From Terriglobia bacterium (GTDB lineage Bacteria > Acidobacteriota > Terriglobia > Terriglobales > Acidobacteriaceae), in the NCBI GenBank assembly GCA_020073165.1, contig JAIQFP010000013.1:62001-126000 (forward strand): a stretch of 64,000 nt of DNA, in the 5' to 3' direction. Of this stretch, positions 1 through 64,000 are shown piece after piece; positions within the stretch are counted from its first letter, which is position 1; every line of letters starts with the position of its first letter. The translations under genes and the position numbers were made by a program. Below the pieces are notes generated by a model that worked only from the letters and a program-made list of their open reading frames with translations, was not told the origin of the DNA and did not search any database.

Positions 1-362
1 ATGTGTTCACCGTTGGCGCCGGATACGTGGACCTGCAGGCCGCGCTCCAGGATTCTGCTCTGCCCAGCGGAACGGCAATGTCTCCGACCGCTTACTACGA
101 CGTGCAGTCGGGCAACGTTTTCATGGCATTCGATCCTTCTTCCACCTGGGGCGATTCCGCCATGTGGGGGGATTCGGCAATTTGGGGAACATCCCGCATT
201 CAATCGAATTCCGCCATGTGGGGCGACAGTGCCATGTGGGGCGAGGTCGCTAATACTGGATTTGCCACGATTTGGTCCGACAGCGCCATGTGGGGCGACA
301 GTGCCATGTGGGGGGATAGCGCCATGTGGGGCGACAGCGCCATCAACGGAGAGAGCCACTGA
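1..362 (+). CDS. Subtilase-like secreted protein, C-terminal tail (5' truncated by window edge)
   Basis: Only the last ~119 codons are present; the reading frame is open to the left edge (frame starting at base 3) and stops with TGA at 360-362, so the start lies outside the window. The visible part begins with a short segment (VFTVGAGYVDLQAAL) that resembles the end of an S8 subtilase catalytic domain, where '...GAGYVD..AA' commonly follows the last helix. It then becomes a run of six-residue GDSAMW-type units, ending in GESH. Tails of this kind are known on acidobacterial S8 peptidases. The catalytic Asp/His/Ser are not in the window, so the enzyme assignment rests on the tail and is inferred. 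The tail is probably a cell-surface or cell-wall attachment segment, but no function can be read from it. Confidence 0.7.
   Translation, partial: VFTVGAGYVDLQAALQDSALPSGTAMSPTAYYDVQSGNVFMAFDPSSTWGDSAMWGDSAIWGTSRIQSNSAMWGDSAMWGEVANTGFATIWSDSAMWGDSAMWGDSAMWGDSAINGESH
147..344 (+). repeat. GDSAMW hexapeptide-coding tandem repeat (18-nt unit)
   Basis: From Trp49 of the visible protein the sequence is built of GDSAMW units and variants: GDSAIW, GTSRIQSNSAMW, GEVANTGFATIW, SDSAMW. About nine units occur, two of them expanded by six residues. At DNA level the 18-nt unit varies mostly at third codon positions (ggcgattcc, ggggattcg, ggcgacagt, ggggatagc), so the repeat is kept at protein level rather than being a fresh DNA duplication. 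Confidence 0.9.
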
Positions 363-365
363 CCG

Positions 366-385
366 GCGGCGGGGTTCCCCGCCGC
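366..385. repeat. GC-rich perfect hairpin just after a stop codon
   Basis: GCGGCGGGG (366-374), a TT loop and CCCCGCCGC (377-385) form a perfect 9-bp stem four bases after the TGA of the subtilase gene. No T-run follows, so it is not a classical intrinsic terminator. It may cap or protect the 3' end of the mRNA, and it resembles the other GC-palindromes of the window in its position after a stop. Confidence 0.6.
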
Positions 386-478
386 TGCTGCATTCACTCG
401 CGCCAGGGATTTTCCCAACTTCGAAGTGTGCATTCTCCGGGTCCCCTGTTCTTATCACGTATAATCGCCGCTAATTCC

Positions 479-1050
479 ATGGCACTCCCTGGCGGCACTC
501 GGTTGGGGCCGTACGAAATTGTCGCACCAGCTGGGGCCGGTGGTATGGGCGAGGGTTACCGCTCCCGTGACACCTGCCTCGATCGCACGGTCGCCATCAA
601 GATCCTGCCCACGTATCTTTCGGAGAAGCCCGAGTCCAACAAGCGCTTCGAGGCCACAGACTTTAACAATAGCCTAGGGCAGTTCTCGCGAGACGGACGG
701 TGGGTGGCCTACGTTTCGAGCCAATCCGGACGGAATGAAATCTATGCGGTGGCCTTCCCCAATCCGGCGGCGCGTCTCCAGATTTCCTCTGGCGGCGGAG
801 ACAACCCGCAGTGGCGCGGAGACGGCAAGGAACTGTTCTACACCGATCCCGACAGCAGGATCGTGCCGTGGACATCACCTTGCGTGGCGATACGTTGGAA
901 ATCGGAACGCCTCATGCCCTGTGGCAGCCACGCCTGATCGCAGTCAATCCTCCCTATGCTGCGACTGCCGATGGTAAGCGTTTTCTGGCGAACGAACAGC
1001 CGTTGCAGAGTGCTTCCCAACTAACCGTTGTCTGCAAGCCGATCTCAAGA
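479..1050 (+). pseudogene. Decayed Ser/Thr protein kinase - TolB propeller fusion
   Basis: An ATG at 479 opens a typical acidobacterial kinase start: MALPGGTRLGPYEIV, then a P-loop-like GAGGMGEGYRSRD and the ATP-lysine strand TVAIKILP. After about 60 residues (…NKRFEA) the frame jumps straight into the end of a WD40/TolB propeller (LGQFSRDGRWVAYVSSQSGRNEIY…GDGKELFYTDPD). The rest of the kinase domain, the membrane helix and most of the propeller, normally several hundred residues, are missing. A frameshift near 866-873 then moves the continuation (AVDITLRGDTLEIGTPHALWQPRL…) into another frame. The usual C-terminal strand is lost after QLTVV near 1035. Two independent lesions, an internal deletion and a frameshift, make this a remnant rather than a short kinase. 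A TATAAT at 461-466 may be its old -10 box. Confidence 0.85.
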
Positions 1051-1062
1051 AATAGCATTTCG

Positions 1063-2055
1063 CTAAGGGTTCGAGGGCTGTCTGGGAGCGAAGTATCCCT
1101 TCCGGCATTGCACGTTCAGCCCACGCTTGTGCGGCAGGATCTCAATCGGGTGGAAGCTTCCATCCAACCTGAAGCCCGCGGGGTGATAGCCAAGGGCATA
1201 CTGGCTGCGCAGGGCTTCTTCAACGTTCTTGAATGCCGCTTTCAGGTCCGCCTTCTCGTGGGCCGGCAGGATATGGCCACCGCTAGGGTTGGTCAGCAGA
1301 TCCAGGACGGCGTCGCCCTTGGGATAACGCTCCAACGGACTGTTCGTGCTGAGAGCGTACATGACCGCTTCGGCACGGACCGTCGCGTTTTCTGCGTCTG
1401 TCATGATCCCTTTGCTTGCCGTGTCCATACCATCGGTGATGAGGATGATCGCGCGCCGTGTGACCCGGGATTCGGTGCCGCTGCGCAGTTTGTCCGCGGC
1501 GAAAACAATGGCATCGTACAGCGCCGTGTCTCCCCCCGAAGCTAGCGTGTGGATCGACTTTGCGAGCTCATCTACATCCCCGGTCGTGTCTTGCACCAGG
1601 TTGACCTTGCCGTTGAATCCCACCACAAAGGCCTCGTCCACTTCGGGCCGCAGGATCCTTTTCAAGAACATGCCGGCCGCCTGCTTCTCATACTCGAAGC
1701 GCCCCCGGATTGAGTCGCTGAGATCGATGAGCAGAGCCACGCGCAGGGGCAGATTGCTCTGCTGCTGAAAGTAGCCGATTCGCTGCGGCGGTTGATGGTT
1801 GTCCATTAACTTCAAATCGCCGGCAGTTAGATTACTGATGAAGTGGCCCTTGGAGTTGGTTACGGTGAACACCAGATTCACTTCATCCACCCGCTTGGAG
1901 ATGGTTAGGCCAGTTTCCTGAACGTCGTTGAGATCTTCGGGAGAAACAAACCGTTGAGAAGGGCCTTGTGCCAGGGCCACCGCAGACAAACCGGCCAGCG
2001 CCCAAGTTGACAGCGCGACGAACAGAGAACCTGCATGCCATTTCAGGCAGCGCAT
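1063..2055 (-). CDS. Secreted von Willebrand factor A domain protein (acidobacterial VWFA-related type)
   Basis: A 330-residue protein. I chose the ATG at 2055 because AAGGAAC lies 8 nt upstream and it gives a clean signal peptide (MRCLKWHAGSLFVALSTWALAG…ALAQ). A longer frame to 2103 has no ribosome site. Residues ~55-100 form the short beta region (VNLVFTVTNSKGHFISNLTAGDLKLMDN) that always precedes the VWA domain in acidobacterial members. The VWA domain follows at ~105-300 with a complete DxSxS metal-binding motif (D111-L-S113-D-S115), a GGDTALYDAI segment carrying the MIDAS threonine, and ILITDGMDT. The family is expanded in Acidobacteria, and its members are thought to bind protein partners outside the cytoplasmic membrane; the ligand is unknown. 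It stands alone on its strand, converging with the pseudogene and separated from the CRTAC gene upstream by about 250 nt. Confidence 0.9.
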   Translation of the reverse strand: MRCLKWHAGSLFVALSTWALAGLSAVALAQGPSQRFVSPEDLNDVQETGLTISKRVDEVNLVFTVTNSKGHFISNLTAGDLKLMDNHQPPQRIGYFQQQSNLPLRVALLIDLSDSIRGRFEYEKQAAGMFLKRILRPEVDEAFVVGFNGKVNLVQDTTGDVDELAKSIHTLASGGDTALYDAIVFAADKLRSGTESRVTRRAIILITDGMDTASKGIMTDAENATVRAEAVMYALSTNSPLERYPKGDAVLDLLTNPSGGHILPAHEKADLKAAFKNVEEALRSQYALGYHPAGFRLDGSFHPIEILPHKRGLNVQCRKGYFAPRQPSNP

Positions 2056-2302
2056 GAGTGTGTTCCTTAATGTCGGAGTTAGAAATGTGCAGCCGCGTCG
2101 CACGCCAAACGCAACTTCGGAGTGCGGATGCAGAGAAAGTACAGGGCAACGCCGCCCGATCCACCCTTCCTTCTATAGGGCGATTCTGGTGGCTGATTTC
2201 CTAACTGACTCGCAGATTTTTTTCTGGGCACGGCGCCTGAACTCACAGTGCGTGAGTGTGAATGTCTGACAGTAGCGCCCGGGATGAAGAAGGAATGGGT
2301 TG

Positions 2303-4042
2303 CTACGGTGCCGGCAATGCGGTTTTCTGCTGGATCCCCTGGCCCTCGACGAGGGTGTAAATGAAATCTGCCGGCAGGTCGCGCAGCACTTCGACTTTGC
2401 CACTGGGCCAGCGGATTTCCACTTCGATCATTTTATTTTCACTCTCCAGACCAAAGTGCAACCTCGGATCGTTCTGCGAGATGTAGCTGCCCCCGGCGCG
2501 CACTTCGCTGAACTGAGTAAGAGTGCCCGCTTTCACGGTAACGCGGGCCCCGATGGCGGAGCGGTTGCTCTTGCTTCCCACCAGCTTGAACAGCACCCGA
2601 TGATTCTTGCTACCGCCCTGGTTTAGAAGAAGCGTCGGCAACTCGCCAACATTAATCAGCACGGTATCGATGTTGCCATCATTGTTGATGTCTCCGAAGG
2701 CCGCGCCCCGCCTCGATTCCAACGGGATCGAGGCCAGAACGCTGGAGACATCCTCGAAGCTGCCGTCGCGCCGGTTGCGGAACAGTTGCATGGGCTCGCG
2801 GTAGTGCGCCCCTCCGGGAATGGAATCCACCTGCGGATACACATGCCCGTTGGCGACAAAGATGTCCAGCCAGCCATCATTGTCCATGTCGAAAAATGCT
2901 GTGCCCCACCCAACCATCGGATAAGTCGGTTGCGCCAGCTTGGCTGGCCAACTCACTGCCGCGAAGCCTTGCGCCCCCAGGTTGCGATACAAGTCATCCG
3001 CTTGTTCGGTAAAGTTGGTTACGAAGATGCCCATGCGGCCTTCGTTCAGATAGTCGCCGAAGTCCACGCCCATCGAACCCTGCATCTCGCCATCGGCGCT
3101 GACTGCGGCCCCAGAGAGCATGCCTACATCTTCAAACGTACCGTCATGTTTGTTGTGGTAGAGGTAGTTGGCACCCGTGTCATTGGCGACATACAAATCC
3201 GGCCAGCCATCATTGTCGTAGTCACCCCAGACGGCGCCCAGCCCATAGTAGAGGTTGGGATCGTCCACGCCCGCCTTCTTCGATACCTCCTCGAACGTCC
3301 CGTCGCCCCGGTTGTGAAAAAGCAGGTCCGACTCCCCGATCATTCCCCACGGACCGCACTGCACCGCGACTCCCTTGAAGCGGCAGTTCTTCTCGTCACT
3401 CCCGAAGTCCGGCAGTTTGTTCATGTCGAAGTGGACATAGCGCGATACGAACAGGTCTACGTAGCCGTCGCGGTCATAGTCAGCCCAGGCCGCGCCCGTG
3501 CTGAAACCGCCCGCGGCTACACCGGCTTTGTCGGTAACATCTTCAAACTTGCAATTCCCCAGGTTGCGGTACAGCGCGTTCCCGCCATAGCCGGTGACGT
3601 AAATGTCGGGAAGCCCGTCGTTGTCGTAATCGGCGACCGCCACACCCATGCCCCAACCTTTGCGGGTGAGCCCGGCGGACTTGCTGATGTCAGTGAACTT
3701 GAGGTCAGCATCCTGGTGATAAAGGGTGATCATGGGATCGCCGCCCTGGCGAAAACGCTCGACCGTCGATCCGTTCACCGTGATGATGTCAAGCTTGCCG
3801 TCGTTGTCACAGTCGATGAGACCCGCCCCGCCGCTCATGGACTCCACGATGTATTTCTTTTCCGGTGAAGATATGTGCGGGACGGTCAGCCCCGCCTGCT
3901 TGGCCACATCTACAAAGCGGGGTACGGGAGCTTTGGGGGCAGCCACCTGAGTGGATCGCGCCGACGCCGGGTTCTTCTTAGCTGTTGTCTGGGCGAACGC
4001 AACAACCGAGAGAAGCAAACCCAGGGCGAGGAGTTTACGCAT
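2303..4042 (-). CDS. CRTAC/ASPIC-UnbV family FG-GAP repeat protein
   Basis: A 579-residue exported protein. The start at 4042 is preferred over 4138 because it opens directly with a signal peptide (MRKLLALGLLLSVVAFAQ); no good ribosome site is visible. After the N-terminal FVDVAKQAGLTV… segment it contains at least six FG-GAP/VCBS units of the form DYDNDGLPDIYV, DYDRDGYVDLFV, DMDNDGWLDIFV. These are the calcium-binding DxDxDG loops of a beta-propeller. The last ~70 residues (GARVTVKAGTLTQFSEVRAGGSYISQ… and VEIRWPSGKVEVL) are the ASPIC/UnbV domain. The family is large in Acidobacteria and Planctomycetes, usually surface-located, with no known reaction. It lies 147 nt downstream of the RND pump gene on the same strand, but its function gives no clear link to the pump. 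Confidence 0.93.
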   Translation of the reverse strand: MRKLLALGLLLSVVAFAQTTAKKNPASARSTQVAAPKAPVPRFVDVAKQAGLTVPHISSPEKKYIVESMSGGAGLIDCDNDGKLDIITVNGSTVERFRQGGDPMITLYHQDADLKFTDISKSAGLTRKGWGMGVAVADYDNDGLPDIYVTGYGGNALYRNLGNCKFEDVTDKAGVAAGGFSTGAAWADYDRDGYVDLFVSRYVHFDMNKLPDFGSDEKNCRFKGVAVQCGPWGMIGESDLLFHNRGDGTFEEVSKKAGVDDPNLYYGLGAVWGDYDNDGWPDLYVANDTGANYLYHNKHDGTFEDVGMLSGAAVSADGEMQGSMGVDFGDYLNEGRMGIFVTNFTEQADDLYRNLGAQGFAAVSWPAKLAQPTYPMVGWGTAFFDMDNDGWLDIFVANGHVYPQVDSIPGGAHYREPMQLFRNRRDGSFEDVSSVLASIPLESRRGAAFGDINNDGNIDTVLINVGELPTLLLNQGGSKNHRVLFKLVGSKSNRSAIGARVTVKAGTLTQFSEVRAGGSYISQNDPRLHFGLESENKMIEVEIRWPSGKVEVLRDLPADFIYTLVEGQGIQQKTALPAP

Positions 4043-4189
4043 GGTGGCAAGAATTTGAAGATTATAGTCCTGAACACGGCGGCCCGGCCCCGGCAAGGTT
4101 GCTCGGAGCAACCTTGGAGCGCGTCCAAAGCGGGACAAAGAAGAAATAACGCTAATCCGGCAGCCAAATGAACCTCGGCTGGCGAACTT

Positions 4190-7100
4190 TTATGCTCTCG
4201 CTTCCGGCGCGCTCTCTTTCTTCCGCTCCCGCCACCCTTCAATGATCAAATACAGCACCGGAATAAAGAACAAGTTCAGCAGCGTGGACATGATCATGCC
4301 GCCGAACACGGTGGTTCCTACCGAATGCCGGCCCTTCTCGCCAGCGCCACTGGCCAGGACCAGCGGCACCACGCCCAGAATGAACGCAAACGACGTCATC
4401 AGAATCGGCCGCAGCCGAATCCTGGCTGCCTCAATGGCGGCCTCCACCAACGGCAGGCCTCGCTCCCGCAACTGCTCGGCAAACTCGACGATCAGAATGG
4501 CGTTCTTGCTCGACAATCCCACCAGCATCACCAGCCCGATCTGGCAGTAGACGTCGTTCTCCAATCCACGCAGCCACACCGCCCCGAGCGCTCCCAACAT
4601 CGCCATGGGCACAGCCAGCAGCACGATGAAGGGCAGCACGAAGCTTTCATACTGGGCCGATAGCGTCAGGTACACCACCAGCGTTCCCAGTCCGAAGAGG
4701 ATGAGAGAGGTGCTGCCCGACTGCAATTCTTCCAGCGAAAGCCCTGTCCACTCATACGTGAACCCCTGTGGCATCACCTTCGTGCTCAGCTGCCCCATTG
4801 CGCTGATGGCTTGCCCGGAACTGAACCCCTGCGCCGCCACCCCGTCAATCTCCGCCGCACGAAACAGGTTGTAGTGGCTGATCACCTGCGGGCTGGTGGT
4901 CTGGGAGATAGTCACGAGGTTGTCCAGCGGGACCATCGCCCCGCTGTCAGAGCGCACGTAAAACTGCTTGATGTCTTTGGCCTGCGAGCGAAACTGCTTG
5001 TCGGCCTGCACGTACACCCGATACGAGCGATTGTTGAAGTCAAAATCGTTGACATACGCTGATCCCATGTACACGCCCAGCGTGTCGGTGATCTGCTGCA
5101 AAGGAATGTGCAGGCTCTTGGCCTTCTCGCGATCGATGGTCACCAGAAATTGCGGATCGCTCGCCGAATAGGTGGTGAACAGGCCGGCGAGGTCTTTGCG
5201 CGCGAAACCCTGGTGGACCATGTCCTGCGTGACTTTCTCCAGTTCCGCCAGCGTGTGAGTGCCCTGGTCCTGCACCTCAAACTGGAATCCACCGAAGTTG
5301 CCTAGGCCCTGCACCGCGGCGGGCAGAAAAGGGATCACCAGGGCGCCAGTGATTTTAGAAAGCGGGCCGCGCACCCGCGCCAGAATGGCATCCGCGCTGT
5401 GTTCGTCCCCTCGGCGTTGGGAATACGGTTTCAGCGGAACGAAGATCAGGCCGCGGTTGGAGGCATTCCCGCTGAAGCTGAAACCGGTGACGGAGAATGT
5501 GCCATCAACTTCCGGCATCTGCCCCAGCGCAGCCGCCACCTGCTCCGCGATCTTCTTCGTGTACTCCAGCGACGCTCCCGAGGGCGCCTGCACCGCGATG
5601 ATGAAATACTCCTGATCCTCATTGGGAACAAAACCTTTGGGCACTCGCACAAAAGCGAAGTAAGTCAGCCCCAGCCCGATAAGAAATAGCCCCACCATGA
5701 TGAAGCGGTACCTTAGAAACCCGCCCAAGGTGCCGCGATAGAGGTCGGTGGTTGCCGCAATCGCTTTGTCCACCTTGCCGAAAAACCAGTTCTTCTCTCC
5801 GTGCTCTCGCCCCAGCAAGATCGCGGAAAGCGCCGGCGTCAATGTCAATGCGTTGAACGCAGAGATGGAAATCGAGAACGCAATGGTCAGCGCAAACTGG
5901 CGAAACAGAATGCCGGTGGTCCCGGGAAAGAACGCCACCGGAACGAACACTGCCACCAGCACCAGCGAGGTTGCGATCACCGCTCCCGTAACCTCACCCA
6001 TGGCAGCCGACGCCGCCTTGTGCGCGTCCCGCTCGCCCTCCTGAATATGCCGCTCGATGTTCTCGATTACCACGATGGCATCGTCCACCACCAGTCCCGT
6101 TGCCAGCGTGATGCCGAACAACGTCAGTGTGTTCACCGAAAATCCGAGCAGCTTGACGAAGGCAAACGTCCCAATCAGAGACACGGGAATGGTTACCGCC
6201 GGGATGATCGTGCTGCGCCAGTCTTCCAGGAAAACAAAGATCACCAGGATGACCAGCACGATGGCCGATCCCAACGTTTTCAGCACCTCCCGGATGGACT
6301 CGCCCACCGCATCGGTGGTATCGAAGGCCAGGTGTAACGTCATTCCGGGGGGAAATCTCTTCGCCAGCCGCTCCAGTTCCGCGATCGCCAGCCGGTCGAC
6401 TTCCAGCGCGTTTGCGTTCGACAGCTGGGTGATGCCCAGACCCACCGCCTCGTGCCCGTTGTATTGCAGGTCGGAGCCATAATCCTCCGCCCCAAGTTCA
6501 GCCCGGCCCACGTCTTTCACCCGCACCAGCGTGCCGTCGGAGTTGGTTTTCAGAATGATGTTTTCGAACTGTGTCGGCTCGCTAAGCCGTCCAATGGCAC
6601 GCACGCTGATCTGAAAAGCCTGCCCCGGCTTGATCGGAGGCTGACCCACCTGCCCAGCCGCCACCTCCACGTTCTGCTCTTGCAGCGCGCTGACCACGTC
6701 GGATGCTGTCAGCGCGCGGCTGGCCATGCGTTCCGGATCCAGCCACATGCGCATCGAGTACCGTCGTTCGCCAAAGATGAAGACCTCGGCCACCCCTGGA
6801 ATACGTTTCAGATTGTCGCGAACGTAGACGTCCAGGTAGTTGCTCATGAACAGCGGATCGTAGCGGCCATCCGGCGAGTACACCGCGGCGCCGAACACGA
6901 AGTTATTCGAGGCCTTGGTGATGGTGACGCCCGTGGTCTTGACCTCGTTCGGCAACCGGCCCTGCGCCGTGTTCACCCGATTTTGAATGTCCACCGCCGC
7001 CAGATCGGGATCGCGGTTCAGGTCAAAAGTTGCAACAATGTTGCTGGTGCCGTCGTTGCTGCTGGTCGAGGTGATGTACTTCATCGCCTCCGCGCCGTTG

Positions 7101-7309
7101 ATCTGCTGTTCCAGGGGCTGTGTCACCGCGGTTTCCACCGTCTGCGCGCTCGCGCCGGTGTACGCGCTGGTGACGGAAATCTGCGGCGGCGCCAAGTTGG
7201 GAAATTGAGAAATCGGCAGGGAAGGAATCACGACCGCGCCCGCCAGGATGATGAGCAGCGCGCAGACCGTGGCAAATACCGGCCGTCGTATGAAGAAGTT
7301 GACGAACAT
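4190..7309 (-). CDS. RND efflux transporter, inner-membrane subunit (HAE1/AcrB type)
   Basis: 1039 residues, the normal length for HAE1 pumps. It starts MFVNFFIRRPVFATVCALLIILAG, the usual first membrane helix, and shows the duplicated RND plan: TM1, a large periplasmic loop with PN1/PC-type segments, TM2-6, a second periplasmic loop and TM8-12. The proton-relay Asp pair sits in GLVVDDAIVVIENIERHIQEG. The conserved SFAFILGVVPLVLASGAG near the C-terminus is present. It exchanges protons for hydrophobic drugs or lipophilic compounds and needs a periplasmic adaptor and an outer-membrane channel. The adaptor gene lies immediately upstream with a 29-nt gap, so the two form an operon. No TolC-like gene is present in the window, so the outer channel must come from elsewhere. 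Confidence 0.96.
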   Translation of the reverse strand: MFVNFFIRRPVFATVCALLIILAGAVVIPSLPISQFPNLAPPQISVTSAYTGASAQTVETAVTQPLEQQINGAEAMKYITSTSSNDGTSNIVATFDLNRDPDLAAVDIQNRVNTAQGRLPNEVKTTGVTITKASNNFVFGAAVYSPDGRYDPLFMSNYLDVYVRDNLKRIPGVAEVFIFGERRYSMRMWLDPERMASRALTASDVVSALQEQNVEVAAGQVGQPPIKPGQAFQISVRAIGRLSEPTQFENIILKTNSDGTLVRVKDVGRAELGAEDYGSDLQYNGHEAVGLGITQLSNANALEVDRLAIAELERLAKRFPPGMTLHLAFDTTDAVGESIREVLKTLGSAIVLVILVIFVFLEDWRSTIIPAVTIPVSLIGTFAFVKLLGFSVNTLTLFGITLATGLVVDDAIVVIENIERHIQEGERDAHKAASAAMGEVTGAVIATSLVLVAVFVPVAFFPGTTGILFRQFALTIAFSISISAFNALTLTPALSAILLGREHGEKNWFFGKVDKAIAATTDLYRGTLGGFLRYRFIMVGLFLIGLGLTYFAFVRVPKGFVPNEDQEYFIIAVQAPSGASLEYTKKIAEQVAAALGQMPEVDGTFSVTGFSFSGNASNRGLIFVPLKPYSQRRGDEHSADAILARVRGPLSKITGALVIPFLPAAVQGLGNFGGFQFEVQDQGTHTLAELEKVTQDMVHQGFARKDLAGLFTTYSASDPQFLVTIDREKAKSLHIPLQQITDTLGVYMGSAYVNDFDFNNRSYRVYVQADKQFRSQAKDIKQFYVRSDSGAMVPLDNLVTISQTTSPQVISHYNLFRAAEIDGVAAQGFSSGQAISAMGQLSTKVMPQGFTYEWTGLSLEELQSGSTSLILFGLGTLVVYLTLSAQYESFVLPFIVLLAVPMAMLGALGAVWLRGLENDVYCQIGLVMLVGLSSKNAILIVEFAEQLRERGLPLVEAAIEAARIRLRPILMTSFAFILGVVPLVLASGAGEKGRHSVGTTVFGGMIMSTLLNLFFIPVLYLIIEGWRERKKESAPEARA

Positions 7310-7338
7310 GAAGAATTGTCAGCACTACTCGCTGCCAG

Positions 7339-8466
7339 CTACTGGCTGCCTACTTGCGGCGAAATCGCAGTCCCATCGACCAGAAATTGTGTTCCGGAAA
7401 CGATGACCTTGTCACCAGACTTGATCCCGTCCAGCACTACGTAATCGTTCCCGACCATATCCCCCACGCGCAGCGGCTTCTGGTGTGCCACCAGTTTGCC
7501 GTTCTGGTCCTCCGCCACAAACGCGAAGTACTGCCCGCCTACACGCGAAACCGCCAGTACCGGAACCACCAGTCCCTCGTGCATTCCCCACACCACCCGC
7601 GCGCGAACGAACTGCGCGTTACGCAACTTGTCCTGATGGTTGGCGATGGTTGCCTTAACCAGCAAGGTCTGCGTGGTACTGTCCACCTGGGGAGAAATGA
7701 AGCTGACCCGGCTGTCGGCGATCACATTGCCAGCTCCGTCCACGATCTGTACCGGCATGTTCATCCTGAGCTGGGTGGAGCGCTCCACCGGTACATAGAT
7801 GTAGGCCTCCAGGCTGCCGGGTTTGTCCACCGTGGTGAGCACGGTGGTATTGGTGACTCGGTCCCCTACCCGCACGGGAATGTCGCCAACGATACCGCTG
7901 GTCTGTGAAACCACCTTGTAGTAGTGGAGTTGCACTTTCTGCTCGCGCACCTGGGCTTCCAGAGAACGCAACTGCGCCTGTGCGGAATCCAGCGAAGTCT
8001 GCGCCTGATCGAACTCCTGCTTGCTGGCGACTCCCGCCTCGTACAGCTTGCTGATGCGGTCGTACTGCTGCTGCGCATATTTCAGGTTCGCCGCCTGGGC
8101 CGCGTGCGCGTCTTCCTGGCTGCGCACCGTCGCCTCCTGCTTGCTGGGATCGATCTGCATCATGAGCGTAGTGGGAGAAACATGGTCGCCCGAATGCACA
8201 TAGATCCTCGTGAGGTAGCCTTCCACCTGTGGCATGATGATCGCCGAGTCCCGCGATTTCAGCGTGGCCACGTACTCGGTCGCTTCGCCCAACGGAAGTA
8301 AGTGCGCCACTTCGATCTTGACCGGGACCGCTGGGTCCTGTGGCTGCACACCCTTCGCCGAACCACCACTGCAGGCCACACCCAGCCCGGCCAGCGTCAC
8401 GGCCGCCAGTAAAGCGGCAGCAGATGTCCGCGCCACCGAGCCCGATCTGAAGCTCCCTTTTCTCAT
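7339..8466 (-). CDS. RND efflux periplasmic adaptor (membrane fusion protein), lipoprotein
   Basis: About 375 residues from the ATG at 8466. It begins with a signal peptide ending in a lipobox (LAGLGVAC), which is why I do not extend it to the open frame at 8733. The AGGAG on this strand abuts the ATG, so a GTG a few codons downstream is a possible alternative start. The order of parts is: beta-barrel/lipoyl half (ATLKSRDSAIIMPQVEGYLTRIYVHSGDHV), an alpha-hairpin coiled coil (residues ~95-150, EDAHAAQAANLKYAQQQYDRISKLYEAG…), the second lipoyl half (KVVSQTSGIVGDIPVRVGDRV), then beta-barrel and membrane-proximal domains. It would bridge the RND subunit encoded 29 nt downstream to an outer-membrane channel. 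Its last codons and the following gap carry the CAGTAGCTGGCAGC word repeats typical of this genome's intergenic DNA. Confidence 0.93.
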   Translation of the reverse strand: MRKGSFRSGSVARTSAAALLAAVTLAGLGVACSGGSAKGVQPQDPAVPVKIEVAHLLPLGEATEYVATLKSRDSAIIMPQVEGYLTRIYVHSGDHVSPTTLMMQIDPSKQEATVRSQEDAHAAQAANLKYAQQQYDRISKLYEAGVASKQEFDQAQTSLDSAQAQLRSLEAQVREQKVQLHYYKVVSQTSGIVGDIPVRVGDRVTNTTVLTTVDKPGSLEAYIYVPVERSTQLRMNMPVQIVDGAGNVIADSRVSFISPQVDSTTQTLLVKATIANHQDKLRNAQFVRARVVWGMHEGLVVPVLAVSRVGGQYFAFVAEDQNGKLVAHQKPLRVGDMVGNDYVVLDGIKSGDKVIVSGTQFLVDGTAISPQVGSQ

Positions 8467-8622
8467 CTCCTGTAAGCTACCATGCGGCGTTCCCAGGGAG
8501 CCAACGCTTGCCGCCCCGGTGTTCCCATATTTGGACACGCTACATAGATTGTTGGTTACTATCGAAGGACTCCAAAAGTCTGGGGCCAGCCGTACTGGCC
8601 CGGAAAAATCCGGCGCTGCTTC

Positions 8623-8628
8623 TATAAT
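8623..8628 (+). promoter_or_regulatory. Perfect -10 box placed for a leaderless transcript
   Basis: TATAAT ends 7 nt before the ATG at 8636, and no ribosome-binding site occurs between them. With normal -10 to start-point spacing, transcription would begin at or next to the ATG. The -35 region is weak, with no TTGACA-like hexamer at 16-18 nt. Confidence 0.5.
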
Positions 8629-8635
8629 CCTCTCC

Positions 8636-9970
8636 ATGTCCGCTGCCTCTGCTGCTAACCGCGCTCGAATGGCTCTCGAAATGCGAGTCGTCGCCCGCCA
8701 TCTCTTCGAGCACGCTCTCGCTGAGGCCAGCATTGATCGGGCCTTCCGGCGTCACGTGGAGTGCGAAAAGGGCGTGATGCGCGTCTGTGAGGATCTTTAC
8801 GATCTCAACTCCTATGGCCGCACCTTCGTCGTCTCCATCGGTAAAGCCGCGCACACACTGATTAACGCCCTGGAAATGCAGGCCGGCAGCCGCTTCCAAG
8901 GAATCGTGGCAACCTCAGTCGAGCCGGCCTCGCAGGTAAAGGGATTCCGATACTTTCTTGGCGGCCATCCTACCCCCAACCAGGAATCCATTCGCGCCGC
9001 GCAGGCGATGCTGAAATCGTTGGACGGCCAGGACGCCTCGTCGCTGGTGATCTTCCTGCTCAGCGGGGGTGGCTCCTCCATCGCGGAGAAGCCCATCGAT
9101 GACGAAATTCCGCTCGAGGATCTGATCGCTACCTATCGTGTACTGGTGCATTCCGGCGCGCCCATCGCCGAGATCAACGCCATTCGCAAGCACCTCTCCG
9201 CAATCAAAGGAGGCCGCTTGGCCCACGCCGCCTCCCCTGCGCAGCAGGTTTCGCTTCTGGTCTCCGACGTGCCTGACGACACTCCCGATGCTCTAGCCTC
9301 GGGTCCGACCATGCCAGATTCCACCAGCGTCGAAGACTGCTACGCCATCGCCGCAAAGTGCGGGATGCTGCAACAGTTTCCGCCGTCGGTGCTGGAGTTG
9401 TTCCAGCGGCGCGCGCTGGAAGAGACCCCCAAGAAGGATGACCCGGCTTTCCATCGCTCGCGCTGGTGGCCGATCCTGTCGAATGCTTCCTTGCTCGAGG
9501 CCGGCAAGGGGGAAGCTCGGCGCCAGCGCTTCGCAGTGGAGGTGGACAACAGTTGTGATGATTGGGACTACCCTCGTGCCTGCGACTATCTCCTCGGCCG
9601 CTTGCGCGAGCTGCGAAAGACATCCGAGCGTGTCTGCCTGATTTCCGGTGGCGAGGTGACGGTCAAAGTGACCGACGGAGGAACCGGCGGACGTAACCAG
9701 CAGTTCGCGCTGGCTTGCGCCAGCAAGATCGCCGGAGAAAACATCACCGTGCTCAGCGCCGGTACGGATGGCATCGATGGCAACAGTTCCGCGGCCGGGG
9801 CGGTGGTGGACGGCACGACCCTGGAGCGCGCCAAGGCCCGCGGCCTAGATCCCGAAACCCACCTGGCCGGCTTCAACGCTTTTCCGTTTTTCGACTCGCT
9901 GGGCGACGCCGTGGTGACCGGTCCCACGGGAAACAATCTTCGGGACCTGCGAATCCTGCTGGCGTATTAA
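8636..9970 (+). CDS. Glycerate 2-kinase (DUF4147/MOFRL family)
   Basis: 444 residues from the ATG at 8636. Upstream codons in the same frame read through the divergent promoter region and the antisense adaptor start, so they are excluded. The N-terminal domain (residues ~10-240, DUF4147) has GKAAHTLINALE, GGHPTPNQESI and the glycine-rich LLSGGGSSIAEKP nucleotide/phosphate loop. The C-terminal MOFRL domain has SGGEVTVKVTDGGTGGRNQQFALA and LSAGTDGIDGNSSAAGAVVDG. The family phosphorylates D-glycerate with ATP to 2-phosphoglycerate, feeding lower glycolysis from serine, glycolate or hydroxypyruvate breakdown. It is divergent from the efflux operon and its stop overlaps the stop of the VOC gene by 4 nt. 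The assignment is firm at family level; the specific pathway is not shown by its neighbours. Confidence 0.93.
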   Translation: MSAASAANRARMALEMRVVARHLFEHALAEASIDRAFRRHVECEKGVMRVCEDLYDLNSYGRTFVVSIGKAAHTLINALEMQAGSRFQGIVATSVEPASQVKGFRYFLGGHPTPNQESIRAAQAMLKSLDGQDASSLVIFLLSGGGSSIAEKPIDDEIPLEDLIATYRVLVHSGAPIAEINAIRKHLSAIKGGRLAHAASPAQQVSLLVSDVPDDTPDALASGPTMPDSTSVEDCYAIAAKCGMLQQFPPSVLELFQRRALEETPKKDDPAFHRSRWWPILSNASLLEAGKGEARRQRFAVEVDNSCDDWDYPRACDYLLGRLRELRKTSERVCLISGGEVTVKVTDGGTGGRNQQFALACASKIAGENITVLSAGTDGIDGNSSAAGAVVDGTTLERAKARGLDPETHLAGFNAFPFFDSLGDAVVTGPTGNNLRDLRILLAY

Positions 9971-10452
9971 GTGCCCTTGGGCATGCTGGCAAACGCAGCT
10001 TCCTGCGCCTTCTGTACCTCCTCCTCGGACAGGTTGCGAACTCGCGCTGCCAGGGACCATCTATGCCCGAATGGATCCTGGACCTGGCCGTAGCGAGCAC
10101 CCCAGTACGCGTCCATCAAGGGCATCTTCACCTCGGCGCCTGCGGAGACGACACGCGCGAAGGCTGCGTCCACGTTCTCCAGATACACGTGGATCGTGAC
10201 CCCGGCGCCCCCGGTCGAGAGTGGCGACAGTAAACCCCACTCCGGAAACTCGTCGTTCAACATCAGAATGGAATCGCCGATCTTGAGGGACGCATGAATA
10301 ATCTTGCCGCCGCCTGGGCCATAGTGCTTTACGAGCACTTCGGCGCCGAAAGCCCGCTGGTAGAAATCAATGGCCCGCTCGGCATCGCGAACGGTCAAGT
10401 GAGGTGTAAGCGTGTGGAATCCCTGAGGAACTGCCTTCACCGTATCGGTCAT
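9967..10452 (-). CDS. VOC (glyoxalase/bleomycin resistance) family protein, PhnB-like
   Basis: 161 residues with two beta-alpha-beta-beta-beta modules of the vicinal oxygen chelate fold: HTLTPHLTVRDAERAIDFYQRAFGAEVL… in the first half and VTIHVYLENVDAAFARVVSAGAEVKMPLMDAYWGARYGQVQDPFGHRWSLA in the second. The YGQVQDPFGHRWSLA ending and length are typical of the PhnB/YdcE-like subgroup ('glyoxalase superfamily protein PhnB'). Many members have no known substrate and the name PhnB does not imply phosphonate metabolism. Potential metal ligands are H18 and the Glu/His near the end of each module. It is a single gene, converging with the glycerate kinase. The start is at the ATG with no strong ribosome site. 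Confidence 0.88.
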   Translation of the reverse strand: MTDTVKAVPQGFHTLTPHLTVRDAERAIDFYQRAFGAEVLVKHYGPGGGKIIHASLKIGDSILMLNDEFPEWGLLSPLSTGGAGVTIHVYLENVDAAFARVVSAGAEVKMPLMDAYWGARYGQVQDPFGHRWSLAARVRNLSEEEVQKAQEAAFASMPKGT

Positions 10453-10555
10453 GGGACCTCTGATGCGGTAACGAGTCTAGCGCAAGCCGGATCAGGAGAT
10501 GTTAAGAGATGCGAAAAGCTGATGAATTTCAAACAGCAGAGAAGGAGTTCTTGCT

Positions 10556-10582
10556 AATTGCCAATTGCCAGGTGCCAATTGC
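10556..10582. repeat. AATTGCC word repeat abutting a stop codon
   Basis: AATTGCC occurs at 10556-10562 and 10563-10569, and CCAATTGC ends at 10582, where the MBL gene's stop codon begins. This belongs to the class of short, imperfect, roughly 8-12 nt periodic words that fill several gaps of this window. Confidence 0.55.
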
Positions 10583-11478
10583 TAGAAGAACTGCGTCACG
10601 CCCTCTTCCAGCACCACCACCCGATCCTCAATCCCCGCCGCCCTCGCTTCCTGTTCCAGGAGTTGTAAGGGCTCATCGATGGGTTCGTGCGACAGGCGGA
10701 AGGTCCCGTAGTGCATGGGCACCATCCAGCGCGCGTTCAGGTCGAGGAAGGCGCGGGTAGCGTCCCCGGGATCAGCATGGACGTTGCGGAAAGACGGCGG
10801 ATTGTAAGCGCCAATCGGCAGCAGGGCAACTTCTGGCGACAGCCGCTGGCCGATGTCCCGGAATCCGGAAAAGTAAGCGGTGTCCCCCGCGTGGTAGACG
10901 GAATGCCTGTGGTCGCGCAACACGTAGCCGCCGTAGCCACGGTGAGAATCTTTGATGATCCGGGCGCCCCAGTGGCGTGAGGGCACGTGGGTGACCGTCA
11001 GCCCGCGATGGCGATAGCTGTTCCACCAGTCCAATTCCACCACGTCGTCAAACCCCAGATCGGAGACCAGGTCGAAAACGTGGTGCGGAACCACGATCTT
11101 GGGTGGCGCCCCGCGTCGGCGTCGGGTCTGCTGCACGATCGCCCGCAACGATGGCCGGTGCAAGTGGTCGAAGTGGGCGTGCGTGACCAGCACCAGATCA
11201 ATCGGCGGAAGGTCGCGCACGTAAACGCCGGGCTTGCGCAACCGCTTCAGCACGAACAGCCAGCGCGCAAAGTTAGGATCAATGATGACGTTCTGCCCGC
11301 CAATCTGCACGAAAAAGCTGGCGTGCCCGATGAAGGTCACGCCCATCTCGCCGTTGCTCACCAGTTTCGGCTTGTGGGTCTCCCCGGTTCGCGGCGTGAC
11401 GGCGGAGTGGCGCACCAGGCGCCCAAACTGCCGGGCGCGCTTGCGCAGGGCGGGATTTTTCAGGGTGTCCTTTAACAT
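10582..11478 (-). CDS. MBL-fold metal-dependent hydrolase (UlaG/NAPE-PLD-like)
   Basis: 298 residues of the metallo-beta-lactamase fold. Key elements are VTFIGHASFFVQIGGQNVIIDPNF (first strand pair), the zinc motif THAHFDHLH (HxHxDH), a distal HVPSRHWGAR histidine, and HAGDTAYFSGF with the bridging Asp. PMHYGTF supplies the last His. The arrangement matches the UlaG/N-acylphosphatidylethanolamine phospholipase D-like branch, so the substrate is probably a phosphodiester or lactone, but it cannot be named. Upstream on this strand a four-codon reading frame (ATG at 11493, Met-Gly-Ser-Ser-stop) ends one base before the gene's ATG and is preceded by AAGGA. Translation could therefore re-initiate from it. 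The gene is divergent from the dehydrogenase gene. Confidence 0.9.
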   Translation of the reverse strand: MLKDTLKNPALRKRARQFGRLVRHSAVTPRTGETHKPKLVSNGEMGVTFIGHASFFVQIGGQNVIIDPNFARWLFVLKRLRKPGVYVRDLPPIDLVLVTHAHFDHLHRPSLRAIVQQTRRRRGAPPKIVVPHHVFDLVSDLGFDDVVELDWWNSYRHRGLTVTHVPSRHWGARIIKDSHRGYGGYVLRDHRHSVYHAGDTAYFSGFRDIGQRLSPEVALLPIGAYNPPSFRNVHADPGDATRAFLDLNARWMVPMHYGTFRLSHEPIDEPLQLLEQEARAAGIEDRVVVLEEGVTQFF

Positions 11479-11610
11479 CTACGACGAACCCATGGTCCTT
11501 CTGATTGGCTGCAGAGTTGTATTTTATTTTAGAACAATCGCTCACAGTTTGCTTGACCGGCCTGACTTGTGTCGTTTCTAATCCTTGCTGGTCCTCAGGA
11601 GAAAATTCGG

Positions 11611-12492
11611 ATGCGGGTTGCTTTCTTAGGTTTAGGAATCATGGGCCGGCCGATGGCCGCCAACCTGGTCAAAGCCGGCCACGAAGTCACGGTTTGGAAC
11701 CGTACCCCGGGCAGAGCCGTGGAAGGCGCACAGAGTGCGTCATCTCCGGCCGAGGCCGCGCGCGGTGCGGAGGTGGTGTGGATGTGTGTCTCCGACACCA
11801 ACGCCGTCGAAAGCTTGCTCTTCGGACCACAGGGCGTGCAGGATTCGCTGGCCCAGGGCATGACCGTGGTTGATTCCAGTACCATCTCTCCTTCGGCCAC
11901 GCGAAGCTTCGCGGAGCGCGTCCGCGGCCGCGGCGCTGAGTACGTTGATGCGCCCGTGACCGGATCCAAGGCAGGAGCAGAGAACGGAACTCTGATCTTC
12001 ATTGTGGGCGGCGACGAGGCCGCCATTGAGCACCTGAAACCGCTGTTTGCGGCCATGGGCAAGCAGTTCTTCCGTATGGGTGAGACCAGCAAAGGCCAGG
12101 CCGCCAAGCTGGTGATGAACCTGCAAATCGCCCTCATTTATGAGGGCTTCTCCGAAGCCCTGACCCTGGCCACCAAGCTCGGCGTTCCAGCGGAGACCCT
12201 GCTGCCGTTGGTGCAGGCCTCCATGGTTCGCTCCGGCGTGGTGGAGTACAAGGCTCCGTTTGTCATGAAGCGTGACTTTTCTCCGAATTTCCCTTTACGC
12301 CTCATGCACAAAGACCTCCGCTTGGCCCTCGATGCGGCCAAAGAAGCGCGCGTCAAGCTGCCGGGGCTCGAAACCGTAGAAGAGATCTATGAAATGGCCA
12401 CCGAGGATGGGCACGAGAACCTGGATTACGCCGCCACCCTCACCCTTCTGGAAAAATGGGCTGGGGTCGAGGTCAAGGGGGCTTCCGCCTAA
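11611..12492 (+). CDS. NAD(P)-dependent beta-hydroxyacid dehydrogenase (3-hydroxyisobutyrate dehydrogenase/GLYR family)
   Basis: 293 residues from the ATG at 11611, which has AGGAG 9 nt upstream; the in-frame ATG at 11569 lacks one. The protein opens with the Rossmann dinucleotide motif and family signature MRVAFLGLGIMGRPMAANLVKAGHEVTVWNRTP. The Asn-Arg-Thr after the second strand favours NADP(H). The substrate signature DAPVTGSKAGAENGTL and the catalytic Lys region GQAAKLVMNLQIA (the family's G.G..K..NN..) are present. It would interconvert a 3-hydroxy acid and the semialdehyde or 2-oxo acid. Members include 3-hydroxyisobutyrate dehydrogenase, tartronate semialdehyde reductase and succinic semialdehyde/glyoxylate reductases. 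Tartronate semialdehyde reduction would feed the glycerate kinase 2.6 kb away, but that link is only a guess. Confidence 0.92.
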   Translation: MRVAFLGLGIMGRPMAANLVKAGHEVTVWNRTPGRAVEGAQSASSPAEAARGAEVVWMCVSDTNAVESLLFGPQGVQDSLAQGMTVVDSSTISPSATRSFAERVRGRGAEYVDAPVTGSKAGAENGTLIFIVGGDEAAIEHLKPLFAAMGKQFFRMGETSKGQAAKLVMNLQIALIYEGFSEALTLATKLGVPAETLLPLVQASMVRSGVVEYKAPFVMKRDFSPNFPLRLMHKDLRLALDAAKEARVKLPGLETVEEIYEMATEDGHENLDYAATLTLLEKWAGVEVKGASA

Positions 12493-12647
12493 CCGCCGGT
12501 CATACTGAAAACCGGGGACCCGGAACTGAGAACTCTTGTCTCCTGTTACCCCGGTAACCTTCCTATTACACAACTATTACAGTCAGCCCCACCCGCAGTT
12601 GATAGGTTAGACGCAGGTTTTCTAAAGCGAGTGTGGGGACACAACGA

Positions 12648-13547
12648 ATGGAACTGCAGGCCCTCGAGCGCAAGCCAGCCGCCGACAACCAAATCAACTG
12701 GGTAACCGCAACTTTTATGGCCCTGTTTCACCTGGGTGCCCTGGCAGCATTCTTCTTTTTTACCTGGAAAGCTTTGGCGGTGGCTGTGTTCCTGTGGCTG
12801 GTTTCGGGATGCTGGGGCATCGGCATGGGCTATCACCGGCTGCTCACTCACCGCGGGTACAAGACGCCCAAGTGGGTTGAGTATTTCCTCACCGCCTGCG
12901 CGACCCTGGCCTTGGAAGGCGGACCGATTTTCTGGGTGGCGACGCACCGCATCCATCACAAGTTTTCTGACCAGGAAGGCGATCCGCACTCGCCCATCGA
13001 TGGCAAGTGGTGGGCGCACATGGGCTGGATCCTGACCGGCAGGTCCATGCATCACGACACTACCACTCTGGCGAAATACGTTCCCGACCTTGCCAAGGAC
13101 AAGTTTCACGTCTGGATCACCAAGTATCATTACCTTCCTATCGTGTCGCTTGGCTTGCTGCTGCTCGCGATCGGCGGTCTGCCCTTCCTCATGTGGGGCA
13201 TCTTCCTGCGCACCGTGGTTGGCTTGCATGCCACCTGGCTGGTCAACTCGGCAACCCACACTTGGGGCTCGCGCCGTTTTCAGACCCGCGATCTCTCCAC
13301 CAACAACTGGTGGGTTGCGTTGCTCACTTTTGGCGAAGGCTGGCACAACAACCATCACGCCCATCCAGTTTCTGCCCGCCATGGTCTGCGGTGGTACGAA
13401 GTGGACATGAACTGGTACGGCATCTGGACGCTCAAGAAGCTGGGGCTGGCCCGAGACATCTACCGGGTACGGCTTTCCGAATTGCGGCGCCAGGAGCAAC
13501 AGGACTTGGCCCCAGCGCCGGCCCGAAGCGAACTGGTCTCGGTATAG
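12648..13547 (+). CDS. Acyl-CoA/lipid desaturase (delta-9 type, membrane di-iron)
   Basis: 299 residues from the ATG at 12648, with GGGGA 8 nt upstream; a GTG at 12633 is possible but has no site. It has the three histidine boxes of membrane fatty-acid desaturases: HRLLTH (box 1, H-x4-H), HRIHH (box 2, HxxHH) and HNNHH (box 3, HxxHH), plus two pairs of hydrophobic helices (…[30 protein letters not shown] and [23 protein letters not shown]). The family inserts a cis double bond into acyl chains using O2 and an electron donor. In soil bacteria this adjusts membrane fluidity. It is followed, 84 nt later, by a two-component pair on the same strand that might respond to membrane state; that is inference only. 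A GC palindrome starts right after its stop. Confidence 0.94.
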
Positions 13548-13567
13548 CGTAGCGCCGGCGTCCCGCC
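13548..13567. repeat. GC palindrome family member (degenerate arms)
   Basis: The 20-mer CGTAGCGCCGGCGTCCCGCC directly follows the desaturase stop and is identical to 23233-23252 at the end of aceE. The inner arms GGCG/CGCC around TCC pair, but the outer arm is no longer complementary here. Confidence 0.6.
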
Positions 13568-13619
13568 CCCGCCGTTGGAACCGACCCCGGCTCCTGACTC
13601 CTGATTCCCCTCCTCGCGG

Positions 13620-13625
13620 TAGAAT
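13620..13625 (+). promoter_or_regulatory. -10 box for a leaderless histidine kinase transcript
   Basis: TAGAAT ends 6 nt before the GTG start at 13632. No Shine-Dalgarno sequence fits between them, so the mRNA would start at the initiation codon. The -35 match is poor. Confidence 0.4.
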
Positions 13626-13631
13626 CGACTC

Positions 13632-14540
13632 GTGCGCATCACCAGTCGCCGCAAAGCCATTGCCTTTTTTGTCACCCTGGGCGTGTGCCTGGCGGCGCTG
13701 GCCGTGGCCGTGGGCAGCGGCTGGATCATTCTCAACTGGCGGGAAGGCGTAAAAGTTTTTCTGGGAGTGATCTTCTTCGGCGCCATCATCGCGGGAATCA
13801 TCCTCAACACGATTTTCCTGGTGCGCGAAATCCGCCGCAATGAACAGCACGACAGCTTCATCAATGCTGTCACTCACGAATTGAAGACCCCGATTGCCTC
13901 CATTCGCCTGTACCTGCAAACCTTGCAGCGCCGCGAGGTAGACCAGACCCAGCGGCGAGAGTTCTACCGCCTCATGCTCGACGACACCAACCGCTTGCTG
14001 GGCACGGTCGAGCAAATTCTGAAGGCGGGGGAAGCCGGGCACAAACGCGCCACCCGCCAGCGGGCCGCGGTGGACTTTGGAGGTCTGGTCGGTGAGTGTG
14101 TCGAAGTCGCCCGTACCAGTCATCATCTTCAACCCGAAGCTCTGCGCTTCGAGCCAACCCTTGGCAATGGTTCAGGAGCGAGCGTGGTCGGAGATTCCGA
14201 GGATCTGCGCACTGCGGTGTCCAACGTCCTCGACAATGCCATCAAGTATTCCACCGGCGCGGTCGATGTCTCCGTGTACGTCGAGGTCCCGGACGAGAAG
14301 CACGTGACGCTGCGCGTAGTTGATCACGGTGTGGGCATCCCCGCCGAAGAACTGAAACGCATCTTCAAGCGCTTTTACCGCGTTCCCGGCCGCTTGCAGG
14401 GCAATGTAAAGGGCACCGGCCTGGGATTGTTCATCGTGCGCGCCATCGCCAGCAAGCACGGCGGCCGCGTCTTTGCCGAGAGCGAAGGCGAAGGCCGCGG
14501 CACTACGGTCATACTCGAACTGCCGCGGAGCAACGCATGA
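13632..14540 (+). CDS. Sensor histidine kinase, two membrane helices
   Basis: 302 residues starting with GTG. Two transmembrane helices (residues ~9-34 and ~42-64) are separated by only a few residues, so there is almost no external sensor domain. The signal is probably sensed within the membrane or by a partner. There is no HAMP domain. The HisKA H-box is FINAVTHELKTPIASIR with the phosphorylated His at 82. The HATPase_c domain has the N box (AVSNVLDNAIKYS), the G1 box (VVDHGVGIP), an F box (FKRFYRVPG) and the G2 box (GTGLGLFIVR). The stop overlaps the response-regulator start (ATGA), so the two are translationally coupled. The short membrane sensor resembles DesK- or BceS-like logic, and the neighbouring desaturase makes membrane sensing attractive but unproven. 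Confidence 0.94.
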   Translation: MRITSRRKAIAFFVTLGVCLAALAVAVGSGWIILNWREGVKVFLGVIFFGAIIAGIILNTIFLVREIRRNEQHDSFINAVTHELKTPIASIRLYLQTLQRREVDQTQRREFYRLMLDDTNRLLGTVEQILKAGEAGHKRATRQRAAVDFGGLVGECVEVARTSHHLQPEALRFEPTLGNGSGASVVGDSEDLRTAVSNVLDNAIKYSTGAVDVSVYVEVPDEKHVTLRVVDHGVGIPAEELKRIFKRFYRVPGRLQGNVKGTGLGLFIVRAIASKHGGRVFAESEGEGRGTTVILELPRSNA

Positions 14541-15277
14541 GCCGGGTGCTTATCGTCGAGGATGAAACTCACCTGGCCAAAGGTTTGCAGTTCAACCTGG
14601 AGGCCGAAGGACACTCCGTCCAGCTCGTAGGCGATGGCGAAAGTGCGTTGGACCTGCTGCTGAAGAAGCGCGAGGATTTCGATGCCGTCGTGCTCGACGT
14701 AATGCTTCCCGGCAAAGACGGCTTCACGGTCGCGACCGAACTGCGCGCTGCTAAACGCTTCGTCCCGGTGCTCATGCTGACTGCGCGCGGCCGCCCCGAG
14801 GACGTGCTAAAGGGTTTCGCCTCCGGCGCCGACGACTATCTTCCCAAGCCGTTCGAACTTCCTATCCTGCTGGCCCGCCTGCAGGGCTTGCTGCGGCGCC
14901 GGGATTGGCTCCAGGAAGGCCAAGCGGCACAACCCACCTCCGCCAAGCAGCAATCCCATGACGCCGAGTACGATGTGTTCTCCTTCGCCGGCCGCACCAT
15001 CGACTTCGGCAAGCTGGAGCTGCGCGTCAACGGCAATACCATTCACCTCACGCTCATGGAAGCCGAGCTGCTGCGTCATCTCATCCGCAACAATGATCGG
15101 GTTGTCTCCCGCAAGTCCATCCTGGAAGAAGTCTGGGGGCTGCACGAAGACACTGACACCCGCGCCATTGATAACTTCGTCGTCCGCCTGCGGCGCTATA
15201 TCGAGGATGACCCCGCGAAGCCGGTTCATCTGCTTACGGTCCGAGGAGTGGGCTATCGCTTCATCGCAGACCCCTAA
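14537..15277 (+). CDS. OmpR/PhoB-family response regulator
   Basis: 246 residues. Receiver domain (residues 1-120): acidic pair E8/D9, phospho-acceptor D54 in VVLDVMLPGKDG, the switch Thr in MLTARG and the Lys in YLPKPFE. A long linker with a glutamine-rich stretch follows, then a winged-helix DNA-binding domain (residues ~155-245: DFGKLELRVNGNTIHLTLMEAELLRHLIRNNDRVVSRKSILEEVWG…RYIEDDPAKPVHLLTVRGVGYRF). It is the partner of the kinase whose 3' end it overlaps by 4 nt. The target genes are not visible; no repeated direct-repeat operator was seen upstream of the pair. It converges with the ADOP permease gene 7 nt downstream. Confidence 0.95.
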   Translation: MSRVLIVEDETHLAKGLQFNLEAEGHSVQLVGDGESALDLLLKKREDFDAVVLDVMLPGKDGFTVATELRAAKRFVPVLMLTARGRPEDVLKGFASGADDYLPKPFELPILLARLQGLLRRRDWLQEGQAAQPTSAKQQSHDAEYDVFSFAGRTIDFGKLELRVNGNTIHLTLMEAELLRHLIRNNDRVVSRKSILEEVWGLHEDTDTRAIDNFVVRLRRYIEDDPAKPVHLLTVRGVGYRFIADP

Positions 15278-15284
15278 GCAGAGC

Positions 15285-17702
15285 CTACTCGTAGCGCAAG
15301 GCGATGGCTGGGTCCACCTCGGCTGCCCGGCGTGCGGGTACATAGCTGGCCAGCAGGGCGGTAGCGAGCATCAGCACGGACGCGGAAACCATCGTGGTGG
15401 CGTCGCTTGCACCAATCCCATAGAGCAGGCCCGACATGAAACGAGACAGCGCCAGCGCTCCCGCCAGGCCCAAACTTACGCCGACAATTCCGAGCATGAT
15501 TCCGTTGCCCATCACCAGTCGCAATACCCGCATCCGGTCGGCCCCAAGCGCCACCCGGATTCCAATCTCGTGGGTACGCTGCGCCACCGTGTAAGAAATC
15601 ACGCCATAAATCCCCAACCCAGCCAGGGATAGGGCAAGCGCCGCGAAGGACGTCAGCAGCAGCATATTGAACCTCCTCGCCACCAGTGACTCAGCAACCC
15701 GAGTTTCCATCGGCATGACGTCGAAGATCGGCTGGTCTGGGTCAAGGACCTGTATTTCGTGGCGCAGCAATCCGGCAAGGTCACCCGGCTCCCCCTTGGT
15801 GCGGATCGCGATGTTCGAGACCTGCCGAACGTATCTCAAGGGCAAGTACATTTGTGGCGAATTCTCCTCATCCAGACCGCTGTCCCGAACGTCACCGACC
15901 AGGCCAACAACCTCCGACCACTCTTTCGCTGCCGTCATCTTGATGTGCTTCCCGACCGGATCTTGCCCGGGGAAAAACTTGGTCGCGGCGGATTGATTGA
16001 GAATCACGCCGGGCGCGGAGTCGTTCTCTGAATCCCGGTCATTGAAGGCCCGTCCCTTGAGCAGGGGCACACCCAAGGCCCGGAAGTAGTCCGCACTCAC
16101 GCCATCGATGAACAGTGAAGGCGCCAACGCCGAAGGAACTTCCGGTTGGCCCTCGGCCCGAACCTTACCATGCATGGCATGTCCTGCCAGGGGGAGCGAG
16201 CTACCCACGGCGGCCACTTCCACGCCGGGCAACCCCTGCAACCGCATTAGCAGCTGTTCTAGGAACTGAGTGCGTTGCTGTGCATGAACGTACTTGCTAT
16301 CGGATAGCACGATGCGAGCGGTCAACAATCCCTGGGACTTGAATCCGGGATCGCTGCGCACCAAGCCGACGAACGTGCGGATCAGCAGGCCCGCTCCGGC
16401 GAGCAGCACCAGGGCAAGAGCGAGCTCTGAGATGACCAGAATACCGCTCATGCGGCGGTGCTGCCTACCCGACGTCGTTCGGGGCCCACCAGAATCCAGC
16501 CGCAGCCCGACCTCCTGCTTGGTGGAAAAGATTGCCGGTGCTGAGCCGAAAGCCACTCCGGTGATCATGACCAGCATCAGCGTGAACCCGAACACATTTC
16601 CATCCATCCGAATCTCGCTCAGACGAGGAAGCGCCCCAATCTGCACTCTTCCGAGGACGCCCACCAACCACGTGGCCAGAACAAATCCAACCGCACCAGC
16701 GGCGCTCGACAGCAAGAGACTTTCCGTCAGCAACAGCCGCACCAGCCTCAGGCGACCGGCACCCAGCGCGGTTCGCACTGCCATTTCCCGCTGGCGGACC
16801 GACGCGCGGGCGAGTTGCAGGTTCGCGATATTCACGCACCCGATCAGCAGCACAAAACCGACCGCCACCAGCAGCACCAGCAGCGAGCGCCGCGTATCGC
16901 CCACGATGTGCTCTTGCAGGGGCACCAGTTCGGCGCGCATTCCTTCCAGCCAGTCAGCACTCTTGTCATTCCCGTGCACCTGGGTGTTGATGGCGTTCAA
17001 CTCCGCGGTCGCTTGCTTGGAACTGGTGCCGGCCGCCAGGCGTCCCACCACGTAGACATTCCTGAAGCTCTGGTCGGTGGCCCGGTACGGCGGGAGGGGC
17101 AGAGGAAGCAGGATGTCCGGTTTCATTTCCTTGTCGGGAAAACGGAAATCCGCCGGCAGCACGCCCACGATGGCGTACGCTGTGCCGTTCAGCCGCAGGG
17201 ACTTGCCGATAGCGTCCGTCTGACTGCCAAAGTGGCTCTGCCAAAATCCATAAGTCAGAAGCGTTACGGAATTAGCGCCGGGTTTGTCCTCTTGCGAGGA
17301 AAACGATCTTCCCACCAAAGGGCGGAGGTTGAAGAGCGGGAAAAATGTCGACGTGACCTCGCCGGCTTCCACGCGCAACGGGTCGCCCGCTCCGCTTGCG
17401 TTGAAGTTCTCGTTGTCGTAGGCAGCGATTTGCTCGAACGACCGAGCCCGGTCTCCCCATGCGACATAATCCGGGCCCAGCGTCATATTGCTCTGGATAT
17501 GGGGCAGGAACTCCGTCACCCACATCAGGCGGTCCGCTTGGGGATAAGGAAGAGGCCGTAGCAGAACCGTGTTCACTAGAGTGAAAATTGCGGTATTCGC
17601 ACCCACGCACAGGGCCAAGGTCAGAACAGCGACCAGCGTGAACCCGGGAGACTTGGACAACATCCGGATACCGTAACGGAGGTCAGCGAGGAAGGTCTGC
17701 AC
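15285..17702 (-). CDS. ADOP-type orphan ABC permease (MacB/FtsX duplicated)
   Basis: 805 residues. The GTG at 17702 is chosen because AAGGAG lies 8 nt upstream; the open frame runs on to 17750. It has the acidobacterial 'duplicated orphan permease' plan: an N-terminal helix ([37 protein letters not shown]), a periplasmic MacB_PCD domain (residues ~50-240), three helices with an FtsX domain ([25 protein letters not shown]…[12 protein letters not shown]), then a second PCD and a second FtsX domain ([38 protein letters not shown]). No ATPase gene is adjacent, which is the norm for this family. It probably acts in mechanotransmission or export of peptides or lipoproteins, but the substrate is unknown. 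The upstream gap holds a perfect GTTCAG-AA-CTGAAC palindrome. Confidence 0.94.
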
Positions 17703-18259
17703 GATCCCATCTCCTTGCAAACGAGATTCAGCTCGATCAAACGGACGCAATTTGACTGCCCTTTGGGACCTTGAAACTCAGCCTGTACCAAGGCGCTAAG
17801 TCCCCTTGCCGACTCAAAGATGTGCGATTGCGGGATTCAGTCGTTCAGAACTGAACAACCTGAAATGATTCGTGCCGTAGTATTCCGCGCGCCGCAACAA
17901 CCCGCAACTCCGCGCTCGGAAGGTGGGCCGACCTTCTCACCGGCGCACTGACCCCTTGGAGGTCTCCGGCCGCATTTTGGATTTCCAGTGAGGGGGCGGA
18001 AAATCTGGCATTCCGAATCTGCTGGATCGCGAATCCCCAGGAGCCCTTCCAAGTCGAGCCCCACTTGTGCAAATCGCGGTTCCACCGCACTCCGCAATGT
18101 GCAACAAAATTCACCTTTCCGTCTGCATTGTCACGTAAACAGTTGAAAACTCGTAACAAACACCCTAGCTGCTTTGGCAGGCTAGCTGCTCCACACCCCC
18201 CTAACACCCTCCCCGGGGTGACGCATTTTCTCCCATTCCACGCTAGGAGCACTTCGACG
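17703..18259. other. Divergent intergenic region between ADOP permease and lipoprotein genes
   Basis: 557 nt without a convincing gene. The open frames here lack ribosome sites and protein-like composition. It holds the palindrome at 17843-17856, the permease ribosome site (17711-17716) and, near the right end, an A+T-rich stretch (18128-18165, TTGTCACGTAAACAGTTGAAAACTCG) that could contain the lipoprotein promoter. The hairpin-like repeat AGCTGC…GCTAGCTGC follows it. No clear -10/-35 pair can be called. Confidence 0.5.
17843..17856. promoter_or_regulatory. Perfect inverted repeat GTTCAGAACTGAAC, candidate operator
   Basis: Six-base arms GTTCAG/CTGAAC flank AA, about 140 nt upstream of the permease start. 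The size and symmetry fit a dimeric repressor site. No second copy was noticed in the window, so the regulator cannot be named. Confidence 0.4.
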
Positions 18260-20362
18260 ATGTCAGTCAAAATCGGGTCCCTGTTGCTTGCGGCAGCACT
18301 TTTGTCAGCTCTGGTAGGTTGCACTACCTCGAGCCGGCGTCACACCACTCCTGCCCTCACATCTATAACCGTTAGCGCGGGCGACTCCAGCGTGCTGGTG
18401 GGTTCCAGCACGCCGGCGTTCGTCGCCACCGGCCATTTTGACGATGGGAGCATGCAAACATTGACTTCCGGCGTGACCTGGGCGTCATCCGATCCGACCA
18501 AGGCCACCATCAACAGCAGCGGGGTGGCGACCGGAGTCTTCCATGGCAGTACCAACATCACCGCCAGCAAGAACTCCGTCACCAGCACCGCGACCGCGCT
18601 CGATGTCATTGCCGTCCTGCAGTCGATGGTTGTCACCCCGCTCGGGCCTGGAATTGTGGTAGATGATAGCCAGCAATTTGCCGCCACTGGCTCATTTAAT
18701 GATGGCTCAGTGAGTGACGTAAGTGCGATCGCAAGCTGGACCTCCTCGAACACTGCCACGGCCACCATCGACCCAGCCTCCGGCTTTGCTACCGGCCAGG
18801 CGGTGGGTACCACCACGATTACCGCAGCAGCCACGGCTGCCGACGGTACTCCCGTGGCCGCAACCACAGCTTTGAACGTAGTGTCCTCGGCCTATGTCCA
18901 GTTAAGTGGCAGCTACGCCTTCACCTTGTTGTCCGCCGATACCCGCGGTACCGCGTTCGCGTTCGGCAGCTTGCACGTCGACGGCAGCGGCGCCATTGAT
19001 ACCGGAGCGGAGGACTGCAATAGCGTCAACGGCGTCCACCAGAATGAGCCTGTGACTGGGACCTACTTCGAGTATCCCGATGGCCGCGGCCAGATCAATC
19101 TCGCCGCTAATCTTTGCCATGCCGCCGGTATCACCCTGCGCTTCATCCTGGCTGCAGGTGGCAACACCGGCAGGCTCGCCCAGTTTGACGGCCTCGGAAC
19201 CGCGAAGGGCATCCTGGAGCCGCAGACTTCGACTAACGCCTTCGGCAACTCGGCGTACGTCTTCCGTGCGGCCGGTGTCGACTCGGGCAACAATGCCATG
19301 GGCGTGCCGGAGCCATTGGGTGCCGTGGGTCAGTTCACCGCCGATGGGACAGGCAACATCACCAATGGAACCATCGACATCAACGACTTTGGTACGGTCA
19401 GAGCTTTGGTTCCACTCAGCGCATCTACGTACACCGCCGTCCCCGACGCCAACGGCAGAGGCACTGGCCTGTTGACCTTCCCCACCACCGGTAGCGTCAA
19501 CACCAACATCAATTTCACCTTTTACGTGGTCAACGACAGCAAGATCAACTTCATTCAGACCGATGCTGCTTCGGCATCCGCAGTGGCCGGCGTGGCCGAA
19601 GTGCAGAGCATTCCCGAACTCCTCGACGAGAGCGGTCTCGATGGCGCCTACTCTTTCCTGGTGGGACGCCCGGTAATCGTGAACGTCACCGGCTTTGACC
19701 GCACGGAATTCGCCCAGGTCGGAGAGTACACCTTTGACGGGACCGTTCCACCCCCTCCAAGTACACTGACCGGCGTGCGGGACGACACCAACAACCCGGT
19801 TCCTAATCCGCTGGTGGACATCACCGGCAACTACACCTTCGTCGGGGGAGTTCCGGGTCGTTTCACCTTCGACGCCAACAGCCCCTCACAAGGCAGCGAT
19901 CGCCTGTACACCGGCTACGCGGTGTCTGCGCTCAAGTCAGGGACCGTGGACCGGGCCTTCGTCCTGATGGCTGGCGCCGCAAAGAATGCGCCCACCGGCG
20001 AGATGGATCTGCAGACAGCAATCAGCACCACCACACTTGCCGGCACTTACGCGCTGGATGCCTCCGAGCTTACCGCCAGCTATAGCGAAACCCTCATGGC
20101 AATCACGGTGGATGGTGCCGGGAACGCCAGCGGCATCGCCGATGTCTCCGCTCCGGTCAGCGGTGTCTTGACGCTCTCCAGCAGCGAAGTCACTGGCGCA
20201 AGCTACGGCGACAGCCCGAACGTGGGTCGCGCCATCCTCAGCCTGCCGAATCAGGTCGGCTTCCAGGACTCTGTCTTTTACCTGGTTTCGCCGCAGTCAG
20301 CCTGGGTTCTCGGAATCACACCAAACACACCTGCGGCGGATGGAACTCTGACGCAGCAATAG
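18260..20362 (+). CDS. Large Big_2-domain lipoprotein
   Basis: 700 residues from the ATG at 18260 (AGGAG 10 nt upstream). The signal peptide ends in a lipobox (LLSALVGC, Cys21), so the protein is lipid-anchored. Two bacterial Ig-like (Big_2) domains follow (~residues 32-120 and ~122-215), each with the hallmark …FDDGS…LTSGVTWASSDPTKATINSSGVATG… pattern. The remaining ~480 residues are two or three beta-rich repeats (SYAFTLLSADTRGTAFAFGSLHVDGSGAI; FTADGTGNITNGTIDINDFG; LAGTYALDASELTASYSETLMAITVDGAGN). These are common in acidobacterial surface proteins and have no assigned reaction. It is monocistronic, ended by a strong terminator. It probably functions in surface adhesion or envelope structure, but this is inferred from domain type only. 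Confidence 0.88.
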   Translation: MSVKIGSLLLAAALLSALVGCTTSSRRHTTPALTSITVSAGDSSVLVGSSTPAFVATGHFDDGSMQTLTSGVTWASSDPTKATINSSGVATGVFHGSTNITASKNSVTSTATALDVIAVLQSMVVTPLGPGIVVDDSQQFAATGSFNDGSVSDVSAIASWTSSNTATATIDPASGFATGQAVGTTTITAAATAADGTPVAATTALNVVSSAYVQLSGSYAFTLLSADTRGTAFAFGSLHVDGSGAIDTGAEDCNSVNGVHQNEPVTGTYFEYPDGRGQINLAANLCHAAGITLRFILAAGGNTGRLAQFDGLGTAKGILEPQTSTNAFGNSAYVFRAAGVDSGNNAMGVPEPLGAVGQFTADGTGNITNGTIDINDFGTVRALVPLSASTYTAVPDANGRGTGLLTFPTTGSVNTNINFTFYVVNDSKINFIQTDAASASAVAGVAEVQSIPELLDESGLDGAYSFLVGRPVIVNVTGFDRTEFAQVGEYTFDGTVPPPPSTLTGVRDDTNNPVPNPLVDITGNYTFVGGVPGRFTFDANSPSQGSDRLYTGYAVSALKSGTVDRAFVLMAGAAKNAPTGEMDLQTAISTTTLAGTYALDASELTASYSETLMAITVDGAGNASGIADVSAPVSGVLTLSSSEVTGASYGDSPNVGRAILSLPNQVGFQDSVFYLVSPQSAWVLGITPNTPAADGTLTQQ

Positions 20363-20388
20363 CAGCCAACCCGAAGGACCCTTCCAGA

Positions 20389-20421
20389 CCCAGCCTCTCC
20401 CCGAGGCTGGGTTTTTGTTGT
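20389..20421 (+). terminator. Rho-independent terminator
   Basis: CCCAGCCTC (20389-20397), loop TCCCC and GAGGCTGGG (20403-20411) form a perfect 9-bp stem followed by TTTTTGTTGTTT. It lies 27 nt after the lipoprotein stop and isolates that gene from the aceE operon. Confidence 0.95.
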
Positions 20422-20558
20422 TTGCCAATCACTTTCGCCCGTACCCGTCTCCATCCCTTTGTTACTCCGTGAGTGCTCTTGCTCGTTCTCGCCAGCAGAA
20501 TTCCGCGCCATTCGCTATCATTGAAATATTCAGCCTTCAGAGGATGGAGAAATCAGAC

Positions 20559-23237
20559 GTGGCAGAAACCCAGACCAATGGACTGGAAGTCCTGGAAACG
20601 CGAGAGTGGCTTGATTCTCTCGACTATGTGTTAGCCAAGGGTGGCCCAGACCGGGCGGGACGCCTGCTGCAGCAGCTCTCCTTGCATGCGCGACGCGCCG
20701 CCGGGATCAACCTGCCGTTCTCCGCGACTACTCCTTATCAGAATACGATTTCCGTGCGCCAGCAGCCGCCCTTTCCGGGCAGCCAGGAGATGGAGCGCCG
20801 CATCAAGAGCCTGGTGCGCTGGAACGCGCTGGCCATGGTGGTGCGTGCCAACAAACTTCAGGAAGGCATTGGCGGGCACATTTCCACCTACGCCTCGGCC
20901 GCGACTTTGTACGAAGTCGCCTTCAACCATTTCCTGCGCGCCCAGACCGAAACCGGCGACCGCGACATTGTCTACTTCCAGGGCCACGCCGCGCCCGGAA
21001 TCTACGCGCGGGCGTATCTGGAAGGCCGCATTCCGGTGCAGAAGCTGGAGAACTTCCGCCGCGAACTGAAACCGGGTGGCGGGCTCTCGTCCTATCCGCA
21101 CCCCTGGCTCATGCCCGACTTCTGGGAGTTCCCTACCGTCTCCATGGGGCTGGGGCCCATTCAGGCTATCTATCACGCCCGCTTCATCAAGTATCTGGAG
21201 AACCGCGGGCTGAAGAAATCCACCGGCGGCAAGGTGTGGGCGTTTCTCGGCGATGGTGAGATGGACGAACCCGAGGCGCTGGGTTCAATCACTCTGGCTT
21301 CCCGCGAGCGCCTCGATAACCTGATCTTCGTGGTGAACTGCAACCTGCAACGGCTTGACGGCCCGGTGCGCGGCAACGGCAAAATCATCCAGGAACTGGA
21401 AGCCATCTTCCGCGGCGCCGGATGGAACGTGATCAAGGTGATTTGGGGCGGCGACTGGGACAGCCTCATCCAGAACGACCGCGACGGGCTGCTGGTCCGC
21501 CGCATGGGCGAGATCACCGACGGCCAGTACCAGAAGTATTTCGTCGAAAGCGGAGCCTACTTCCGCCACAACTTCTTTGGTACCGATCCGCGTCTGCTGA
21601 AGATGGTGGACCACTTGTCCGACGAGCAACTGGCCCGCATGCGCCTGGGCGGCCACGATCCCATCAAGGTGCACGCTGCCTACAAAGCCGCGGTGGAACA
21701 CACGGGTGCTCCGACAATCATTTTGGCCAAGACCATTAAGGGATACGGCTTGGGCGAAGCCGGCGAAGGCAAGAACATCACCCACCAGCAGAAAAAGCTG
21801 AACGACGAAGAGCTGATGTTGTTCCGCTCGCGCTTCGGCATTCCGATTCCCGACGAAGAATTACACGACGCGCCTTTCTACCGCCCGCCCGACGACAGCC
21901 CTGAAATCCGCTACATGCTCGAGCGCCGCAAGCAACTGGGCGGCTACATCCCGGAGCGCAAGGTCCGCGCCAAACCCATTACTCCGGTTTCCGAAGCTCA
22001 TTTCGAGGAATTCTATAAAGGCACCGAAGGCCGCGAAGCTTCCACCACCATGGTGTTCGTGCGCCTGTTGGGCAAACTGCTGCGCGATCCGGGAATCGGC
22101 AAGCTGGTCGTCCCCATCATCCCCGACGAAGCCCGCACCTTCGGCATGGAGGCGCTCTTCCGCCAGGTCGGCATTTACTCCAGCGTCGGCCAACTCTACG
22201 AACCGGTCGACATGGATACGCTGCTCTATTACAAGGAGGCGCTCAACGGGCAAATTCTTGAAGAAGGCATCACGGAGGCCGGCTCGCTGTGTTCCTTCAT
22301 CGCCGCCGGAACCGCGTATTCACAGCACGGAATCAACACGATTCCCTTCTTTATTTATTACTCGATGTTCGGTTTCCAGCGCATCGGGGATTTGATCTGG
22401 GCGGCCGCCGATGAGCGCACCCGCGGCTTCCTGCTTGGCGGCACGGCCGGCCGCACTACGCTCGCCGGCGAGGGCTTGCAGCATCAGGATGGCCACAGCC
22501 ATGTGTTGGCGCTGTCAGTGCCCAACCTGATGGCGTACGACCCGGCTTTCGCCTACGAAATTGCCGTCATCATTCAGGACGGCATCAGGCGTATGTACGT
22601 GGACCAGGAGTCCATCTTCTATTACCTGACCGTCACCAACGAGCCGCTGCCCATGCCCGAGATGCCCGCTGGCGCCGAAGTCCGCCAAGGCATTCTTAAA
22701 GGCATGTACCGCTTCAAGACATCGGCGAAGAAGGACGCGAAGCTGCGCGCACAACTCTTCGGCAGCGGCACCATCATGTACGAAGTGCTCAAGGCGCAGC
22801 AGATTCTGGAAGAGAAGTACGGCGTGGCTGCCGACGTCTGGAGTGTGACCAGCTACAAAGAACTGTATCGCGACGGCAACGATTGTGAACGCTGGAATAT
22901 GCTGCACCCGGGCGCGGCTCCGAAAATTCCATTCGTCACGCAAAGCTTGAAAGATGCACCCGGCGTGCTGGTGGCGGCATCGGATTACATGAAGGTGCTG
23001 CCGGAATCTATCTCGCAATGGATGCCGCGTCCGCTGGTCGCCTTGGGAACCGATGGCTTCGGGCGCAGTGAGAACCGGGCGTCGCTGCGGGATTTCTTTG
23101 AAGTGGACGCGAAGCACATTGTGCTGGCCACGCTGCATGCCTTGGCGCGGGAGAAGCAACTCGACCTTGGAGCAGTGCAACGGGCAGTAAACGACCTGGG
23201 CATCAACCCGGAGAAGGCAAATCCGGCCGTGACGTAG
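20559..23237 (+). CDS. aceE: Pyruvate dehydrogenase E1 component, homodimeric type
   Basis: 892 residues from the GTG at 20559, which has GGAG 9 nt upstream and gives the start M-AETQTNGLEVLETREWLDSLDYVL. An ATG at 20544 is possible but has no spaced site. The length matches homodimeric AceE. The thiamine diphosphate-binding motif is GDGEMDEPEALGSITLASRERLDNLIFVVNCNLQRLDGPV (GDG…NCN). The conserved HDP-loop GGHDPIKVHAAYKAA and the transketolase-like central domain (EEGITEAGSLCSFIAAGTAYS, GEGLQHQDGHSH) are present. It decarboxylates pyruvate and reductively acetylates the lipoyl group of E2. It heads an aceE-aceF-lpdA operon transcribed rightwards. The 75-nt gap to aceF contains two tandem GC palindromes that may act on the mRNA. 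A weak -10-like region lies around 20524 (TGAAATATT). Confidence 0.97.
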   Translation: MAETQTNGLEVLETREWLDSLDYVLAKGGPDRAGRLLQQLSLHARRAAGINLPFSATTPYQNTISVRQQPPFPGSQEMERRIKSLVRWNALAMVVRANKLQEGIGGHISTYASAATLYEVAFNHFLRAQTETGDRDIVYFQGHAAPGIYARAYLEGRIPVQKLENFRRELKPGGGLSSYPHPWLMPDFWEFPTVSMGLGPIQAIYHARFIKYLENRGLKKSTGGKVWAFLGDGEMDEPEALGSITLASRERLDNLIFVVNCNLQRLDGPVRGNGKIIQELEAIFRGAGWNVIKVIWGGDWDSLIQNDRDGLLVRRMGEITDGQYQKYFVESGAYFRHNFFGTDPRLLKMVDHLSDEQLARMRLGGHDPIKVHAAYKAAVEHTGAPTIILAKTIKGYGLGEAGEGKNITHQQKKLNDEELMLFRSRFGIPIPDEELHDAPFYRPPDDSPEIRYMLERRKQLGGYIPERKVRAKPITPVSEAHFEEFYKGTEGREASTTMVFVRLLGKLLRDPGIGKLVVPIIPDEARTFGMEALFRQVGIYSSVGQLYEPVDMDTLLYYKEALNGQILEEGITEAGSLCSFIAAGTAYSQHGINTIPFFIYYSMFGFQRIGDLIWAAADERTRGFLLGGTAGRTTLAGEGLQHQDGHSHVLALSVPNLMAYDPAFAYEIAVIIQDGIRRMYVDQESIFYYLTVTNEPLPMPEMPAGAEVRQGILKGMYRFKTSAKKDAKLRAQLFGSGTIMYEVLKAQQILEEKYGVAADVWSVTSYKELYRDGNDCERWNMLHPGAAPKIPFVTQSLKDAPGVLVAASDYMKVLPESISQWMPRPLVALGTDGFGRSENRASLRDFFEVDAKHIVLATLHALAREKQLDLGAVQRAVNDLGINPEKANPAVT

Positions 23238-23238
23238 C

Positions 23239-23280
23239 GCCGGCGTCCCGCCGGCTGTCGTGGGGGCGTCTCGCCCCCAC
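23239..23280. repeat. Tandem pair of GC palindromes between aceE and aceF
   Basis: First: GCCGGCG (23239-23245), TCC, CGCCGGC (23249-23255). Second: GTGGGGGCG (23260-23268), TCT, CGCCCCCAC (23272-23280). Both share the core GCG-TCY-CGC but have different, fully complementary arms. They begin immediately after the aceE stop. Confidence 0.8.
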
Positions 23281-23312
23281 ATCTGTGGGACAAAGGTCAT
23301 AGAGAAGACAAC

Positions 23313-25031
23313 GTGACAGAATTCAAACTCCCCGAACTCGGTGAAAACATCGACCAGGGCGACCTCGTGCGATTGATGATCGCCCCCGGCGCCACCATCG
23401 CCGAAGGCCAGCCGGTCATGGAGCTAGAGACCGACAAGGCGGTGGTCGAAGTTCCGTCGTCGGTGAGCGGCACCGTGAAAGACATCCGCGTGAAGGAAGG
23501 CGAAAAAATCAAAGTTGGCCAGGTAATCTTCACCGTGGAAAATGGCGCGGGCAGTGGAGCGCGGGCGTCCTCGCCCGCGCAAGCGTCGGCACCAACACCC
23601 CAGCCGGCAGCGAAAGCGCCCACCTCAAGCGCCCCGCCGACCCAGACTGAACCGCCGAGAACACCGGCACCTCCACCGCAACCCGGCCCCACTGAATTCA
23701 AGCTTCCCGAACTCGGCGAGAACATTGACCAGGGCGACCTGGTGCGTCTGATGATTTTTCCCGGTACAAGAGTCTCCGAAGGTCAGCCGGTCATGGAGTT
23801 GGAGACCGACAAAGCTGTGGTCGAGGTTCCCTCTTCCGTCAGCGGAGTGGTGAAAGAAATCCGAGTGAAAGAAGGCGACAAGGTCAAAGTCGGCGAGGTG
23901 ATCTTCACCCTGGAAGGCGGCGCCACCGCGCCCCCACAGCGGCCGAAGGCAGCCCCGGTGGAGCATGTGTCCGGCCAAGTCGCGGCCCGCCTTGCCTTTC
24001 AAGCCGCCATCAAGGCCGAGGGCAAAACCGAAGAACAGGCGCTTCCGCCGGACCAGCCTCAGCCCATTCCACAAACCTTCACCATGCCCGTGCAATTGGG
24101 CAAGGTGGCCGGCACCGACCACGGAGAACCTGTCCCAGCAGCTCCGCATGTTCGGAGGCTGGCGCGTGAACTCGGCGTGGACATCCACCAGGTTCCGGGC
24201 ACCGGCGCCGGAGGCCGCATCAGCGAAGACGATGTGAAGGCCTACTCAAAGGCGTTGCTCGTTTCCGCGGTCCAGGCGCCACGCGCAACGCATTTCGCCG
24301 AACCCGCACTTCCCGATTTCGCTAAGTGGGGCAAGATCGAGCGCGTCGCCATGCGCGGCGTGCGCCGCAAGACTGCCGAGCACCTATGGGAAGCCTGGAA
24401 CACGATCCCCCACGTCACCCAGCACGACAAGGCTGATATCACCGAACTCGAGCAGTTGCGCGCCCGCTTCGCGCCCAAGGCGGAAGAGGCCGGCGGCAAG
24501 ATGACCGTCACCGCCATCGCGCTCAAGGTTTGCGCCTCCGCCCTGAAGGTATTCCCGCAGTTCAACGCCAGCATCGACATGGGCAAAGAAGAAATTATTT
24601 ACAAGCAGTACATCAACATTGGCGTGGCTGTGGACACCGACCGTGGACTGCTGGTGCCCGTCATCCGCGATGTGGACAAGAAGAATATCGTTGAACTGGC
24701 CGCCGAGATGACGCAACTCTCCCAGAAGGCCCGCGACAGGAAGCTCACGCCCGCCGAGATGGAAGGCGGCACCTTCACCATCACCAACCTGGGTGGCATC
24801 GGAGGCACGGCGTTTTCCCCCATCGTGAATCATCCCGAGGTCGCCATCCTTGGCCTTTCGCGCTCCAGCATGGAACCGGTGTGGATAAATGGAAAATTCG
24901 AGGCCCGGCGCGTGCTGCCGGTTTCGCTCTCCTACGACCATCGCCTGATTGACGGCGCCGATGCCGCGCGCTTCCTGCGCTGGATCGCGGAAGCCTTCGA
25001 ACAACCATTCTTGCTTTCGGTGCAGGGATAA
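23313..25031 (+). CDS. aceF: Pyruvate dehydrogenase E2, dihydrolipoamide acetyltransferase with two lipoyl domains
   Basis: 572 residues, starting GTG with a weak AGAGAAG site. The order is: lipoyl domain 1 (1-77, lipoyl-Lys42 in ETDKAVVEV), an Ala/Pro-rich linker (78-126), lipoyl domain 2 (127-205, Lys167 in the same motif), a second linker, the peripheral subunit-binding domain (~265-300, APHVRRLARELGVDIHQVPGTGAGGRISEDDV) and the catalytic acetyltransferase domain (~335-572). The active-site motif is H543-R-L-I-D547-G. It transfers the acetyl group from lipoamide to CoA and forms the core of the complex with AceE and Lpd encoded on either side. The two lipoyl domains are near-identical over more than 50 residues, suggesting recent duplication or conversion. 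The first linker contains an in-frame GC palindrome (residues ~83-90). The lpdA start follows 9 nt after the stop. Confidence 0.97.
   Translation: MTEFKLPELGENIDQGDLVRLMIAPGATIAEGQPVMELETDKAVVEVPSSVSGTVKDIRVKEGEKIKVGQVIFTVENGAGSGARASSPAQASAPTPQPAAKAPTSSAPPTQTEPPRTPAPPPQPGPTEFKLPELGENIDQGDLVRLMIFPGTRVSEGQPVMELETDKAVVEVPSSVSGVVKEIRVKEGDKVKVGEVIFTLEGGATAPPQRPKAAPVEHVSGQVAARLAFQAAIKAEGKTEEQALPPDQPQPIPQTFTMPVQLGKVAGTDHGEPVPAAPHVRRLARELGVDIHQVPGTGAGGRISEDDVKAYSKALLVSAVQAPRATHFAEPALPDFAKWGKIERVAMRGVRRKTAEHLWEAWNTIPHVTQHDKADITELEQLRARFAPKAEEAGGKMTVTAIALKVCASALKVFPQFNASIDMGKEEIIYKQYINIGVAVDTDRGLLVPVIRDVDKKNIVELAAEMTQLSQKARDRKLTPAEMEGGTFTITNLGGIGGTAFSPIVNHPEVAILGLSRSSMEPVWINGKFEARRVLPVSLSYDHRLIDGADAARFLRWIAEAFEQPFLLSVQG
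23559..23580. repeat. GC palindrome inserted in frame in the aceF linker
   Basis: GCGCGGGCG (23559-23567), TCCT, CGCCCGCGC (23572-23580): a perfect 9-bp palindrome of the same GCGTCC(T)CGC design as the intergenic copies. It encodes about ARASSPAQ in the flexible linker between the lipoyl domains, where extra residues are tolerated. Confidence 0.7.
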
Positions 25032-25040
25032 GACACCCGC

Positions 25041-26456
25041 ATGGCCGACACCTCGAACTTGCACATCGCAGTGGTAGGCGGCGGGCCGGGAGGCTACGCC
25101 GCCGCCTTTCTCGCCGCCGACCTGGGGATGAAAGTCACTCTTATCGATCCCGAGGTCAATCCCGGCGGCGTTTGCCTGTACCGAGGCTGCATTCCCTCCA
25201 AGGCGCTGCTGCACGTGGCCAAGCTGATCGAGGAATCGCACCAGGCGAAAAACTGGGGGATCGAATTCGGCGACCCCCAAATCGATGTGTCCCGCTTGCG
25301 CTCGTGGAAAGAAGGCGTGGTCAAGAAACTGACTGGCGGCCTGGGTATGTTGTCGAAACAGAGATCAGTGCAATACATCCAAGGATGGGCGGGTTTCGAG
25401 AATTCGACAACCCTGCGAGTCACGAAAGCTGACAAAACCGAAGAGACCCTCAGCTTCGATCGCGTCATCCTCGCCACTGGGTCGCGCCCGGCGATCATCC
25501 CCAGCCTCAAGCTCGATAGCCCGCGCATGATGGATTCCACCGCCGCTCTTGACCTCGCCGATGTCCCCGCCACGCTGCTGGTCGTAGGCGGAGGCTACAT
25601 CGGTCTCGAACTCGGCACCGTCTACGCTGCTCTCGGAACCAAAGTGACGGTCGTCGAAATGCTCCCGGGGCTGCTCCCCGGCGCCGACCGCGATCTGGTC
25701 TTGCCCCTGCACAAGCGGTTGGAGAAGATGTTTGACTCCATCTTGCTGAACACCACCGTAGCTGGCTTGAAGGAAGAGAACAGCGGGATCCGGGTGACGT
25801 TCAGCGGTTCGGCGCAGGACGAACGGGTTTTTGACAAGGTTCTGGTATCGGTTGGGCGAAAGCCAAACTCAGAAATTGCCGGCCTGGAGAACACCAGCGT
25901 CACCGTCAACCCTCGTGGCTTCGTCGAAGTCAATCGCCAGCTCCAAACCGACGACCCGGTGATCTATGCCATCGGCGACGTTGTCGGTGAGCCCATGCTT
26001 GCCCACAAGGCCTCCCACGAAGGCCGCACCGCCGTCGAAGCCACCGCTGGTCACAAAGTAGCCTTCGAGCCTAATGCCATCCCTGCCGTGGTGTTCACCG
26101 ACCCCGAAATCGCCTGGTGCGGCTTGACTCAGACTCAGGCCGAGAAGGAAAACCGTGAGATCAAGGTAGCCAAGTTCCCCTGGGGCGCCTCCGGACGCGC
26201 CATGACTCTCGACCGCGCCGAAGGCATGACCAAGCTCCTAATCGATCCCGCGACCGAGCGCGTGCTGGGCATGGGAATCGTCGGAGCAGGCGCCGGAGAA
26301 CTCATCGCCGAAGGCGTGCTGGCCATCGAGATGGGAGCGCTCGCCCGCGATCTGGAACTCACCATCCATCCCCATCCCACGCTTTCTGAGACGATCATGG
26401 AGGCTGCCGAGGTTTTCTACGGCCAAGCCACGGACATCTACCGTCCCAAGAAATGA
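25041..26456 (+). CDS. lpdA: Dihydrolipoamide dehydrogenase (E3)
   Basis: 471 residues. It has the N-terminal FAD motif IAVVGGGPGGYAAAFLAADLG with GGVCLYRGCIPSKALL, carrying the redox-active disulfide C45-x4-C50. The NAD-binding motif is LLVVGGGYIGLELGTVYAALGTKVTVVE. The second FAD segment is IYAIGDVVGEPMLAHKASHEG. The C-terminal dimer interface has the catalytic His-Glu region TIHPHPTLSETIMEAAE. It reoxidises dihydrolipoamide of AceF with NAD+. It is the third gene of the pyruvate dehydrogenase operon and may also serve 2-oxoglutarate dehydrogenase or glycine cleavage, whose genes are not in the window. After its stop the gap carries CAGTT/TCTCAG word repeats rather than a clear terminator. 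Confidence 0.97.
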   Translation: MADTSNLHIAVVGGGPGGYAAAFLAADLGMKVTLIDPEVNPGGVCLYRGCIPSKALLHVAKLIEESHQAKNWGIEFGDPQIDVSRLRSWKEGVVKKLTGGLGMLSKQRSVQYIQGWAGFENSTTLRVTKADKTEETLSFDRVILATGSRPAIIPSLKLDSPRMMDSTAALDLADVPATLLVVGGGYIGLELGTVYAALGTKVTVVEMLPGLLPGADRDLVLPLHKRLEKMFDSILLNTTVAGLKEENSGIRVTFSGSAQDERVFDKVLVSVGRKPNSEIAGLENTSVTVNPRGFVEVNRQLQTDDPVIYAIGDVVGEPMLAHKASHEGRTAVEATAGHKVAFEPNAIPAVVFTDPEIAWCGLTQTQAEKENREIKVAKFPWGASGRAMTLDRAEGMTKLLIDPATERVLGMGIVGAGAGELIAEGVLAIEMGALARDLELTIHPHPTLSETIMEAAEVFYGQATDIYRPKK

Positions 26457-26472
26457 ATTTTGTCTAACAAGA

Positions 26473-26512
26473 CAGTTGCCAGTTTGTGGTTCTCAGTTCT
26501 CAGCGCAGATGG
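26473..26512. repeat. CAGTT-type intergenic word repeat
   Basis: CAGTTGCCAGTTTGTGGTT followed by CTCAGTTCTCAG: short words repeated with small changes at 8-12 nt spacing, between lpdA and the metallopeptidase gene. Confidence 0.5.
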
Positions 26513-26592
26513 GTTAGGACGGCCTGCGCCTGTGGTTTTTCGTTCGCTCCAGCTATACTGGCTTGCTCTCAAACTTTTCTAGAGGTGAATCC

Positions 26593-28671
26593 ATGCGTTG
26601 GATTCTTTTCTTGCTGACTGCTCTCATAGCGTTTCCACTCATGGCCCAGGAGACATCCATGCCGAACTCACCCGCGGCGACCGTGCCGCCCACGTGGATG
26701 AAAGATTCGATGGCGAAGATGGAAACCGAACTGGTCGCCAGGTATGGCGAGCAGCAGAAACCCCGCGTTCTGCGAGGCCTGCACCAGGTCGCCGAGTTCT
26801 GGCGCGCGGACGATGGCGATGCTTCTGCGTTTGAAGATTTCATCCGCACCAATTTCGCCGGAGACCAGGCCACGCTCGACACAATGTTCAACCGGTTTGA
26901 GCGGCTCATCGAGCAGCTCGCCGGCCACATGCACGAGATCAACCGCGAGTTCCGCCAGCAGATGGACCTCGACGCAGGACCGGTGCTTCCCTTCGACGAA
27001 GCATTCGCGGGCTACGATCCTTCCGCGCACGTTGTTGACGATTTCTTTCAGAACAAGCTGGCCTTCACCGTGCTGCTGAATTTCCCCCTGACCACGCTCG
27101 ATCAGCGCTTGCAGGAGGGGAAGACGTGGAACCGGCGGCAGTGGGCCGAAGCGCGCCTCGCCCAGCGCTTCTCCAAGCGTGTCCCAGCCGAGGTGAACCT
27201 CGCAATCGCCCAGGCCGGTGCCGAAGCCGAGTCCTACATCTCGCAGTACAACATCTATATGGGTCACCTGCTCACCAACGACGGCCAGCGCCTGTTCCCG
27301 CCCGACATGCGCCTGCTCAGCCACTGGAACCTGCGCGACGAGATCAAGGCCGACTACGCCGACGCGCAGAGCGGTCCGGCCAAGCAGCGCATGATCCAGC
27401 AGGTGATGGAGCGCATCGTCACCCAGACCATCCCCAAAGTTGTGGTCAACAATCCCAACGTGGATTGGAACCCGTACACCGACGAAGTCAAGCCCGCTGC
27501 TGCGTCCCAAGGCAACGTGACCAACGCTCCCGAGCCCGACACGCGATATGCAACGCTGCTGAAAACGTTTGTCGCTTCCAAGAAGGCTGATCCCTATTCA
27601 CCGACCGCGCCCACGCTCATCGCCCGCCGCTTCGACGAGGACCGCGAGATTCCGGAACCGCGGGTCAAGGCCATGCTGGAACAGGTGCTGACCTCTCCGA
27701 TGGTCCCGCAGGTCGCCAAGCTGATCGAATCCCGCCTGGGACGCCCACTCGAGCCCTTCGATGTCTGGTACAACGGCTTCCGCCCGGGCAGCAAGTACAC
27801 CGAGGCCGAACTGGACCAGATCGTCGCCAAGCGATATCCCACACCCGAGGCCTACCAGAAGGACATTCCCAATCTCCTGATGAAGCTCGGCTTCTCCCCC
27901 GCGCGCGCCCAGTACGTCGCCAACAACATCATCGTCGATCCTGCCCGCGGCTCCGGTCACGCCATGGGTGCTGAAATGCGCGCCGAACATGTCCATCTGC
28001 GTACCCGCGTCGAAGCAACCGGAATGAACTACAAGGGCTTTAACATCGCCGTGCATGAGATGGGACACAACGTGGAACAGACGTTCTCGCTCAACGACGT
28101 GGACCACACCCTATTGCAGGGCGTGCCCAACACCGCATTCACCGAGGCGCTGGCGTTCGTCTTCCAGGGACATGACCTCGAACTGCTCGGCCTACAAGCG
28201 CCCGACGCTACCAGCGAAGCCATGAAAACGCTGAACGATTTCTGGGGTACCTACGAAATTGCCGGAGTCGCTTTGGTGGACATGGCGGTCTGGCACTGGA
28301 TGTACGATCATCCGCAAGCCACACCCAGACAGCTTAATGAAGCCACGGTGCAGATCTCGAAGGACGTGTGGAACCACTACTATGCTCCGGTCTTTCACAA
28401 GAAGGATGTCGTGCTGCTCGGCATCTATTCCCACATGATCGATTCGTTCATGTACCTGCCCGACTATCCCATCGGACACATGATCGCTAATCAGATTGAA
28501 GAGCAGATGAAGAAGGCCGGCAACATCGGTTCCGAGTTCGAGCGTATGGCAAAAATGGGAGACGTCACGCCCGACCTGTGGATGGAGAACGCCACCGGCC
28601 GTCCCGTAGGGCCGGAAGCGCTACTGGAGGCGACCCAACGAGCACTGGGCCAGGTCGCGGGTGGGAAATAG
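26593..28671 (+). CDS. Exported HExxH metallopeptidase-like protein of unrecognised family
   Basis: 692 residues from the ATG at 26593 (AGAGGTG 6 nt upstream). A signal peptide is clear (MRWILFLLTALIAFPLMAQ). A helical N-terminal half has no motif I recognise. Near residue 488 there is a full zinc-binding motif, H488-E-M-G-H492-N, in the context GMNYKGFNIAVHEMGHNVEQTFSLNDVD. E518 in NTAFTEALAFVFQGHDLELLG, 26 residues later, could be the third ligand, as in gluzincins. This is consistent with an M3- or M2-like helical peptidase acting outside the cytoplasm. I do not recognise a specific MEROPS family. It is monocistronic and converges with the SpoIIE phosphatase gene 3 nt after its stop. A TATACT at 26554-26559 may be its -10 box. 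Confidence 0.8.
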   Translation: MRWILFLLTALIAFPLMAQETSMPNSPAATVPPTWMKDSMAKMETELVARYGEQQKPRVLRGLHQVAEFWRADDGDASAFEDFIRTNFAGDQATLDTMFNRFERLIEQLAGHMHEINREFRQQMDLDAGPVLPFDEAFAGYDPSAHVVDDFFQNKLAFTVLLNFPLTTLDQRLQEGKTWNRRQWAEARLAQRFSKRVPAEVNLAIAQAGAEAESYISQYNIYMGHLLTNDGQRLFPPDMRLLSHWNLRDEIKADYADAQSGPAKQRMIQQVMERIVTQTIPKVVVNNPNVDWNPYTDEVKPAAASQGNVTNAPEPDTRYATLLKTFVASKKADPYSPTAPTLIARRFDEDREIPEPRVKAMLEQVLTSPMVPQVAKLIESRLGRPLEPFDVWYNGFRPGSKYTEAELDQIVAKRYPTPEAYQKDIPNLLMKLGFSPARAQYVANNIIVDPARGSGHAMGAEMRAEHVHLRTRVEATGMNYKGFNIAVHEMGHNVEQTFSLNDVDHTLLQGVPNTAFTEALAFVFQGHDLELLGLQAPDATSEAMKTLNDFWGTYEIAGVALVDMAVWHWMYDHPQATPRQLNEATVQISKDVWNHYYAPVFHKKDVVLLGIYSHMIDSFMYLPDYPIGHMIANQIEEQMKKAGNIGSEFERMAKMGDVTPDLWMENATGRPVGPEALLEATQRALGQVAGGK

Positions 28672-28674
28672 CTG

Positions 28675-29958
28675 TCAGCCCTGCGCCCGCACGCAGATTA
28701 CGGTGGCATCATCCTGCAGGCCTGCGCCATTGGCGAAGGCGCGTACATCCGCCAGGATCGTCTCCAGCGAGGCGTCCTGCCGCAACACATGGTCGCGCAA
28801 GCGCTCTCGACCGTACTCTTCGCCTTGAGGATTGGTGGCCTCGGTAATGCCATCGCTGTAGAACACCAGGTGTGAGCCCGGCGAAAGCTCCACTCGCGTT
28901 TCGGAGAAAGACCCGAATCCCAACCCCAGCGGTATGCCCTTCTCGCTGTCCAGGAAGCGCGCCCCTTGCTGGTCGATCAGCAGCGGAGGCAGATGCCCCG
29001 CGCTGGCAAAGGTCAAGGTGCGCGTGGCCGCGTCGAACACCGCATAAATCATGGTGACAAACCTGCCGCTGGGAAAATCCTCTACCATCAACCGGTTCAG
29101 CTTCCCCATCACCTCGCTGGGAGTGCAGCAAGCCGCCGCCAGCGAACGCAGCATGCCGCGGGTTGCGGACATTAACAAGGCCGCCGCAGTGCCCTTGCCC
29201 GACACGTCGGCCAGCACCAGTCCCCAGCGGCCGTCGTCCAGAGAAATGAAGTCATACCAATCCCCGCCCACCGCGCCGGCAGGAAACGTCGAACCCGCAA
29301 CCGCGAAACCTGGGATGAAGGGAGAACTCTTGGGCAGCAGCGCCTGCTGAATAGCGCGGGCTTCCTGCGCCTCGCGGCTCATCTCCTCCCGCTGTTTCCG
29401 CTCGTGCTGGAAAAGACGCGCATTGTGCACGGCGACGGCGACATGACTGCACAGCGCTTGTAGAAGCCTCAGTTGTTCGGGAGGAAACGCGTCCAGTTCG
29501 TGATGGGACGCGGTGAACACTCCTACCAGTCGCCCTTCCATCTGTAGCGGAATCGCCACCTCGGAAAGCGTGCTCTCTTCACATCCGATGTAATACTTGT
29601 CTTTGCGCACGTCCGGGGCATAGCGCATCTGGCCCGTGCCGGCCACGTACCCTACCATGCCTTCCTTGCCGATCTTCAGGCTGTGGCCCTGGCCATGGAG
29701 TTTGCACCCCTTGCAGCCGTGCGCGCCGGCTAGTACTAACTCGCCGCGTCCTTCGTCGTGGAGGTAAACGTCCGCATCCACGCATCCGAACGAACGCGCC
29801 ACCTCATTCACAATCCGGTCGATGAGTTGGTCCAAGTCGAGGATGGAACTGATGTGCTGCGCTGCCTTCTGCAGCTTGAGCAGGTCTTCTACCTGCTCCA
29901 AGTGCAGCGGACCAACCGTCGAATAGTCGTGGGTAGATATTCTCGGGCTCGTTGCCAT
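28675..29958 (-). CDS. GAF-SpoIIE (PP2C-type) protein phosphatase, RsbU-like
   Basis: 427 residues from the ATG at 29958 (GGAG 9 nt upstream). Longer frames would run into rarA. Residues ~36-185 form a GAF sensor domain (SSILDLDQLIDRIVNEVARSFGCVDADVYL…). It contains a short Cys-containing segment, HGCKGCKLHG, and CEES, which could bind a metal or sense redox state. A helical linker (KQREEMSREAQEARAIQQALLP) follows. The SpoIIE/PP2C domain (~215-425) has its metal-binding aspartates in GGDWYDF, LADVSGKG, FYSDGITEA and DDATVICV. Such enzymes dephosphorylate anti-sigma-factor antagonists in partner-switching pathways. No anti-sigma or antagonist gene is adjacent, so the target lies elsewhere. Confidence 0.93.
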   Translation of the reverse strand: MATSPRISTHDYSTVGPLHLEQVEDLLKLQKAAQHISSILDLDQLIDRIVNEVARSFGCVDADVYLHDEGRGELVLAGAHGCKGCKLHGQGHSLKIGKEGMVGYVAGTGQMRYAPDVRKDKYYIGCEESTLSEVAIPLQMEGRLVGVFTASHHELDAFPPEQLRLLQALCSHVAVAVHNARLFQHERKQREEMSREAQEARAIQQALLPKSSPFIPGFAVAGSTFPAGAVGGDWYDFISLDDGRWGLVLADVSGKGTAAALLMSATRGMLRSLAAACCTPSEVMGKLNRLMVEDFPSGRFVTMIYAVFDAATRTLTFASAGHLPPLLIDQQGARFLDSEKGIPLGLGFGSFSETRVELSPGSHLVFYSDGITEATNPQGEEYGRERLRDHVLRQDASLETILADVRAFANGAGLQDDATVICVRAQG

Positions 29959-30028
29959 GGGACTGGACTCCGTGGAAGAGGGGAAGTAACACCTTTCCCG
30001 CTGCCTCATCAGATGCCTAAGTGTATGC

Positions 30029-31405
30029 TCAAGACTCTCTTTTTGGCTGTGACGACGGGCCCTTGGTGGCTTTGGACCGTGCCCGTTTGATCTCCTCAAG
30101 CCGCTCCCGAAACCGCTTTTCCACGCCCTCATTGGTAGGCTGATAGTACGTCCGGTTACGGAGGTTATCGGGCAGACATTGCATGTCTGCGACCTTGCCC
30201 TCGAGTTCATGCGCGTACTGGTATCCCTGACCATAGCCCAGGCCCTTCATCAATCCGGTGGGAGCATTGCGCAAGTGCAGGGGGACAGGTTCGGCAGCAG
30301 TCCGCTCCACGTCCTGCTGCACGTCGGCATACGCCGTGTACAGCGCGTTCGATTTGGGAGCCACCGACAAGTACACGACCGCCTGCGCCAGCGCCAGATT
30401 CCCCTCCGGCATTCCGATGAAGTCCACGGCATCGCGTGCCGCCATGCACAACGCAAGCGCGTTCGGCTCGGCCAGCCCTATGTCTTCGACCGCCATGCGT
30501 ACCACCCGCCGCGCAATGTACAGGGGATCTTCCCCCGCCTCCAGCATGCGTCCCAGCCAGTACAGGGCGGCATCGGGGTCGCTGTTGCGCACTGATTTGT
30601 GCAGCGCCGAGATCAGGTTGTAGTGCTCTTCGCCAGCCTTGTCATAGAGCAGCACCCGCTTCTGCAACGCATCCTGTACGATCTCCTTCGTAATTTCCGC
30701 CCCGACTTCCTTTCCAGCGCGCTCCCGCGCCAGCGTAGACGCCACTTCCAGCACGTTGTAGGCGCTGCGTGCATCGCCGCTGGAGTAGGCAGCAATCTTC
30801 TGCAATACCTCCTCGGACGCCGTCAACTTCATAGCGCCAAGGCCGCGCTCTTCGTCCGCCAGCGCGCGCCGCAGCAGCAGGACCACCTGATCCGCCGTCA
30901 GCGGCTTCAGTACATACACCCGTGACCGCGACAGAAGCGCCGAGATGATTTCGAACGAGGGATTCTCGGTCGTCGCTCCGATCAGACGGATATTTCCCTT
31001 CTCCACGTGCGGCAGAAACGCATCCTGCTGCGCCTTGTTGAAGCGATGGATCTCGTCAATGAAAACGATGGTCCGCGTGCCGTATTGCCGCGCCCGCTCG
31101 GCATCGGCCATCACCTGCTTGATTTCCTTGATCCCGGTGAGCACCGCCGAGTACTCGACAAACTCCGCCTTGGTCATGCGCGCGATAATCTGCGCCAAGG
31201 TAGTCTTCCCCGTTCCCGGAGGCCCCCAAAAGATCAGCGACCCGGTATCGTCGCGCTCAATCTGCGTGCGCAGGGGCTTGCCGGGCGCCACCAGGTGCTC
31301 CTGCCCGACAAACTCATCCAGCGTCCGCGGACGCATGCGGTCGGCCAGCGGCCGGGTGCGATCGCCGGGCTCCTGACCGCTCGGGATGGGTTGAAACAGG
31401 CTCAT
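30029..31405 (-). CDS. rarA: Replication-associated recombination protein A, AAA+ ATPase
   Basis: 458 residues from the ATG at 31405 (MSLFQPIPSG…, the usual RarA/MgsA start). A TTG at 31423 is less likely. AAA+ core: RPRTLDEFVGQEHLVAPGKPLR, Walker A GPPGTGKTTLAQ, Walker B IVFIDEIHRFNKAQQDAFLPHVE, sensor 1 GATTENPSFEI. The C-terminal tetramerisation region (LGRMLEAGEDPLYIARRVVRMAVEDIGLAEPNAL…) and the ending YLPDNLRNRTYYQPTNEGVE-type motif are present. RarA loads at stalled forks and ssDNA gaps together with SSB and RecA-type factors. It is the only replication-repair gene here apart from ku and uvrB. The gene upstream on the same strand is 70 nt away after a gap full of AATTG words. Confidence 0.96.
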   Translation of the reverse strand: MSLFQPIPSGQEPGDRTRPLADRMRPRTLDEFVGQEHLVAPGKPLRTQIERDDTGSLIFWGPPGTGKTTLAQIIARMTKAEFVEYSAVLTGIKEIKQVMADAERARQYGTRTIVFIDEIHRFNKAQQDAFLPHVEKGNIRLIGATTENPSFEIISALLSRSRVYVLKPLTADQVVLLLRRALADEERGLGAMKLTASEEVLQKIAAYSSGDARSAYNVLEVASTLARERAGKEVGAEITKEIVQDALQKRVLLYDKAGEEHYNLISALHKSVRNSDPDAALYWLGRMLEAGEDPLYIARRVVRMAVEDIGLAEPNALALCMAARDAVDFIGMPEGNLALAQAVVYLSVAPKSNALYTAYADVQQDVERTAAEPVPLHLRNAPTGLMKGLGYGQGYQYAHELEGKVADMQCLPDNLRNRTYYQPTNEGVEKRFRERLEEIKRARSKATKGPSSQPKRES

Positions 31406-31492
31406 ACGAGTGCAAATTTTCAAGTGCCCATTGCCAATTGAAAGGACTACGAGGTCAAAACAAATTGGCAGTTGGAAATTGACAATTGAAAA
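31406..31492. repeat. AATTGCCAATTG-type word repeats between rarA and rRNA/tRNA methylase genes
   Basis: The gap holds CCATTGCCAATTG, then CAAATTGGCAGTTGG, AAATTGAC and AATTGAAAATTA: variants of one word in both orientations. They can also pair into a weak hairpin. There is no gene or clear promoter. Confidence 0.5.
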
Positions 31493-32314
31493 TTACCTCC
31501 TTTGCCTTGCCGCCTCATACAGCACGATGCTCGCCGCCACGCCCGCATTGAGCGACTCCACCTGGCGCGAGTGCGGGATGGCGATCAGTTCATCCACCTC
31601 GGGAATCAAATCCCGCGGTACCCCAGCGCCTTCACCGCCAATGAAGATGGCCACCCGCCCGTGCCACATTGCCTGGTCCACCGGCGTCCCCTTGTGCGAC
31701 GACGTGGCCACCAGTCGCACCTCGGCCTTTCGCAATTCGCCCACGACCTCCTTCAGCTTCGCCCGGGCCAGCGGCACCCGAAACACCGATCCTGCCGATC
31801 CGCGCACCACTTTGGAGTTGAAGGGGCTGACCGTCCCTTCCCCCAATAACACTCCACCCGCGCCAAACGCCTCTGCGGAGCGCAAAATCGTCCCCAAATT
31901 CCCCGGGTCCTGCACTCCGGCAATCGCCAGCAACGGCCCAAGCTGCGCCCTAGCCAGTACCTCTTCTACCGAGAATTGCTTCCACTTCACCAGCGCGGCC
32001 ACACCCTGCGGGGTCTCGCTGGGCACCGCGCCGGCAAACAGTTTGTCGGGAAGAAGGACCGTCTCCACTTGCGCCCCGATCTGGGGCAGCAGACGCTGGG
32101 CCTTGGCTTCGGAAGAGGCGCTGAAAAATACCGCATGAAATCGCAATCCGCTGCGGATGGCCTCCTCCAGAATGCGCGCACCCTCGATGGCGCAATAGCC
32201 ATCCGCCGTGAGTTCCCCCGCGGCAAAGGCCCGGCGTAACTCCTTGACCAACACATTGTGGCGGCCTTCAATCCGCCGTAAACGCTCCGTAGAATCCTGA
32301 TTTCGGCGAATCAT
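31493..32314 (-). CDS. SpoU/TrmH family 2'-O-ribose RNA methyltransferase
   Basis: 273 residues. The N-terminal SpoU substrate-binding domain (residues ~15-105, RIEGRHNVLVKELRRAFAAGE…YCAIEGARILEEAI) precedes the SPOUT knot. The three family motifs are all present: motif 1 GVQDPGNLGTILRSAEAFGAGGVLL, motif 2 VAIFIGGEGAGVPRDL, motif 3 IPHSRQVESLNAGVAASIVLYEAARQR. The likely product is a 2'-O-methylated nucleotide in rRNA or tRNA made from SAM. The N-terminal domain favours an RlmB/TsnR-like 23S rRNA target, but the exact site cannot be called. The ATG overlaps the stop of the upstream tyrosine phosphatase gene (ATGA), so the two are co-translated. Confidence 0.93.
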   Translation of the reverse strand: MIRRNQDSTERLRRIEGRHNVLVKELRRAFAAGELTADGYCAIEGARILEEAIRSGLRFHAVFFSASSEAKAQRLLPQIGAQVETVLLPDKLFAGAVPSETPQGVAALVKWKQFSVEEVLARAQLGPLLAIAGVQDPGNLGTILRSAEAFGAGGVLLGEGTVSPFNSKVVRGSAGSVFRVPLARAKLKEVVGELRKAEVRLVATSSHKGTPVDQAMWHGRVAIFIGGEGAGVPRDLIPEVDELIAIPHSRQVESLNAGVAASIVLYEAARQRR

Positions 32315-32781
32315 GACTCTCTTTCAATCTGGTTTGGCGGCCACTCTGCGCGGTGGATGGCTCCCGCGTCGGGCACGCAGTTTCGAGCGTGTTCAACACA
32401 GGCCAGCGCCTCCTCCAGCGGCCAGCCCTGACACCAGTGAATGTAGGCTGCGGCGACCGTCGGCGAGCGGTTGACCCCCGCGGTACAGTGCAGGTAGACC
32501 CTATGACCTGTCTTCAACAGTTCGTCGAGAGCAGCCACACACTGCGGCAACTTGCGTTGTAAATCCAGCCTGTCGAAGTCCGTCACCGGCACGCTGCAAA
32601 ACTCCATGCCTGCACGTGAGGCCGCATTCCTTTCCTGCTCAATCCCACCTTCTCGAAAATCGTTCTCAGTCTGCAGACTGAGAATCGCCGTGATCTCCAG
32701 GGAACGCAGAGCGGCAAAGTTCTCCTTGTAGCGGAGGTCGGGCCCGACAAACAGGTTGGGTACGATGCAGTCGCATCTCAT
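32311..32781 (-). CDS. Dual-specificity/tyrosine protein phosphatase
   Basis: 156 residues from the ATG at 32781, which has GGGGGAG upstream. The active-site loop is H98-C99-T-A-G-V-N-R105-S-P, matching HCxxGxxR(S/T), with a plausible general acid in TDFDRLDL (Asp68 or Asp70). The small size and the KENFAALRSLEITAILSLQTENDF start are typical of bacterial dual-specificity phosphatases that resemble plant SEX4/eukaryotic DUSP enzymes. It hydrolyses phosphate from Tyr/Ser/Thr or from a small phosphorylated molecule; the substrate is unknown. It overlaps the RNA methylase by 4 nt, an operon whose logic is not obvious. Confidence 0.9.
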   Translation of the reverse strand: MRCDCIVPNLFVGPDLRYKENFAALRSLEITAILSLQTENDFREGGIEQERNAASRAGMEFCSVPVTDFDRLDLQRKLPQCVAALDELLKTGHRVYLHCTAGVNRSPTVAAAYIHWCQGWPLEEALACVEHARNCVPDAGAIHRAEWPPNQIERES

Positions 32782-32943
32782 GACGCTCCCCCGCGCATGC
32801 CTTCTACCCCACAAGCCAGTCTGGCCCGCAAACCGACCTGGGTTCACTCTCCCGAAATGATACGCGTTTCCCTCGGCTTGCAGCGCTTGCTCATGTTATG
32901 TTAGCTTTCGCGACTTGAGCACATCCCTGTGGAAGGAATCGCA

Positions 32944-33591
32944 GTGCGCGCGGAAATCCTCAAGATCAATAGCGAGAAGCCGGAAGCCTCGCTCATCCAA
33001 TACGCCGCTGACCAGATTCGCGCCGGCTACGTCCTTGGCATGCCCACGGACACCTTCTACGGCCTGGCCGCCGACCCCTTTAATCTGCGCGCCGTAGACC
33101 GGGTTTACGAAATCAAGTCCCGGTCGCGGCACAAGCCGCTATCGCTGCTGATCGAAAGTGTGGACCAGGCGGAGGAACTGGCCCGCCCCCTGCCCAAGGA
33201 GTTCTACGAACTGGCGCGCAAATTCTGGCCGGGCCCGCTGACCATTATTGTTCGCGCCGCCTCACGGCTCCCCCTCAAAGTTACGGCCAACACCGGCAAC
33301 GTGGCACTACGCATCCCCAGTTCCAAGATCCCGCTGGCGGTGGTGAAGGCGGCGGGAATCCCGATCACGGCCACTTCCGCCAACCTCAGTGGTGCGTCGG
33401 AGTGTACGACTGCCGAGGCGGTGCGCGATCAACTCCAGGACCGCATTCCCATCATCGTCGACGGTGGAACTTCGCCCCGTGACATCGCTTCCACGATTAT
33501 TGATCTGACCGATGAAGAAGCCCGCTGGCAGGTCATGCGGGAAGGCGCGATCCCGGCCCATGAGATCTCCGAGTTCTTCGCACAAGGATGA
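32944..33591 (+). CDS. tsaC: L-threonylcarbamoyladenylate synthase (YrdC/Sua5 type)
   Basis: 215 residues. The GTG at 32944 is favoured by AAGGA 6 nt upstream; a GTG at 32929 is possible. The YrdC core is complete: IRAGYVLGMPTDTFYGLAADPFN (KxR-less N-terminal nucleotide region), a short SRHKPLSLLIES variant of the KxxKR basic loop, WPGPLTIIV, NVALRIPSS and ITATSANLSG. The enzyme makes threonylcarbamoyl-AMP from Thr, bicarbonate and ATP for the t6A37 modification of ANN-decoding tRNAs. t6A is also found on tRNAs reading AUA, a point of interest given the transposon tRNA in this window. It contains about two dozen Ile codons and no AUA. It is followed by a YdcF-like gene overlapping by 4 nt. 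Confidence 0.94.
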   Translation: MRAEILKINSEKPEASLIQYAADQIRAGYVLGMPTDTFYGLAADPFNLRAVDRVYEIKSRSRHKPLSLLIESVDQAEELARPLPKEFYELARKFWPGPLTIIVRAASRLPLKVTANTGNVALRIPSSKIPLAVVKAAGIPITATSANLSGASECTTAEAVRDQLQDRIPIIVDGGTSPRDIASTIIDLTDEEARWQVMREGAIPAHEISEFFAQG

Positions 33592-34208
33592 CGGAAACGC
33601 CGGCCAAGCAGCGTCCGCGTCGTCACTGGTTGTTGCGGCTGGTGGCGCTGGCCGCACTGGTTGTCCTCGCCTGGTTCGCCTCAATTTGTCTGGCCATTGT
33701 CCGCCAGGCAGCGCGGCAGGAGGTCCATCCTGCCGACGCCATCGTGGTGTTCGGGGCTGCGGAGTACGCTGGCCGCCCCTCCCCTGTGTACCGCGCCCGC
33801 CTGGACCATGCTTTCGATCTTTTCCAGAGCGGTGTGGCGCCGGTCGTGATTACCACCGGAGGTGCAGGCGCGGACCCCAGCTTCAATGAAGGCGGCGTTG
33901 GCCATGACTACCTGATGAAACGCGGCATTCCTGAGGCCAACTTGATCGCTGAAACCCAGGGCTCCGACACCGCGCGATCTGCGGAGCGGGTGGGAGTCAT
34001 CCTGCGTACCAACCATATGCGCAGTTGCATCGCGGTCAGCGATGAGTACCACGTCTTCCGCATCCAGAGATTGCTCGAGCACGAGGGCGTGCAGGTGTAC
34101 GTGGCGCCTCGGCTTGACTCACGACCGCACTCGGCCTGGCAGCGGGCCCTCGCCATAGCTCGTGAAGCTGTCGGTTACCTGGCGTGGCGGCTGCACATTC
34201 CGGCGTAG
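33588..34208 (+). CDS. YdcF/SanA-like DUF218 membrane protein
   Basis: 206 residues with an N-terminal membrane anchor (residues ~14-38, LLRLVALAALVVLAWFASICLAIV) and an outside DUF218 domain: ADAIVVFGAAEYAGRPSPVYRARLDHAFDLFQSGVAPVVITTGG, then AETQGSDTARSAERV and CIAVSDEYHVFRIQRLLEHEGVQVYVAP. The DUF218 fold binds nucleotide-like ligands, and relatives (SanA, YdcF, ElyC) affect envelope integrity or bind SAM, with no settled reaction. Its ATG overlaps the tsaC stop (ATGA). It ends 36 nt before the convergent DinB gene. Confidence 0.88.
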   Translation: MTETPAKQRPRRHWLLRLVALAALVVLAWFASICLAIVRQAARQEVHPADAIVVFGAAEYAGRPSPVYRARLDHAFDLFQSGVAPVVITTGGAGADPSFNEGGVGHDYLMKRGIPEANLIAETQGSDTARSAERVGVILRTNHMRSCIAVSDEYHVFRIQRLLEHEGVQVYVAPRLDSRPHSAWQRALAIAREAVGYLAWRLHIPA

Positions 34209-34244
34209 GGGTTCCGCTTTCCATTCCCGTTTCTGTGGGTGTTG

Positions 34245-34769
34245 TCACCACCCCATCCTCTTCCTCAGTTCCGTGATGTGCGCCACATGATGCCGGCCAT
34301 GCCAGGCGTACAAAGCCAGATTTTTCTCCAGCGGCATGAGCCCCAGTTCCGGATGACGGAAGGTTCGCTTCCAGTCTTCCGGTTTCAGCGATCGCAGCAG
34401 CCCCACCCAGCGATTGTGGAGCATATCCAAGAGCCCGAGCGAAACTTCCAACGGCGTGGAACGCGTGTCCTCCAGCCTGGCCCAGCGATCTTCCATATAC
34501 GGCTTGATCGTCGGCTCGTCCTCCGTTAAAGCCAGCTTGAAACGCGTGTAGGCGTTCATGTGGCTGTCGGGCACGTGGTGGACCACCTGCCGCACGGTCC
34601 AGCCTCCGTCACGGTAAGGGGTTTCAATCTGTTGCGGCGAGAGGCCTTGTACCGCGGCCCGCATGGCTGCCGGGGCCTGCTCGATGTCGTCAATCAATTT
34701 CTTCCGCTGGGCCTCGCTCAACGGCCCATCAAACGTGAACTTGCCGATGGGATAACGCGGATCGCTCAT
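34245..34769 (-). CDS. DinB/YfiT-like putative metal-dependent thiol transferase
   Basis: 174 residues from the ATG at 34769 (GGAGG 5 nt upstream); the frame stays open to 34991 but without a start site. It is a four-helix DinB fold with the metal histidines in GGWTVRQVVHHVPDSHMNAYTRFK (helix 2) and LYAWHGRHHVAHI (helix 4). The start (RYPIGKFTFDGPLSEAQRKKLIDDIEQAPAAMRAAVQGLS) is typical of the YfiT/BstA group, whose founding members are linked to bacillithiol transfer. Acidobacteria generally lack well-proven bacillithiol use, so the thiol partner is uncertain. It stands between two gaps; the one upstream has GAGTACCGAGT word repeats. Confidence 0.88.
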   Translation of the reverse strand: MSDPRYPIGKFTFDGPLSEAQRKKLIDDIEQAPAAMRAAVQGLSPQQIETPYRDGGWTVRQVVHHVPDSHMNAYTRFKLALTEDEPTIKPYMEDRWARLEDTRSTPLEVSLGLLDMLHNRWVGLLRSLKPEDWKRTFRHPELGLMPLEKNLALYAWHGRHHVAHITELRKRMGW

Positions 34770-34800
34770 CTTCGCCTCCGCTGGCATTACAGCATAAGCA

Positions 34801-34827
34801 GTACCGAGTGCCGAGTACCGAGTGAGT
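34801..34827. repeat. CCGAGTA/CCGAGTG word repeats
   Basis: Three near-copies of (A/G)CCGAGT(A/G) occur in 27 nt upstream of the DinB gene. A related GGTACC word is repeated at 34934-34947 in the 3' end of the next gene, where it encodes a Thr-Gly-Thr-Gly-Thr-Glu ending. Confidence 0.5.
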
Positions 34828-34926
34828 AAAGCACCGCAAGCATAAGACAACAGCAGTGAGCAACTGTCAGCGTCCAATGCCAATCCAGCATTTTGGGCGG
34901 CAAAGAAAATCGTGCCAGGGAGGATG

Positions 34927-35736
34927 TTACTCGGTACCGGTACCGGTTGAAGGCAGCAGCGCCAGGATGCGCACCGGAGCGCCGGAACCACCTTCCAGCT
35001 TCATCGGTGCCACCACCCCGATCGCGCCCGTGGCCGGTACCTGAGCCAGGTTGGCGACATTTTCCAGATGGTAAACGCTATGCGCCAGCGTGTACTGGTG
35101 CACTTCAAAGTCCTTCGACGGACCGTAATCGATGCTCAGGGTATCAATCCCCAGCCCCAGCACGTTCCGCCCTTCGACCAGGAACCTCGCCGCGTCCTCC
35201 GAGTATCCCGGAAAATGCATCACGCCCTTGGCGTCGGCATTGCGGTAATCCTTGACCGAGTTCCAACGTGAATCCCATCCCGTACGCGCCATCACTACGG
35301 CGCCCAGCGGCATCTCACCATTGGCGTGCTCCCAAGCGGCGATGTCTTCGACCGAAACCTGGTAGTCAGGATTCTCCTTGACCTTGGCGCTCACATCGAG
35401 CACCACCATAGGTCCCATCAACCGCTCCGGCGGAATCTGGTCTACTGTCCACATCCCCCGCGCGAAGTGTGCGGGAGCGTCAATGTGGGTGCCGAAGTGT
35501 TCCGGCAACGAGATGTTGCGGGCGAAATATTTGTCTTTCTCGATGGTCGCAACGGTCTTTACCTGATAGGCGGCCTGCTCTGCCAGTTCGTAGGTAGGCA
35601 CGTGGGCGTTGATGGAGTGGGTCAGGTCCACCACCGCGTGGAAGCCGGTAGAATGCGTCGCCTCCGGGTGGTGTTGCGCAAACAGAAACAGCGCCAGCGC
35701 CAGCACATATCCGACAACAAAGGTCCGAATCTTCAT
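34927..35736 (-). CDS. Cyclase family protein (kynurenine formamidase-like), exported
   Basis: 269 residues with an N-terminal hydrophobic segment (MKIRTFVVGYVLALALFLFAQ) acting as signal peptide or anchor. The family metal motif is H-F-G-T-H-I-D-A-P-A-H-F at about residues 79-90 (HxGTHxDxPxH), with later conserved VVMARTGWDSRW and VLGLGIDTLSIDYG. Enzymes of this family include arylformamidase and isatin hydrolase. Metal-activated hydrolysis of an amide or lactam is likely, but an exported location is unusual for kynurenine formamidase, so the substrate is unknown. The last codons fall in a GGTACC word repeat (…STGTGTE), suggesting that the repeat has extended or replaced the original C-terminus. 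Confidence 0.88.
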   Translation of the reverse strand: MKIRTFVVGYVLALALFLFAQHHPEATHSTGFHAVVDLTHSINAHVPTYELAEQAAYQVKTVATIEKDKYFARNISLPEHFGTHIDAPAHFARGMWTVDQIPPERLMGPMVVLDVSAKVKENPDYQVSVEDIAAWEHANGEMPLGAVVMARTGWDSRWNSVKDYRNADAKGVMHFPGYSEDAARFLVEGRNVLGLGIDTLSIDYGPSKDFEVHQYTLAHSVYHLENVANLAQVPATGAIGVVAPMKLEGGSGAPVRILALLPSTGTGTE

Positions 35737-35937
35737 TAAAGCTTAGGTCTTCTTTCCCTGGTTCCGCTGCGATCTTCCCGCCACTTTGAGCATAAGCCCC
35801 ACCATAGCAGTCAGATGCAGTGTTTCGCCCAGAGGTGTCTTTTTATTGTCAGCTGTGAAGGGACATACCTTCAAGGAACCGCGGGACATGGCCGATTGGG
35901 ACATCAAGCTTAAGGACACGCTCGGACTTAACTTGCC

Positions 35938-36702
35938 CTAGGCCAGGAACTGCATCGCGACCGCGCCAGCTGCCGCCACCAGCGTACCCAGAAAATTAAC
36001 GGCATCGTTGTTGAGCACCTGCCGCCGCTCCAGCCATGCCCCCAGAAAACTGTCGGCGAACATGCCCACAATCGCAGCCGTCAACGTGATCCCAAACCGA
36101 CTCCACAGAACCAACCCGGAAAGTGCACACACCGCGCTGACAACCGCGGCGGCTGCGACGCCAGCAAGGGTTCCGGCCACGCTTACACCACCATCGGTGC
36201 CTGCAGCTACTTCCTCCCACGTCGTGATCAACCAGGCCTTCTGGCTGGTTGCCTGCCCCAGTTCACTCGAAACCGTATCCGCCGCCGCTTCCGAGAGCGC
36301 AGCCGCAATCGCCAGCAGAAGTGCTGGCCGTGCACCTACGGCATACACTCCGGCGCAGACCGCCGCCACGCCAAGGTTGGCCAGGACTTGCGATGCCGTC
36401 CTGCCCTCCTCCTTTTCCGCAGTTCCCAACTTCTGCTTCTGTTGATATCCCAGGTGCGTTGTGATCCAAGTCAGCGCGAACACCGAAACCAAGGCCAGAA
36501 ATGCACCCGGGCCGGCGCCCAGGTACAGAAGAAAGCAGACCACAGCTCCGGCCACCGCGCCGGTGCGGCTCACACCGCGTACCCAGCGGGCCAACGCCGT
36601 GAACGCCACGGTCACGAGCGCGGCAACCACAACCCGCTGCCAAGGCGAACGCCCGCCCCAGTCCAAACTCCCTGCGACCGATGCTAAGTCTTGTATTTTC
36701 AA
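35938..36702 (-). CDS. DUF92 family integral membrane protein
   Basis: 254 residues, almost all hydrophobic, with about seven membrane helices. The family signature begins FTALARWVRGVSRTGAVAGAVVCFLLYLGAGPGAFLALVSVFALTWITTHLG and includes the conserved AAALSEAAADTVSSELGQ segment plus VAAGTDGGVSVAGTLAGVAAAAVV. DUF92/TIGR00297 proteins are homologous to plant VTE6, a phytyl-phosphate kinase, and are placed in the CTP-dependent polyprenol kinase superfamily. A prenyl phosphate kinase role is possible but untested in bacteria. It is monocistronic. The 200-nt gap downstream (35737-35937) contains a short open frame, (VKGHTFKEPRDMADWD…), that looks like the end of a lost gene. Confidence 0.88.
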   Translation of the reverse strand: MKIQDLASVAGSLDWGGRSPWQRVVVAALVTVAFTALARWVRGVSRTGAVAGAVVCFLLYLGAGPGAFLALVSVFALTWITTHLGYQQKQKLGTAEKEEGRTASQVLANLGVAAVCAGVYAVGARPALLLAIAAALSEAAADTVSSELGQATSQKAWLITTWEEVAAGTDGGVSVAGTLAGVAAAAVVSAVCALSGLVLWSRFGITLTAAIVGMFADSFLGAWLERRQVLNNDAVNFLGTLVAAAGAVAMQFLA

Positions 36703-36917
36703 TGGCGCTCTGCTGACGATTCATTGCTCCAACCAACTTTTCCGGACCGCCGGTGGGAGGGCCAACTACCATCTATAGTGTCTCTCCCCGTTCCACCCCA
36801 CTCGTCGTGCTTTCACTTTGGATTACCCCGCCAGCTTGGTGCCGAAAGCCGCCCGTTGTAGTCTAAACTCAGTGATTTGGCGCGGCTCTGGCGCCGTCTT
36901 CAACTTCGGGGTGAACT

Positions 36918-37751
36918 ATGGCGGCCTCCGTTTGGTCTGGCTATCTTACCTTTGGTTTGATCTCCATGCCGGTGCGTCTTTTCTCCGGCGCGCGCAGCTC
37001 CGGCATCTCCTTCAACATGCTTCACCGCGATGACCTGCAGCGAGTCAAGCAGCAGTACTACTGTCCCGCCGATAACCGGGTGGTCAGCCGCGATGAGATC
37101 GTCAAGGGCTACGAATATCGCAAAGATGAATACGTCGTCATCGAGCCGGACGAGATCAAGAAGATCGAACCCAAGACTGCTAAAACCATGGAGATCCTGG
37201 AATTCGTCAAGTCCAGCGCCGTAGATCCCGTCTACTTCGAGTCTTCCTACTACATGCTTCCCGAAGAAGCTGGCCGACGTCCTTATGCGCTGCTCACCAA
37301 GGCGCTTGAGGAAAGCGAGTACGTGGCCATCGCCAAGCTCACCATGCACAATCGCGAGTACACCGTCTTCCTGCGTCCGCACGAAGGCGGCATGATGCTG
37401 CATACCATGTACTACGCCGAGGAGGTCCGCAAGGTCGAAGGCTTTGGCGCCCCCGACGTTGAACTCAAAGACGCGGAAGTCAAAGTCGCCCACCAGTTGA
37501 TCGAAGCCCTGGCCGCCGATTGGGACCCGGAGAAATATCAAGACTCCTTCCAGGACAACCTCAAGAACCTGATCCAGACCAAACTGGAAGGTGGCAAGAT
37601 CGCGGAAGTCGAGAAGCCCAAGAAACTGGCTCCCGTCGTGGACTTGATGGCTGCCCTGAAGCAGAGCCTTGCGGAAATGGAAGGCAAGAAGAAGCCGGCA
37701 GCGACCACCGGAGAAGCATCTGCGGGCAAGCGGTCACGCGGAGGGGCGTAA
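36918..37751 (+). CDS. ku: Ku DNA end-binding protein (non-homologous end joining)
   Basis: 277 residues, the normal size for bacterial Ku, starting at the ATG after GGGGTGA. The Ku beta-barrel begins ASVWSGYLTFGLISMPVRLFSG, continues through GISFNMLHRDDLQRVKQQYYCPADNRVV and DEYVVIEPDEIKKIEPKTAKTMEILEFV, and includes YALLTKALEESEYVAIAKLTMHNREY. A Lys/Ala-rich C-terminal tail (EGKKKPAATTGEASAGKRSRGGA) is the usual LigD/DNA-contact extension. It binds double-strand ends and recruits LigD. No ligD is nearby, although the two are often adjacent. It contains no AUA codon among about 14 Ile codons (read by eye). Confidence 0.96.
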   Translation: MAASVWSGYLTFGLISMPVRLFSGARSSGISFNMLHRDDLQRVKQQYYCPADNRVVSRDEIVKGYEYRKDEYVVIEPDEIKKIEPKTAKTMEILEFVKSSAVDPVYFESSYYMLPEEAGRRPYALLTKALEESEYVAIAKLTMHNREYTVFLRPHEGGMMLHTMYYAEEVRKVEGFGAPDVELKDAEVKVAHQLIEALAADWDPEKYQDSFQDNLKNLIQTKLEGGKIAEVEKPKKLAPVVDLMAALKQSLAEMEGKKKPAATTGEASAGKRSRGGA

Positions 37752-37980
37752 GGAAAGCACTCAGCCACGTTGCATCGAAGAGGGTCCGAACCACCTCTGC
37801 CCCAGCATACCCAACCCCTGCAACTTTATGCTCTGTTCGAGGCATCCACTCCAGTATCGGTCTTTAGTGTTTCCATATCGCGTGATCATGTGTCAGGGCA
37901 GAGTGCTGCATGCTGCCACCCTGGCGCATCTCGCGGCCAGCGTTTAGAATAGACGATTCTTTCGAGACACCCAGGAATTC

Positions 37981-39354
37981 ATGAAAGCAGCTCTGACTTG
38001 CTGGCGCGTATGCAGTGTCGCAGCCCTGATGGCACTTCTCCTGGCCTGGACGGGCTGCGGCGACGTGTTCCGGCCTGTGGCCATTCCGCAGCCGCCTCCG
38101 CCTCCCGACCCCAGCAGCCTTCACTTCGACATGCTTCTCACCCGCAACGGTCCCTCGAACCCGGGCACCAGCTCCCGCATTGACGTCTCGGGAGACACCA
38201 ACGTAGGCACGGCCACCGTGGGCCTGGGTCCGGTGCACGTCGCTATGTTATCCAACGGCGCCCGGCTTTACATCGCTAACGGCGAGGAGGACACGGTTTC
38301 CACCTACAGCCCGTCGGTTATCTCCCCGGTCACCACGATCTCCTTGCCGGCGGGCTCGGTGCCGGTGTTCGTGGCCACCACCGAGAGCGGTTTCGTCTAT
38401 GTCGCCAACTCGGGCAACGGCACCGTCGCCGTCATCTCGGCTACCACCAACGTCGTAAGCAACATTCTGACCGTGGGATCGGATCCCGTGGCCTTGGCTG
38501 AACTCCCCAACGCTACCAAGCTCTATGTGGTAAACCAGGGCGACAGCACGGTGCGCACCATCAATACCATCGACAAAACCCTGAGCCCCAACCCCGTGGC
38601 CGATCCCGGTGGCACCATCGCTTCTCCGGTTTGGGCCGCCGCCCGCTCCGACAATGCCAGAGTTTATGTCCTCAGCTCTGGAAGCGGCAACGTCTCCGCC
38701 ATCGACACCACGACGGATACCGTCATCGCCAGCGCCGCGGTCGGCGCAGGCGCGAACTTCATGTCTTACGACAAGACGCGCAACCGGCTCTACATTACCA
38801 ATCCCGTCGCTGGCACAGTCACCGTGCTCGATATATCCACCGACACGCTTACTCCCGTTACGCTGCCCATCACCGGAACACCGGTCAACGTGGCCGCTCT
38901 TCCCGATGGCACTCGTGCCTACGTTGCCAGCTATCAGGGATCTTCCCCGTCATGTCCGGCGGACCAGCCATGCTCCATCACTTCCCAGGTGACCGTGATC
39001 AACGCCTCGAGCAACACCATCTCCTCGGTGATTTCTCTGGGAACCGTGAACGTGGACAATCTGACCAACCCTATCACTGGTACCGTGGACGACACGGGCT
39101 GCAACCCTGACACGTCCACCCACCCTGTCCGCTTTCGCCTGTCGATTGCGGCTGCCGGGGACAGTTCCAAGGTTCACGTCGCTCACTGCGATGCCGGCAG
39201 CGTCTATATCATTCGCACCAGCAACGACACGCTCGAACTGGATCATCTAGGCAATCCCTTGGTGATTCCTGCGCCCGTCAGCTCCTTCCCGCCACCCCAA
39301 ATTGGCGCACAACCGCCGCCCCAGAACCCGACGTTCTTGCTTAGCGCGCAGTAG
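37981..39354 (+). CDS. YVTN-family beta-propeller lipoprotein
   Basis: 457 residues. The signal peptide ends in the lipobox LLAWTGC, followed by a Pro-rich spacer (PQPPPPPDPSS) and a seven-bladed propeller of YVTN repeats: LYIANGEEDTVSTYS, VYVANSGNGTVAVISATTNVVSNILTVGSDPVAL, LYVVNQGDSTVRTIN, VYVLSSGSGNVSAIDTTTDTVIASAAVG and LYITNPVAGTVTVLDISTDT. It is likely a surface-exposed binding scaffold; the ligand is unknown. AGGA lies 4 nt before the ATG and a TAGAAT (37945-37950) could be the -10 box. It converges with the chemotaxis operon, and the gap between has GTTGATTCCTG words in both orientations. Confidence 0.9.
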   Translation: MKAALTCWRVCSVAALMALLLAWTGCGDVFRPVAIPQPPPPPDPSSLHFDMLLTRNGPSNPGTSSRIDVSGDTNVGTATVGLGPVHVAMLSNGARLYIANGEEDTVSTYSPSVISPVTTISLPAGSVPVFVATTESGFVYVANSGNGTVAVISATTNVVSNILTVGSDPVALAELPNATKLYVVNQGDSTVRTINTIDKTLSPNPVADPGGTIASPVWAAARSDNARVYVLSSGSGNVSAIDTTTDTVIASAAVGAGANFMSYDKTRNRLYITNPVAGTVTVLDISTDTLTPVTLPITGTPVNVAALPDGTRAYVASYQGSSPSCPADQPCSITSQVTVINASSNTISSVISLGTVNVDNLTNPITGTVDDTGCNPDTSTHPVRFRLSIAAAGDSSKVHVAHCDAGSVYIIRTSNDTLELDHLGNPLVIPAPVSSFPPPQIGAQPPPQNPTFLLSAQ

Positions 39355-39360
39355 GGACCT

Positions 39361-39475
39361 GTTGATTCCTGCTTGTTGATTGTTGATTCTCGGTAAGTAT
39401 GAATGCGGTGCGATTCGAGGTGACAGGGATTGCGACGGTCGTGTTGATTCCTGATTCCTAATCAACCATCAACAA
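39361..39475. repeat. GTTGATT word repeats, direct and inverted
   Basis: GTTGATTCCTG occurs at ~39361 and ~39442 with additional TTGATTGTTGATT copies, and the inverted form AATCAACCATCAAC closes the gap near 39462-39475. The inverted copies could form a hairpin between the two convergent transcription units. Confidence 0.5.
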
Positions 39476-39481
39476 TGCTCC

Positions 39482-39985
39482 TCAAGATGTTCCCGCTGCC
39501 GCGGTCCGCTCGCTTTGCCGCCGCCGGTTGTAGCGCAACGCTATGTTCATGAACACGTTCCCGCTGGCGGTCTCGAAACAGATGACCAGGGCTTCCGTGT
39601 CCTCGCTGCTCTTGGAGCCGTGCTCCGAAGTATGCAGCACGGGCGGATGAACGCGAAAATGGAACCCTTCGTCGTTGAGCGTGGTGACCGCATTGCCGAT
39701 CACCTGGTTGGCCAGCTCGCACACGGTTTCCCGCACCAGGTCATCCGATTCCGGTAATTCTGTGCCGGCAAACTGACTGGCAACACGCACCGATGTTTCT
39801 GGATCCAGATCGAAGATGATGCGCCCTTCGATGTCGCCGGTGATCCACACCAGCGCCGCCACCCCCTTGCGGCGATAGGCTTCCTCTTCCATGCTGACAT
39901 TGCCAATGGACATGGGGGATTTCAGTCCCTGGGCCAGCACCGCGTCGGCCGCGTTGATAAAGGGCTGGATCAATTCCATCTTCAT
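39482..39985 (-). CDS. cheX: CheX-type CheY phosphatase
   Basis: 167 residues from the ATG at 39985, with AGGAG 6 nt upstream; a longer frame would overlap cheY deeply. The CheC/CheX signature is E90-L-A-N93 in RETVCELANQVIGNAVTTLNDEGFHF, the Glu/Asn pair used to position water on CheY phospho-Asp. The N-terminal strand region (MKMELIQPFINAADAVLAQGLKSPMSIGNVSM) is typical of CheX. It would dephosphorylate the CheY encoded immediately upstream, with the stop one base before this ATG. That resets the pathway in the absence of CheZ. Last gene of the che operon. Confidence 0.92.
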   Translation of the reverse strand: MKMELIQPFINAADAVLAQGLKSPMSIGNVSMEEEAYRRKGVAALVWITGDIEGRIIFDLDPETSVRVASQFAGTELPESDDLVRETVCELANQVIGNAVTTLNDEGFHFRVHPPVLHTSEHGSKSSEDTEALVICFETASGNVFMNIALRYNRRRQSERTAAAGTS

Positions 39986-39986
39986 C

Positions 39987-40427
39987 TCAGGCTCCTGCGC
40001 CCGCGGCCTGGGCCACGGTACCGTCCTCGCCCAGCACATACTTGATCACTTCGTACAGCACTTCCGGCTTCACCGGCTTCTGCACGAAATGGCGCGCGCC
40101 CCGCTGCAGCGCGGCCACGATGTTTTCCTGGTAGCCCACCGACGACACCATTACGATGCGCGCCTCGGGATGCTGCCGGACAATCTTCTCCGCTGCCTCG
40201 ATGCCTTCCATCTGCGGCATGGTGATGTCCATCAGCACAATGTCCGGATTGGTGCGCTCGTATTCGGTGAGAGCGGTCATGCCGTCGCCGGCCTCTCCCG
40301 CCAATTGCCCACCGAAGGTTTCGATCATCTGGGCCAAGTTCTTGCGCGCGAAGACGGAGTCGTCCACTACCAGGTAGCGGACCGGCTGACCGTCCTTGCT
40401 GCGTCGTACTGGCGCAAACTGCTCCAT
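39987..40427 (-). CDS. cheY: CheY single-domain response regulator
   Basis: 146 residues from the ATG at 40427 (AGGAGG 5 nt upstream). The first ~16 residues are an extra N-terminal tail. Receiver elements are D22/D23 in VVDDS, phospho-acceptor D67 in IVLMDITMPQMEG, S95 in MVSSVG and K117 in FVQKPVKPE. A 15-residue Ala/Gly-rich tail follows. Its partner kinase is CheA two genes upstream and its probable phosphatase is CheX one base downstream. No DNA-binding domain is present, so it acts on a motor, a pilus or another protein output. No flagellar genes are in the window, leaving the output open. Confidence 0.94.
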   Translation of the reverse strand: MEQFAPVRRSKDGQPVRYLVVDDSVFARKNLAQMIETFGGQLAGEAGDGMTALTEYERTNPDIVLMDITMPQMEGIEAAEKIVRQHPEARIVMVSSVGYQENIVAALQRGARHFVQKPVKPEVLYEVIKYVLGEDGTVAQAAGAGA

Positions 40428-40487
40428 ACCATCCTCCTCTGCTTTACTCCAAAAGTCGGCAATCCCTGTTTGCCGGTTCAACAACAA

Positions 40488-41594
40488 TCAGTCATGTCCC
40501 CTGCCGGCGGCCTTACTCTTGCCATCGGTGTGCGACATCCCACTCTCCAGACGGTCGGGTACGCACTGCGCGGTCAGAACGTTGGCCATCGCTTCCAGCC
40601 CCACGACCCGCACCGCAAAGCCGCGCTCAATGGCAGCTTTAGGCATGCCGAAGACCACGCAGGAGTCTTCGCTCTGCGCGATGGTCATTCCGCCCGCCGC
40701 TTTGACCGCTCCCATACCCTGGGCGCCGTCTTCTCCCATGCCTGTCATCAACACGGCGACGCCCTTCGATCCGAACTCCTCCGCCACGCTGTGGAACAAA
40801 ACATCCACCGACGGCCGGTGCCCGTTCACCCGCGCCTCATCGCTGAGCACCGCCACATCCCCCAGCGGCAACCGCTTTACCTTCATGTGCCGGCTGCCCG
40901 GGCAGATCAAGGCGCGCCCCGCCAGCAACACGTCGCCGGACTGCGCTTCTTTCACCGCGATGGCCGACACTTCATCCAGCCGCCGCGCGAACATCTCGGT
41001 GAATCCCTCGGGCATGTGTTGCACCACCAGAATGGTGCCCGGAAAATCTCCCGGCAGTTGCGAAAGCACGTACTGCAGCGCATTGGGGCCGCCGGTGGAA
41101 ACGCCGATGGCCACCACCCGCGTGGCCAGATTTTTTGCGTTGAGCGCGACCTTCGCCGAGCTTGGCGGCTGCGCCACAGGTGTGACTCGTACCCCGCGGC
41201 TCTGCGCCGCCGCTTTGATCTTGGCAATCAGTTCCCGCGCGATCTCCGGCATGCGCGCCGACACGTCGTGTGGCTTGGCGACAAAATCAAAGGCTCCCAG
41301 TGACAGGGCTTTGAGCGTGACCGAGGCTCCGTCGGTGCTGTGCGAACTGACCACGATCACCGGTACGCGGTGATGGCGCATGATCTCCTTCAGCATGTCG
41401 ATCCCGTTCATCCCCGGCATTTCCAGGTCCAAGGTCACTACCTGGGGCTTCAGTTCTTCGATCTTCTTCAGCCCGAAGTTCCCGTCCATGGCGGTACCCA
41501 CCACCTGGATCGAGCTGTCGGTTTCCAGGATCTGCGGAATCAGCTTGCGCATAAGCGCGGAATCGTCCACCACTAACACTCGTACCGGAGGCAT
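40488..41594 (-). CDS. cheB: CheB receptor methylesterase/deamidase
   Basis: 368 residues. Receiver domain (1-120) with phospho-acceptor D56 in VVTLDLEMPGMNGIDML. A linker follows, then the methylesterase domain (155-350) with the Ser-His-Asp triad S166 (AIGVSTGGPNAL), H193 (LVVQHMPEGFT) and D289 (LMTGMGEDGAQGM). Phosphorylation by CheA relieves inhibition, and the enzyme removes methyl groups from the MCP encoded upstream. The start ATG shares one base with the cheA stop (TAATG), and GGAGGTG lies inside the cheA end, so translation is coupled. The 60-nt gap to cheY has that gene's own ribosome site. Confidence 0.96.
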   Translation of the reverse strand: MPPVRVLVVDDSALMRKLIPQILETDSSIQVVGTAMDGNFGLKKIEELKPQVVTLDLEMPGMNGIDMLKEIMRHHRVPVIVVSSHSTDGASVTLKALSLGAFDFVAKPHDVSARMPEIARELIAKIKAAAQSRGVRVTPVAQPPSSAKVALNAKNLATRVVAIGVSTGGPNALQYVLSQLPGDFPGTILVVQHMPEGFTEMFARRLDEVSAIAVKEAQSGDVLLAGRALICPGSRHMKVKRLPLGDVAVLSDEARVNGHRPSVDVLFHSVAEEFGSKGVAVLMTGMGEDGAQGMGAVKAAGGMTIAQSEDSCVVFGMPKAAIERGFAVRVVGLEAMANVLTAQCVPDRLESGMSHTDGKSKAAGRGHD

Positions 41595-43756
41595 TATTGC
41601 GGCACCTCCGTCGATCTTTGGGGCATGCTCGTCCGCTCTCCCTGCGAGAGCAACAGTCCGGAGGCGACGCTGCCAGCCTCACTCGGGCGGGACTTGCCAT
41701 ACCGTTCGTTGATGGCAGTGATGTTCAGGATCAGCACCACCCGACCGTCCCCCAGGATGGACGCGCCGCTGACCAGATCGGTCGCCACGCTTTGGTCGTC
41801 CAGGGCCTTGATCACCAGTTCTTCCTCGCCCACCAGAGCGTCCACGATCAGCCCCAGCCTGCGTTCCCCCATGGCCATTACCAGCACAAAGATTTTCCCC
41901 GCTGCGGGCGCTTCCGCCCCGGGCGCGCGCCCCAGGCGCACCAGCGGCAACACCTGGTTGCGGATCTGCAATACCTCGTAGTTGTCCACCTGGTGCAGGT
42001 CGGACTCCTTGGCGCGCGCGATTTCCGCGACCGTGTTCAAGGAGATGGCGTACAGCCGGTGCTCCACCCGGAAAAGCAAAGCCTTGATGATGGCCAGCGT
42101 GAGAGGCAGCTTCAAGCGGAACGTGGTGCCCCGGCCAGAATGGGTATCAATCTCCACTCTGCCTTTCAACCGCTGCAACACGCTCTGCACTATGTCCATG
42201 CCCACGCCTCGGCCTGAAATCTCGGTGATCTCGTCCGCCGTACTGAATCCGGGCCGGAAGATGAACTCCAGCGCCTCGGTTTCGCTCATCCGGACTGCTT
42301 CTTCCCGGGTCAAAAGGCCTTGCTCGATCGCCTTAGCCTTCACTTTTTGTGCATCGATGCCCCGCCCATCATCGCTGACTTCCACAATCACCTGGTTCCC
42401 CTGGTGATATGCGTTCAGGTGGAGGCTTCCGCGCGCCGCTTTGCCTTGCCGTTTGCGCTCGTACGCGTCTTCAATACCATGGCTCACCGCGTTGCGCACC
42501 AGGTGGGTAAGCGGTTCGGCAATAGCGTCGAGGATGCTCTTATCCAGATCGGTGTCCTGCCCGCTGATTACCAGTTCCACTTCTTTTCCGCATTGCCGGG
42601 CTACGTCGCGCACCATGCGCGGGAAGCGGCGGAACAGTTGCTCCACCGGAACCATCCGGATCTTCATCACCGAACGCTGCAGATCGTTCAACACTCGCGC
42701 CTGGAAGGCCATGGCATCTGTGAACCGCCCACGCAGGGCCTCCTTCGGGTGACGCCGGGCGAACTCGTTGAGCGCCTGCTGCAGCATGGACTTGCCGATA
42801 ATCAACTCACCCACCAGGTTGAGCACGTTGTCGATGCGCTCCGCGTCCACGCGCAGGATGTTGTCCGCTACCGCAGCGCTGGCCTGCGCTGTCTCGCTAC
42901 CGTCGTTTTCTGCAGTGGAAGGTGTGGGCACGGCTCCTTTCTCAGCAAGCCGGACCGGCGCTTCGATCTCTTTTCTCGGCTCCGGCCTGGAGGCTGCCTT
43001 CTTGGCCGGCTTGGCCCCTCCCTTCACCGGTGCCACCTTTACCTGGCTGATTACGGTCGGGATCCGGCACCTCGCTGTCACCTGCTCCACCGGAGCGTCG
43101 CTGGCCAGCAACAAATCCAGCCGCTTCCGCTCGGCGCGTGACGCCGCGTCCGGCCTTACTCCCAGCACCTCTCCCACCCCCGACAACGCATTCAGCAGCA
43201 ATTGTCGGGCGGCGATCGGCATCAGGCATTGCGGATCAATCCGGGCCCCGATCTGATACACCTGCTTTCCCTGGCTGAAAGCATTCTGTACCGCCAGTTG
43301 TTCATACTCGGTCCAGACCACTGCAGCGGTCGCTTCTCCGCTCGCTTTTCTGCGGCGCTTCCCGCTGCCCGCGCTTCCCGCCAGTTCCTTCACCATCCGG
43401 CGAAGCGACTCCGTCGGGGGCAAACTCTTCTTGTTTCGATAAGCCGAAAGCATGTTGCCGAACGTGTCGGCGGCGACGAACGCCATCTCCGCCAGGGCAC
43501 TGTGCGAGGACGCCGCTTCCAGCGCCAGTGCGTCTTCCAGTTCATGGGCCAACTCGCTCAGCTCGCGAAAGCCGCACGCCGCCGCATCGCCCTTGAGGGT
43601 GTGAACCACCCGCCGAATGTTGCGCACTGCTTCCCCATCGCCTGGGTGCTTCTCCAGCTTCAGCGCTTCCTCGTTCAGCGACTGCAGCAGTTCCTGCGCG
43701 CTCTCAAAAAAGATCTGGCGCAGTTCCGCTCCCCGTTCATCGGAGGATGGGCTCAC
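41594..43756 (-). CDS. cheA: CheA chemotaxis histidine kinase
   Basis: 720 residues with GTG start overlapping the cheR stop (GTGA). Domains: HPt (1-125, phospho-His52 in RRVVHTLKGDAAACGF), a linker/P2-like region (145-290, including a small ferredoxin-like module around YQIGARIDPQCLMPIAARQLLLNAL), dimerisation helices (~298-365, RVDAERIDNVLNLVGELIIGKSML), HATPase (~370-550, N box HLVRNAVSHGIED, G1 VSDDGRGID, G2 SGRGVGMDIVQ) and a CheW-like regulatory domain (~555-690). It autophosphorylates when coupled through CheW to the MCP and passes phosphate to CheY and CheB. Only one HPt is present. All other core partners are in the same operon. Confidence 0.97.
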   Translation of the reverse strand: MSPSSDERGAELRQIFFESAQELLQSLNEEALKLEKHPGDGEAVRNIRRVVHTLKGDAAACGFRELSELAHELEDALALEAASSHSALAEMAFVAADTFGNMLSAYRNKKSLPPTESLRRMVKELAGSAGSGKRRRKASGEATAAVVWTEYEQLAVQNAFSQGKQVYQIGARIDPQCLMPIAARQLLLNALSGVGEVLGVRPDAASRAERKRLDLLLASDAPVEQVTARCRIPTVISQVKVAPVKGGAKPAKKAASRPEPRKEIEAPVRLAEKGAVPTPSTAENDGSETAQASAAVADNILRVDAERIDNVLNLVGELIIGKSMLQQALNEFARRHPKEALRGRFTDAMAFQARVLNDLQRSVMKIRMVPVEQLFRRFPRMVRDVARQCGKEVELVISGQDTDLDKSILDAIAEPLTHLVRNAVSHGIEDAYERKRQGKAARGSLHLNAYHQGNQVIVEVSDDGRGIDAQKVKAKAIEQGLLTREEAVRMSETEALEFIFRPGFSTADEITEISGRGVGMDIVQSVLQRLKGRVEIDTHSGRGTTFRLKLPLTLAIIKALLFRVEHRLYAISLNTVAEIARAKESDLHQVDNYEVLQIRNQVLPLVRLGRAPGAEAPAAGKIFVLVMAMGERRLGLIVDALVGEEELVIKALDDQSVATDLVSGASILGDGRVVLILNITAINERYGKSRPSEAGSVASGLLLSQGERTSMPQRSTEVPQ

Positions 43757-44658
43757 ACCGTCACCTCCATCCTCTGGTAGGCAGTTCCGCTGTTGCGGTG
43801 CACCATGGTGAATCTGTCCGTCAATCCCAGGAGGCTCTCGGCATGGCCCACGAAAAGGTAGCCCTGGGGATTCAGGCAGCGGGCAAACTTTTCGGTCAGC
43901 CGCTTCTGCTCGGCCTCGTCGAAATACATCATCACGTTGCGGCAGAAGATAATGTCGTTGCGCTGGGGCAGGTACTCCGTCTTCAGGTTGTGGAAGTCGA
44001 AGTGGACCAGCTCCTTGACTGCCTTCTTCACCGCGTACCGGTCGCCGATCTTGTCGAAGTAGCGAAGCCGGTAGCTGTAGTCCACCGACGCCATCTGCGC
44101 CTCGGTGTAAATCCCTTCCTGCCCTGCCCGCAGTACCGCGTAGCTGATGTCGCTGGCCAGAATCTCCACCTTCCAGGGAGGAGGAATCAGTGGCTTGGGG
44201 CTCGGCATCTCGCAGGGAAATGGGTTGCGCAGGTAGTAGTAAGCCAGCGCATCGGCGACCAGCATGGCGATGGTGTAGGGCTCCTGCCCGGTGGAGCAGC
44301 CCGCGCTCCAGATGCGCAAAGAGAAGTCCCGCCGCGCCTGCTTGTGGTGCAGGATTTCGTCGAGAATATATTTGTGGAACAGGTCCATCTGCGCCTTGTT
44401 GCGAAAGAAGCTGGTTTCGTTGACCGTCAGGTTTTCCAGCAACCTTGCCAACTCGTGTTTGCCTTCATTGCTGATCAGCAGGCGGTAGTAGCTATAGAAA
44501 GAATCCAACTGGCATTCCTTCAGTCGCCGCTGTAAACGGTCCTGCAAGAAGTGAGTGCGGCGCTCGTCGAAGTGCATGCCGCACTCCTGGTACACCAGGG
44601 TCTGCAGAAGCTTCAGCTCGGCTTCGGTGAACTGCGCCGGTATGCCTGATGTGCTCAT
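43753..44658 (-). CDS. cheR: CheR receptor methyltransferase
   Basis: 301 residues. An all-helical N-terminal domain (residues ~10-95: QFTEAELKLLQTLVYQECGMHFDERRTHFLQDRLQRRLKE) precedes the SAM-binding domain with motif FSLRIWSAGCSTGQEPYTIAML. Later motifs are KVEILASDISYAVLRAGQEGIY and DIIFCRNVMMYFDEAEQKRL (post-motif). It transfers methyl groups to receptor glutamates. The MCP two genes upstream has no C-terminal NWETF-like tether, so CheR would bind without a pentapeptide. The start overlaps nothing; the gap to cheW is 33 nt. The stop overlaps cheA. Confidence 0.96.
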   Translation of the reverse strand: MSTSGIPAQFTEAELKLLQTLVYQECGMHFDERRTHFLQDRLQRRLKECQLDSFYSYYRLLISNEGKHELARLLENLTVNETSFFRNKAQMDLFHKYILDEILHHKQARRDFSLRIWSAGCSTGQEPYTIAMLVADALAYYYLRNPFPCEMPSPKPLIPPPWKVEILASDISYAVLRAGQEGIYTEAQMASVDYSYRLRYFDKIGDRYAVKKAVKELVHFDFHNLKTEYLPQRNDIIFCRNVMMYFDEAEQKRLTEKFARCLNPQGYLFVGHAESLLGLTDRFTMVHRNSGTAYQRMEVTV

Positions 44659-44691
44659 GGGTTCGTTTCGTCCGTTGTCAGAATCCAGGCT

Positions 44692-45204
44692 TTACTTGCC
44701 GGCGGAGGCGCCGCGCGCCTCGGCCGCCGGCCCCCGCTGTCCTGCCCCCTCACCCGTTTCTTCCTTGCGCTTCAGCCCGCTGAATTCCAGCAGCCGGGCC
44801 GTATCCAACAACACGATCAGGCGCCCTTTGTACTTGCCCAATCCGGTGACGCAGTTCAGGCCGCCCTCCGCAAATGCCGTGGGCGACGCTTCAATGTCCG
44901 CGGCCGGAATCTTCAGCACCTCCGTGGCCGAGTCCACGATCAATCCGGAGAGCCGCCCCTTGTGTTCGACCACCAGAATGCGGTTGCGCTTGCCCGGCGT
45001 CACCTTCTTCTCGCCAAAGCGCTTGCGCAGGTCAATCACCGACACGATCTTGCCGCGCAGGTTGATCACGCCCTCCATGTACTCCGCCGCGTCTGGCACT
45101 GCCGTAATCTCCGGCACCCGCACGATCTCGTGCAGCGAGGTAATGGGCACGCCGTAGGTCTCACGGCCCACCTGGAAACCGACAATGTGCACGTCACGAT
45201 TCAT
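44692..45204 (-). CDS. cheW: CheW coupling protein
   Basis: 170 residues with the CheW SH3-like pair: VHIVGFQVGRETYGVPITSLHEIVRVPEITAVPDAAEYMEGVINLRGKIVSVIDLRKRFG followed by ILVVEHKGRLSGLIVDSATEVLKIPAADIE. The GVINLRGKIVSVIDLR motif is the family hallmark. A charged 25-residue tail rich in Glu/Arg/Ala follows the domain. It links the MCP (upstream, 14 nt away) to CheA. Single-domain CheW, no receiver fusion. Confidence 0.95.
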   Translation of the reverse strand: MNRDVHIVGFQVGRETYGVPITSLHEIVRVPEITAVPDAAEYMEGVINLRGKIVSVIDLRKRFGEKKVTPGKRNRILVVEHKGRLSGLIVDSATEVLKIPAADIEASPTAFAEGGLNCVTGLGKYKGRLIVLLDTARLLEFSGLKRKEETGEGAGQRGPAAEARGASAGK

Positions 45205-45218
45205 GGCAGAAGTTGTAT

Positions 45219-47213
45219 TCAGCCGCGGCTGCCCGCACTCGCCTGCCGGGCATTGCCTTTCGCCGGTAATTTCTCTTCCCGCCGTCCCGGCCGCTCCGCA
45301 TTGCCCTGCTCCAGCAGGAAGCGGTCCATCGAGTCCAACAGGTCGCGCGACATCTTCGACATCTGTTCCGCGGAAGCGGCCAGTTCGGTCGAGCCCGACG
45401 TAGTCTGCTGCACCAGTTCGCGCATCCGCTCCATGGCTTTGACCACCGCCTGCGCCCCGGACGCCTGCTCTTCCACCGCCGAGTTGATCTCGTGCGTGAT
45501 TTCGTTCAGCCGGGTGGTGGCGCGCGCGATCTGCGCCGAACCATGCGACTGCTCGTTGGTCGCCGCCCCAATTTCCTGGGCAAACTTGTACACTTCCGTG
45601 ACCACGTTGGAGATCTTGCGCAGCGCGGTGTTCAACTCCTGGCCCAGCCCCAGCCCCTCATTCACAATGCCGGTGCTGCGGTCCATGTTCTCCACCGCTT
45701 TGCGGGCTTCCTTCTGGATGCTCTGGATCAGCTCCGAGATTTCCTTGGTGGACTGCGCCGACTTTTCTGCCAGCTTGCGCACCTCATCCGCCACTACGGC
45801 AAAGCCCAGCCCATGCTCGCCGGCACGCGCCGCTTCGATGGCCGCATTCAGTGCCAGGAGGTTGGTTTGCTCCGCCAGATCGTCAATCACCTCGATGATC
45901 TTGCCGATGTCATCGGCTCTTTGACCCAGTACATCGATGATTTCGCCCGACGAGCGGATCGTGGTGTTGATCTTGTTCAAGCCGTCGGTCGCCTTTTCCA
46001 TGGTCCCGATGCCGTTGTGCACCTCTTCCCGCGAGCGGTTGGAGATGTCCAGCAGTACTTTGGCGGTATCCGCGACGCGCTGGATCGAGGCCACCATCTG
46101 ATCGATCGAGGCCGAGGTTTCGCTCACGCTCGAGGCCTGTACCTGCGTGCTCTTCACCATGTTCTGCACGTTCACGCTCATCTCGTGCATGGTGCTGGTT
46201 ACTTCATCGATGGCGGAAGAGGTTTGCAGGCTGATCTTGGCCGACTCGTCCGAGGCTCCCGCCACCTGGTTGGAAGCGCTCGCCACCTGCGACGACGCAT
46301 CCCGAACATTGCTCACCAGGCTGCGCAAGCCATCCACCATGCGCGCGAAGGCATTTCCCAGCGTATCGTTCTTCGAGCGTGGCTTCACCTCGACCGCCAG
46401 GTCTCCGCCCGCGATGGCCTCGGAAACTGCAGCCATCTCTTTCAGGTAGATGACCATGTCGCTGAAGGTGCGGGCCAGCTCGCCAATTTCGTCCTTCCGC
46501 TGGATGTCGATGTCGTGTTCCAGGTCACCACTCTTTCCGATCTGCTGCGCCACCTGGATCAGGCTGTTCAGTGCTTCGGTGATCGAGCCGGCTGTGGAGT
46601 ACGCGATGACCACTCCCAATCCCAAGGCCAGCATGGTGCTGAACAGTGCGATCACGATGGTGGCGGTCGCCGCGGTCTCGTCCGATTGCCGCCGCTCATC
46701 GAGCACCCGCCGGTTCTCCTGGTCCGCGAGATCCAGGTACTCGGTGGCGCTCTTTACCCATGAGGAGGCATCTTTCTGCAGATAGAAAATCTGCAGTTCT
46801 GCCACGGTGGCGTTGCCCGCATCCACCTCCCTCCGCTTCTCGGCTAGCGGCGTGGCAAATTCCCTGGCCCAACTCTGCTCGCTTTGCTGGACCTTTTGCA
46901 GCGCAGCCCGCTGCTGTTCGGAGTTCGCCAGCTTCTGCGTGCTCTGCAGCTTGTCGTTCAGGATGTGCAGGCCGTCGTTCATCCGGTCCACTTCCCGCGT
47001 GTCCCCACTGAGCAGGTAGTTACTCAGGTAAAGCCGGTTCTGCATCATCTGAAAGCGGACCGAATCCGTGGCCTCCGCCAGTTGCAACGTCTGCGAGGCC
47101 GCGGCCTTGGCCGAATGCTCGCGTTGCACGGCGAAGTAGTTCACTAGGAACAGCACCACGACCATCAAGAGGATGGCTCCGAAGTTCGCGTAGAGTTTCC
47201 TGCCGATCGTCAT
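45219..47213 (-). CDS. Methyl-accepting chemotaxis protein (4HB sensor, HAMP)
   Basis: 664 residues from the ATG at 47213 (GGAGG 7 nt upstream). TM1 at ~8-30 (FGAILLMVVVLFLVNYFAV), a helical periplasmic domain (~32-185, four-helix-bundle type), TM2 at ~188-212, and HAMP at ~213-265 (SITEALNSLIQVAQQIGKSGDLEHDIDIQRKDEIGELARTFSDMVIYL). The long cytoplasmic coiled coil has the signalling tip (IDDLAEQTNLLALNAAIEAARAGEHGLGFAVVADEVRKLAEKSAQSTKEI). The ligand is unknown; 4HB receptors often sense small organic acids or membrane state. First signalling gene of the che operon, 46 nt downstream of the TonB-like gene. Confidence 0.96.
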   Translation of the reverse strand: MTIGRKLYANFGAILLMVVVLFLVNYFAVQREHSAKAAASQTLQLAEATDSVRFQMMQNRLYLSNYLLSGDTREVDRMNDGLHILNDKLQSTQKLANSEQQRAALQKVQQSEQSWAREFATPLAEKRREVDAGNATVAELQIFYLQKDASSWVKSATEYLDLADQENRRVLDERRQSDETAATATIVIALFSTMLALGLGVVIAYSTAGSITEALNSLIQVAQQIGKSGDLEHDIDIQRKDEIGELARTFSDMVIYLKEMAAVSEAIAGGDLAVEVKPRSKNDTLGNAFARMVDGLRSLVSNVRDASSQVASASNQVAGASDESAKISLQTSSAIDEVTSTMHEMSVNVQNMVKSTQVQASSVSETSASIDQMVASIQRVADTAKVLLDISNRSREEVHNGIGTMEKATDGLNKINTTIRSSGEIIDVLGQRADDIGKIIEVIDDLAEQTNLLALNAAIEAARAGEHGLGFAVVADEVRKLAEKSAQSTKEISELIQSIQKEARKAVENMDRSTGIVNEGLGLGQELNTALRKISNVVTEVYKFAQEIGAATNEQSHGSAQIARATTRLNEITHEINSAVEEQASGAQAVVKAMERMRELVQQTTSGSTELAASAEQMSKMSRDLLDSMDRFLLEQGNAERPGRREEKLPAKGNARQASAGSRG

Positions 47214-47259
47214 TGCTGTTCCTCCGCTACACCACAATGGGTTGCCGCACTTGCCTGCC

Positions 47260-47628
47260 TCATTCCTGCGGCTGGAACTTGAACTCCACGATTCCTGTGT
47301 TCTCGTCCGGACCCGGCTCGAATCGCCATCTTTTCAGCGCATCCAGGGCTGCGTTCACCAGCAGCGGGTGGCCGCCCACTACCTTTGTGCTCTTAATGGT
47401 CCCGCCCGGTGTCACCACCACCAGCACTCTCACCGTGCCGGTGATGCTCATCCGCCGCGCCACGTCCGGATAGGTCGGGGCTACCTTGTTCTTCACCTTG
47501 CGCGTGAGTTGCTCCTCATGTTCCCCGGCCCGGACGGGCGTGGGACGAAGCACGACCACCCCCACGGCCATCCACCCCAGCACCGCCAACAAACTTGCAG
47601 TTACCCACCGCTTGCCCGGTGAAAACAC
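47260..47628 (-). CDS. Small secreted TonB C-terminal domain protein
   Basis: 122 residues with GTG start after GGAGGAG. A signal peptide or anchor (residues ~9-35) is followed by a TonB C-terminal-like domain: VAPTYPDVARRMSITGTVRVLVVVTPGGTIKSTKVVGGHPLLVNAALDALKRWRFEPGP, a clear match to the TonB_C fold (P-x-YP…G.V.v.…G.v…v..GhP.Ln.aAl.Av..W.F). It lacks the Pro-rich spacer that spans the periplasm, so it is not a full TonB. It leads the chemosensory operon and may couple an envelope signal to it. The mobile element is inserted 228 nt upstream of its start, in the shared divergent control region. Confidence 0.85.
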   Translation of the reverse strand: MFSPGKRWVTASLLAVLGWMAVGVVVLRPTPVRAGEHEEQLTRKVKNKVAPTYPDVARRMSITGTVRVLVVVTPGGTIKSTKVVGGHPLLVNAALDALKRWRFEPGPDENTGIVEFKFQPQE

Positions 47629-47847
47629 AAACTCCTCCTCACAAAGGTGCTGCCCTTCTGCGAATGCAATGCCGTTGCCAGCTTGCGGGAGCTGCCCCTA
47701 TACCGTCCGGTATGCTATACATGCTTTCTTTGCAACAGCTTGCGCCTCGCGGACGGGGACCCTCCCCGTCCTCCGCCGGATGAGAACCGTCTCAGATAGC
47801 CGCCCGGCTCTCACTTTGAGACACAACGAAAGCCGTCCTTGGGAGTC

Positions 47848-47855
47848 CATAATTC
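47848..47855. repeat. Target site duplication, left copy (CATAATTC)
   Basis: The 8-bp CATAATTC directly outside the left inverted repeat is identical to 50369-50376 directly outside the right inverted repeat. An 8-bp duplication is the length known for IS1595-family transposition. Confidence 0.95.
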
Positions 47856-47879
47856 CAAGATTATTCACTTCACACAAAT
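47856..47879. repeat. Left terminal inverted repeat
   Basis: Begins CAAGATTATTCACTT and ends ACACAAAT. It differs from the right repeat only at position 16 (C here, G there), which falls inside the -35 box it encodes (TTCACA here). Confidence 0.93.
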
Positions 47880-47897
47880 GACACCTAGAGATAGAAT
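47869..47897 (+). promoter_or_regulatory. Promoter of the passenger membrane protein, -35 inside the inverted repeat
   Basis: TTCACA (47869-47874), a 17-nt spacer, TAGAAT (47892-47897). The expected start point is near 47904, followed by GGGGGT 8-9 nt before the ATG at 47928. Confidence 0.65.
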
Positions 47898-47927
47898 TAG
47901 CCCCTCCGCTGTGTGGGGGTGTGCACG

Positions 47928-48716
47928 ATGGGTAAGAGAGAAGCGGAACTGCCGCACTCATTTGTGTCGTTCTACCTGTCACTTGTCAGGTGGGTATTTA
48001 CGGAGGCATATGACGTGATAGACAGTCTCATCACGTTCATTGCAGTTGTTCTCTTCTTCGTTGCCCTTTTTAGTAAAGAATTGGCGAACCAATGGGAGAC
48101 GCGCTGGCAAGGGATGTCGCGCTGGTATTCGCTAGTTCCATTGGCGGTACTGCTGTCATATCGAACGATGAAAGCCAATTATGCTCACTTTGAGAGTGTG
48201 GTCAGTAAGGTGGATGGGCTAACGGCAGACCTACAGGCAGAACGTGACCGTTTCCAGCAGCCAGATGTTTCATTATCGTGGAACTGGCCTATCAATGAGA
48301 GGCAACACCAGCGCTTCTTGGGAGGAACAGAAAAACAGATTTTGGTTCACAATCGCAGTAAGGAATACGTTTACAACGTTCAACTTCATCCTATAGAACT
48401 CGGCCAAGGTTTGACGTTTGATGTGATCAATGAAATTGCTCCCGATGCACAACTTCCCGCAGTTGGCCGCTGGGATGACAGTTCCAGCCTGAGCAAGAAC
48501 TACGTCTATTTTTTTGCGCGTACAGAGGAAGAAGGGACGGGGAAAGGCTGGTATCAGCCAAAACCTCACAACCGAGGATTGAGCGATTCCTGGTTCAAGA
48601 TCCCAATGGTTTTAACGTATCAATCTCACGGCATTACATGGGAAGCCAGATTCGAGTTTGTGTACGACGTTGGCGAGGAAAGTTGCTTTACTAGAACCTC
48701 AGAAAGAAGGGTTTAA
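47928..48716 (+). CDS. Transposon passenger: two-helix membrane protein of unknown family
   Basis: 262 residues from the ATG at 47928 (GGGGGT upstream); an in-frame GTG at 47913 lies before the ribosome site. I do not recognise the family. Residues ~33-50 (SLITFIAVVLFFVALF) and ~66-78 (WYSLVPLAVLLSY) are membrane helices. A predicted coiled coil follows (~85-112, HFESVVSKVDGLTADLQAERDRFQ). The last 150 residues form a soluble beta-rich domain rich in Trp and Tyr (SLSWNWPINERQHQRFLGG…YFFARTEEEGTGKGWYQP…TWEARFEFVYDVG). Codon use is AT-leaning, with two AUA codons (Ile31, Ile156) among ten Ile. It lies just inside the left inverted repeat with its own promoter and is the first passenger of the element. 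It could provide immunity, regulation or a host benefit; nothing in the sequence decides this. Confidence 0.8.
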   Translation: MGKREAELPHSFVSFYLSLVRWVFTEAYDVIDSLITFIAVVLFFVALFSKELANQWETRWQGMSRWYSLVPLAVLLSYRTMKANYAHFESVVSKVDGLTADLQAERDRFQQPDVSLSWNWPINERQHQRFLGGTEKQILVHNRSKEYVYNVQLHPIELGQGLTFDVINEIAPDAQLPAVGRWDDSSSLSKNYVYFFARTEEEGTGKGWYQPKPHNRGLSDSWFKIPMVLTYQSHGITWEARFEFVYDVGEESCFTRTSERRV

Positions 48717-48771
48717 GCAACGGCCTTTGTCGGTTCCTTAGTATTAGAGGTTGTTGGACTCCGCATTATAA

Positions 48772-48859
48772 TGGCGGAGGCTGCGGGGATCGGACCCGAT
48801 TCCCCGTAGGGAATGTCCGGCTTATAAGGCCGGTCCTAGCCACCAGCTAGACAGCCTCC
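48772..48859 (-). tRNA. Non-canonical class II tRNA-like gene, anticodon UAU, 8/4 acceptor-T arrangement
   Basis: Read on the minus strand, the 88 nt fold as follows. The acceptor GGAGGCTG/CAGCCTCC has 8 bp (48859-48852 with 48783-48776). A 4-bp D stem CTAG/CTAG encloses a 7-nt loop with GG. The anticodon stem CCGGC/GCCGG has 5 bp with loop CTTATAA, so U33 and anticodon UAU (48826-48824) reading AUA. The variable arm is long (ATTCCC/GGGAAT, 6 bp, loop TACG). The T stem CGGG/CCCG has 4 bp with loop TCCGATC, then G73 and an encoded CCA. An 8+4 branch with long variable arm and G73 is the plan of Sec/Ser-type and 'allo-' tRNAs, not of tRNA-Ile (7+5, short variable loop, A73). By family knowledge SerRS is the likely charging enzyme; this is inference. 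Odd points are C55 in place of the near-universal U55 and a competing hairpin across the variable and T arms, so decay cannot be excluded. Confidence 0.68.
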
Positions 48860-48879
48860 GCGTTGTTTCGGTGGAGGGG

Positions 48880-48942
48880 GTCACCACGGCCTCAAGCCTC
48901 GCCGCTTGGGGCCTTCGTGTTGTCGCCCAACTCCACGGTGAC
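48880..48942. ncRNA. Structured non-coding segment with 10-bp hairpin
   Basis: GGCCTCAAGC (48888-48897) and GCTTGGGGCC (48904-48913) pair over 10 bp with one G-U. An outer stem GTCACC (48880-48885)/GGTGAC (48937-48942) encloses it. It lies just upstream of the tRNA-like gene in that gene's direction and could be part of its precursor, or a terminator against read-through. Orientation is undecided. Confidence 0.35.
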
Positions 48943-49060
48943 GGCGACGATGGAATCGAGCTAATTCTCTTCTGCCCATAGAGTTCTCCAAGGATCGAAG
49001 CCAAGGCACACTTCTCCCCGTGATTTTCTTCACTTTTAAGTTGACGGAGTTGGGGAACTT

Positions 49061-49123
49061 AAACTAGGATGGGCTTGTTCAAGAGCACCCATCCAGCGAC
49101 CCCGGCAAGGGTCGCTTTAGTTT
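49061..49123 (+). ncRNA. Candidate three-way junction RNA ending in a terminator-like hairpin
   Basis: Three perfect stems fit together: P1 AAACTA (49061-49066)/TAGTTT (49118-49123), P2 GGATGGG (49067-49073)/CCCATCC (49088-49094) and P3 GCGACCC (49096-49102)/GGGTCGC (49109-49115). Only 0-2 nt join the stems, so the junction is compact. P3 followed by TTTAGTTTT also looks like an intrinsic terminator on the plus strand. No known riboswitch class was recognised from its loops (CTTGTTCAAGAGCA and CGGCAA). It may be a small RNA, a cis-regulator of the following genes, or simply a terminator plus an accidental partner stem. Confidence 0.45.
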
Positions 49124-49269
49124 TGGTGCCACAATTCCGGGTACGCGTGGTGGGTAGTGGGTAAGGACTTCTACGCTACAACTGGTGTGGACTACGCTCA
49201 GCATCCTACATCAAAGTATCTCGGAAATGAAAGCAAAAACACGCAGATTAGTGGTGCTACACTGAGCAC

Positions 49270-49398
49270 ATGAAAGCGGACAAAGCACAGTTCGATGAAG
49301 TTCTACGCCGGATGCTCCAAAAGCCTCCGCAGAAGACCGCTGATATGCACCGCCGGAAGAAAGCCCAGGCCGCGAAGCCTAAGCATTCTCAGAAGTGA
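49270..49398 (+). CDS. Small basic protein, transposon passenger (42 aa)
   Basis: A 43-codon frame, MKADKAQFDEVLRRMLQK… ending …AKPKHSQK. It has an amphipathic N-terminal helix (residues ~3-18) and a Lys/Arg/Gln-rich tail, so it could bind nucleic acid or the transposase. Small proteins of similar design (MK.DK..FD..L..LL…) seem common in Acidobacteria, though I cannot name a family. It has no ribosome site, but TACACT ends 6 nt before the ATG, compatible with a leaderless message as proposed for the transposase. Its last 20 bases overlap the 3' end of the transposase gene on the other strand. Confidence 0.5.
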   Translation: MKADKAQFDEVLRRMLQKPPQKTADMHRRKKAQAAKPKHSQK

Positions 49399-50320
49399 GC
49401 GCATCGAACGTTAGTGGTGGGAATCCTGCCAAACGCCGCACAGTCTCTATGAATGCGTGCGGATCGTTCCGGCGATTAAACCTGTAGGAAAATTCATTCA
49501 GATACTTTTGCAGGTGCTTTATCGAGAGGCGGTGAAAGCTGCCTATGACGCCGCGTTTCAGCAGAGAGAATGCGGATTCAATCGTGTTCGTGTGGATCAT
49601 GCCGTCCACGTAGCTCCCTATGCTGTGATTGATGATTCGGTGCTTTGCCGCATGTCCTGTGCGCCGTAACGCGCCCTTGGCTTCGCTGGAATCATCGGTC
49701 ATCACAAACTCGACATCCGGCCTCAAGTTTGATTCGATAATTTGGCGCAAGGTCTTGGACTTCGTGTCCTTGGCCTGGATAAAGCGCAGTGGACCTTTGC
49801 GCTCACGAATGCCGATCACGATGTGCTTGTTCTTGAGCGCAGCCGCGTGGCCTTTGCCCTTCTGGTATCCGCCGATGTAGGTCTCATCAATTTCCACGAT
49901 CCCGCCAAGCTGAGGCAGCGAGCCTTCCCGCATGGCCTCACGGATGCGGTGATTCAAGTACCACGCCGTCTTGTATCCGCCGATTGCCAGATCGCGCTGT
50001 AGCTGTTTTGCGCTGAGTCCCTTCTTCGCATTCAGCATGAGAGCAACCGCGTGGAACCACACTATCAGGGGAAGGTGCGTGTCATGGAACAGCGTGCCAG
50101 AGGTCGGGGAGAATTGATTGCGGCAGGTCTTTTCCGAGCATAAATAGAACCACCAGCGTTTATTCCTGCCTTTTTTCTTCGCGCCGCGCTCCACGCGCTT
50201 CGGGTCTTTGGCTCCGCACTGTGGGCAACGGATTACGCCATCGGGCCAGCGCATCTGTTCGATGTAAGCCAAGCACTGTGCGTCAGTTGCGAACTTTGAG
50301 GAAACCTCTCGGATGTCCAT
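49379..50320 (-). CDS. IS1595 family (ISXO2-like) DDE transposase
   Basis: 313 residues from the ATG at 50320. Upstream in-frame codons would lie inside the inverted repeat and before the -10 box. An N-terminal zinc ribbon (CLAYIEQMRWPDGVIRCPQCGAKDPKRV…WWFYLCSEKTCRNQFSPTSGTLFHDTHLPL) precedes an HTH segment and the ISXO2 catalytic core: EIDETYIGGYQKGKGH (first Asp), FVMTDDSSEAKG (second Asp), and HTNTIESAFSLLKRGVIGSFHRLSIKHLQKYLNEFSYRFNRR (Asn/Glu region that closes the active site). The frame is intact, so the element may be active. Five of 23 Ile codons are AUA, in PL-I-VWF, HS-I-GSY, GV-I-GSF, LS-I-KHL and AF-I-ETV. Expression is driven from the right inverted repeat. Confidence 0.95.
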   Translation of the reverse strand: MDIREVSSKFATDAQCLAYIEQMRWPDGVIRCPQCGAKDPKRVERGAKKKGRNKRWWFYLCSEKTCRNQFSPTSGTLFHDTHLPLIVWFHAVALMLNAKKGLSAKQLQRDLAIGGYKTAWYLNHRIREAMREGSLPQLGGIVEIDETYIGGYQKGKGHAAALKNKHIVIGIRERKGPLRFIQAKDTKSKTLRQIIESNLRPDVEFVMTDDSSEAKGALRRTGHAAKHRIINHSIGSYVDGMIHTNTIESAFSLLKRGVIGSFHRLSIKHLQKYLNEFSYRFNRRNDPHAFIETVRRLAGFPPLTFDALTSENA

Positions 50321-50326
50321 GCTTGA

Positions 50327-50355
50327 ATTATGGCCTATTTTCCTATTTGTGTCAA
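50327..50355 (-). promoter_or_regulatory. Transposase promoter with -35 inside the inverted repeat; leaderless
   Basis: On the minus strand TTGACA (50355-50350), a 17-nt spacer and CATAAT (50332-50327). The ATG begins 6 nt further on, at 50320, so transcription would start at the initiation codon. The -35 hexamer is a perfect consensus. Confidence 0.8.
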
Positions 50356-50368
50356 GTGAATAATCTTG
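50345..50368. repeat. Right terminal inverted repeat
   Basis: On the plus strand ATTTGTGTCAAGTGAA…CTTG, the reverse complement of 47856-47879 except at one position. Twenty-three of 24 bases match. Confidence 0.93.
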
Positions 50369-50376
50369 CATAATTC
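50369..50376. repeat. Target site duplication, right copy (CATAATTC)
   Basis: Identical to 47848-47855. Together they define the insertion point in the former 337-nt divergent gap between the che operon and the histidine kinase operon. Confidence 0.95.
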
Positions 50377-50486
50377 GACACCTCGCCCCTTATTCCCTTG
50401 ACTCAAATTGAGATTGCAAGCTACTTTTCCCTTATATTCAATTACTTGTGGTTTCTTGAGAGCCGGCAGGCGGTGCCTTTCTGACC

Positions 50487-53400
50487 ATGCAAGCTGGAAA
50501 TACGACCGTGCTGGAGGGTCCCAGTCCCCGCTCCGATGAGGCTTTTCAGAAACTCCTGCTGCAGTTTTCTGCCGCCGCCGCGCAAGGTACCGCGGCCCCT
50601 GACCTGATTCACTTGTTCTGTCGCACTAGCCGCGAATTCTTTCAGGTGGATGGCGCCTACTTCTGGCGATTCTCTTCTTCCACCGAATTGATCGGCGCCG
50701 AAGCCGATGGCTTCATGGCTGATCGCTTCCCGGGCATGCGCCTCAAAGCCGGTCAGAGCGCGGTTGCGGTCGAGGCCGTTCGCAGCCGCCGGACAGTTTT
50801 TGTCAACCACGTGGATCCGGCCCGTTATCCCATGGCGGCGGAATACCACGCCAAGTCGCTGATGGCCGCTCCCCTGGTGGTTTCCGGTGAGGTAATCGGG
50901 GCCGCCGTCTTTCTGCACATTTCCGAACCGGCCTTCTTCAACGAGGACCTCTGTGCCAAGGCCACCATTCTCGCCGGACAGCTGGGCAGCCTGCTGGAAG
51001 CCAGCCGCCTCAACCAGGTTTCGCGCGAGGAACACCGGCGCGCCGAAATCCTGGCCGAGGTCGCCCAGGCATTACATTCGGTGCCGGACTCCTGCTCCGT
51101 GGTGGAGGCCGTCGCCGACCGCCTGCGGGTTCTGCTGCGCACTCGCCTGGTCTGCATCCTGCTGCGCGAGGGCGCCAGCTTTAGCCTGAGCGCGGTGGCC
51201 GCGGAATCGCCCCAGCTCGCGGCTTCGGTCCGCGCCCGCCACGACCGCAAGGGCCTCCACTTTGCCGCCGACCTGGCCAGCCGCGCCGTGGCCGCCGGCG
51301 AACCCATCACCGTCGCCATCGACCCCGGGACTCATGCCCTCGGAGACTTGATCCCCGCGGGGACCCTGGTGGCCGCCCCTTTCCGGACTTCTCGCACCCA
51401 GGGCGCTGTCCTCGTCTACCCGCGCCACGAAGGTTCCTTCAGCGCCGATGAGAAATCTCTGGTTTCTTCTGTCGCTGGCTTTGGCGCCGTCGCGATCGCC
51501 AATGCCGAGCTGTACGACACTGCCCGCGCCCAAGCACGTGAACTGCACCAGTTGCTGGAAATCTCATCGGAACTTGGCTCCCTCGGCAACCTGGATCAGT
51601 TCCTGCAGCAATTCTCCCTGCGCGCCGCCGACTTCCTCGGCTTCGGACGCGGTTTCATCGGGCTCCTGGAAGAGGATGGCACCTTCCACGTGCGCTGGGG
51701 AGCGGACAACGGCACAGCTGTGCTGGTGGATCTCGTATTTCCCAAGGGAATCGCCAGTCAGGCCTTGATCAACAAAGAAGTGTTCTGGGCCGACGACCCT
51801 GCCAAGGTTCTCGGCGCCAACCTTGAGGTGATTTCCAAGTTCCATGTCCGCCAGTTGTTGGCCGTGCCCTTGCTGGGCAGCGACGGCCAGGTGCTGGGGA
51901 TGTTCGGCGTGCTGGACCGTCTGGATCGGGCGGGAATCTCCCAGGAAGACATCCGTCGCGCCAAAGTTTTGGCCGGACAGGTCGCGATGGCCTTCGAAGT
52001 CACTCGCAATCTGCATCTTTCCCAGCAACACCGCCAGCGGGCTGAATCCTTGATGGGCCTGGCTCTGGAGCTGAACTCCCTGCTCCGGCTTCCCGAGTTC
52101 GCCGGCCGTTTCGTTACCCGCGCAGCCGCCATGATGAACGCCCGCATCGGTGCCCTGGCGGTCAGTCAGGATTCGACCTTGGAAGTGCTGGTCTTGCAAC
52201 CCGACGCGACACAAGACCGCGCGCTGCTGCGCCGCTTCGAGCACGCCCTGGCAGAAACTCTGCCGGACCACCCCGAGGCCATTATCTCTTCCCCGGCGGC
52301 GGAGCTTTTCGGCTCCCCGCTGGCTTCATCCCTGGGCTGGAACGACTGCATTCTGGTGCGGCTGCTGAGTGCATCGGGAGAATTGGTTGGTGTGCTCTGC
52401 CTTGCCGATCGCCCTGGGCCTCTCGCCCGCGAGGACCACCAGCTGCTGCAAGCCATCGCCAATCACGCCTCCATTGCCCTGGAAAATGCCCGGCTCTTCA
52501 CCCGCATGGACCAGGCCAACCGGCATTGGATCGAGATCTTCGATGCCATCACGGACTTTATCGTCGTCCATGATGAGTCCGACAACGTGTTGCGGGTGAA
52601 CCGCTCGTTGGCTGACTTTATCGGCGTGCAGCCCAAGGAGCTGATTGGGGTCAACATGAGCGCCTTGCTGGCCATGGGCGGCCAGGCCCCGCTGCGCGCC
52701 TGTCCTTTCTGCGGCGTTGCCGCTGAGGTTGCTGGGGAGTACGTCCACCCGGTGCTGGATCGCGCCTATCTGGTCTCCACCTCGCGGGTTCACGGGGCCA
52801 ACAGCGAGGGGCTGCAGACCATTCACGTGCTCAAGGACACCACCGACCGCCGCGAGGCCGAGCGCCGCTACCGCGAACTGTTTGACAACATCCAGGAAGG
52901 CCTTTTCTTCTCCACTCAGGATGGCCGTTTCATCGAAGTCAATGACGCCATGGTGCGCATGCTCGGCTATGCAAGCCGGGAAGAACTGTTGCAGGTGGAC
53001 ATCTCCACTCAGCTCTATTTTTCTCCCGAGCAGCGCCTGCGTTCCGCCCAGACTATCGAGCAACACGGGGCGCTGCGCAACTACGAGGAGACGCTGCGCC
53101 GCAAAGACGGCTCTCCCATTCACGTCCTGATTAATGCCTTTGCCGTTCGCGATGCCCAGGGAAGGATCTTGCAGTATCGCGGCCTCATGCTCGATGTCAG
53201 TGGCCTGAAGACCTTCCAGGCGGAATTGCAGCGCGAGCGCGACTTTTCCGGCAAGATTCTCAACAACACCCAGAACCTCATCCTGGTAGCCGATACCGCC
53301 GGCCTCATCAGCTACGCCAACCGCCGCTGGTTCGAAATGGGATATGAGCAAAAGCAGATTCTGGGGCGGCCTCTGGAAGACTTGGTGGCGGCGCCTCGGC

Positions 53401-54326
53401 GCCAGGTCCTCAGCGAGGTGTTCGCTGCCACACTGGCCGGCCGGCAGGTGGATAACCTCGATCTCCAGATCCTGCGCGGAGACGGCCGGATCGGCCAGTT
53501 CTCCGTCAATCTCAGCCCCATGCGCGATGAGCAGGGCAACGTCACCAGCATTGTGGTGGTCATGAGTGACATTACCGATGCCGCCTCGCTGCAAGCCAAG
53601 CTGGTCCACGCCGAGAAACTGGCCGCCGTGGGCCAACTCGTCTCCGGCGTCGCTCACGAAGTCAATAACCCGCTCACCGCCATTCTCGGCTTTGCCGATC
53701 TGCTCATGGAGAACACCGATCTGCCTGAAACTGCGCGCAAGGACCTGCGCGTCATCCTGCAGGAAGCCCAGCGCACCAAGCAGATCGTGCAGAACCTGCT
53801 GAGCTTCGCGCGCCAGATGCCGCCCCAGCGCAAGCCCGTGCAGCTCAATTCCATCCTGCGCCGCACCCTGCAACTGCGTGCCTATGACTTTCACAGCCAT
53901 GGGATCGAGGTGACCGAACAACTGGATCAGGAACTGCCCCCGGTGATTGGCGACTCTCATCAGTTGCAGCAGGTGTTCCTCAATATTCTCAACAACGCGT
54001 ACGACGCCGTGCGTGAGACCGGCCGTCCTGCGCGCATTGAGATGATGACGACCCGTTTGGGAAATTTTGTGGAGGTCTCCTTCCGCGACAATGGACAGGG
54101 CATCTCCTATCCCGATCGCATCTTCGACCCGTTCTTCACTACTAAGGAAGTGGGCAAAGGGACCGGCCTCGGCTTGAGCATCTGTTACGGCATCGTGCAC
54201 GAGCACGGGGGCGAGATTCTCTGCCACAACAACCCGGATGCGGACGGCGCCACCTTCATCGTCCGTCTTCCCGCTATGCCAGAATCGGCCTCCCTGGGGG
54301 CCGCCGCCGGAGTTACACAGCGATGA
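50487..54326 (+). CDS. Large soluble multi-GAF/PAS sensor histidine kinase
   Basis: 1279 residues without membrane helices. About four GAF-type domains occupy residues ~20-670 (for example LIHLFCRTSREFFQVDGAYFWRF… and LDQFLQQFSLRAADFLGFGRGFIGLLEEDG…). Three PAS domains follow (~675-1035; HWIEIFDAITDFIVVHDESDNVLRVNRSLADFIGV with a CPFC motif, RELFDNIQEGLFFSTQDGRFIEVN, and LILVADTAGLISYANRRWFEMG). HisKA has phospho-His1057 in QLVSGVAHEVNNPLTAILGFADLL, and HATPase_c has GTGLGLSICYGIVHEHGGEI. The CPFC pair in the first PAS could bind a metal or sense redox. It starts a three-gene signalling operon with 4-nt overlaps. The region just upstream keeps CTCAA-A-TTGAG, a short palindrome, next to a TTGACT. 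The mobile element lies 119 nt upstream of its start and may have cut away its native promoter. Confidence 0.94.
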   Translation: MQAGNTTVLEGPSPRSDEAFQKLLLQFSAAAAQGTAAPDLIHLFCRTSREFFQVDGAYFWRFSSSTELIGAEADGFMADRFPGMRLKAGQSAVAVEAVRSRRTVFVNHVDPARYPMAAEYHAKSLMAAPLVVSGEVIGAAVFLHISEPAFFNEDLCAKATILAGQLGSLLEASRLNQVSREEHRRAEILAEVAQALHSVPDSCSVVEAVADRLRVLLRTRLVCILLREGASFSLSAVAAESPQLAASVRARHDRKGLHFAADLASRAVAAGEPITVAIDPGTHALGDLIPAGTLVAAPFRTSRTQGAVLVYPRHEGSFSADEKSLVSSVAGFGAVAIANAELYDTARAQARELHQLLEISSELGSLGNLDQFLQQFSLRAADFLGFGRGFIGLLEEDGTFHVRWGADNGTAVLVDLVFPKGIASQALINKEVFWADDPAKVLGANLEVISKFHVRQLLAVPLLGSDGQVLGMFGVLDRLDRAGISQEDIRRAKVLAGQVAMAFEVTRNLHLSQQHRQRAESLMGLALELNSLLRLPEFAGRFVTRAAAMMNARIGALAVSQDSTLEVLVLQPDATQDRALLRRFEHALAETLPDHPEAIISSPAAELFGSPLASSLGWNDCILVRLLSASGELVGVLCLADRPGPLAREDHQLLQAIANHASIALENARLFTRMDQANRHWIEIFDAITDFIVVHDESDNVLRVNRSLADFIGVQPKELIGVNMSALLAMGGQAPLRACPFCGVAAEVAGEYVHPVLDRAYLVSTSRVHGANSEGLQTIHVLKDTTDRREAERRYRELFDNIQEGLFFSTQDGRFIEVNDAMVRMLGYASREELLQVDISTQLYFSPEQRLRSAQTIEQHGALRNYEETLRRKDGSPIHVLINAFAVRDAQGRILQYRGLMLDVSGLKTFQAELQRERDFSGKILNNTQNLILVADTAGLISYANRRWFEMGYEQKQILGRPLEDLVAAPRRQVLSEVFAATLAGRQVDNLDLQILRGDGRIGQFSVNLSPMRDEQGNVTSIVVVMSDITDAASLQAKLVHAEKLAAVGQLVSGVAHEVNNPLTAILGFADLLMENTDLPETARKDLRVILQEAQRTKQIVQNLLSFARQMPPQRKPVQLNSILRRTLQLRAYDFHSHGIEVTEQLDQELPPVIGDSHQLQQVFLNILNNAYDAVRETGRPARIEMMTTRLGNFVEVSFRDNGQGISYPDRIFDPFFTTKEVGKGTGLGLSICYGIVHEHGGEILCHNNPDADGATFIVRLPAMPESASLGAAAGVTQR

Positions 54327-54720
54327 ACATGCCTGCCATCAAACCCGAAGTTTTGCCGGTGCTGCTCATCGAGGATGAGCCCGCCGTCATGGCACTGGTC
54401 CGCGCCACCCTGGAACGCAGCGGCTACGCCGTGGTATGTGCCGAGTCCGGGGTTGAGGGTCTGCGCCTGCTCGAGTCCGGAAATTTCCTGGGTGTGGTTT
54501 CCGACATGCGCACTCCCGGCGGGGTGAACGGCGCCGACGTCCATGCCTGGATGGTCCAGCACCGTCCGCAGCTGGCGTCCCGGATGGTTTTCATCACCGG
54601 CGATTTTGCCAACGAAGAAACTGTGGCCACGCTGCGCAATACTGGCGTGCCCTACGTGGAGAAGCCATTTCTGGTCAAGCAGTTTATTGCGGTAGTCGAG
54701 AAGACCATGGGGAAACCACT

Positions 54721-54724
<4 letters not shown>
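54323..54724 (+). CDS. Single-domain response regulator
   Basis: 133 residues. Receiver with acidic residues in LLIEDEPAVMALVRATLERSGYAVVCAESG and phospho-acceptor in GVVSDMRTPGGVNGADVH, where the usual MP after the Asp is replaced by RTP, and Lys in YVEKPFLVKQF. The Asp, Thr (VFITGDFAN) and Lys are all present, so it should be phosphorylatable. The ATG overlaps the kinase stop, and its own stop overlaps the GTG of the next gene. It may be a phosphate sink or a relay between the kinase and the NtrC-type regulator. Confidence 0.92.
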
Positions 54725-56136
<1,412 letters not shown>

Positions 56137-56169
56137 AAGATCTCCGGCCAGTCTTGGCATGGCCGATTG

Positions 56170-58038
56170 CTATTTCGTGAGCTCAATGGAGATGATCTGA
56201 CCTCCCCCCGATCCATTCAAACCTTCGAAGTACTCCACCTTCGCTCTCATCCCTTCGAGGTCCCTGCAAGGATTGAAGTCATCGGGTAGCGTGATGTTCA
56301 AGACCGAGTACTGGACCTTGTAGTAATTCCTGGTACGCAGGTCCACGGGTTTCGCCGCACTCTCAACCTTCAACCTCATGGTCGCGGGCGGGGAACACTG
56401 TAGGTCCCTGAGCGTGCCTTTCACCGTGCGCCGCGGCCCGTGCCGGTCATCTTCCGGGTGATCAGGCACCGGCGGGCCTGCCTGCGGTCGCTCGTCCGGG
56501 GATGATGATTGGCCTTCGGATTGACGCTGCTGGCTCGACTCGCGGGATTCCTGCTCTTCGCGCTCGCGTTCTGCCTGGTATTGCTGGACCGACTGCAACT
56601 CGCTCTGAATCGCCGCAGCCTGTTCGGGGTTGGATGCCAACTTCATTGCATTCTGCAGCACCACAATGGCTTCCTTCGGGCGTTCCATCGCAATCAGCAC
56701 GTTGGCTGCGTTAAGCCGAAAACCCACATTGCCCGGATCTAACTCCACCGCCCTTAGGCTGAGCAAGTGGGCTTCGTCGAGATTCTTGTGCTGCATTCCA
56801 TAGAATGTCGCCAGCCGGTCAAAGGCCGGAGCGAAGGACGGATTGAGCTTTGTGGCGGTGCGTAAACTGGCCTCGATCTGGGTCGCGCGGCTCGGGTTTG
56901 GCCCCTCGCGCATGGCAATGGACGCGTAATAATAGTGAGCAAGAAAATTTTGCGAATCGAGCTTTACGGCCTGCTCGTACCACTTCTCGGCCTCCTCAAG
57001 CTTGCCCTCACGGAATGCCAGGAAGCCCATGGTCTCGTGCGCGGCAACATTGCTCGGGTCCTCTTGCAGCACGCGGTCCAGCAGAGCCCGTGAGTCGTTT
57101 ACCCGCTGGTTGTACGCCAGGAAATCGGCTCGAACGGCATCCGCCTGGGTTAGAGTTAGGGAGTCTACTTTGAAAGCCGACGCATCCACCTCCGTGAATC
57201 CCGGCATCTGGAAGTGAAAGAAAGTGCCTTGCGACACGTACCTTTCCAGCTCCTTCTCCAATGACTTCAAGTCGCCGAAAGCGCGAGTCGCGGCCGTCAC
57301 TGCGTCCACCTTGCTGCTGACCAGCTTGACATAATCCAGCAAGTGCTCGGTATTCTCCTGCCGGTCCTTGATCTCCAGATAGTGAGTAAGTGCCCATGAT
57401 TCGGCGTAGAAAATGGAGCCGCGGTTCTCCTCATGGTAGTAAGGCGAGTTGTAGTCGACGGCCAGCAGCGTTGTGAGTGGGAGCATGCGGTTCTGCCGCA
57501 GAAGCAGGAGGTTCTCTGCGCTCGGCTCGCCGAGCAAGACCTCCTTTTCTTTGATCTCGGTGTTTTGATAGAACTCGGCCAGTCCTTCGTTGAGCCACAG
57601 GGGGACCCATTCCTCAGCACCGCTCGATATAAAATGCGTGTACTCGTGATACACCGTGGCGTAAGGATGCTCACCTTCGGCATCGAGCCGTAGAAGAACG
57701 TAGTTCTTGTCCGCTGCCCGCAAGAAGAGCCCCGAGAGGTTCAACTGGCCCTTTGCCAGGTAGACCTCTGGTTCCAGTGCCTGGAAATCTCTCTTGTCCT
57801 TGACCGCTATCACGATGATAGGGGAACCAGCATCGACGTGGGCGTTGGGAAACTCTTTGTGAAAAACGGTGCGCATCCGCTCGAACTGGTCGGCTACATG
57901 GCGCGCCTGCTTTTCGCTGGAGTTGCTCAAAACGATGAAATGCGGCGTGCGAACTTCCAGCCAACTCTCCGTCTTAGCGCACGCGACAACGGCAAAGCCA
58001 GCCATTACACAGAGGGCTAACAGAGTGCGTCGGAACAT
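56170..58038 (-). CDS. Exported peptidase MA-like (DUF1570) and TPR protein
   Basis: 622 residues from the ATG at 58038 (GGAGG 7 nt upstream). Signal peptide MFRRTLLALCVMAGFAVVACAK, which may be a lipobox (VVAC). Residues ~25-240 form a gluzincin-like domain with H131-E-Y-T-H135 and E151 in WLNEGLAEFYQ, matching HExxH…E of the peptidase MA family; it begins WLEVRTPHFIVLSNSSEKQARHVADQFERMR. TPR units follow (~320-510: NVAAHETMGFLAFREGKLEEAEKWYEQAVKLDSQNFLAHYYYASIAM). A Gln/Ser/Glu-rich linker leads to a small beta domain at the C-terminus. It probably acts on envelope proteins or as a non-catalytic binding protein. It is convergent with the NtrC-like operon. Confidence 0.88.
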   Translation of the reverse strand: MFRRTLLALCVMAGFAVVACAKTESWLEVRTPHFIVLSNSSEKQARHVADQFERMRTVFHKEFPNAHVDAGSPIIVIAVKDKRDFQALEPEVYLAKGQLNLSGLFLRAADKNYVLLRLDAEGEHPYATVYHEYTHFISSGAEEWVPLWLNEGLAEFYQNTEIKEKEVLLGEPSAENLLLLRQNRMLPLTTLLAVDYNSPYYHEENRGSIFYAESWALTHYLEIKDRQENTEHLLDYVKLVSSKVDAVTAATRAFGDLKSLEKELERYVSQGTFFHFQMPGFTEVDASAFKVDSLTLTQADAVRADFLAYNQRVNDSRALLDRVLQEDPSNVAAHETMGFLAFREGKLEEAEKWYEQAVKLDSQNFLAHYYYASIAMREGPNPSRATQIEASLRTATKLNPSFAPAFDRLATFYGMQHKNLDEAHLLSLRAVELDPGNVGFRLNAANVLIAMERPKEAIVVLQNAMKLASNPEQAAAIQSELQSVQQYQAEREREEQESRESSQQRQSEGQSSSPDERPQAGPPVPDHPEDDRHGPRRTVKGTLRDLQCSPPATMRLKVESAAKPVDLRTRNYYKVQYSVLNITLPDDFNPCRDLEGMRAKVEYFEGLNGSGGGQIISIELTK

Positions 58039-58099
58039 ATAGGCGCCTCCAACAGATATACCCGTGAGGTTGGTCTCGTCAACCAACCTTGATGACGGG

Positions 58100-58125
58100 T
58101 AGTGTCCTAAGAGTAGGACACTACC
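58100..58125. promoter_or_regulatory. 11-bp perfect palindrome flanked by 10-bp direct repeats
   Basis: GTAGTGTCCTA (58100-58110), AGAG, TAGGACACTAC (58115-58125). TGATGACGGG stands on both sides (58091-58100 and 58127-58136). It could be a strong operator between divergent genes, or the footprint of a tiny inserted hairpin element with duplicated target. Confidence 0.45.
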
Positions 58126-58238
58126 TGATGACGGGGTAGACGAGACACAAGCTAAGCGATAGCGAAGGCGAAACCCAGGAAGACCATCACCAGACTAGTG
58201 ATTGCTCTTCTTACACGGTCGGCCAGAAACCCTCCTGA

Positions 58239-58250
58239 GACACGCGTGTC
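58239..58250. promoter_or_regulatory. Palindrome GACACGCGTGTC overlapping a direct repeat
   Basis: A perfect 12-nt dyad whose left half belongs to one of two CTGAGACAC copies 19 nt apart. A related TTTGAGACACAACG occurs at 47815 upstream of the che operon, so it may be a shared activator site. Confidence 0.35.
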
Positions 58251-58471
58251 ATTCTGAGACACACTGCCTGGGATGGGCTCAATCCGCCACCCAACGGGGA
58301 TAATTTTTGCCATTCACAATCAACAACTTAACCTCATCCCTTGGCCCTCTGACTTTGGCCGCGCTCGTGCATCTTTCTTCGCGGATGCGGTCTGGGTCAT
58401 GCCCCAAGCCCTGCTAACCGGCAGACCTGGGACCCCAGACCGCATCAGATCCCGTGAAAGCGAGGTATTCC

Positions 58472-58819
58472 GTGCCCCGAGAGGCCACTGCCAGCGCGCG
58501 GTCGCGCGAGAGTTCGACGGCCAAGCTGGCCCAGTTCTTTCCCGACGCGACCCCAGTGCGCATCCCGGTGCAACTCACCCGGCTCACGGGGGAAGGCGGT
58601 GCATTTTCGGAAAGCACGTTGATTGAATTCGGCACACCGCGCGAGGTGCTGTTTGCATCGACCCTGCCCCTGGAATTCGCCGACAAGGTGCGCGTCCGCA
58701 ACTCTGATGGCACCCTGGACGCCGAAGCTTGCGTGGTAGCTCTGCAATACAACGGCGGCCGAACCGCGGTGGCCGCCCGCTTCAGCCAACAAGTTCCCAA
58801 CTGGATCGTGAAACCATGA
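58472..58819 (+). CDS. Small PilZ-like beta-barrel protein
   Basis: 115 residues from the GTG at 58472, which has GCGAGG 6 nt upstream; a GTG at 58454 is possible. A basic N-terminus (PREATASARSRESSTAKLAQF) precedes a beta-rich domain: VRIPVQLTRLTGEGGAFSESTLIEFGTPREVLFASTLPLEFADKVRVRNSDGTLDAEACVVALQYNGGRTAVAARFSQ. The pattern resembles PilZ (…D.S..Ga.i…), but the classic RxxxR and D/NxSxxG c-di-GMP motifs are not clearly present. It could be a degenerate PilZ or another small beta-barrel. It opens a cluster with the unknown 58816 protein, a receiver/DHp protein and a second CheR, and its stop overlaps the next ATG. Confidence 0.65.
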   Translation: MPREATASARSRESSTAKLAQFFPDATPVRIPVQLTRLTGEGGAFSESTLIEFGTPREVLFASTLPLEFADKVRVRNSDGTLDAEACVVALQYNGGRTAVAARFSQQVPNWIVKP

Positions 58820-59883
58820 CTGGAACACCTGAACTCAGTGAACTGGCCGCCGAATGGCGTAAGGCGCGCCTGCTCTATCCCCTCTATGCAGCTCTGGCCC
58901 GGGAGTTCGTGATCGAACTCCCACCCTGCGGTGATCTGGAAGCCGAGATTGACGCTCCCCCGCAGGAGTCTGTCGAACTGGCCCGCCACTGGTTCCTGGA
59001 CATGGACAATCGCATCCAGGTCCATCAGTTGCGCCAGTTCCTGCAGACTACCAGCCTGACCAGCGACGAAGGCCTGCGCACCCTGCTGACCCACCACTTG
59101 GGCAAGCAGCAGCGCTCTGACTCCGACCGCGACAAGGTGGATTTCCTCCTGGTCCAGTTCTTTTCCCATTCCGCGCCCTCTCGTCTGGAAGACGCTGATG
59201 TTGACCTGGACTACGTGGCCCAGGTTCTGGAGCCCGTCCTGGGAACCTTTGACCTATCCGTTCCCGCCTGGCTCAACCCGCTTGATGAAATTCTGCAGGC
59301 GGCGAACCGTTGCGCCAAGCTTAATGATCTGCTGAGCAGCGGAATCCTGGAAAAAGGAAGAAAGCTCAAATCCGGCTGCGGGGAGAACTATTTTCAGCTC
59401 ACCGCCATGGTGGCATTTACCCGTTTCAGCTTCCTGATGCGCCGCGTCTTCTTCCGCCTGCTGCACCAGGACTTGAACGCCATCGTGGACGGCCTGCGCC
59501 AACTGGAACAGCGGGGCGTTCATAGCCTGGATTGCCGCCGGGCTCAATTCTCGGCGGACGAACCCACCTCCCGCCTGCGCATGATCTGCCAGTCCTGGAA
59601 GGTGATGTTTCATGCCGAGTACTCCTCCGGCCAGCCCCTGCGTATGTTGGTGGACATGCGCAGCGTCGTAGATTCCGCCCTGGCGCGCACCGCGAAGAAC
59701 GCTGCCACAAAACAACCCGCAGCGGCTTCGCCCGCACCTCGCGCCCAAGCCGCAGCCGCCAACGCCAATACGGCTGCGACAGCCCCGGAGGTCATCGAGT
59801 TCGAGGTATCGAGCGGATCACCCGACTGGGGCCCGGATGCCCCCGCGGGTCTTAAGCCCGGTCCTGACGACGGCACGGCATAA
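58816..59883 (+). CDS. Unknown protein co-encoded with second CheR cluster
   Basis: 355 residues, no membrane helix or signal peptide. I do not recognise a family. The first ~290 residues are mostly helical (LAAEWRKARLLYPLYAALAREFV; DFLLVQFFSHSAPSRLEDADVDLDYVAQVLEPVLG; MRRVFFRLLHQDLNAIVDGLRQLEQRGVHSLDCRRA). Three Cys (CGDLE, SGCGENYFQLT, LDCRRAQFS) are noted. An Ala/Asn-rich low-complexity linker (residues ~300-330) leads to an acidic tail (IEFEVSSGSPDWGPDAPAG…). The ATG overlaps the preceding stop, so it is co-translated with the PilZ-like protein, and a receiver/DHp gene follows after 21 nt. Its place suggests a structural or adaptor role in a chemosensory-like system, which is inference. 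Confidence 0.7.
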   Translation: MTGTPELSELAAEWRKARLLYPLYAALAREFVIELPPCGDLEAEIDAPPQESVELARHWFLDMDNRIQVHQLRQFLQTTSLTSDEGLRTLLTHHLGKQQRSDSDRDKVDFLLVQFFSHSAPSRLEDADVDLDYVAQVLEPVLGTFDLSVPAWLNPLDEILQAANRCAKLNDLLSSGILEKGRKLKSGCGENYFQLTAMVAFTRFSFLMRRVFFRLLHQDLNAIVDGLRQLEQRGVHSLDCRRAQFSADEPTSRLRMICQSWKVMFHAEYSSGQPLRMLVDMRSVVDSALARTAKNAATKQPAAASPAPRAQAAAANANTAATAPEVIEFEVSSGSPDWGPDAPAGLKPGPDDGTA

Positions 59884-59904
59884 CCAGCATCGGAGAAAAG
59901 TATC

Positions 59905-60585
59905 GTGGAGCAACCGACCGTATTGATCATTTCCGATGACGCCGACTTCGCCCGCGCCGTAACCGCCCGCTGGCAGGCGGAACGCTGCGTGCCTGCGTTC
60001 ACCCTGATGAGCGGGGATGTCTGCCTGGGAACGGACCCGGAGACCTTTGACATGGCCATTGTCGGCACCCTGCGGCCGGGGATTCTTCCCGCCGCCCTGG
60101 CCACACTCGAGCCTTCCGGGAAGCCAATCCTGCTGCTGTGCAAGGATAGCCAGTCCGCCCAGGAGGTTCGCGAGACCCAGCCGCGGGTCACGCTCCTGCG
60201 CCAGCACGAAGGCTGGCTTGATGCGCTGGTGCTGCTGGCGTCGGAAGTGCTGCGTCGCTGCGAGGCCGTGGCTCGTGCCCGGCAGGCCGAGCAGGCCAAT
60301 GCGGTATTGCAGCAGCAAGCCACCCTCGGGCGCTACATGCTGGATATGCGCCACACCCTCAATAACGCACTGACCTCGGTCCTGGGCAACTCCGAACTGT
60401 TGCTGTTGGAGCCTGGTTCCCTCTCCGCGGGAGCGCGCTCCCAGATCGATACAATTCGCAACATGGCGGTGCGGATGCATGAGATCCTGCAGCGTTTTTC
60501 GTCGATCGAGAAGGAACTGAGTGTCCTGGAAAAGCAATTCCAGAACGAAGTCAGGATGAAGTCTCAAGCCGCCGCCACCTTGTAG
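59905..60585 (+). CDS. Pseudo-receiver plus DHp (HisKA-only) protein
   Basis: 226 residues, GTG start with GGAG 9 nt upstream. Residues 1-120 have the receiver layout (VLIISDDADFARAVTARWQAERC… VLRQHEGWLDALVLLASEVLRR). The expected phospho-Asp strand reads FDMAIVGTLRPG, so the acceptor is missing, and no clear Lys is found. Residues ~125-210 form a HisKA-like helical pair with an H-box-like RYMLDMRH150TLNNALTSVLGNSELLLLEPG. There is no ATPase domain. It could be a phosphotransfer or docking dimer that receives phosphate on His150 from another kinase, such as CheA or the large kinase upstream. It sits between the unknown 58816 gene and the second cheR. Confidence 0.8.
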   Translation: MEQPTVLIISDDADFARAVTARWQAERCVPAFTLMSGDVCLGTDPETFDMAIVGTLRPGILPAALATLEPSGKPILLLCKDSQSAQEVRETQPRVTLLRQHEGWLDALVLLASEVLRRCEAVARARQAEQANAVLQQQATLGRYMLDMRHTLNNALTSVLGNSELLLLEPGSLSAGARSQIDTIRNMAVRMHEILQRFSSIEKELSVLEKQFQNEVRMKSQAAATL

Positions 60586-60634
60586 CGGCGGCACAAATTC
60601 AAGTCTCCCCCCAAACGCACCCGGTGAGTGCAGC

Positions 60635-60650
60635 GCCGGTCCCCACCGGC
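60635..60650. repeat. GC palindrome family member upstream of second cheR
   Basis: GCCGGT (60635-60640), CCCC, ACCGGC (60645-60650), preceded by the same AGCGCCGG prefix as the copies at 13551 and 23236. It lies in the 105-nt gap between the DHp protein and CheR genes. Confidence 0.5.
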
Positions 60651-60690
60651 CCTCTGCCCCCGCACCTGCCAGGGCACAGACGCAACCCAT

Positions 60691-61551
60691 ATGCAAAGGT
60701 TCTCCACCAGCGCCGCCATCCTGGAGCACGAACTCTCCGAACTGCGCCTCATCGTGGAACGCCAGGCCGGCGTGCTGCTCGATGCCTCGTCCCAAGACCT
60801 GGCCCAGGTCGTCACCCAATATCTGGAATCACAACACCTGGCCTCGGTAAAGGATCTGCTCGAGTTGCTGCGCTCCTCGGCGTCAGCCTGCGAAAACCTG
60901 ATCGGGCCCCTGCTCGATGGCGAGACTTGCTTCTTCCGTCACCCCGCCGCATTCGATTCCTTGACCAGATTAGCTCTGCCGGAAATCCTGGCCCGCAAGT
61001 CGTCCGAGAGCCCGCGTACTCTCCGTATCTGGAGTGCTGGCTGCTCCACCGGCGAAGAACCCTACTCCATTGCTATCTCGGTCTGTGAAACTGTGAACTG
61101 CAACGGCGGCGGATGGAATGTCCACATCGTGGCCAGCGACATTCGCCGCAAACGTCTGGAGCTTGCCGAACGCGGCCTCTACCAGGAAAGCGCGCTCGCC
61201 CACGTTCCCTCGCACCTGGTCCGGCAGTACTTCGTAAAGGTGGGCGAGCATTTCATTGTGAAACCGCGGGTGCGCAATTTGGTCCGCTTTGCGCCCATGA
61301 ACCTGGCCCAGCCCGTCTACATCGGGCGCTTCGACTGCATTTTCTGCATGGATGTGCTGCCTTACTTCTCCATGTCGCAGCGCATGGCCCTGGCGCAGCG
61401 CTTGCACTGCTACCTGCAACCGGGTGGCTACTTGTTCTTGGCACAGGGCGAGAAACTTCCCGCGGTGGGAGTGACCTTCAACTGGCAGAAGAACGGGGAG
61501 TACCTACTCTATCAGAAACCGATGGCCGCAGCAGCCAAGTCTGGCACATAG
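60691..61551 (+). CDS. Second CheR-type methyltransferase
   Basis: 286 residues from the ATG at 60691; an upstream frame exists but has no ribosome site. N-terminal helical domain (SAAILEHELSELRLIVERQAGVLLDASSQDLAQVVTQYLESQ), then the SAM domain with LRIWSAGCSTGEEPYSIAISVCE, NVHIVASDIRRKRLELAERGLYQ and FDCIFCMDVLPYFSMSQRMALAQRLHCYLQPGGYLFLAQGE. The CheR active-site Arg region R-N-L-V-R-F-A is present. The FCMDVLPYF segment departs from the usual FCRNVLIYF: the Arg-Asn of that catalytic/binding loop is Met-Asp. Activity or substrate may therefore differ from the operon CheR 16 kb away. It may modify a receptor not in this window. Confidence 0.9.
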   Translation: MQRFSTSAAILEHELSELRLIVERQAGVLLDASSQDLAQVVTQYLESQHLASVKDLLELLRSSASACENLIGPLLDGETCFFRHPAAFDSLTRLALPEILARKSSESPRTLRIWSAGCSTGEEPYSIAISVCETVNCNGGGWNVHIVASDIRRKRLELAERGLYQESALAHVPSHLVRQYFVKVGEHFIVKPRVRNLVRFAPMNLAQPVYIGRFDCIFCMDVLPYFSMSQRMALAQRLHCYLQPGGYLFLAQGEKLPAVGVTFNWQKNGEYLLYQKPMAAAAKSGT

Positions 61552-61801
61552 CAATGAAAGGCCACTGCGGCCGCATAGAGCCGGCAGTGGTAACCAACTT
61601 CGAACCCCTAGAGAACTCCTAGGCCTGGCTGGGGATATCGCCTGATTACGTCGGCTGACATTTTGGCGGCCTCAAGATCACTATAGGCCTAGACCAAGTC
61701 CCGGTCGTGAGACTAGACCTTTAGACAACTGTGCGGCTCCGCCCCGCCTCGCTAGACTTGTGCCATCGGGTCTCGACAGCGAGAGGGGGAACTAGCCTGC
61801 G

Positions 61802-62428
61802 ATGCACATGCAATGGTTCAGCCAGCTCAGCATCCCGTTTACCCTGATTGTGGCTTACATTCCACTGATTGCGACCGTGGCGACGACCATTCTCAGCCTG
61901 GTCCTGGCCCGCGCTACCCTGCGCTACGCCGAGGCCAGCGATAAAAGCCTGGCGCTGGCGCGCGAGGAGTTCGAACGCCAATGGGCACCCGAGCTGCACA
62001 TCAAGCTGGAGAAGCTCTCCTCTGGTCAGGCGAATATCGTGGTCACCAACCTGGCCAGGATTTCTGTGCTGCTGCAAATGGTGCAGTTGCGCCGCCTGGC
62101 GATGGGGGTGCCTTCTTTGCGCTCCTTCCTGAATGAACCGCTGGTCGGCGGCAGCACCTGGACCAACGAGCTGGGAAACCATCTGTTTGCCTGCACCGGC
62201 GACGATTACGAAGGCCAGATCGCCACCACCATAACTTTTTATGCCTCCGGCCGCATGTACCGGACCGACTGGTTCCGCTTTCAGATTCAGGTGAGCCACG
62301 GGGAAATTCTCCGCCTTGACCCCGTGAACATCGCGGCGCGCCGGGTGCGCGTGCTCGATGGCGCGGCCAAGACACGGCAGGAACTGGTCAAGGATGTGGT
62401 CGAAGTCGCCGCCGAGAACGAGGAATGA
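61802..62428 (+). CDS. Membrane-anchored protein of unknown family
   Basis: 208 residues from the ATG at 61802, with GGGGGA 13 nt upstream; an ATG at 61808 is equally possible. One strong membrane helix (residues ~12-38, PFTLIVAYIPLIATVATTILSLVLA) is followed by a short coiled coil (LARATLRYAEASDKSLALAREEFERQ) and a 140-residue beta-rich soluble domain (APELHIKLEKLSSGQANIVVTNLARISVLLQMVQLRRLAMGVPSL… IATTITFYASGRMYRTDWFRFQIQV). The general plan, membrane helix, coil and beta domain, is like that of the transposon passenger protein at 47928, but I see no sequence similarity. No function assigned. The 250-nt gap upstream has a CCACTGC…GCAGTGG hairpin near 61563-61588. Confidence 0.75.
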   Translation: MHMQWFSQLSIPFTLIVAYIPLIATVATTILSLVLARATLRYAEASDKSLALAREEFERQWAPELHIKLEKLSSGQANIVVTNLARISVLLQMVQLRRLAMGVPSLRSFLNEPLVGGSTWTNELGNHLFACTGDDYEGQIATTITFYASGRMYRTDWFRFQIQVSHGEILRLDPVNIAARRVRVLDGAAKTRQELVKDVVEVAAENEE

Positions 62429-62447
62429 ATCGGCTACGCTGCCATGG

Positions 62448-62816
62448 TCAGGACCCAGCCACCCTTGGCTTTGAGGGCGCGAGCACGATCAGTGGTACAC
62501 CGACGATAACAAACAGAAGTACGCCGCCCAACAGATGTCCGCGTTCGCTCGCAATCTGGAATGCCTGCACCGCCATAACCGCGGCGTGGACAAGGCTCGA
62601 CCATGCGGTAAATGCAATCAGGCTGCGATTCGTCGATGGGTTACGCGCTGCTAACAGCACGAAAATTCCCAGTGTGACATAGACGCCAAGCATCATCGTC
62701 AGCGCGGCTTCCGACTGCTTCGCTTGCCACAGAAATGTCATCAAGGGATAAACACCGGCTAAGAACGTCAATCCCACCAACACCAATAGAATCTTTAGCG
62801 CTCGTTCTCGACTCAT
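62448..62816 (-). CDS. Small four-helix membrane protein of unknown function
   Basis: 122 residues from the ATG at 62816 (GGAGG 5 nt upstream). It is almost wholly hydrophobic: helices at ~8-28 (LKILLVLVGLTFLAGVYPLMTFL), ~34-55 (AALTMMLGVYVTLGIFVLLAA), ~62-84 and ~92-115. Asn-Pro-Ser-Thr-Asn-Arg-Ser in the central loop and two Ser-Glu-Arg turns are the only polar segments. I do not recognise a family with confidence. It is convergent with the gene at 61802 and followed by uvrB on the same strand 130 nt upstream, with no operon signal. Confidence 0.75.
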   Translation of the reverse strand: MSRERALKILLVLVGLTFLAGVYPLMTFLWQAKQSEAALTMMLGVYVTLGIFVLLAARNPSTNRSLIAFTAWSSLVHAAVMAVQAFQIASERGHLLGGVLLFVIVGVPLIVLAPSKPRVAGS

Positions 62817-62946
62817 TGTGCCCTCCTGCCAAGAACTGAAATAGGGAAAAGAGCAGGCACACGCCAATCATCGACGTGAATCTTAAGTGGATGGCATGGG
62901 ACAGGTCAACGAAACCGGAGGTATCGACGCTCGAACCATTACTTCT

Positions 62947-64000
<1,054 letters not shown>

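What the first reader, a model, noticed from the sequence alone, without database searches (positions are those of the whole stretch)
47856..50368. A complete IS1595-type transposon that carries passenger genes including a tRNA-like gene
The boundaries are exact: 24-bp inverted repeats with one mismatch and an 8-bp perfect target duplication. The transposase is intact. Inside are a membrane protein, a small basic protein, structured RNA and a tRNA-like gene. Ordinary IS1595-family insertion sequences carry only the transposase. A transposon that brings its own decoding molecule could alter translation of its own or host genes and may be a new kind of selfish or beneficial system.
Basis: partly seen in the sequence, partly recalled or inferred. 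Interest (0 to 1): 0.93.

Follow-up and report, generated by a model that had tools for sequence, protein, structure and literature searches.

The report
Transposon carrying its own recoding tRNA
This soil-bacterium jumping gene carries a misfit transfer RNA whose anticodon matches an odd codon kept at fixed places in the gene's own transposase, so the element probably reads part of its own message by a private version of the genetic code.

Summary
In detail: 47856-50368 is a complete IS1595-family element (24-bp TIRs, 8-bp TSD, intact transposase) with an empty site in a same-genus genome. The tRNA is real: an 8/4 "allo-tRNA" with a Ser-type body (G73, long variable arm) and anticodon UAU. 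Allo-tRNA-UAU, and a suspected transposon link, were already in print.

What appears new is a codon-anticodon coupling. Transposases of 28 related elements with a UAU tRNA hold on average 4.36 AUA codons (91 without: 1.03), at fixed columns never written ATT/ATC (61 AUA, 0 ATT/ATC). Three elements whose tRNA reads UAA have UUA at two of these columns. In UAU elements AUA does not behave as Ile; it fits Ser/Ala positions. In elements without the tRNA it behaves as Ile. A rule fixed beforehand, using transposase codons alone, was tried on 38 new elements; 26 had enough flank. It predicted a tRNA in 14: all 14 had one with the predicted triplet in the loop (loop non-standard in four). Of 12 negatives one had one.

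Best reading: the element carries a missense-suppressor tRNA that recodes its own transposase (AUA to Ser). Charging and decoding are inferred, not shown.

The parts
47848..47855 (.). left target duplication CATAATTC
   Evidence: sequence; single CACAATTC at the empty site in G001
47856..47879 (+). left terminal inverted repeat, 24 nt
   Evidence: 96% complementary to the right one; many tRNA-bearing relatives end in ..GATTAT(T/G)CACTTGACAC
47913..48716 (+). passenger ORF, up to 267 aa, N-terminal hydrophobic stretches (by eye), unknown family
   Evidence: 2 AUA codons; tblastn found no relative in the 17 loci other than the element itself
48772..48859 (-). tRNA gene: 8-bp acceptor stem, 4-bp T stem, long variable arm, anticodon UAU, G73, encoded CCA (allo-tRNA type 8/4)
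   Evidence: 19 of 27 pairs with changes on both sides over 13 sequences, 0 of 500 shuffles as high
49270..49398 (+). small basic ORF, 42 aa, convergent with the transposase end; similar ORFs seen by eye in L021, L024, L025, L030
   Evidence: by-eye reading, no homology search run
49379..50320 (-). IS1595-family transposase, 313 codons from the start most used by relatives; longest ORF to 50371
49448..49450 (-). AUA codon, ORF residue 308
49520..49522 (-). AUA codon, ORF residue 284, constant column (AUA in 21 of 28 UAU-type, UUA in 3 of 3 UAA-type)
49544..49546 (-). AUA codon, ORF residue 276, constant column (AUA in 20 of 28 UAU-type, ATT/ATC in 0)
49619..49621 (-). AUA codon, ORF residue 251
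50063..50065 (-). AUA codon, ORF residue 103 (AUA at this column in 7 of the 28 UAU-type, this one included)
50345..50368 (-). right terminal inverted repeat, 24 nt
50369..50376 (.). right target duplication CATAATTC

Best explanation
A transporter-type IS1595 element that carries a dedicated missense-suppressor tRNA for its own transposase. Shown: boundaries, empty site, real tRNA fold, anticodon-codon coupling across elements, AUA not behaving as Ile where the tRNA is present and behaving as Ile where it is absent. Inferred: the tRNA is charged with serine by host SerRS (which reads body and not anticodon; PMC7609411 and recalled) and puts Ser at the AUA codons of the transposase, competing with the host's lysidine tRNA-Ile2; active transposase is then made mainly where the element's own tRNA is expressed, so mobility is licensed by the element itself. 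AUA is rare in host genes, which would limit the damage.
For: (1) Coupling: of 125 non-identical transposases (L028 moved to UAU after its tRNA was found), AUA per gene from the M18 column on is 4.36 in 28 UAU-type, 1.03 in 91 without tRNA, Mann-Whitney p 1.9e-13. At columns 21, 276, 284 the UAU-type hold 61 AUA and 0 ATT/ATC; the 3 UAA-type hold UUA at 21 and 284, 3 of 3 each. All 9 UUA codons of 4 UAA-clade transposases fall on columns 21, 284, 316, which carry AUA in UAU-type genes. (2) Meaning: changed AUA sites in UAU-type pairs (55% identity or more) go to another Ile codon in 4.3%, against 46.6% for ATT and 22.2% for ATC; column-wise inference for UAU-type AUA puts S and A first (-3.6 each), Ile 9th (-19.2); without the three constant columns S first (-0.7), Ile 12th; for AUA of no-tRNA elements Ile is first in 98.8% of bootstraps. 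(3) 54% of AUA sites and 32% of AUA columns lie at helix Ncap-N3 of the predicted fold; ATT/ATC 8% and 9%, Ser 23% and 16%, background 15%. (4) Flanking codons vary synonymously, so it is no DNA motif. (5) Body: G73 in 24 of 26 aligned element tRNAs, as in the four host tRNA-Ser; the model built from element tRNAs scores these four first, 77-67 bits, then Leu 62-59; no G3:U70 in 26. (6) Prediction: 14 of 14 evaluable positives. Of nine AUA-bearing loci listed for which ARAGORN showed no tRNA, five later gave a UAU tRNA (L028, L041, L043, L047/L150, L048). (7) A distant clade (L109, L183, L184) has UAU tRNA and AUA at columns 21 and 276.
Against: Column 276 is hydrophobic (I/V/L/M/F) in most tRNA-less relatives, so Ser there is odd. 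S and A are tied over all columns, where A tops 38% and S 29% of bootstraps; without the constant columns S tops 48%; no amino acid reaches a majority, and a first version without one vote per column ranked V first, then I, A. The other four of the nine loci gave no UAU tRNA: L054 and L108 run into contig ends, L042 is cut and shows only an odd UAA-like RNA, and L040 has a transposase with five AUA and about 5 kb downstream but no tRNA by three methods; L174 is similar. L285 has a UAU tRNA without AUA at the three columns. Of 15 strong allo-tRNA hits in 399 genomes seven are not with an intact IS1595 transposase, five of these with no trace of one. Passenger ORFs are not AUA-enriched. The review says UAU allo-tRNAs could not be used in E. 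coli translation (PMC7609411, section 7). Elements share ancestry, so counts are not independent. No expression, charging or protein data.
Confidence: 0.65

Rival explanations
1. Self-limitation switch: host tRNA-Ile2 reads AUA as Ile and gives active transposase when the element arrives; as the element's Ser-type tRNA accumulates, Ser replaces Ile and transposase is inactivated.
For: Column 276 is hydrophobic in most relatives without the tRNA, in the main clade I, L, F or V in those that also lack AUA there except UAA-clade L069 (T), L165 (T, broken) and L174 (Y). Same codon-anticodon coupling as the best explanation.
Against: Most other AUA columns are polar or small in relatives, the four UAA-clade genes have Thr or Asn at 276, and Ile ranks 12th at the AUA columns other than 21, 276, 284.
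Confidence: 0.15
2. Codon supply, as in tRNA-carrying phages: the tRNA is charged with Ile (or Leu in UAA elements) and only helps translate rare AUA or UUA codons.
For: AUA is rare in the host: 30 of 16121 codons in 30 window ORFs; anticodon matches the codon.
Against: Ser-type body with G73 and long arm; AUA never interchanged with ATT/ATC at the three columns; Ile disfavoured. Host has TilS, so presumably its own AUA decoding. Passenger ORFs not enriched.
Confidence: 0.08
3. A tRNA-like regulatory RNA that pairs by its anticodon with the transposase mRNA without taking part in translation.
For: Some UAU tRNAs have odd anticodon loops (8 nt in L048, L258, L289, L292) and the reported group failed in E. 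coli translation.
Against: Cloverleaf covariation incl. acceptor and T stems, encoded CCA in several; Ser/Ala-like protein positions and helix N-termini would not follow.
Confidence: 0.08
4. Chance: a tRNA gene picked up as cargo, AUA codons from AT-rich drift.
For: Elements hold varied other ORFs; one element without tRNA has as many as 7 AUA codons (L093).
Against: Held-out prediction 14 of 14 against 1 of 12, Fisher p 1.6e-6, not corrected for kinship; UUA/UAA switch at the same columns.
Confidence: 0.02

Closest known systems
Allo-tRNA, 8/4 type, UAU group (Mukai et al. 2017, NAR; known here only through passages and section 7 of the review PMC7609411)
   Same: 8-bp acceptor, 4-bp T stem, long variable arm, non-serine anticodon UAU, Acidobacteria; [quoted passage not shown]
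   Different: Here the tRNA lies inside delimited IS1595 elements, also as 7/5 Ser-type bodies and with UAA, and matches codons kept in the element's transposase
IS1595-family transporter IS (tIS) with passenger genes (Siguier et al. 2009; seen only as a citation)
   Same: Transposase domain, TIRs, 8-bp TSD, passenger genes
   Different: A tRNA passenger tied to the transposase by codon choice is not mentioned in the passages seen
Suppressor-tRNA recoding of phages (PMC10879173, passages read)
   Same: Mobile element brings a tRNA that changes the reading of its own genes in a standard-code host
   Different: Phages reassign a stop codon; here a sense codon (AUA, or UUA) in one gene of a small transposon
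Nematode nev-tRNA-Ile(UAU) with a V-arm, charged with Leu in vitro (PMC4300185, abstract)
   Same: Class II body with UAU anticodon and a non-Ile charge
   Different: Eukaryotic, no detectable mistranslation, no coupled gene mentioned in the abstract

Membership tests
IS1595 family | IS1595 DDE transposase with zinc ribbon | tested here: met
IS1595 family | terminal inverted repeats and 8-bp target duplication | tested here: met
   in the window. In relatives my end search itself demanded an identical 8-bp repeat; it found such a pair in 79 of 125 (16 of 27 UAU, 3 of 3 UAA), which is no independent test of the 8 bp
IS1595 family | recent or demonstrated transposition | tested here: inconclusive
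   empty site in G001 shows insertion; no second copy in the host
Transporter IS (tIS) | passenger genes not needed for transposition between the ends | tested here: inconclusive
   two ORFs and a tRNA between the TIRs; whether the tRNA is needed for transposition is the open question
Allo-tRNA | 12-bp acceptor branch as 8/4 | tested here: met
Allo-tRNA | Ser identity elements (long variable arm, G73) with non-Ser anticodon | tested here: met
   that G73 counts for SerRS is recalled
Allo-tRNA | aminoacylation with Ser or Ala and use in translation | not testable with these tools
   no wet-lab data
Phage-type stop-codon suppressor tRNA | anticodon reads a stop codon | tested here: not met
   anticodon UAU reads AUA; tRNAs with a UUA anticodon occur in L153 and L231
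Ordinary tRNA-Ile | short variable loop and A73 | tested here: not met
   long variable arm, G73; Ile features recalled

The most novel reading that the evidence does not exclude
A transposon with a private genetic code: a small mobile element reassigns a sense codon (AUA, in a sister line UUA) to serine through its own tRNA, has written that codon into fixed structural positions of its transposase, and thereby makes its mobility depend on its own tRNA; anticodon and codons have switched together at least once, and the arrangement may have arisen twice.
Probability: 0.57. Interest if true: 0.97.

Novelty: categorically new. Interest (0 to 1): 0.93.

Why it matters
It would be a natural, element-private reassignment of a sense codon in cells with the standard code, with two anticodon versions to compare. 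It would give a function to the puzzling UAU allo-tRNAs, the most abundant group among allo-tRNA genes in soil and sediment metagenomes according to the review PMC7609411, and offer a testable way in which a selfish element controls its own transposase. It would also mean that standard-code translations of these transposases are wrong at several residues.

Tried and rejected
Rfam scan of the window: no match at gathering score. Second copy in the host genome: none. Pfam, NCBIfam and PADLOC on the two passenger ORFs: nothing. Passenger ORFs as users of the recoded codon: not enriched, 60 AUA in 6804 codons of mechanical ORFs against 313 in 18418 in no-tRNA elements. Read-through of stops in L165 (TAG and TAA in the transposase) by an element suppressor: no tRNA found there, taken as a broken gene; L297 has one TAG, not followed. 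DNA-motif explanation of the fixed codons: rejected by synonymous variation around them. Ala identity G3:U70: absent. A first inference over AUA sites without one vote per column gave V first, then I, A, because column 276 dominates; it goes against the Ser reading. The PDB fold search gave only weak DDE transposase/integrase matches, best ISCth4 at TM 0.34; the model was made from the standard translation, with Ile at AUA.

Choices that affect counts: hits under about 700 nt and identical cores dropped (L108 fell out so); tree made with 119 of 125 rows, score above 240; for the AUA and UUA inference in no-tRNA elements six were left out (L040, L042, L054, L174, L165, L069: AUA/UUA-rich without a tRNA, or broken), but they are in the exchange test and the counts. 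The tRNA class of an element was set by ARAGORN or model hits within -1.5 to +4.5 kb; L042 (odd UAA-like hit on the other strand) was counted as none; tRNAs outside an element that look like ordinary host genes (L059, L060, L089, L098, L103, L104) as none. AUA counts use the longest ORF; one search starts at the M18 column. In the held-out test 60 places were fetched from the list: the 40 best-scoring ones not yet fetched and 20 chosen lower down; 22 proved duplicates of earlier elements and were dropped; 26 of the 38 left had 2 kb or more downstream; without that filter the table is 15/7 against 1/15, p 1.7e-4. The rule was written in the notebook before the fetch. The class search with model R1 scored at most 11 candidates a genome with strict filters, so 15 is a lower bound.

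Papers: PMC7609411 passages and section 7; PMC7986276, PMC3129680, PMC10879173 passages; PMC4300185 abstract and outline; Mukai 2017 not held, Siguier 2009 not sought, neither read. Statements that the coupling is not in print rest on searches in an open-access library only.
Full report
The element. Window 47848-50376 holds a target duplication CATAATTC on both sides of 24-bp inverted repeats with one mismatch. The transposase matches the IS1595 DDE and zinc-ribbon domains and NCBIfam transpos_IS1595. In G001, the one genome of the same genus that was searched, the two flanks lie next to each other with a single CACAATTC, so this is an insertion and not an ancestral locus. There is one copy in the host.

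The tRNA. On the minus strand, about 520 nt after the transposase stop, lies an 88-nt tRNA gene that ARAGORN calls tRNA-Ile(UAU). By its sequence it has an 8-bp acceptor stem, a 4-bp T stem, a long variable arm, G73 and an encoded CCA. This is the 8/4 allo-tRNA of Mukai et al. [quoted passage not shown] coli translation. So neither the tRNA type nor the suspicion of a transposon link is new.

Relatives. Transposase searches gave 16 longer loci from relatives, 80 named loci and 40 more from 399 genomes of the class. Among 125 non-identical transposases from these and the window, 27 had a UAU tRNA nearby (22 by ARAGORN; L022, L041, L043, L048, L150 by covariance model), three a UAA tRNA, three another tRNA, 92 none. 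A TIR pair with an identical 8-bp repeat was found for 16 of 27 UAU and 3 of 3 UAA elements; the 16 ARAGORN UAU/UAA tRNAs in such elements all lie between the ends. Of 25 ARAGORN UAU/UAA genes, 20 are on the transposase strand and all are downstream of it, 109 to 2959 nt away. The tRNAs are under strong structural selection: in 13 sequences of the 8/4 type 92.5% of cells pair and 19 of 27 pairs change on both sides, in 13 of the 7/5 type 92.0% and 20 of 27; the structures were derived from members of the same alignments.

Codon-anticodon coupling. Transposases of UAU elements are rich in AUA: 4.36 per gene in 28 (L028 added once its tRNA was found), range 2-7, against 1.03 in 91 without tRNA, range 0-7. 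The window gene has five (six in the longest ORF). AUA sits at fixed columns: window residue 21 in 20 of 28, 276 in 20 of 28, 284 in 21 of 28, and in no case is ATT or ATC found there. The window itself has CGA at 21. In the three elements whose tRNA has anticodon UAA, columns 21 and 284 are UUA in all three; L069, of the same clade but on a short contig where no tRNA was found, has the same. Neighbouring codons vary synonymously, for example Ser283 as TCG, TCA, TCC, AGC, TCT, so the constraint is on the codon and not on a DNA site.

Meaning of AUA. In pairs of UAU-type transposases at 55% identity or more, a changed AUA becomes another Ile codon in 4.3% of cases, against 46.6% for ATT and 22.2% for ATC. 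In no-tRNA elements AUA exchanges with Val, Leu and Ile as expected, Ile 20%. A column-wise inference gives Ser and Ala first (-3.6 each) and Ile ninth (-19.2); Ala tops 38% and Ser 29% of bootstraps. Without the three constant columns Ser is first (-0.7; Ala -4.1; Ile -20.6, twelfth), topping 48% of bootstraps. AUA in no-tRNA elements, six AUA/UUA-rich or broken ones left out, is Ile in 98.8%. Known codons are mostly recovered by the same method, ATT as Ile, Ser, Thr and Ala codons as themselves, ATC as Val before Ile because the codon tested is masked. An earlier version without one vote per column ranked Val first, then Ile and Ala. So 'not Ile' is firm and 'Ser' rests on the tRNA body together with a weak preference. 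In the predicted fold (mean pLDDT 84) 54% of AUA sites and 32% of AUA columns are at helix Ncap-N3; for ATT/ATC 8% and 9%, for Ser 23% and 16%. The body of the tRNAs points to serine: G73 in 24 of 26, the model built from element tRNAs finds the host's four tRNA-Ser first, then Leu, and G3:U70 is absent. Host AUA is rare, 1.86 per thousand codons in 30 window ORFs, and the host has TilS, so it should read AUA as Ile (the role of TilS is recalled).

Tests by prediction. Of nine AUA-bearing loci noted as lacking an ARAGORN tRNA (L028, L040-L043, L047, L048, L054, L108), five later gave one: L041, L043, L047 (as L150) and L048 by model, and L028 by a class-wide model search, 3.4 kb downstream of the stretch first fetched from. 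Four did not: L054 and L108 end with their contigs, L042 is cut, L040 has no excuse. Then a rule was fixed in the notebook and applied to 60 new places, 38 of them new elements. Of 26 with at least 2 kb downstream, 14 were predicted to carry a tRNA, and all 14 had one: 11 predicted UAU, 3 predicted UAA. In L258, L289 and L292 the anticodon loop has eight nucleotides and in L263 it is irregular, so the reading triplet there is inferred; ARAGORN itself read L292 as UUA. Of 12 predicted negatives one (L285) had a UAU tRNA. Fisher p 1.6e-6; relatedness is not corrected for.

Evolution. On the transposase tree the tRNA-bearing elements fall into a main supported clade of 46 rows (25 UAU, 3 UAA, 18 without) and a distant clade (L109, L183, L184) among elements without tRNA, which also has AUA at columns 21 and 276. 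The tree needs 11 gains or losses of UAU, 9 of them forced by well-supported branches; a second origin is likely but repeated loss is not excluded. Of the 18 members of the main clade without a detected tRNA, 15 have AUA at neither 276 nor 284; the other three are L040, L042, L054.

Limits. Of 15 strong 8/4 hits in 399 genomes, eight lie with an intact IS1595 transposase, one beside a TIR at a contig end, one near a transposase remnant, and five with neither, of which two (L229, L231) do not have UAU. L040 is an AUA-rich element without a detectable tRNA. Column 276 remains hard to explain as Ser. Whether Ser is the active or the inactive form, and whether the tRNA is charged at all, needs experiments.

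Verdict. The closest analogies are phage stop-codon recoding and the allo-tRNAs; no report of a transposon that recodes a sense codon of its own transposase was found in the searches made.

Noticed in passing
L021:2711-2785, L286:4206-4279, L288:4681-4756, L285:4829-4901: A second odd tRNA-like gene (anticodons UGC, GGC, CGC, unclear) sits in tandem just upstream of the UAU tRNA; the polycistrons of irregular tRNAs in the review may be these.
   Followed up: partly
L153:1365-1450, L231:5214-5301: tRNAs with UUA anticodon (ochre suppressor) and a long variable arm, the first next to a UAU tRNA.
   Followed up: partly
L024:4976-5061 and just upstream: IS1595 element with a Leu-like tRNA body bearing the Asp anticodon GUC, and by eye a GCU tRNA with a large D-loop insert.
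   Followed up: no
L048:7419-7507, L258:3644-3729, L289:966-1054, L292:6483-6569: UAU tRNAs with an eight-nucleotide anticodon loop AUUUAUAC, as in frameshift suppressors (recalled).
   Followed up: no
L226:4942-5028, L230:5167-5255: UAU 8/4 tRNAs without IS1595 transposase or TIR nearby.
   Followed up: partly
L048 and L049 downstream of the transposase: ORF pair that looks by eye like a HigB/HigA-type toxin-antitoxin cargo.
   Followed up: no
L042:6158-6227 (minus): Short tRNA-like RNA with UAA loop and no clear D arm in an AUA-rich element.
   Followed up: partly
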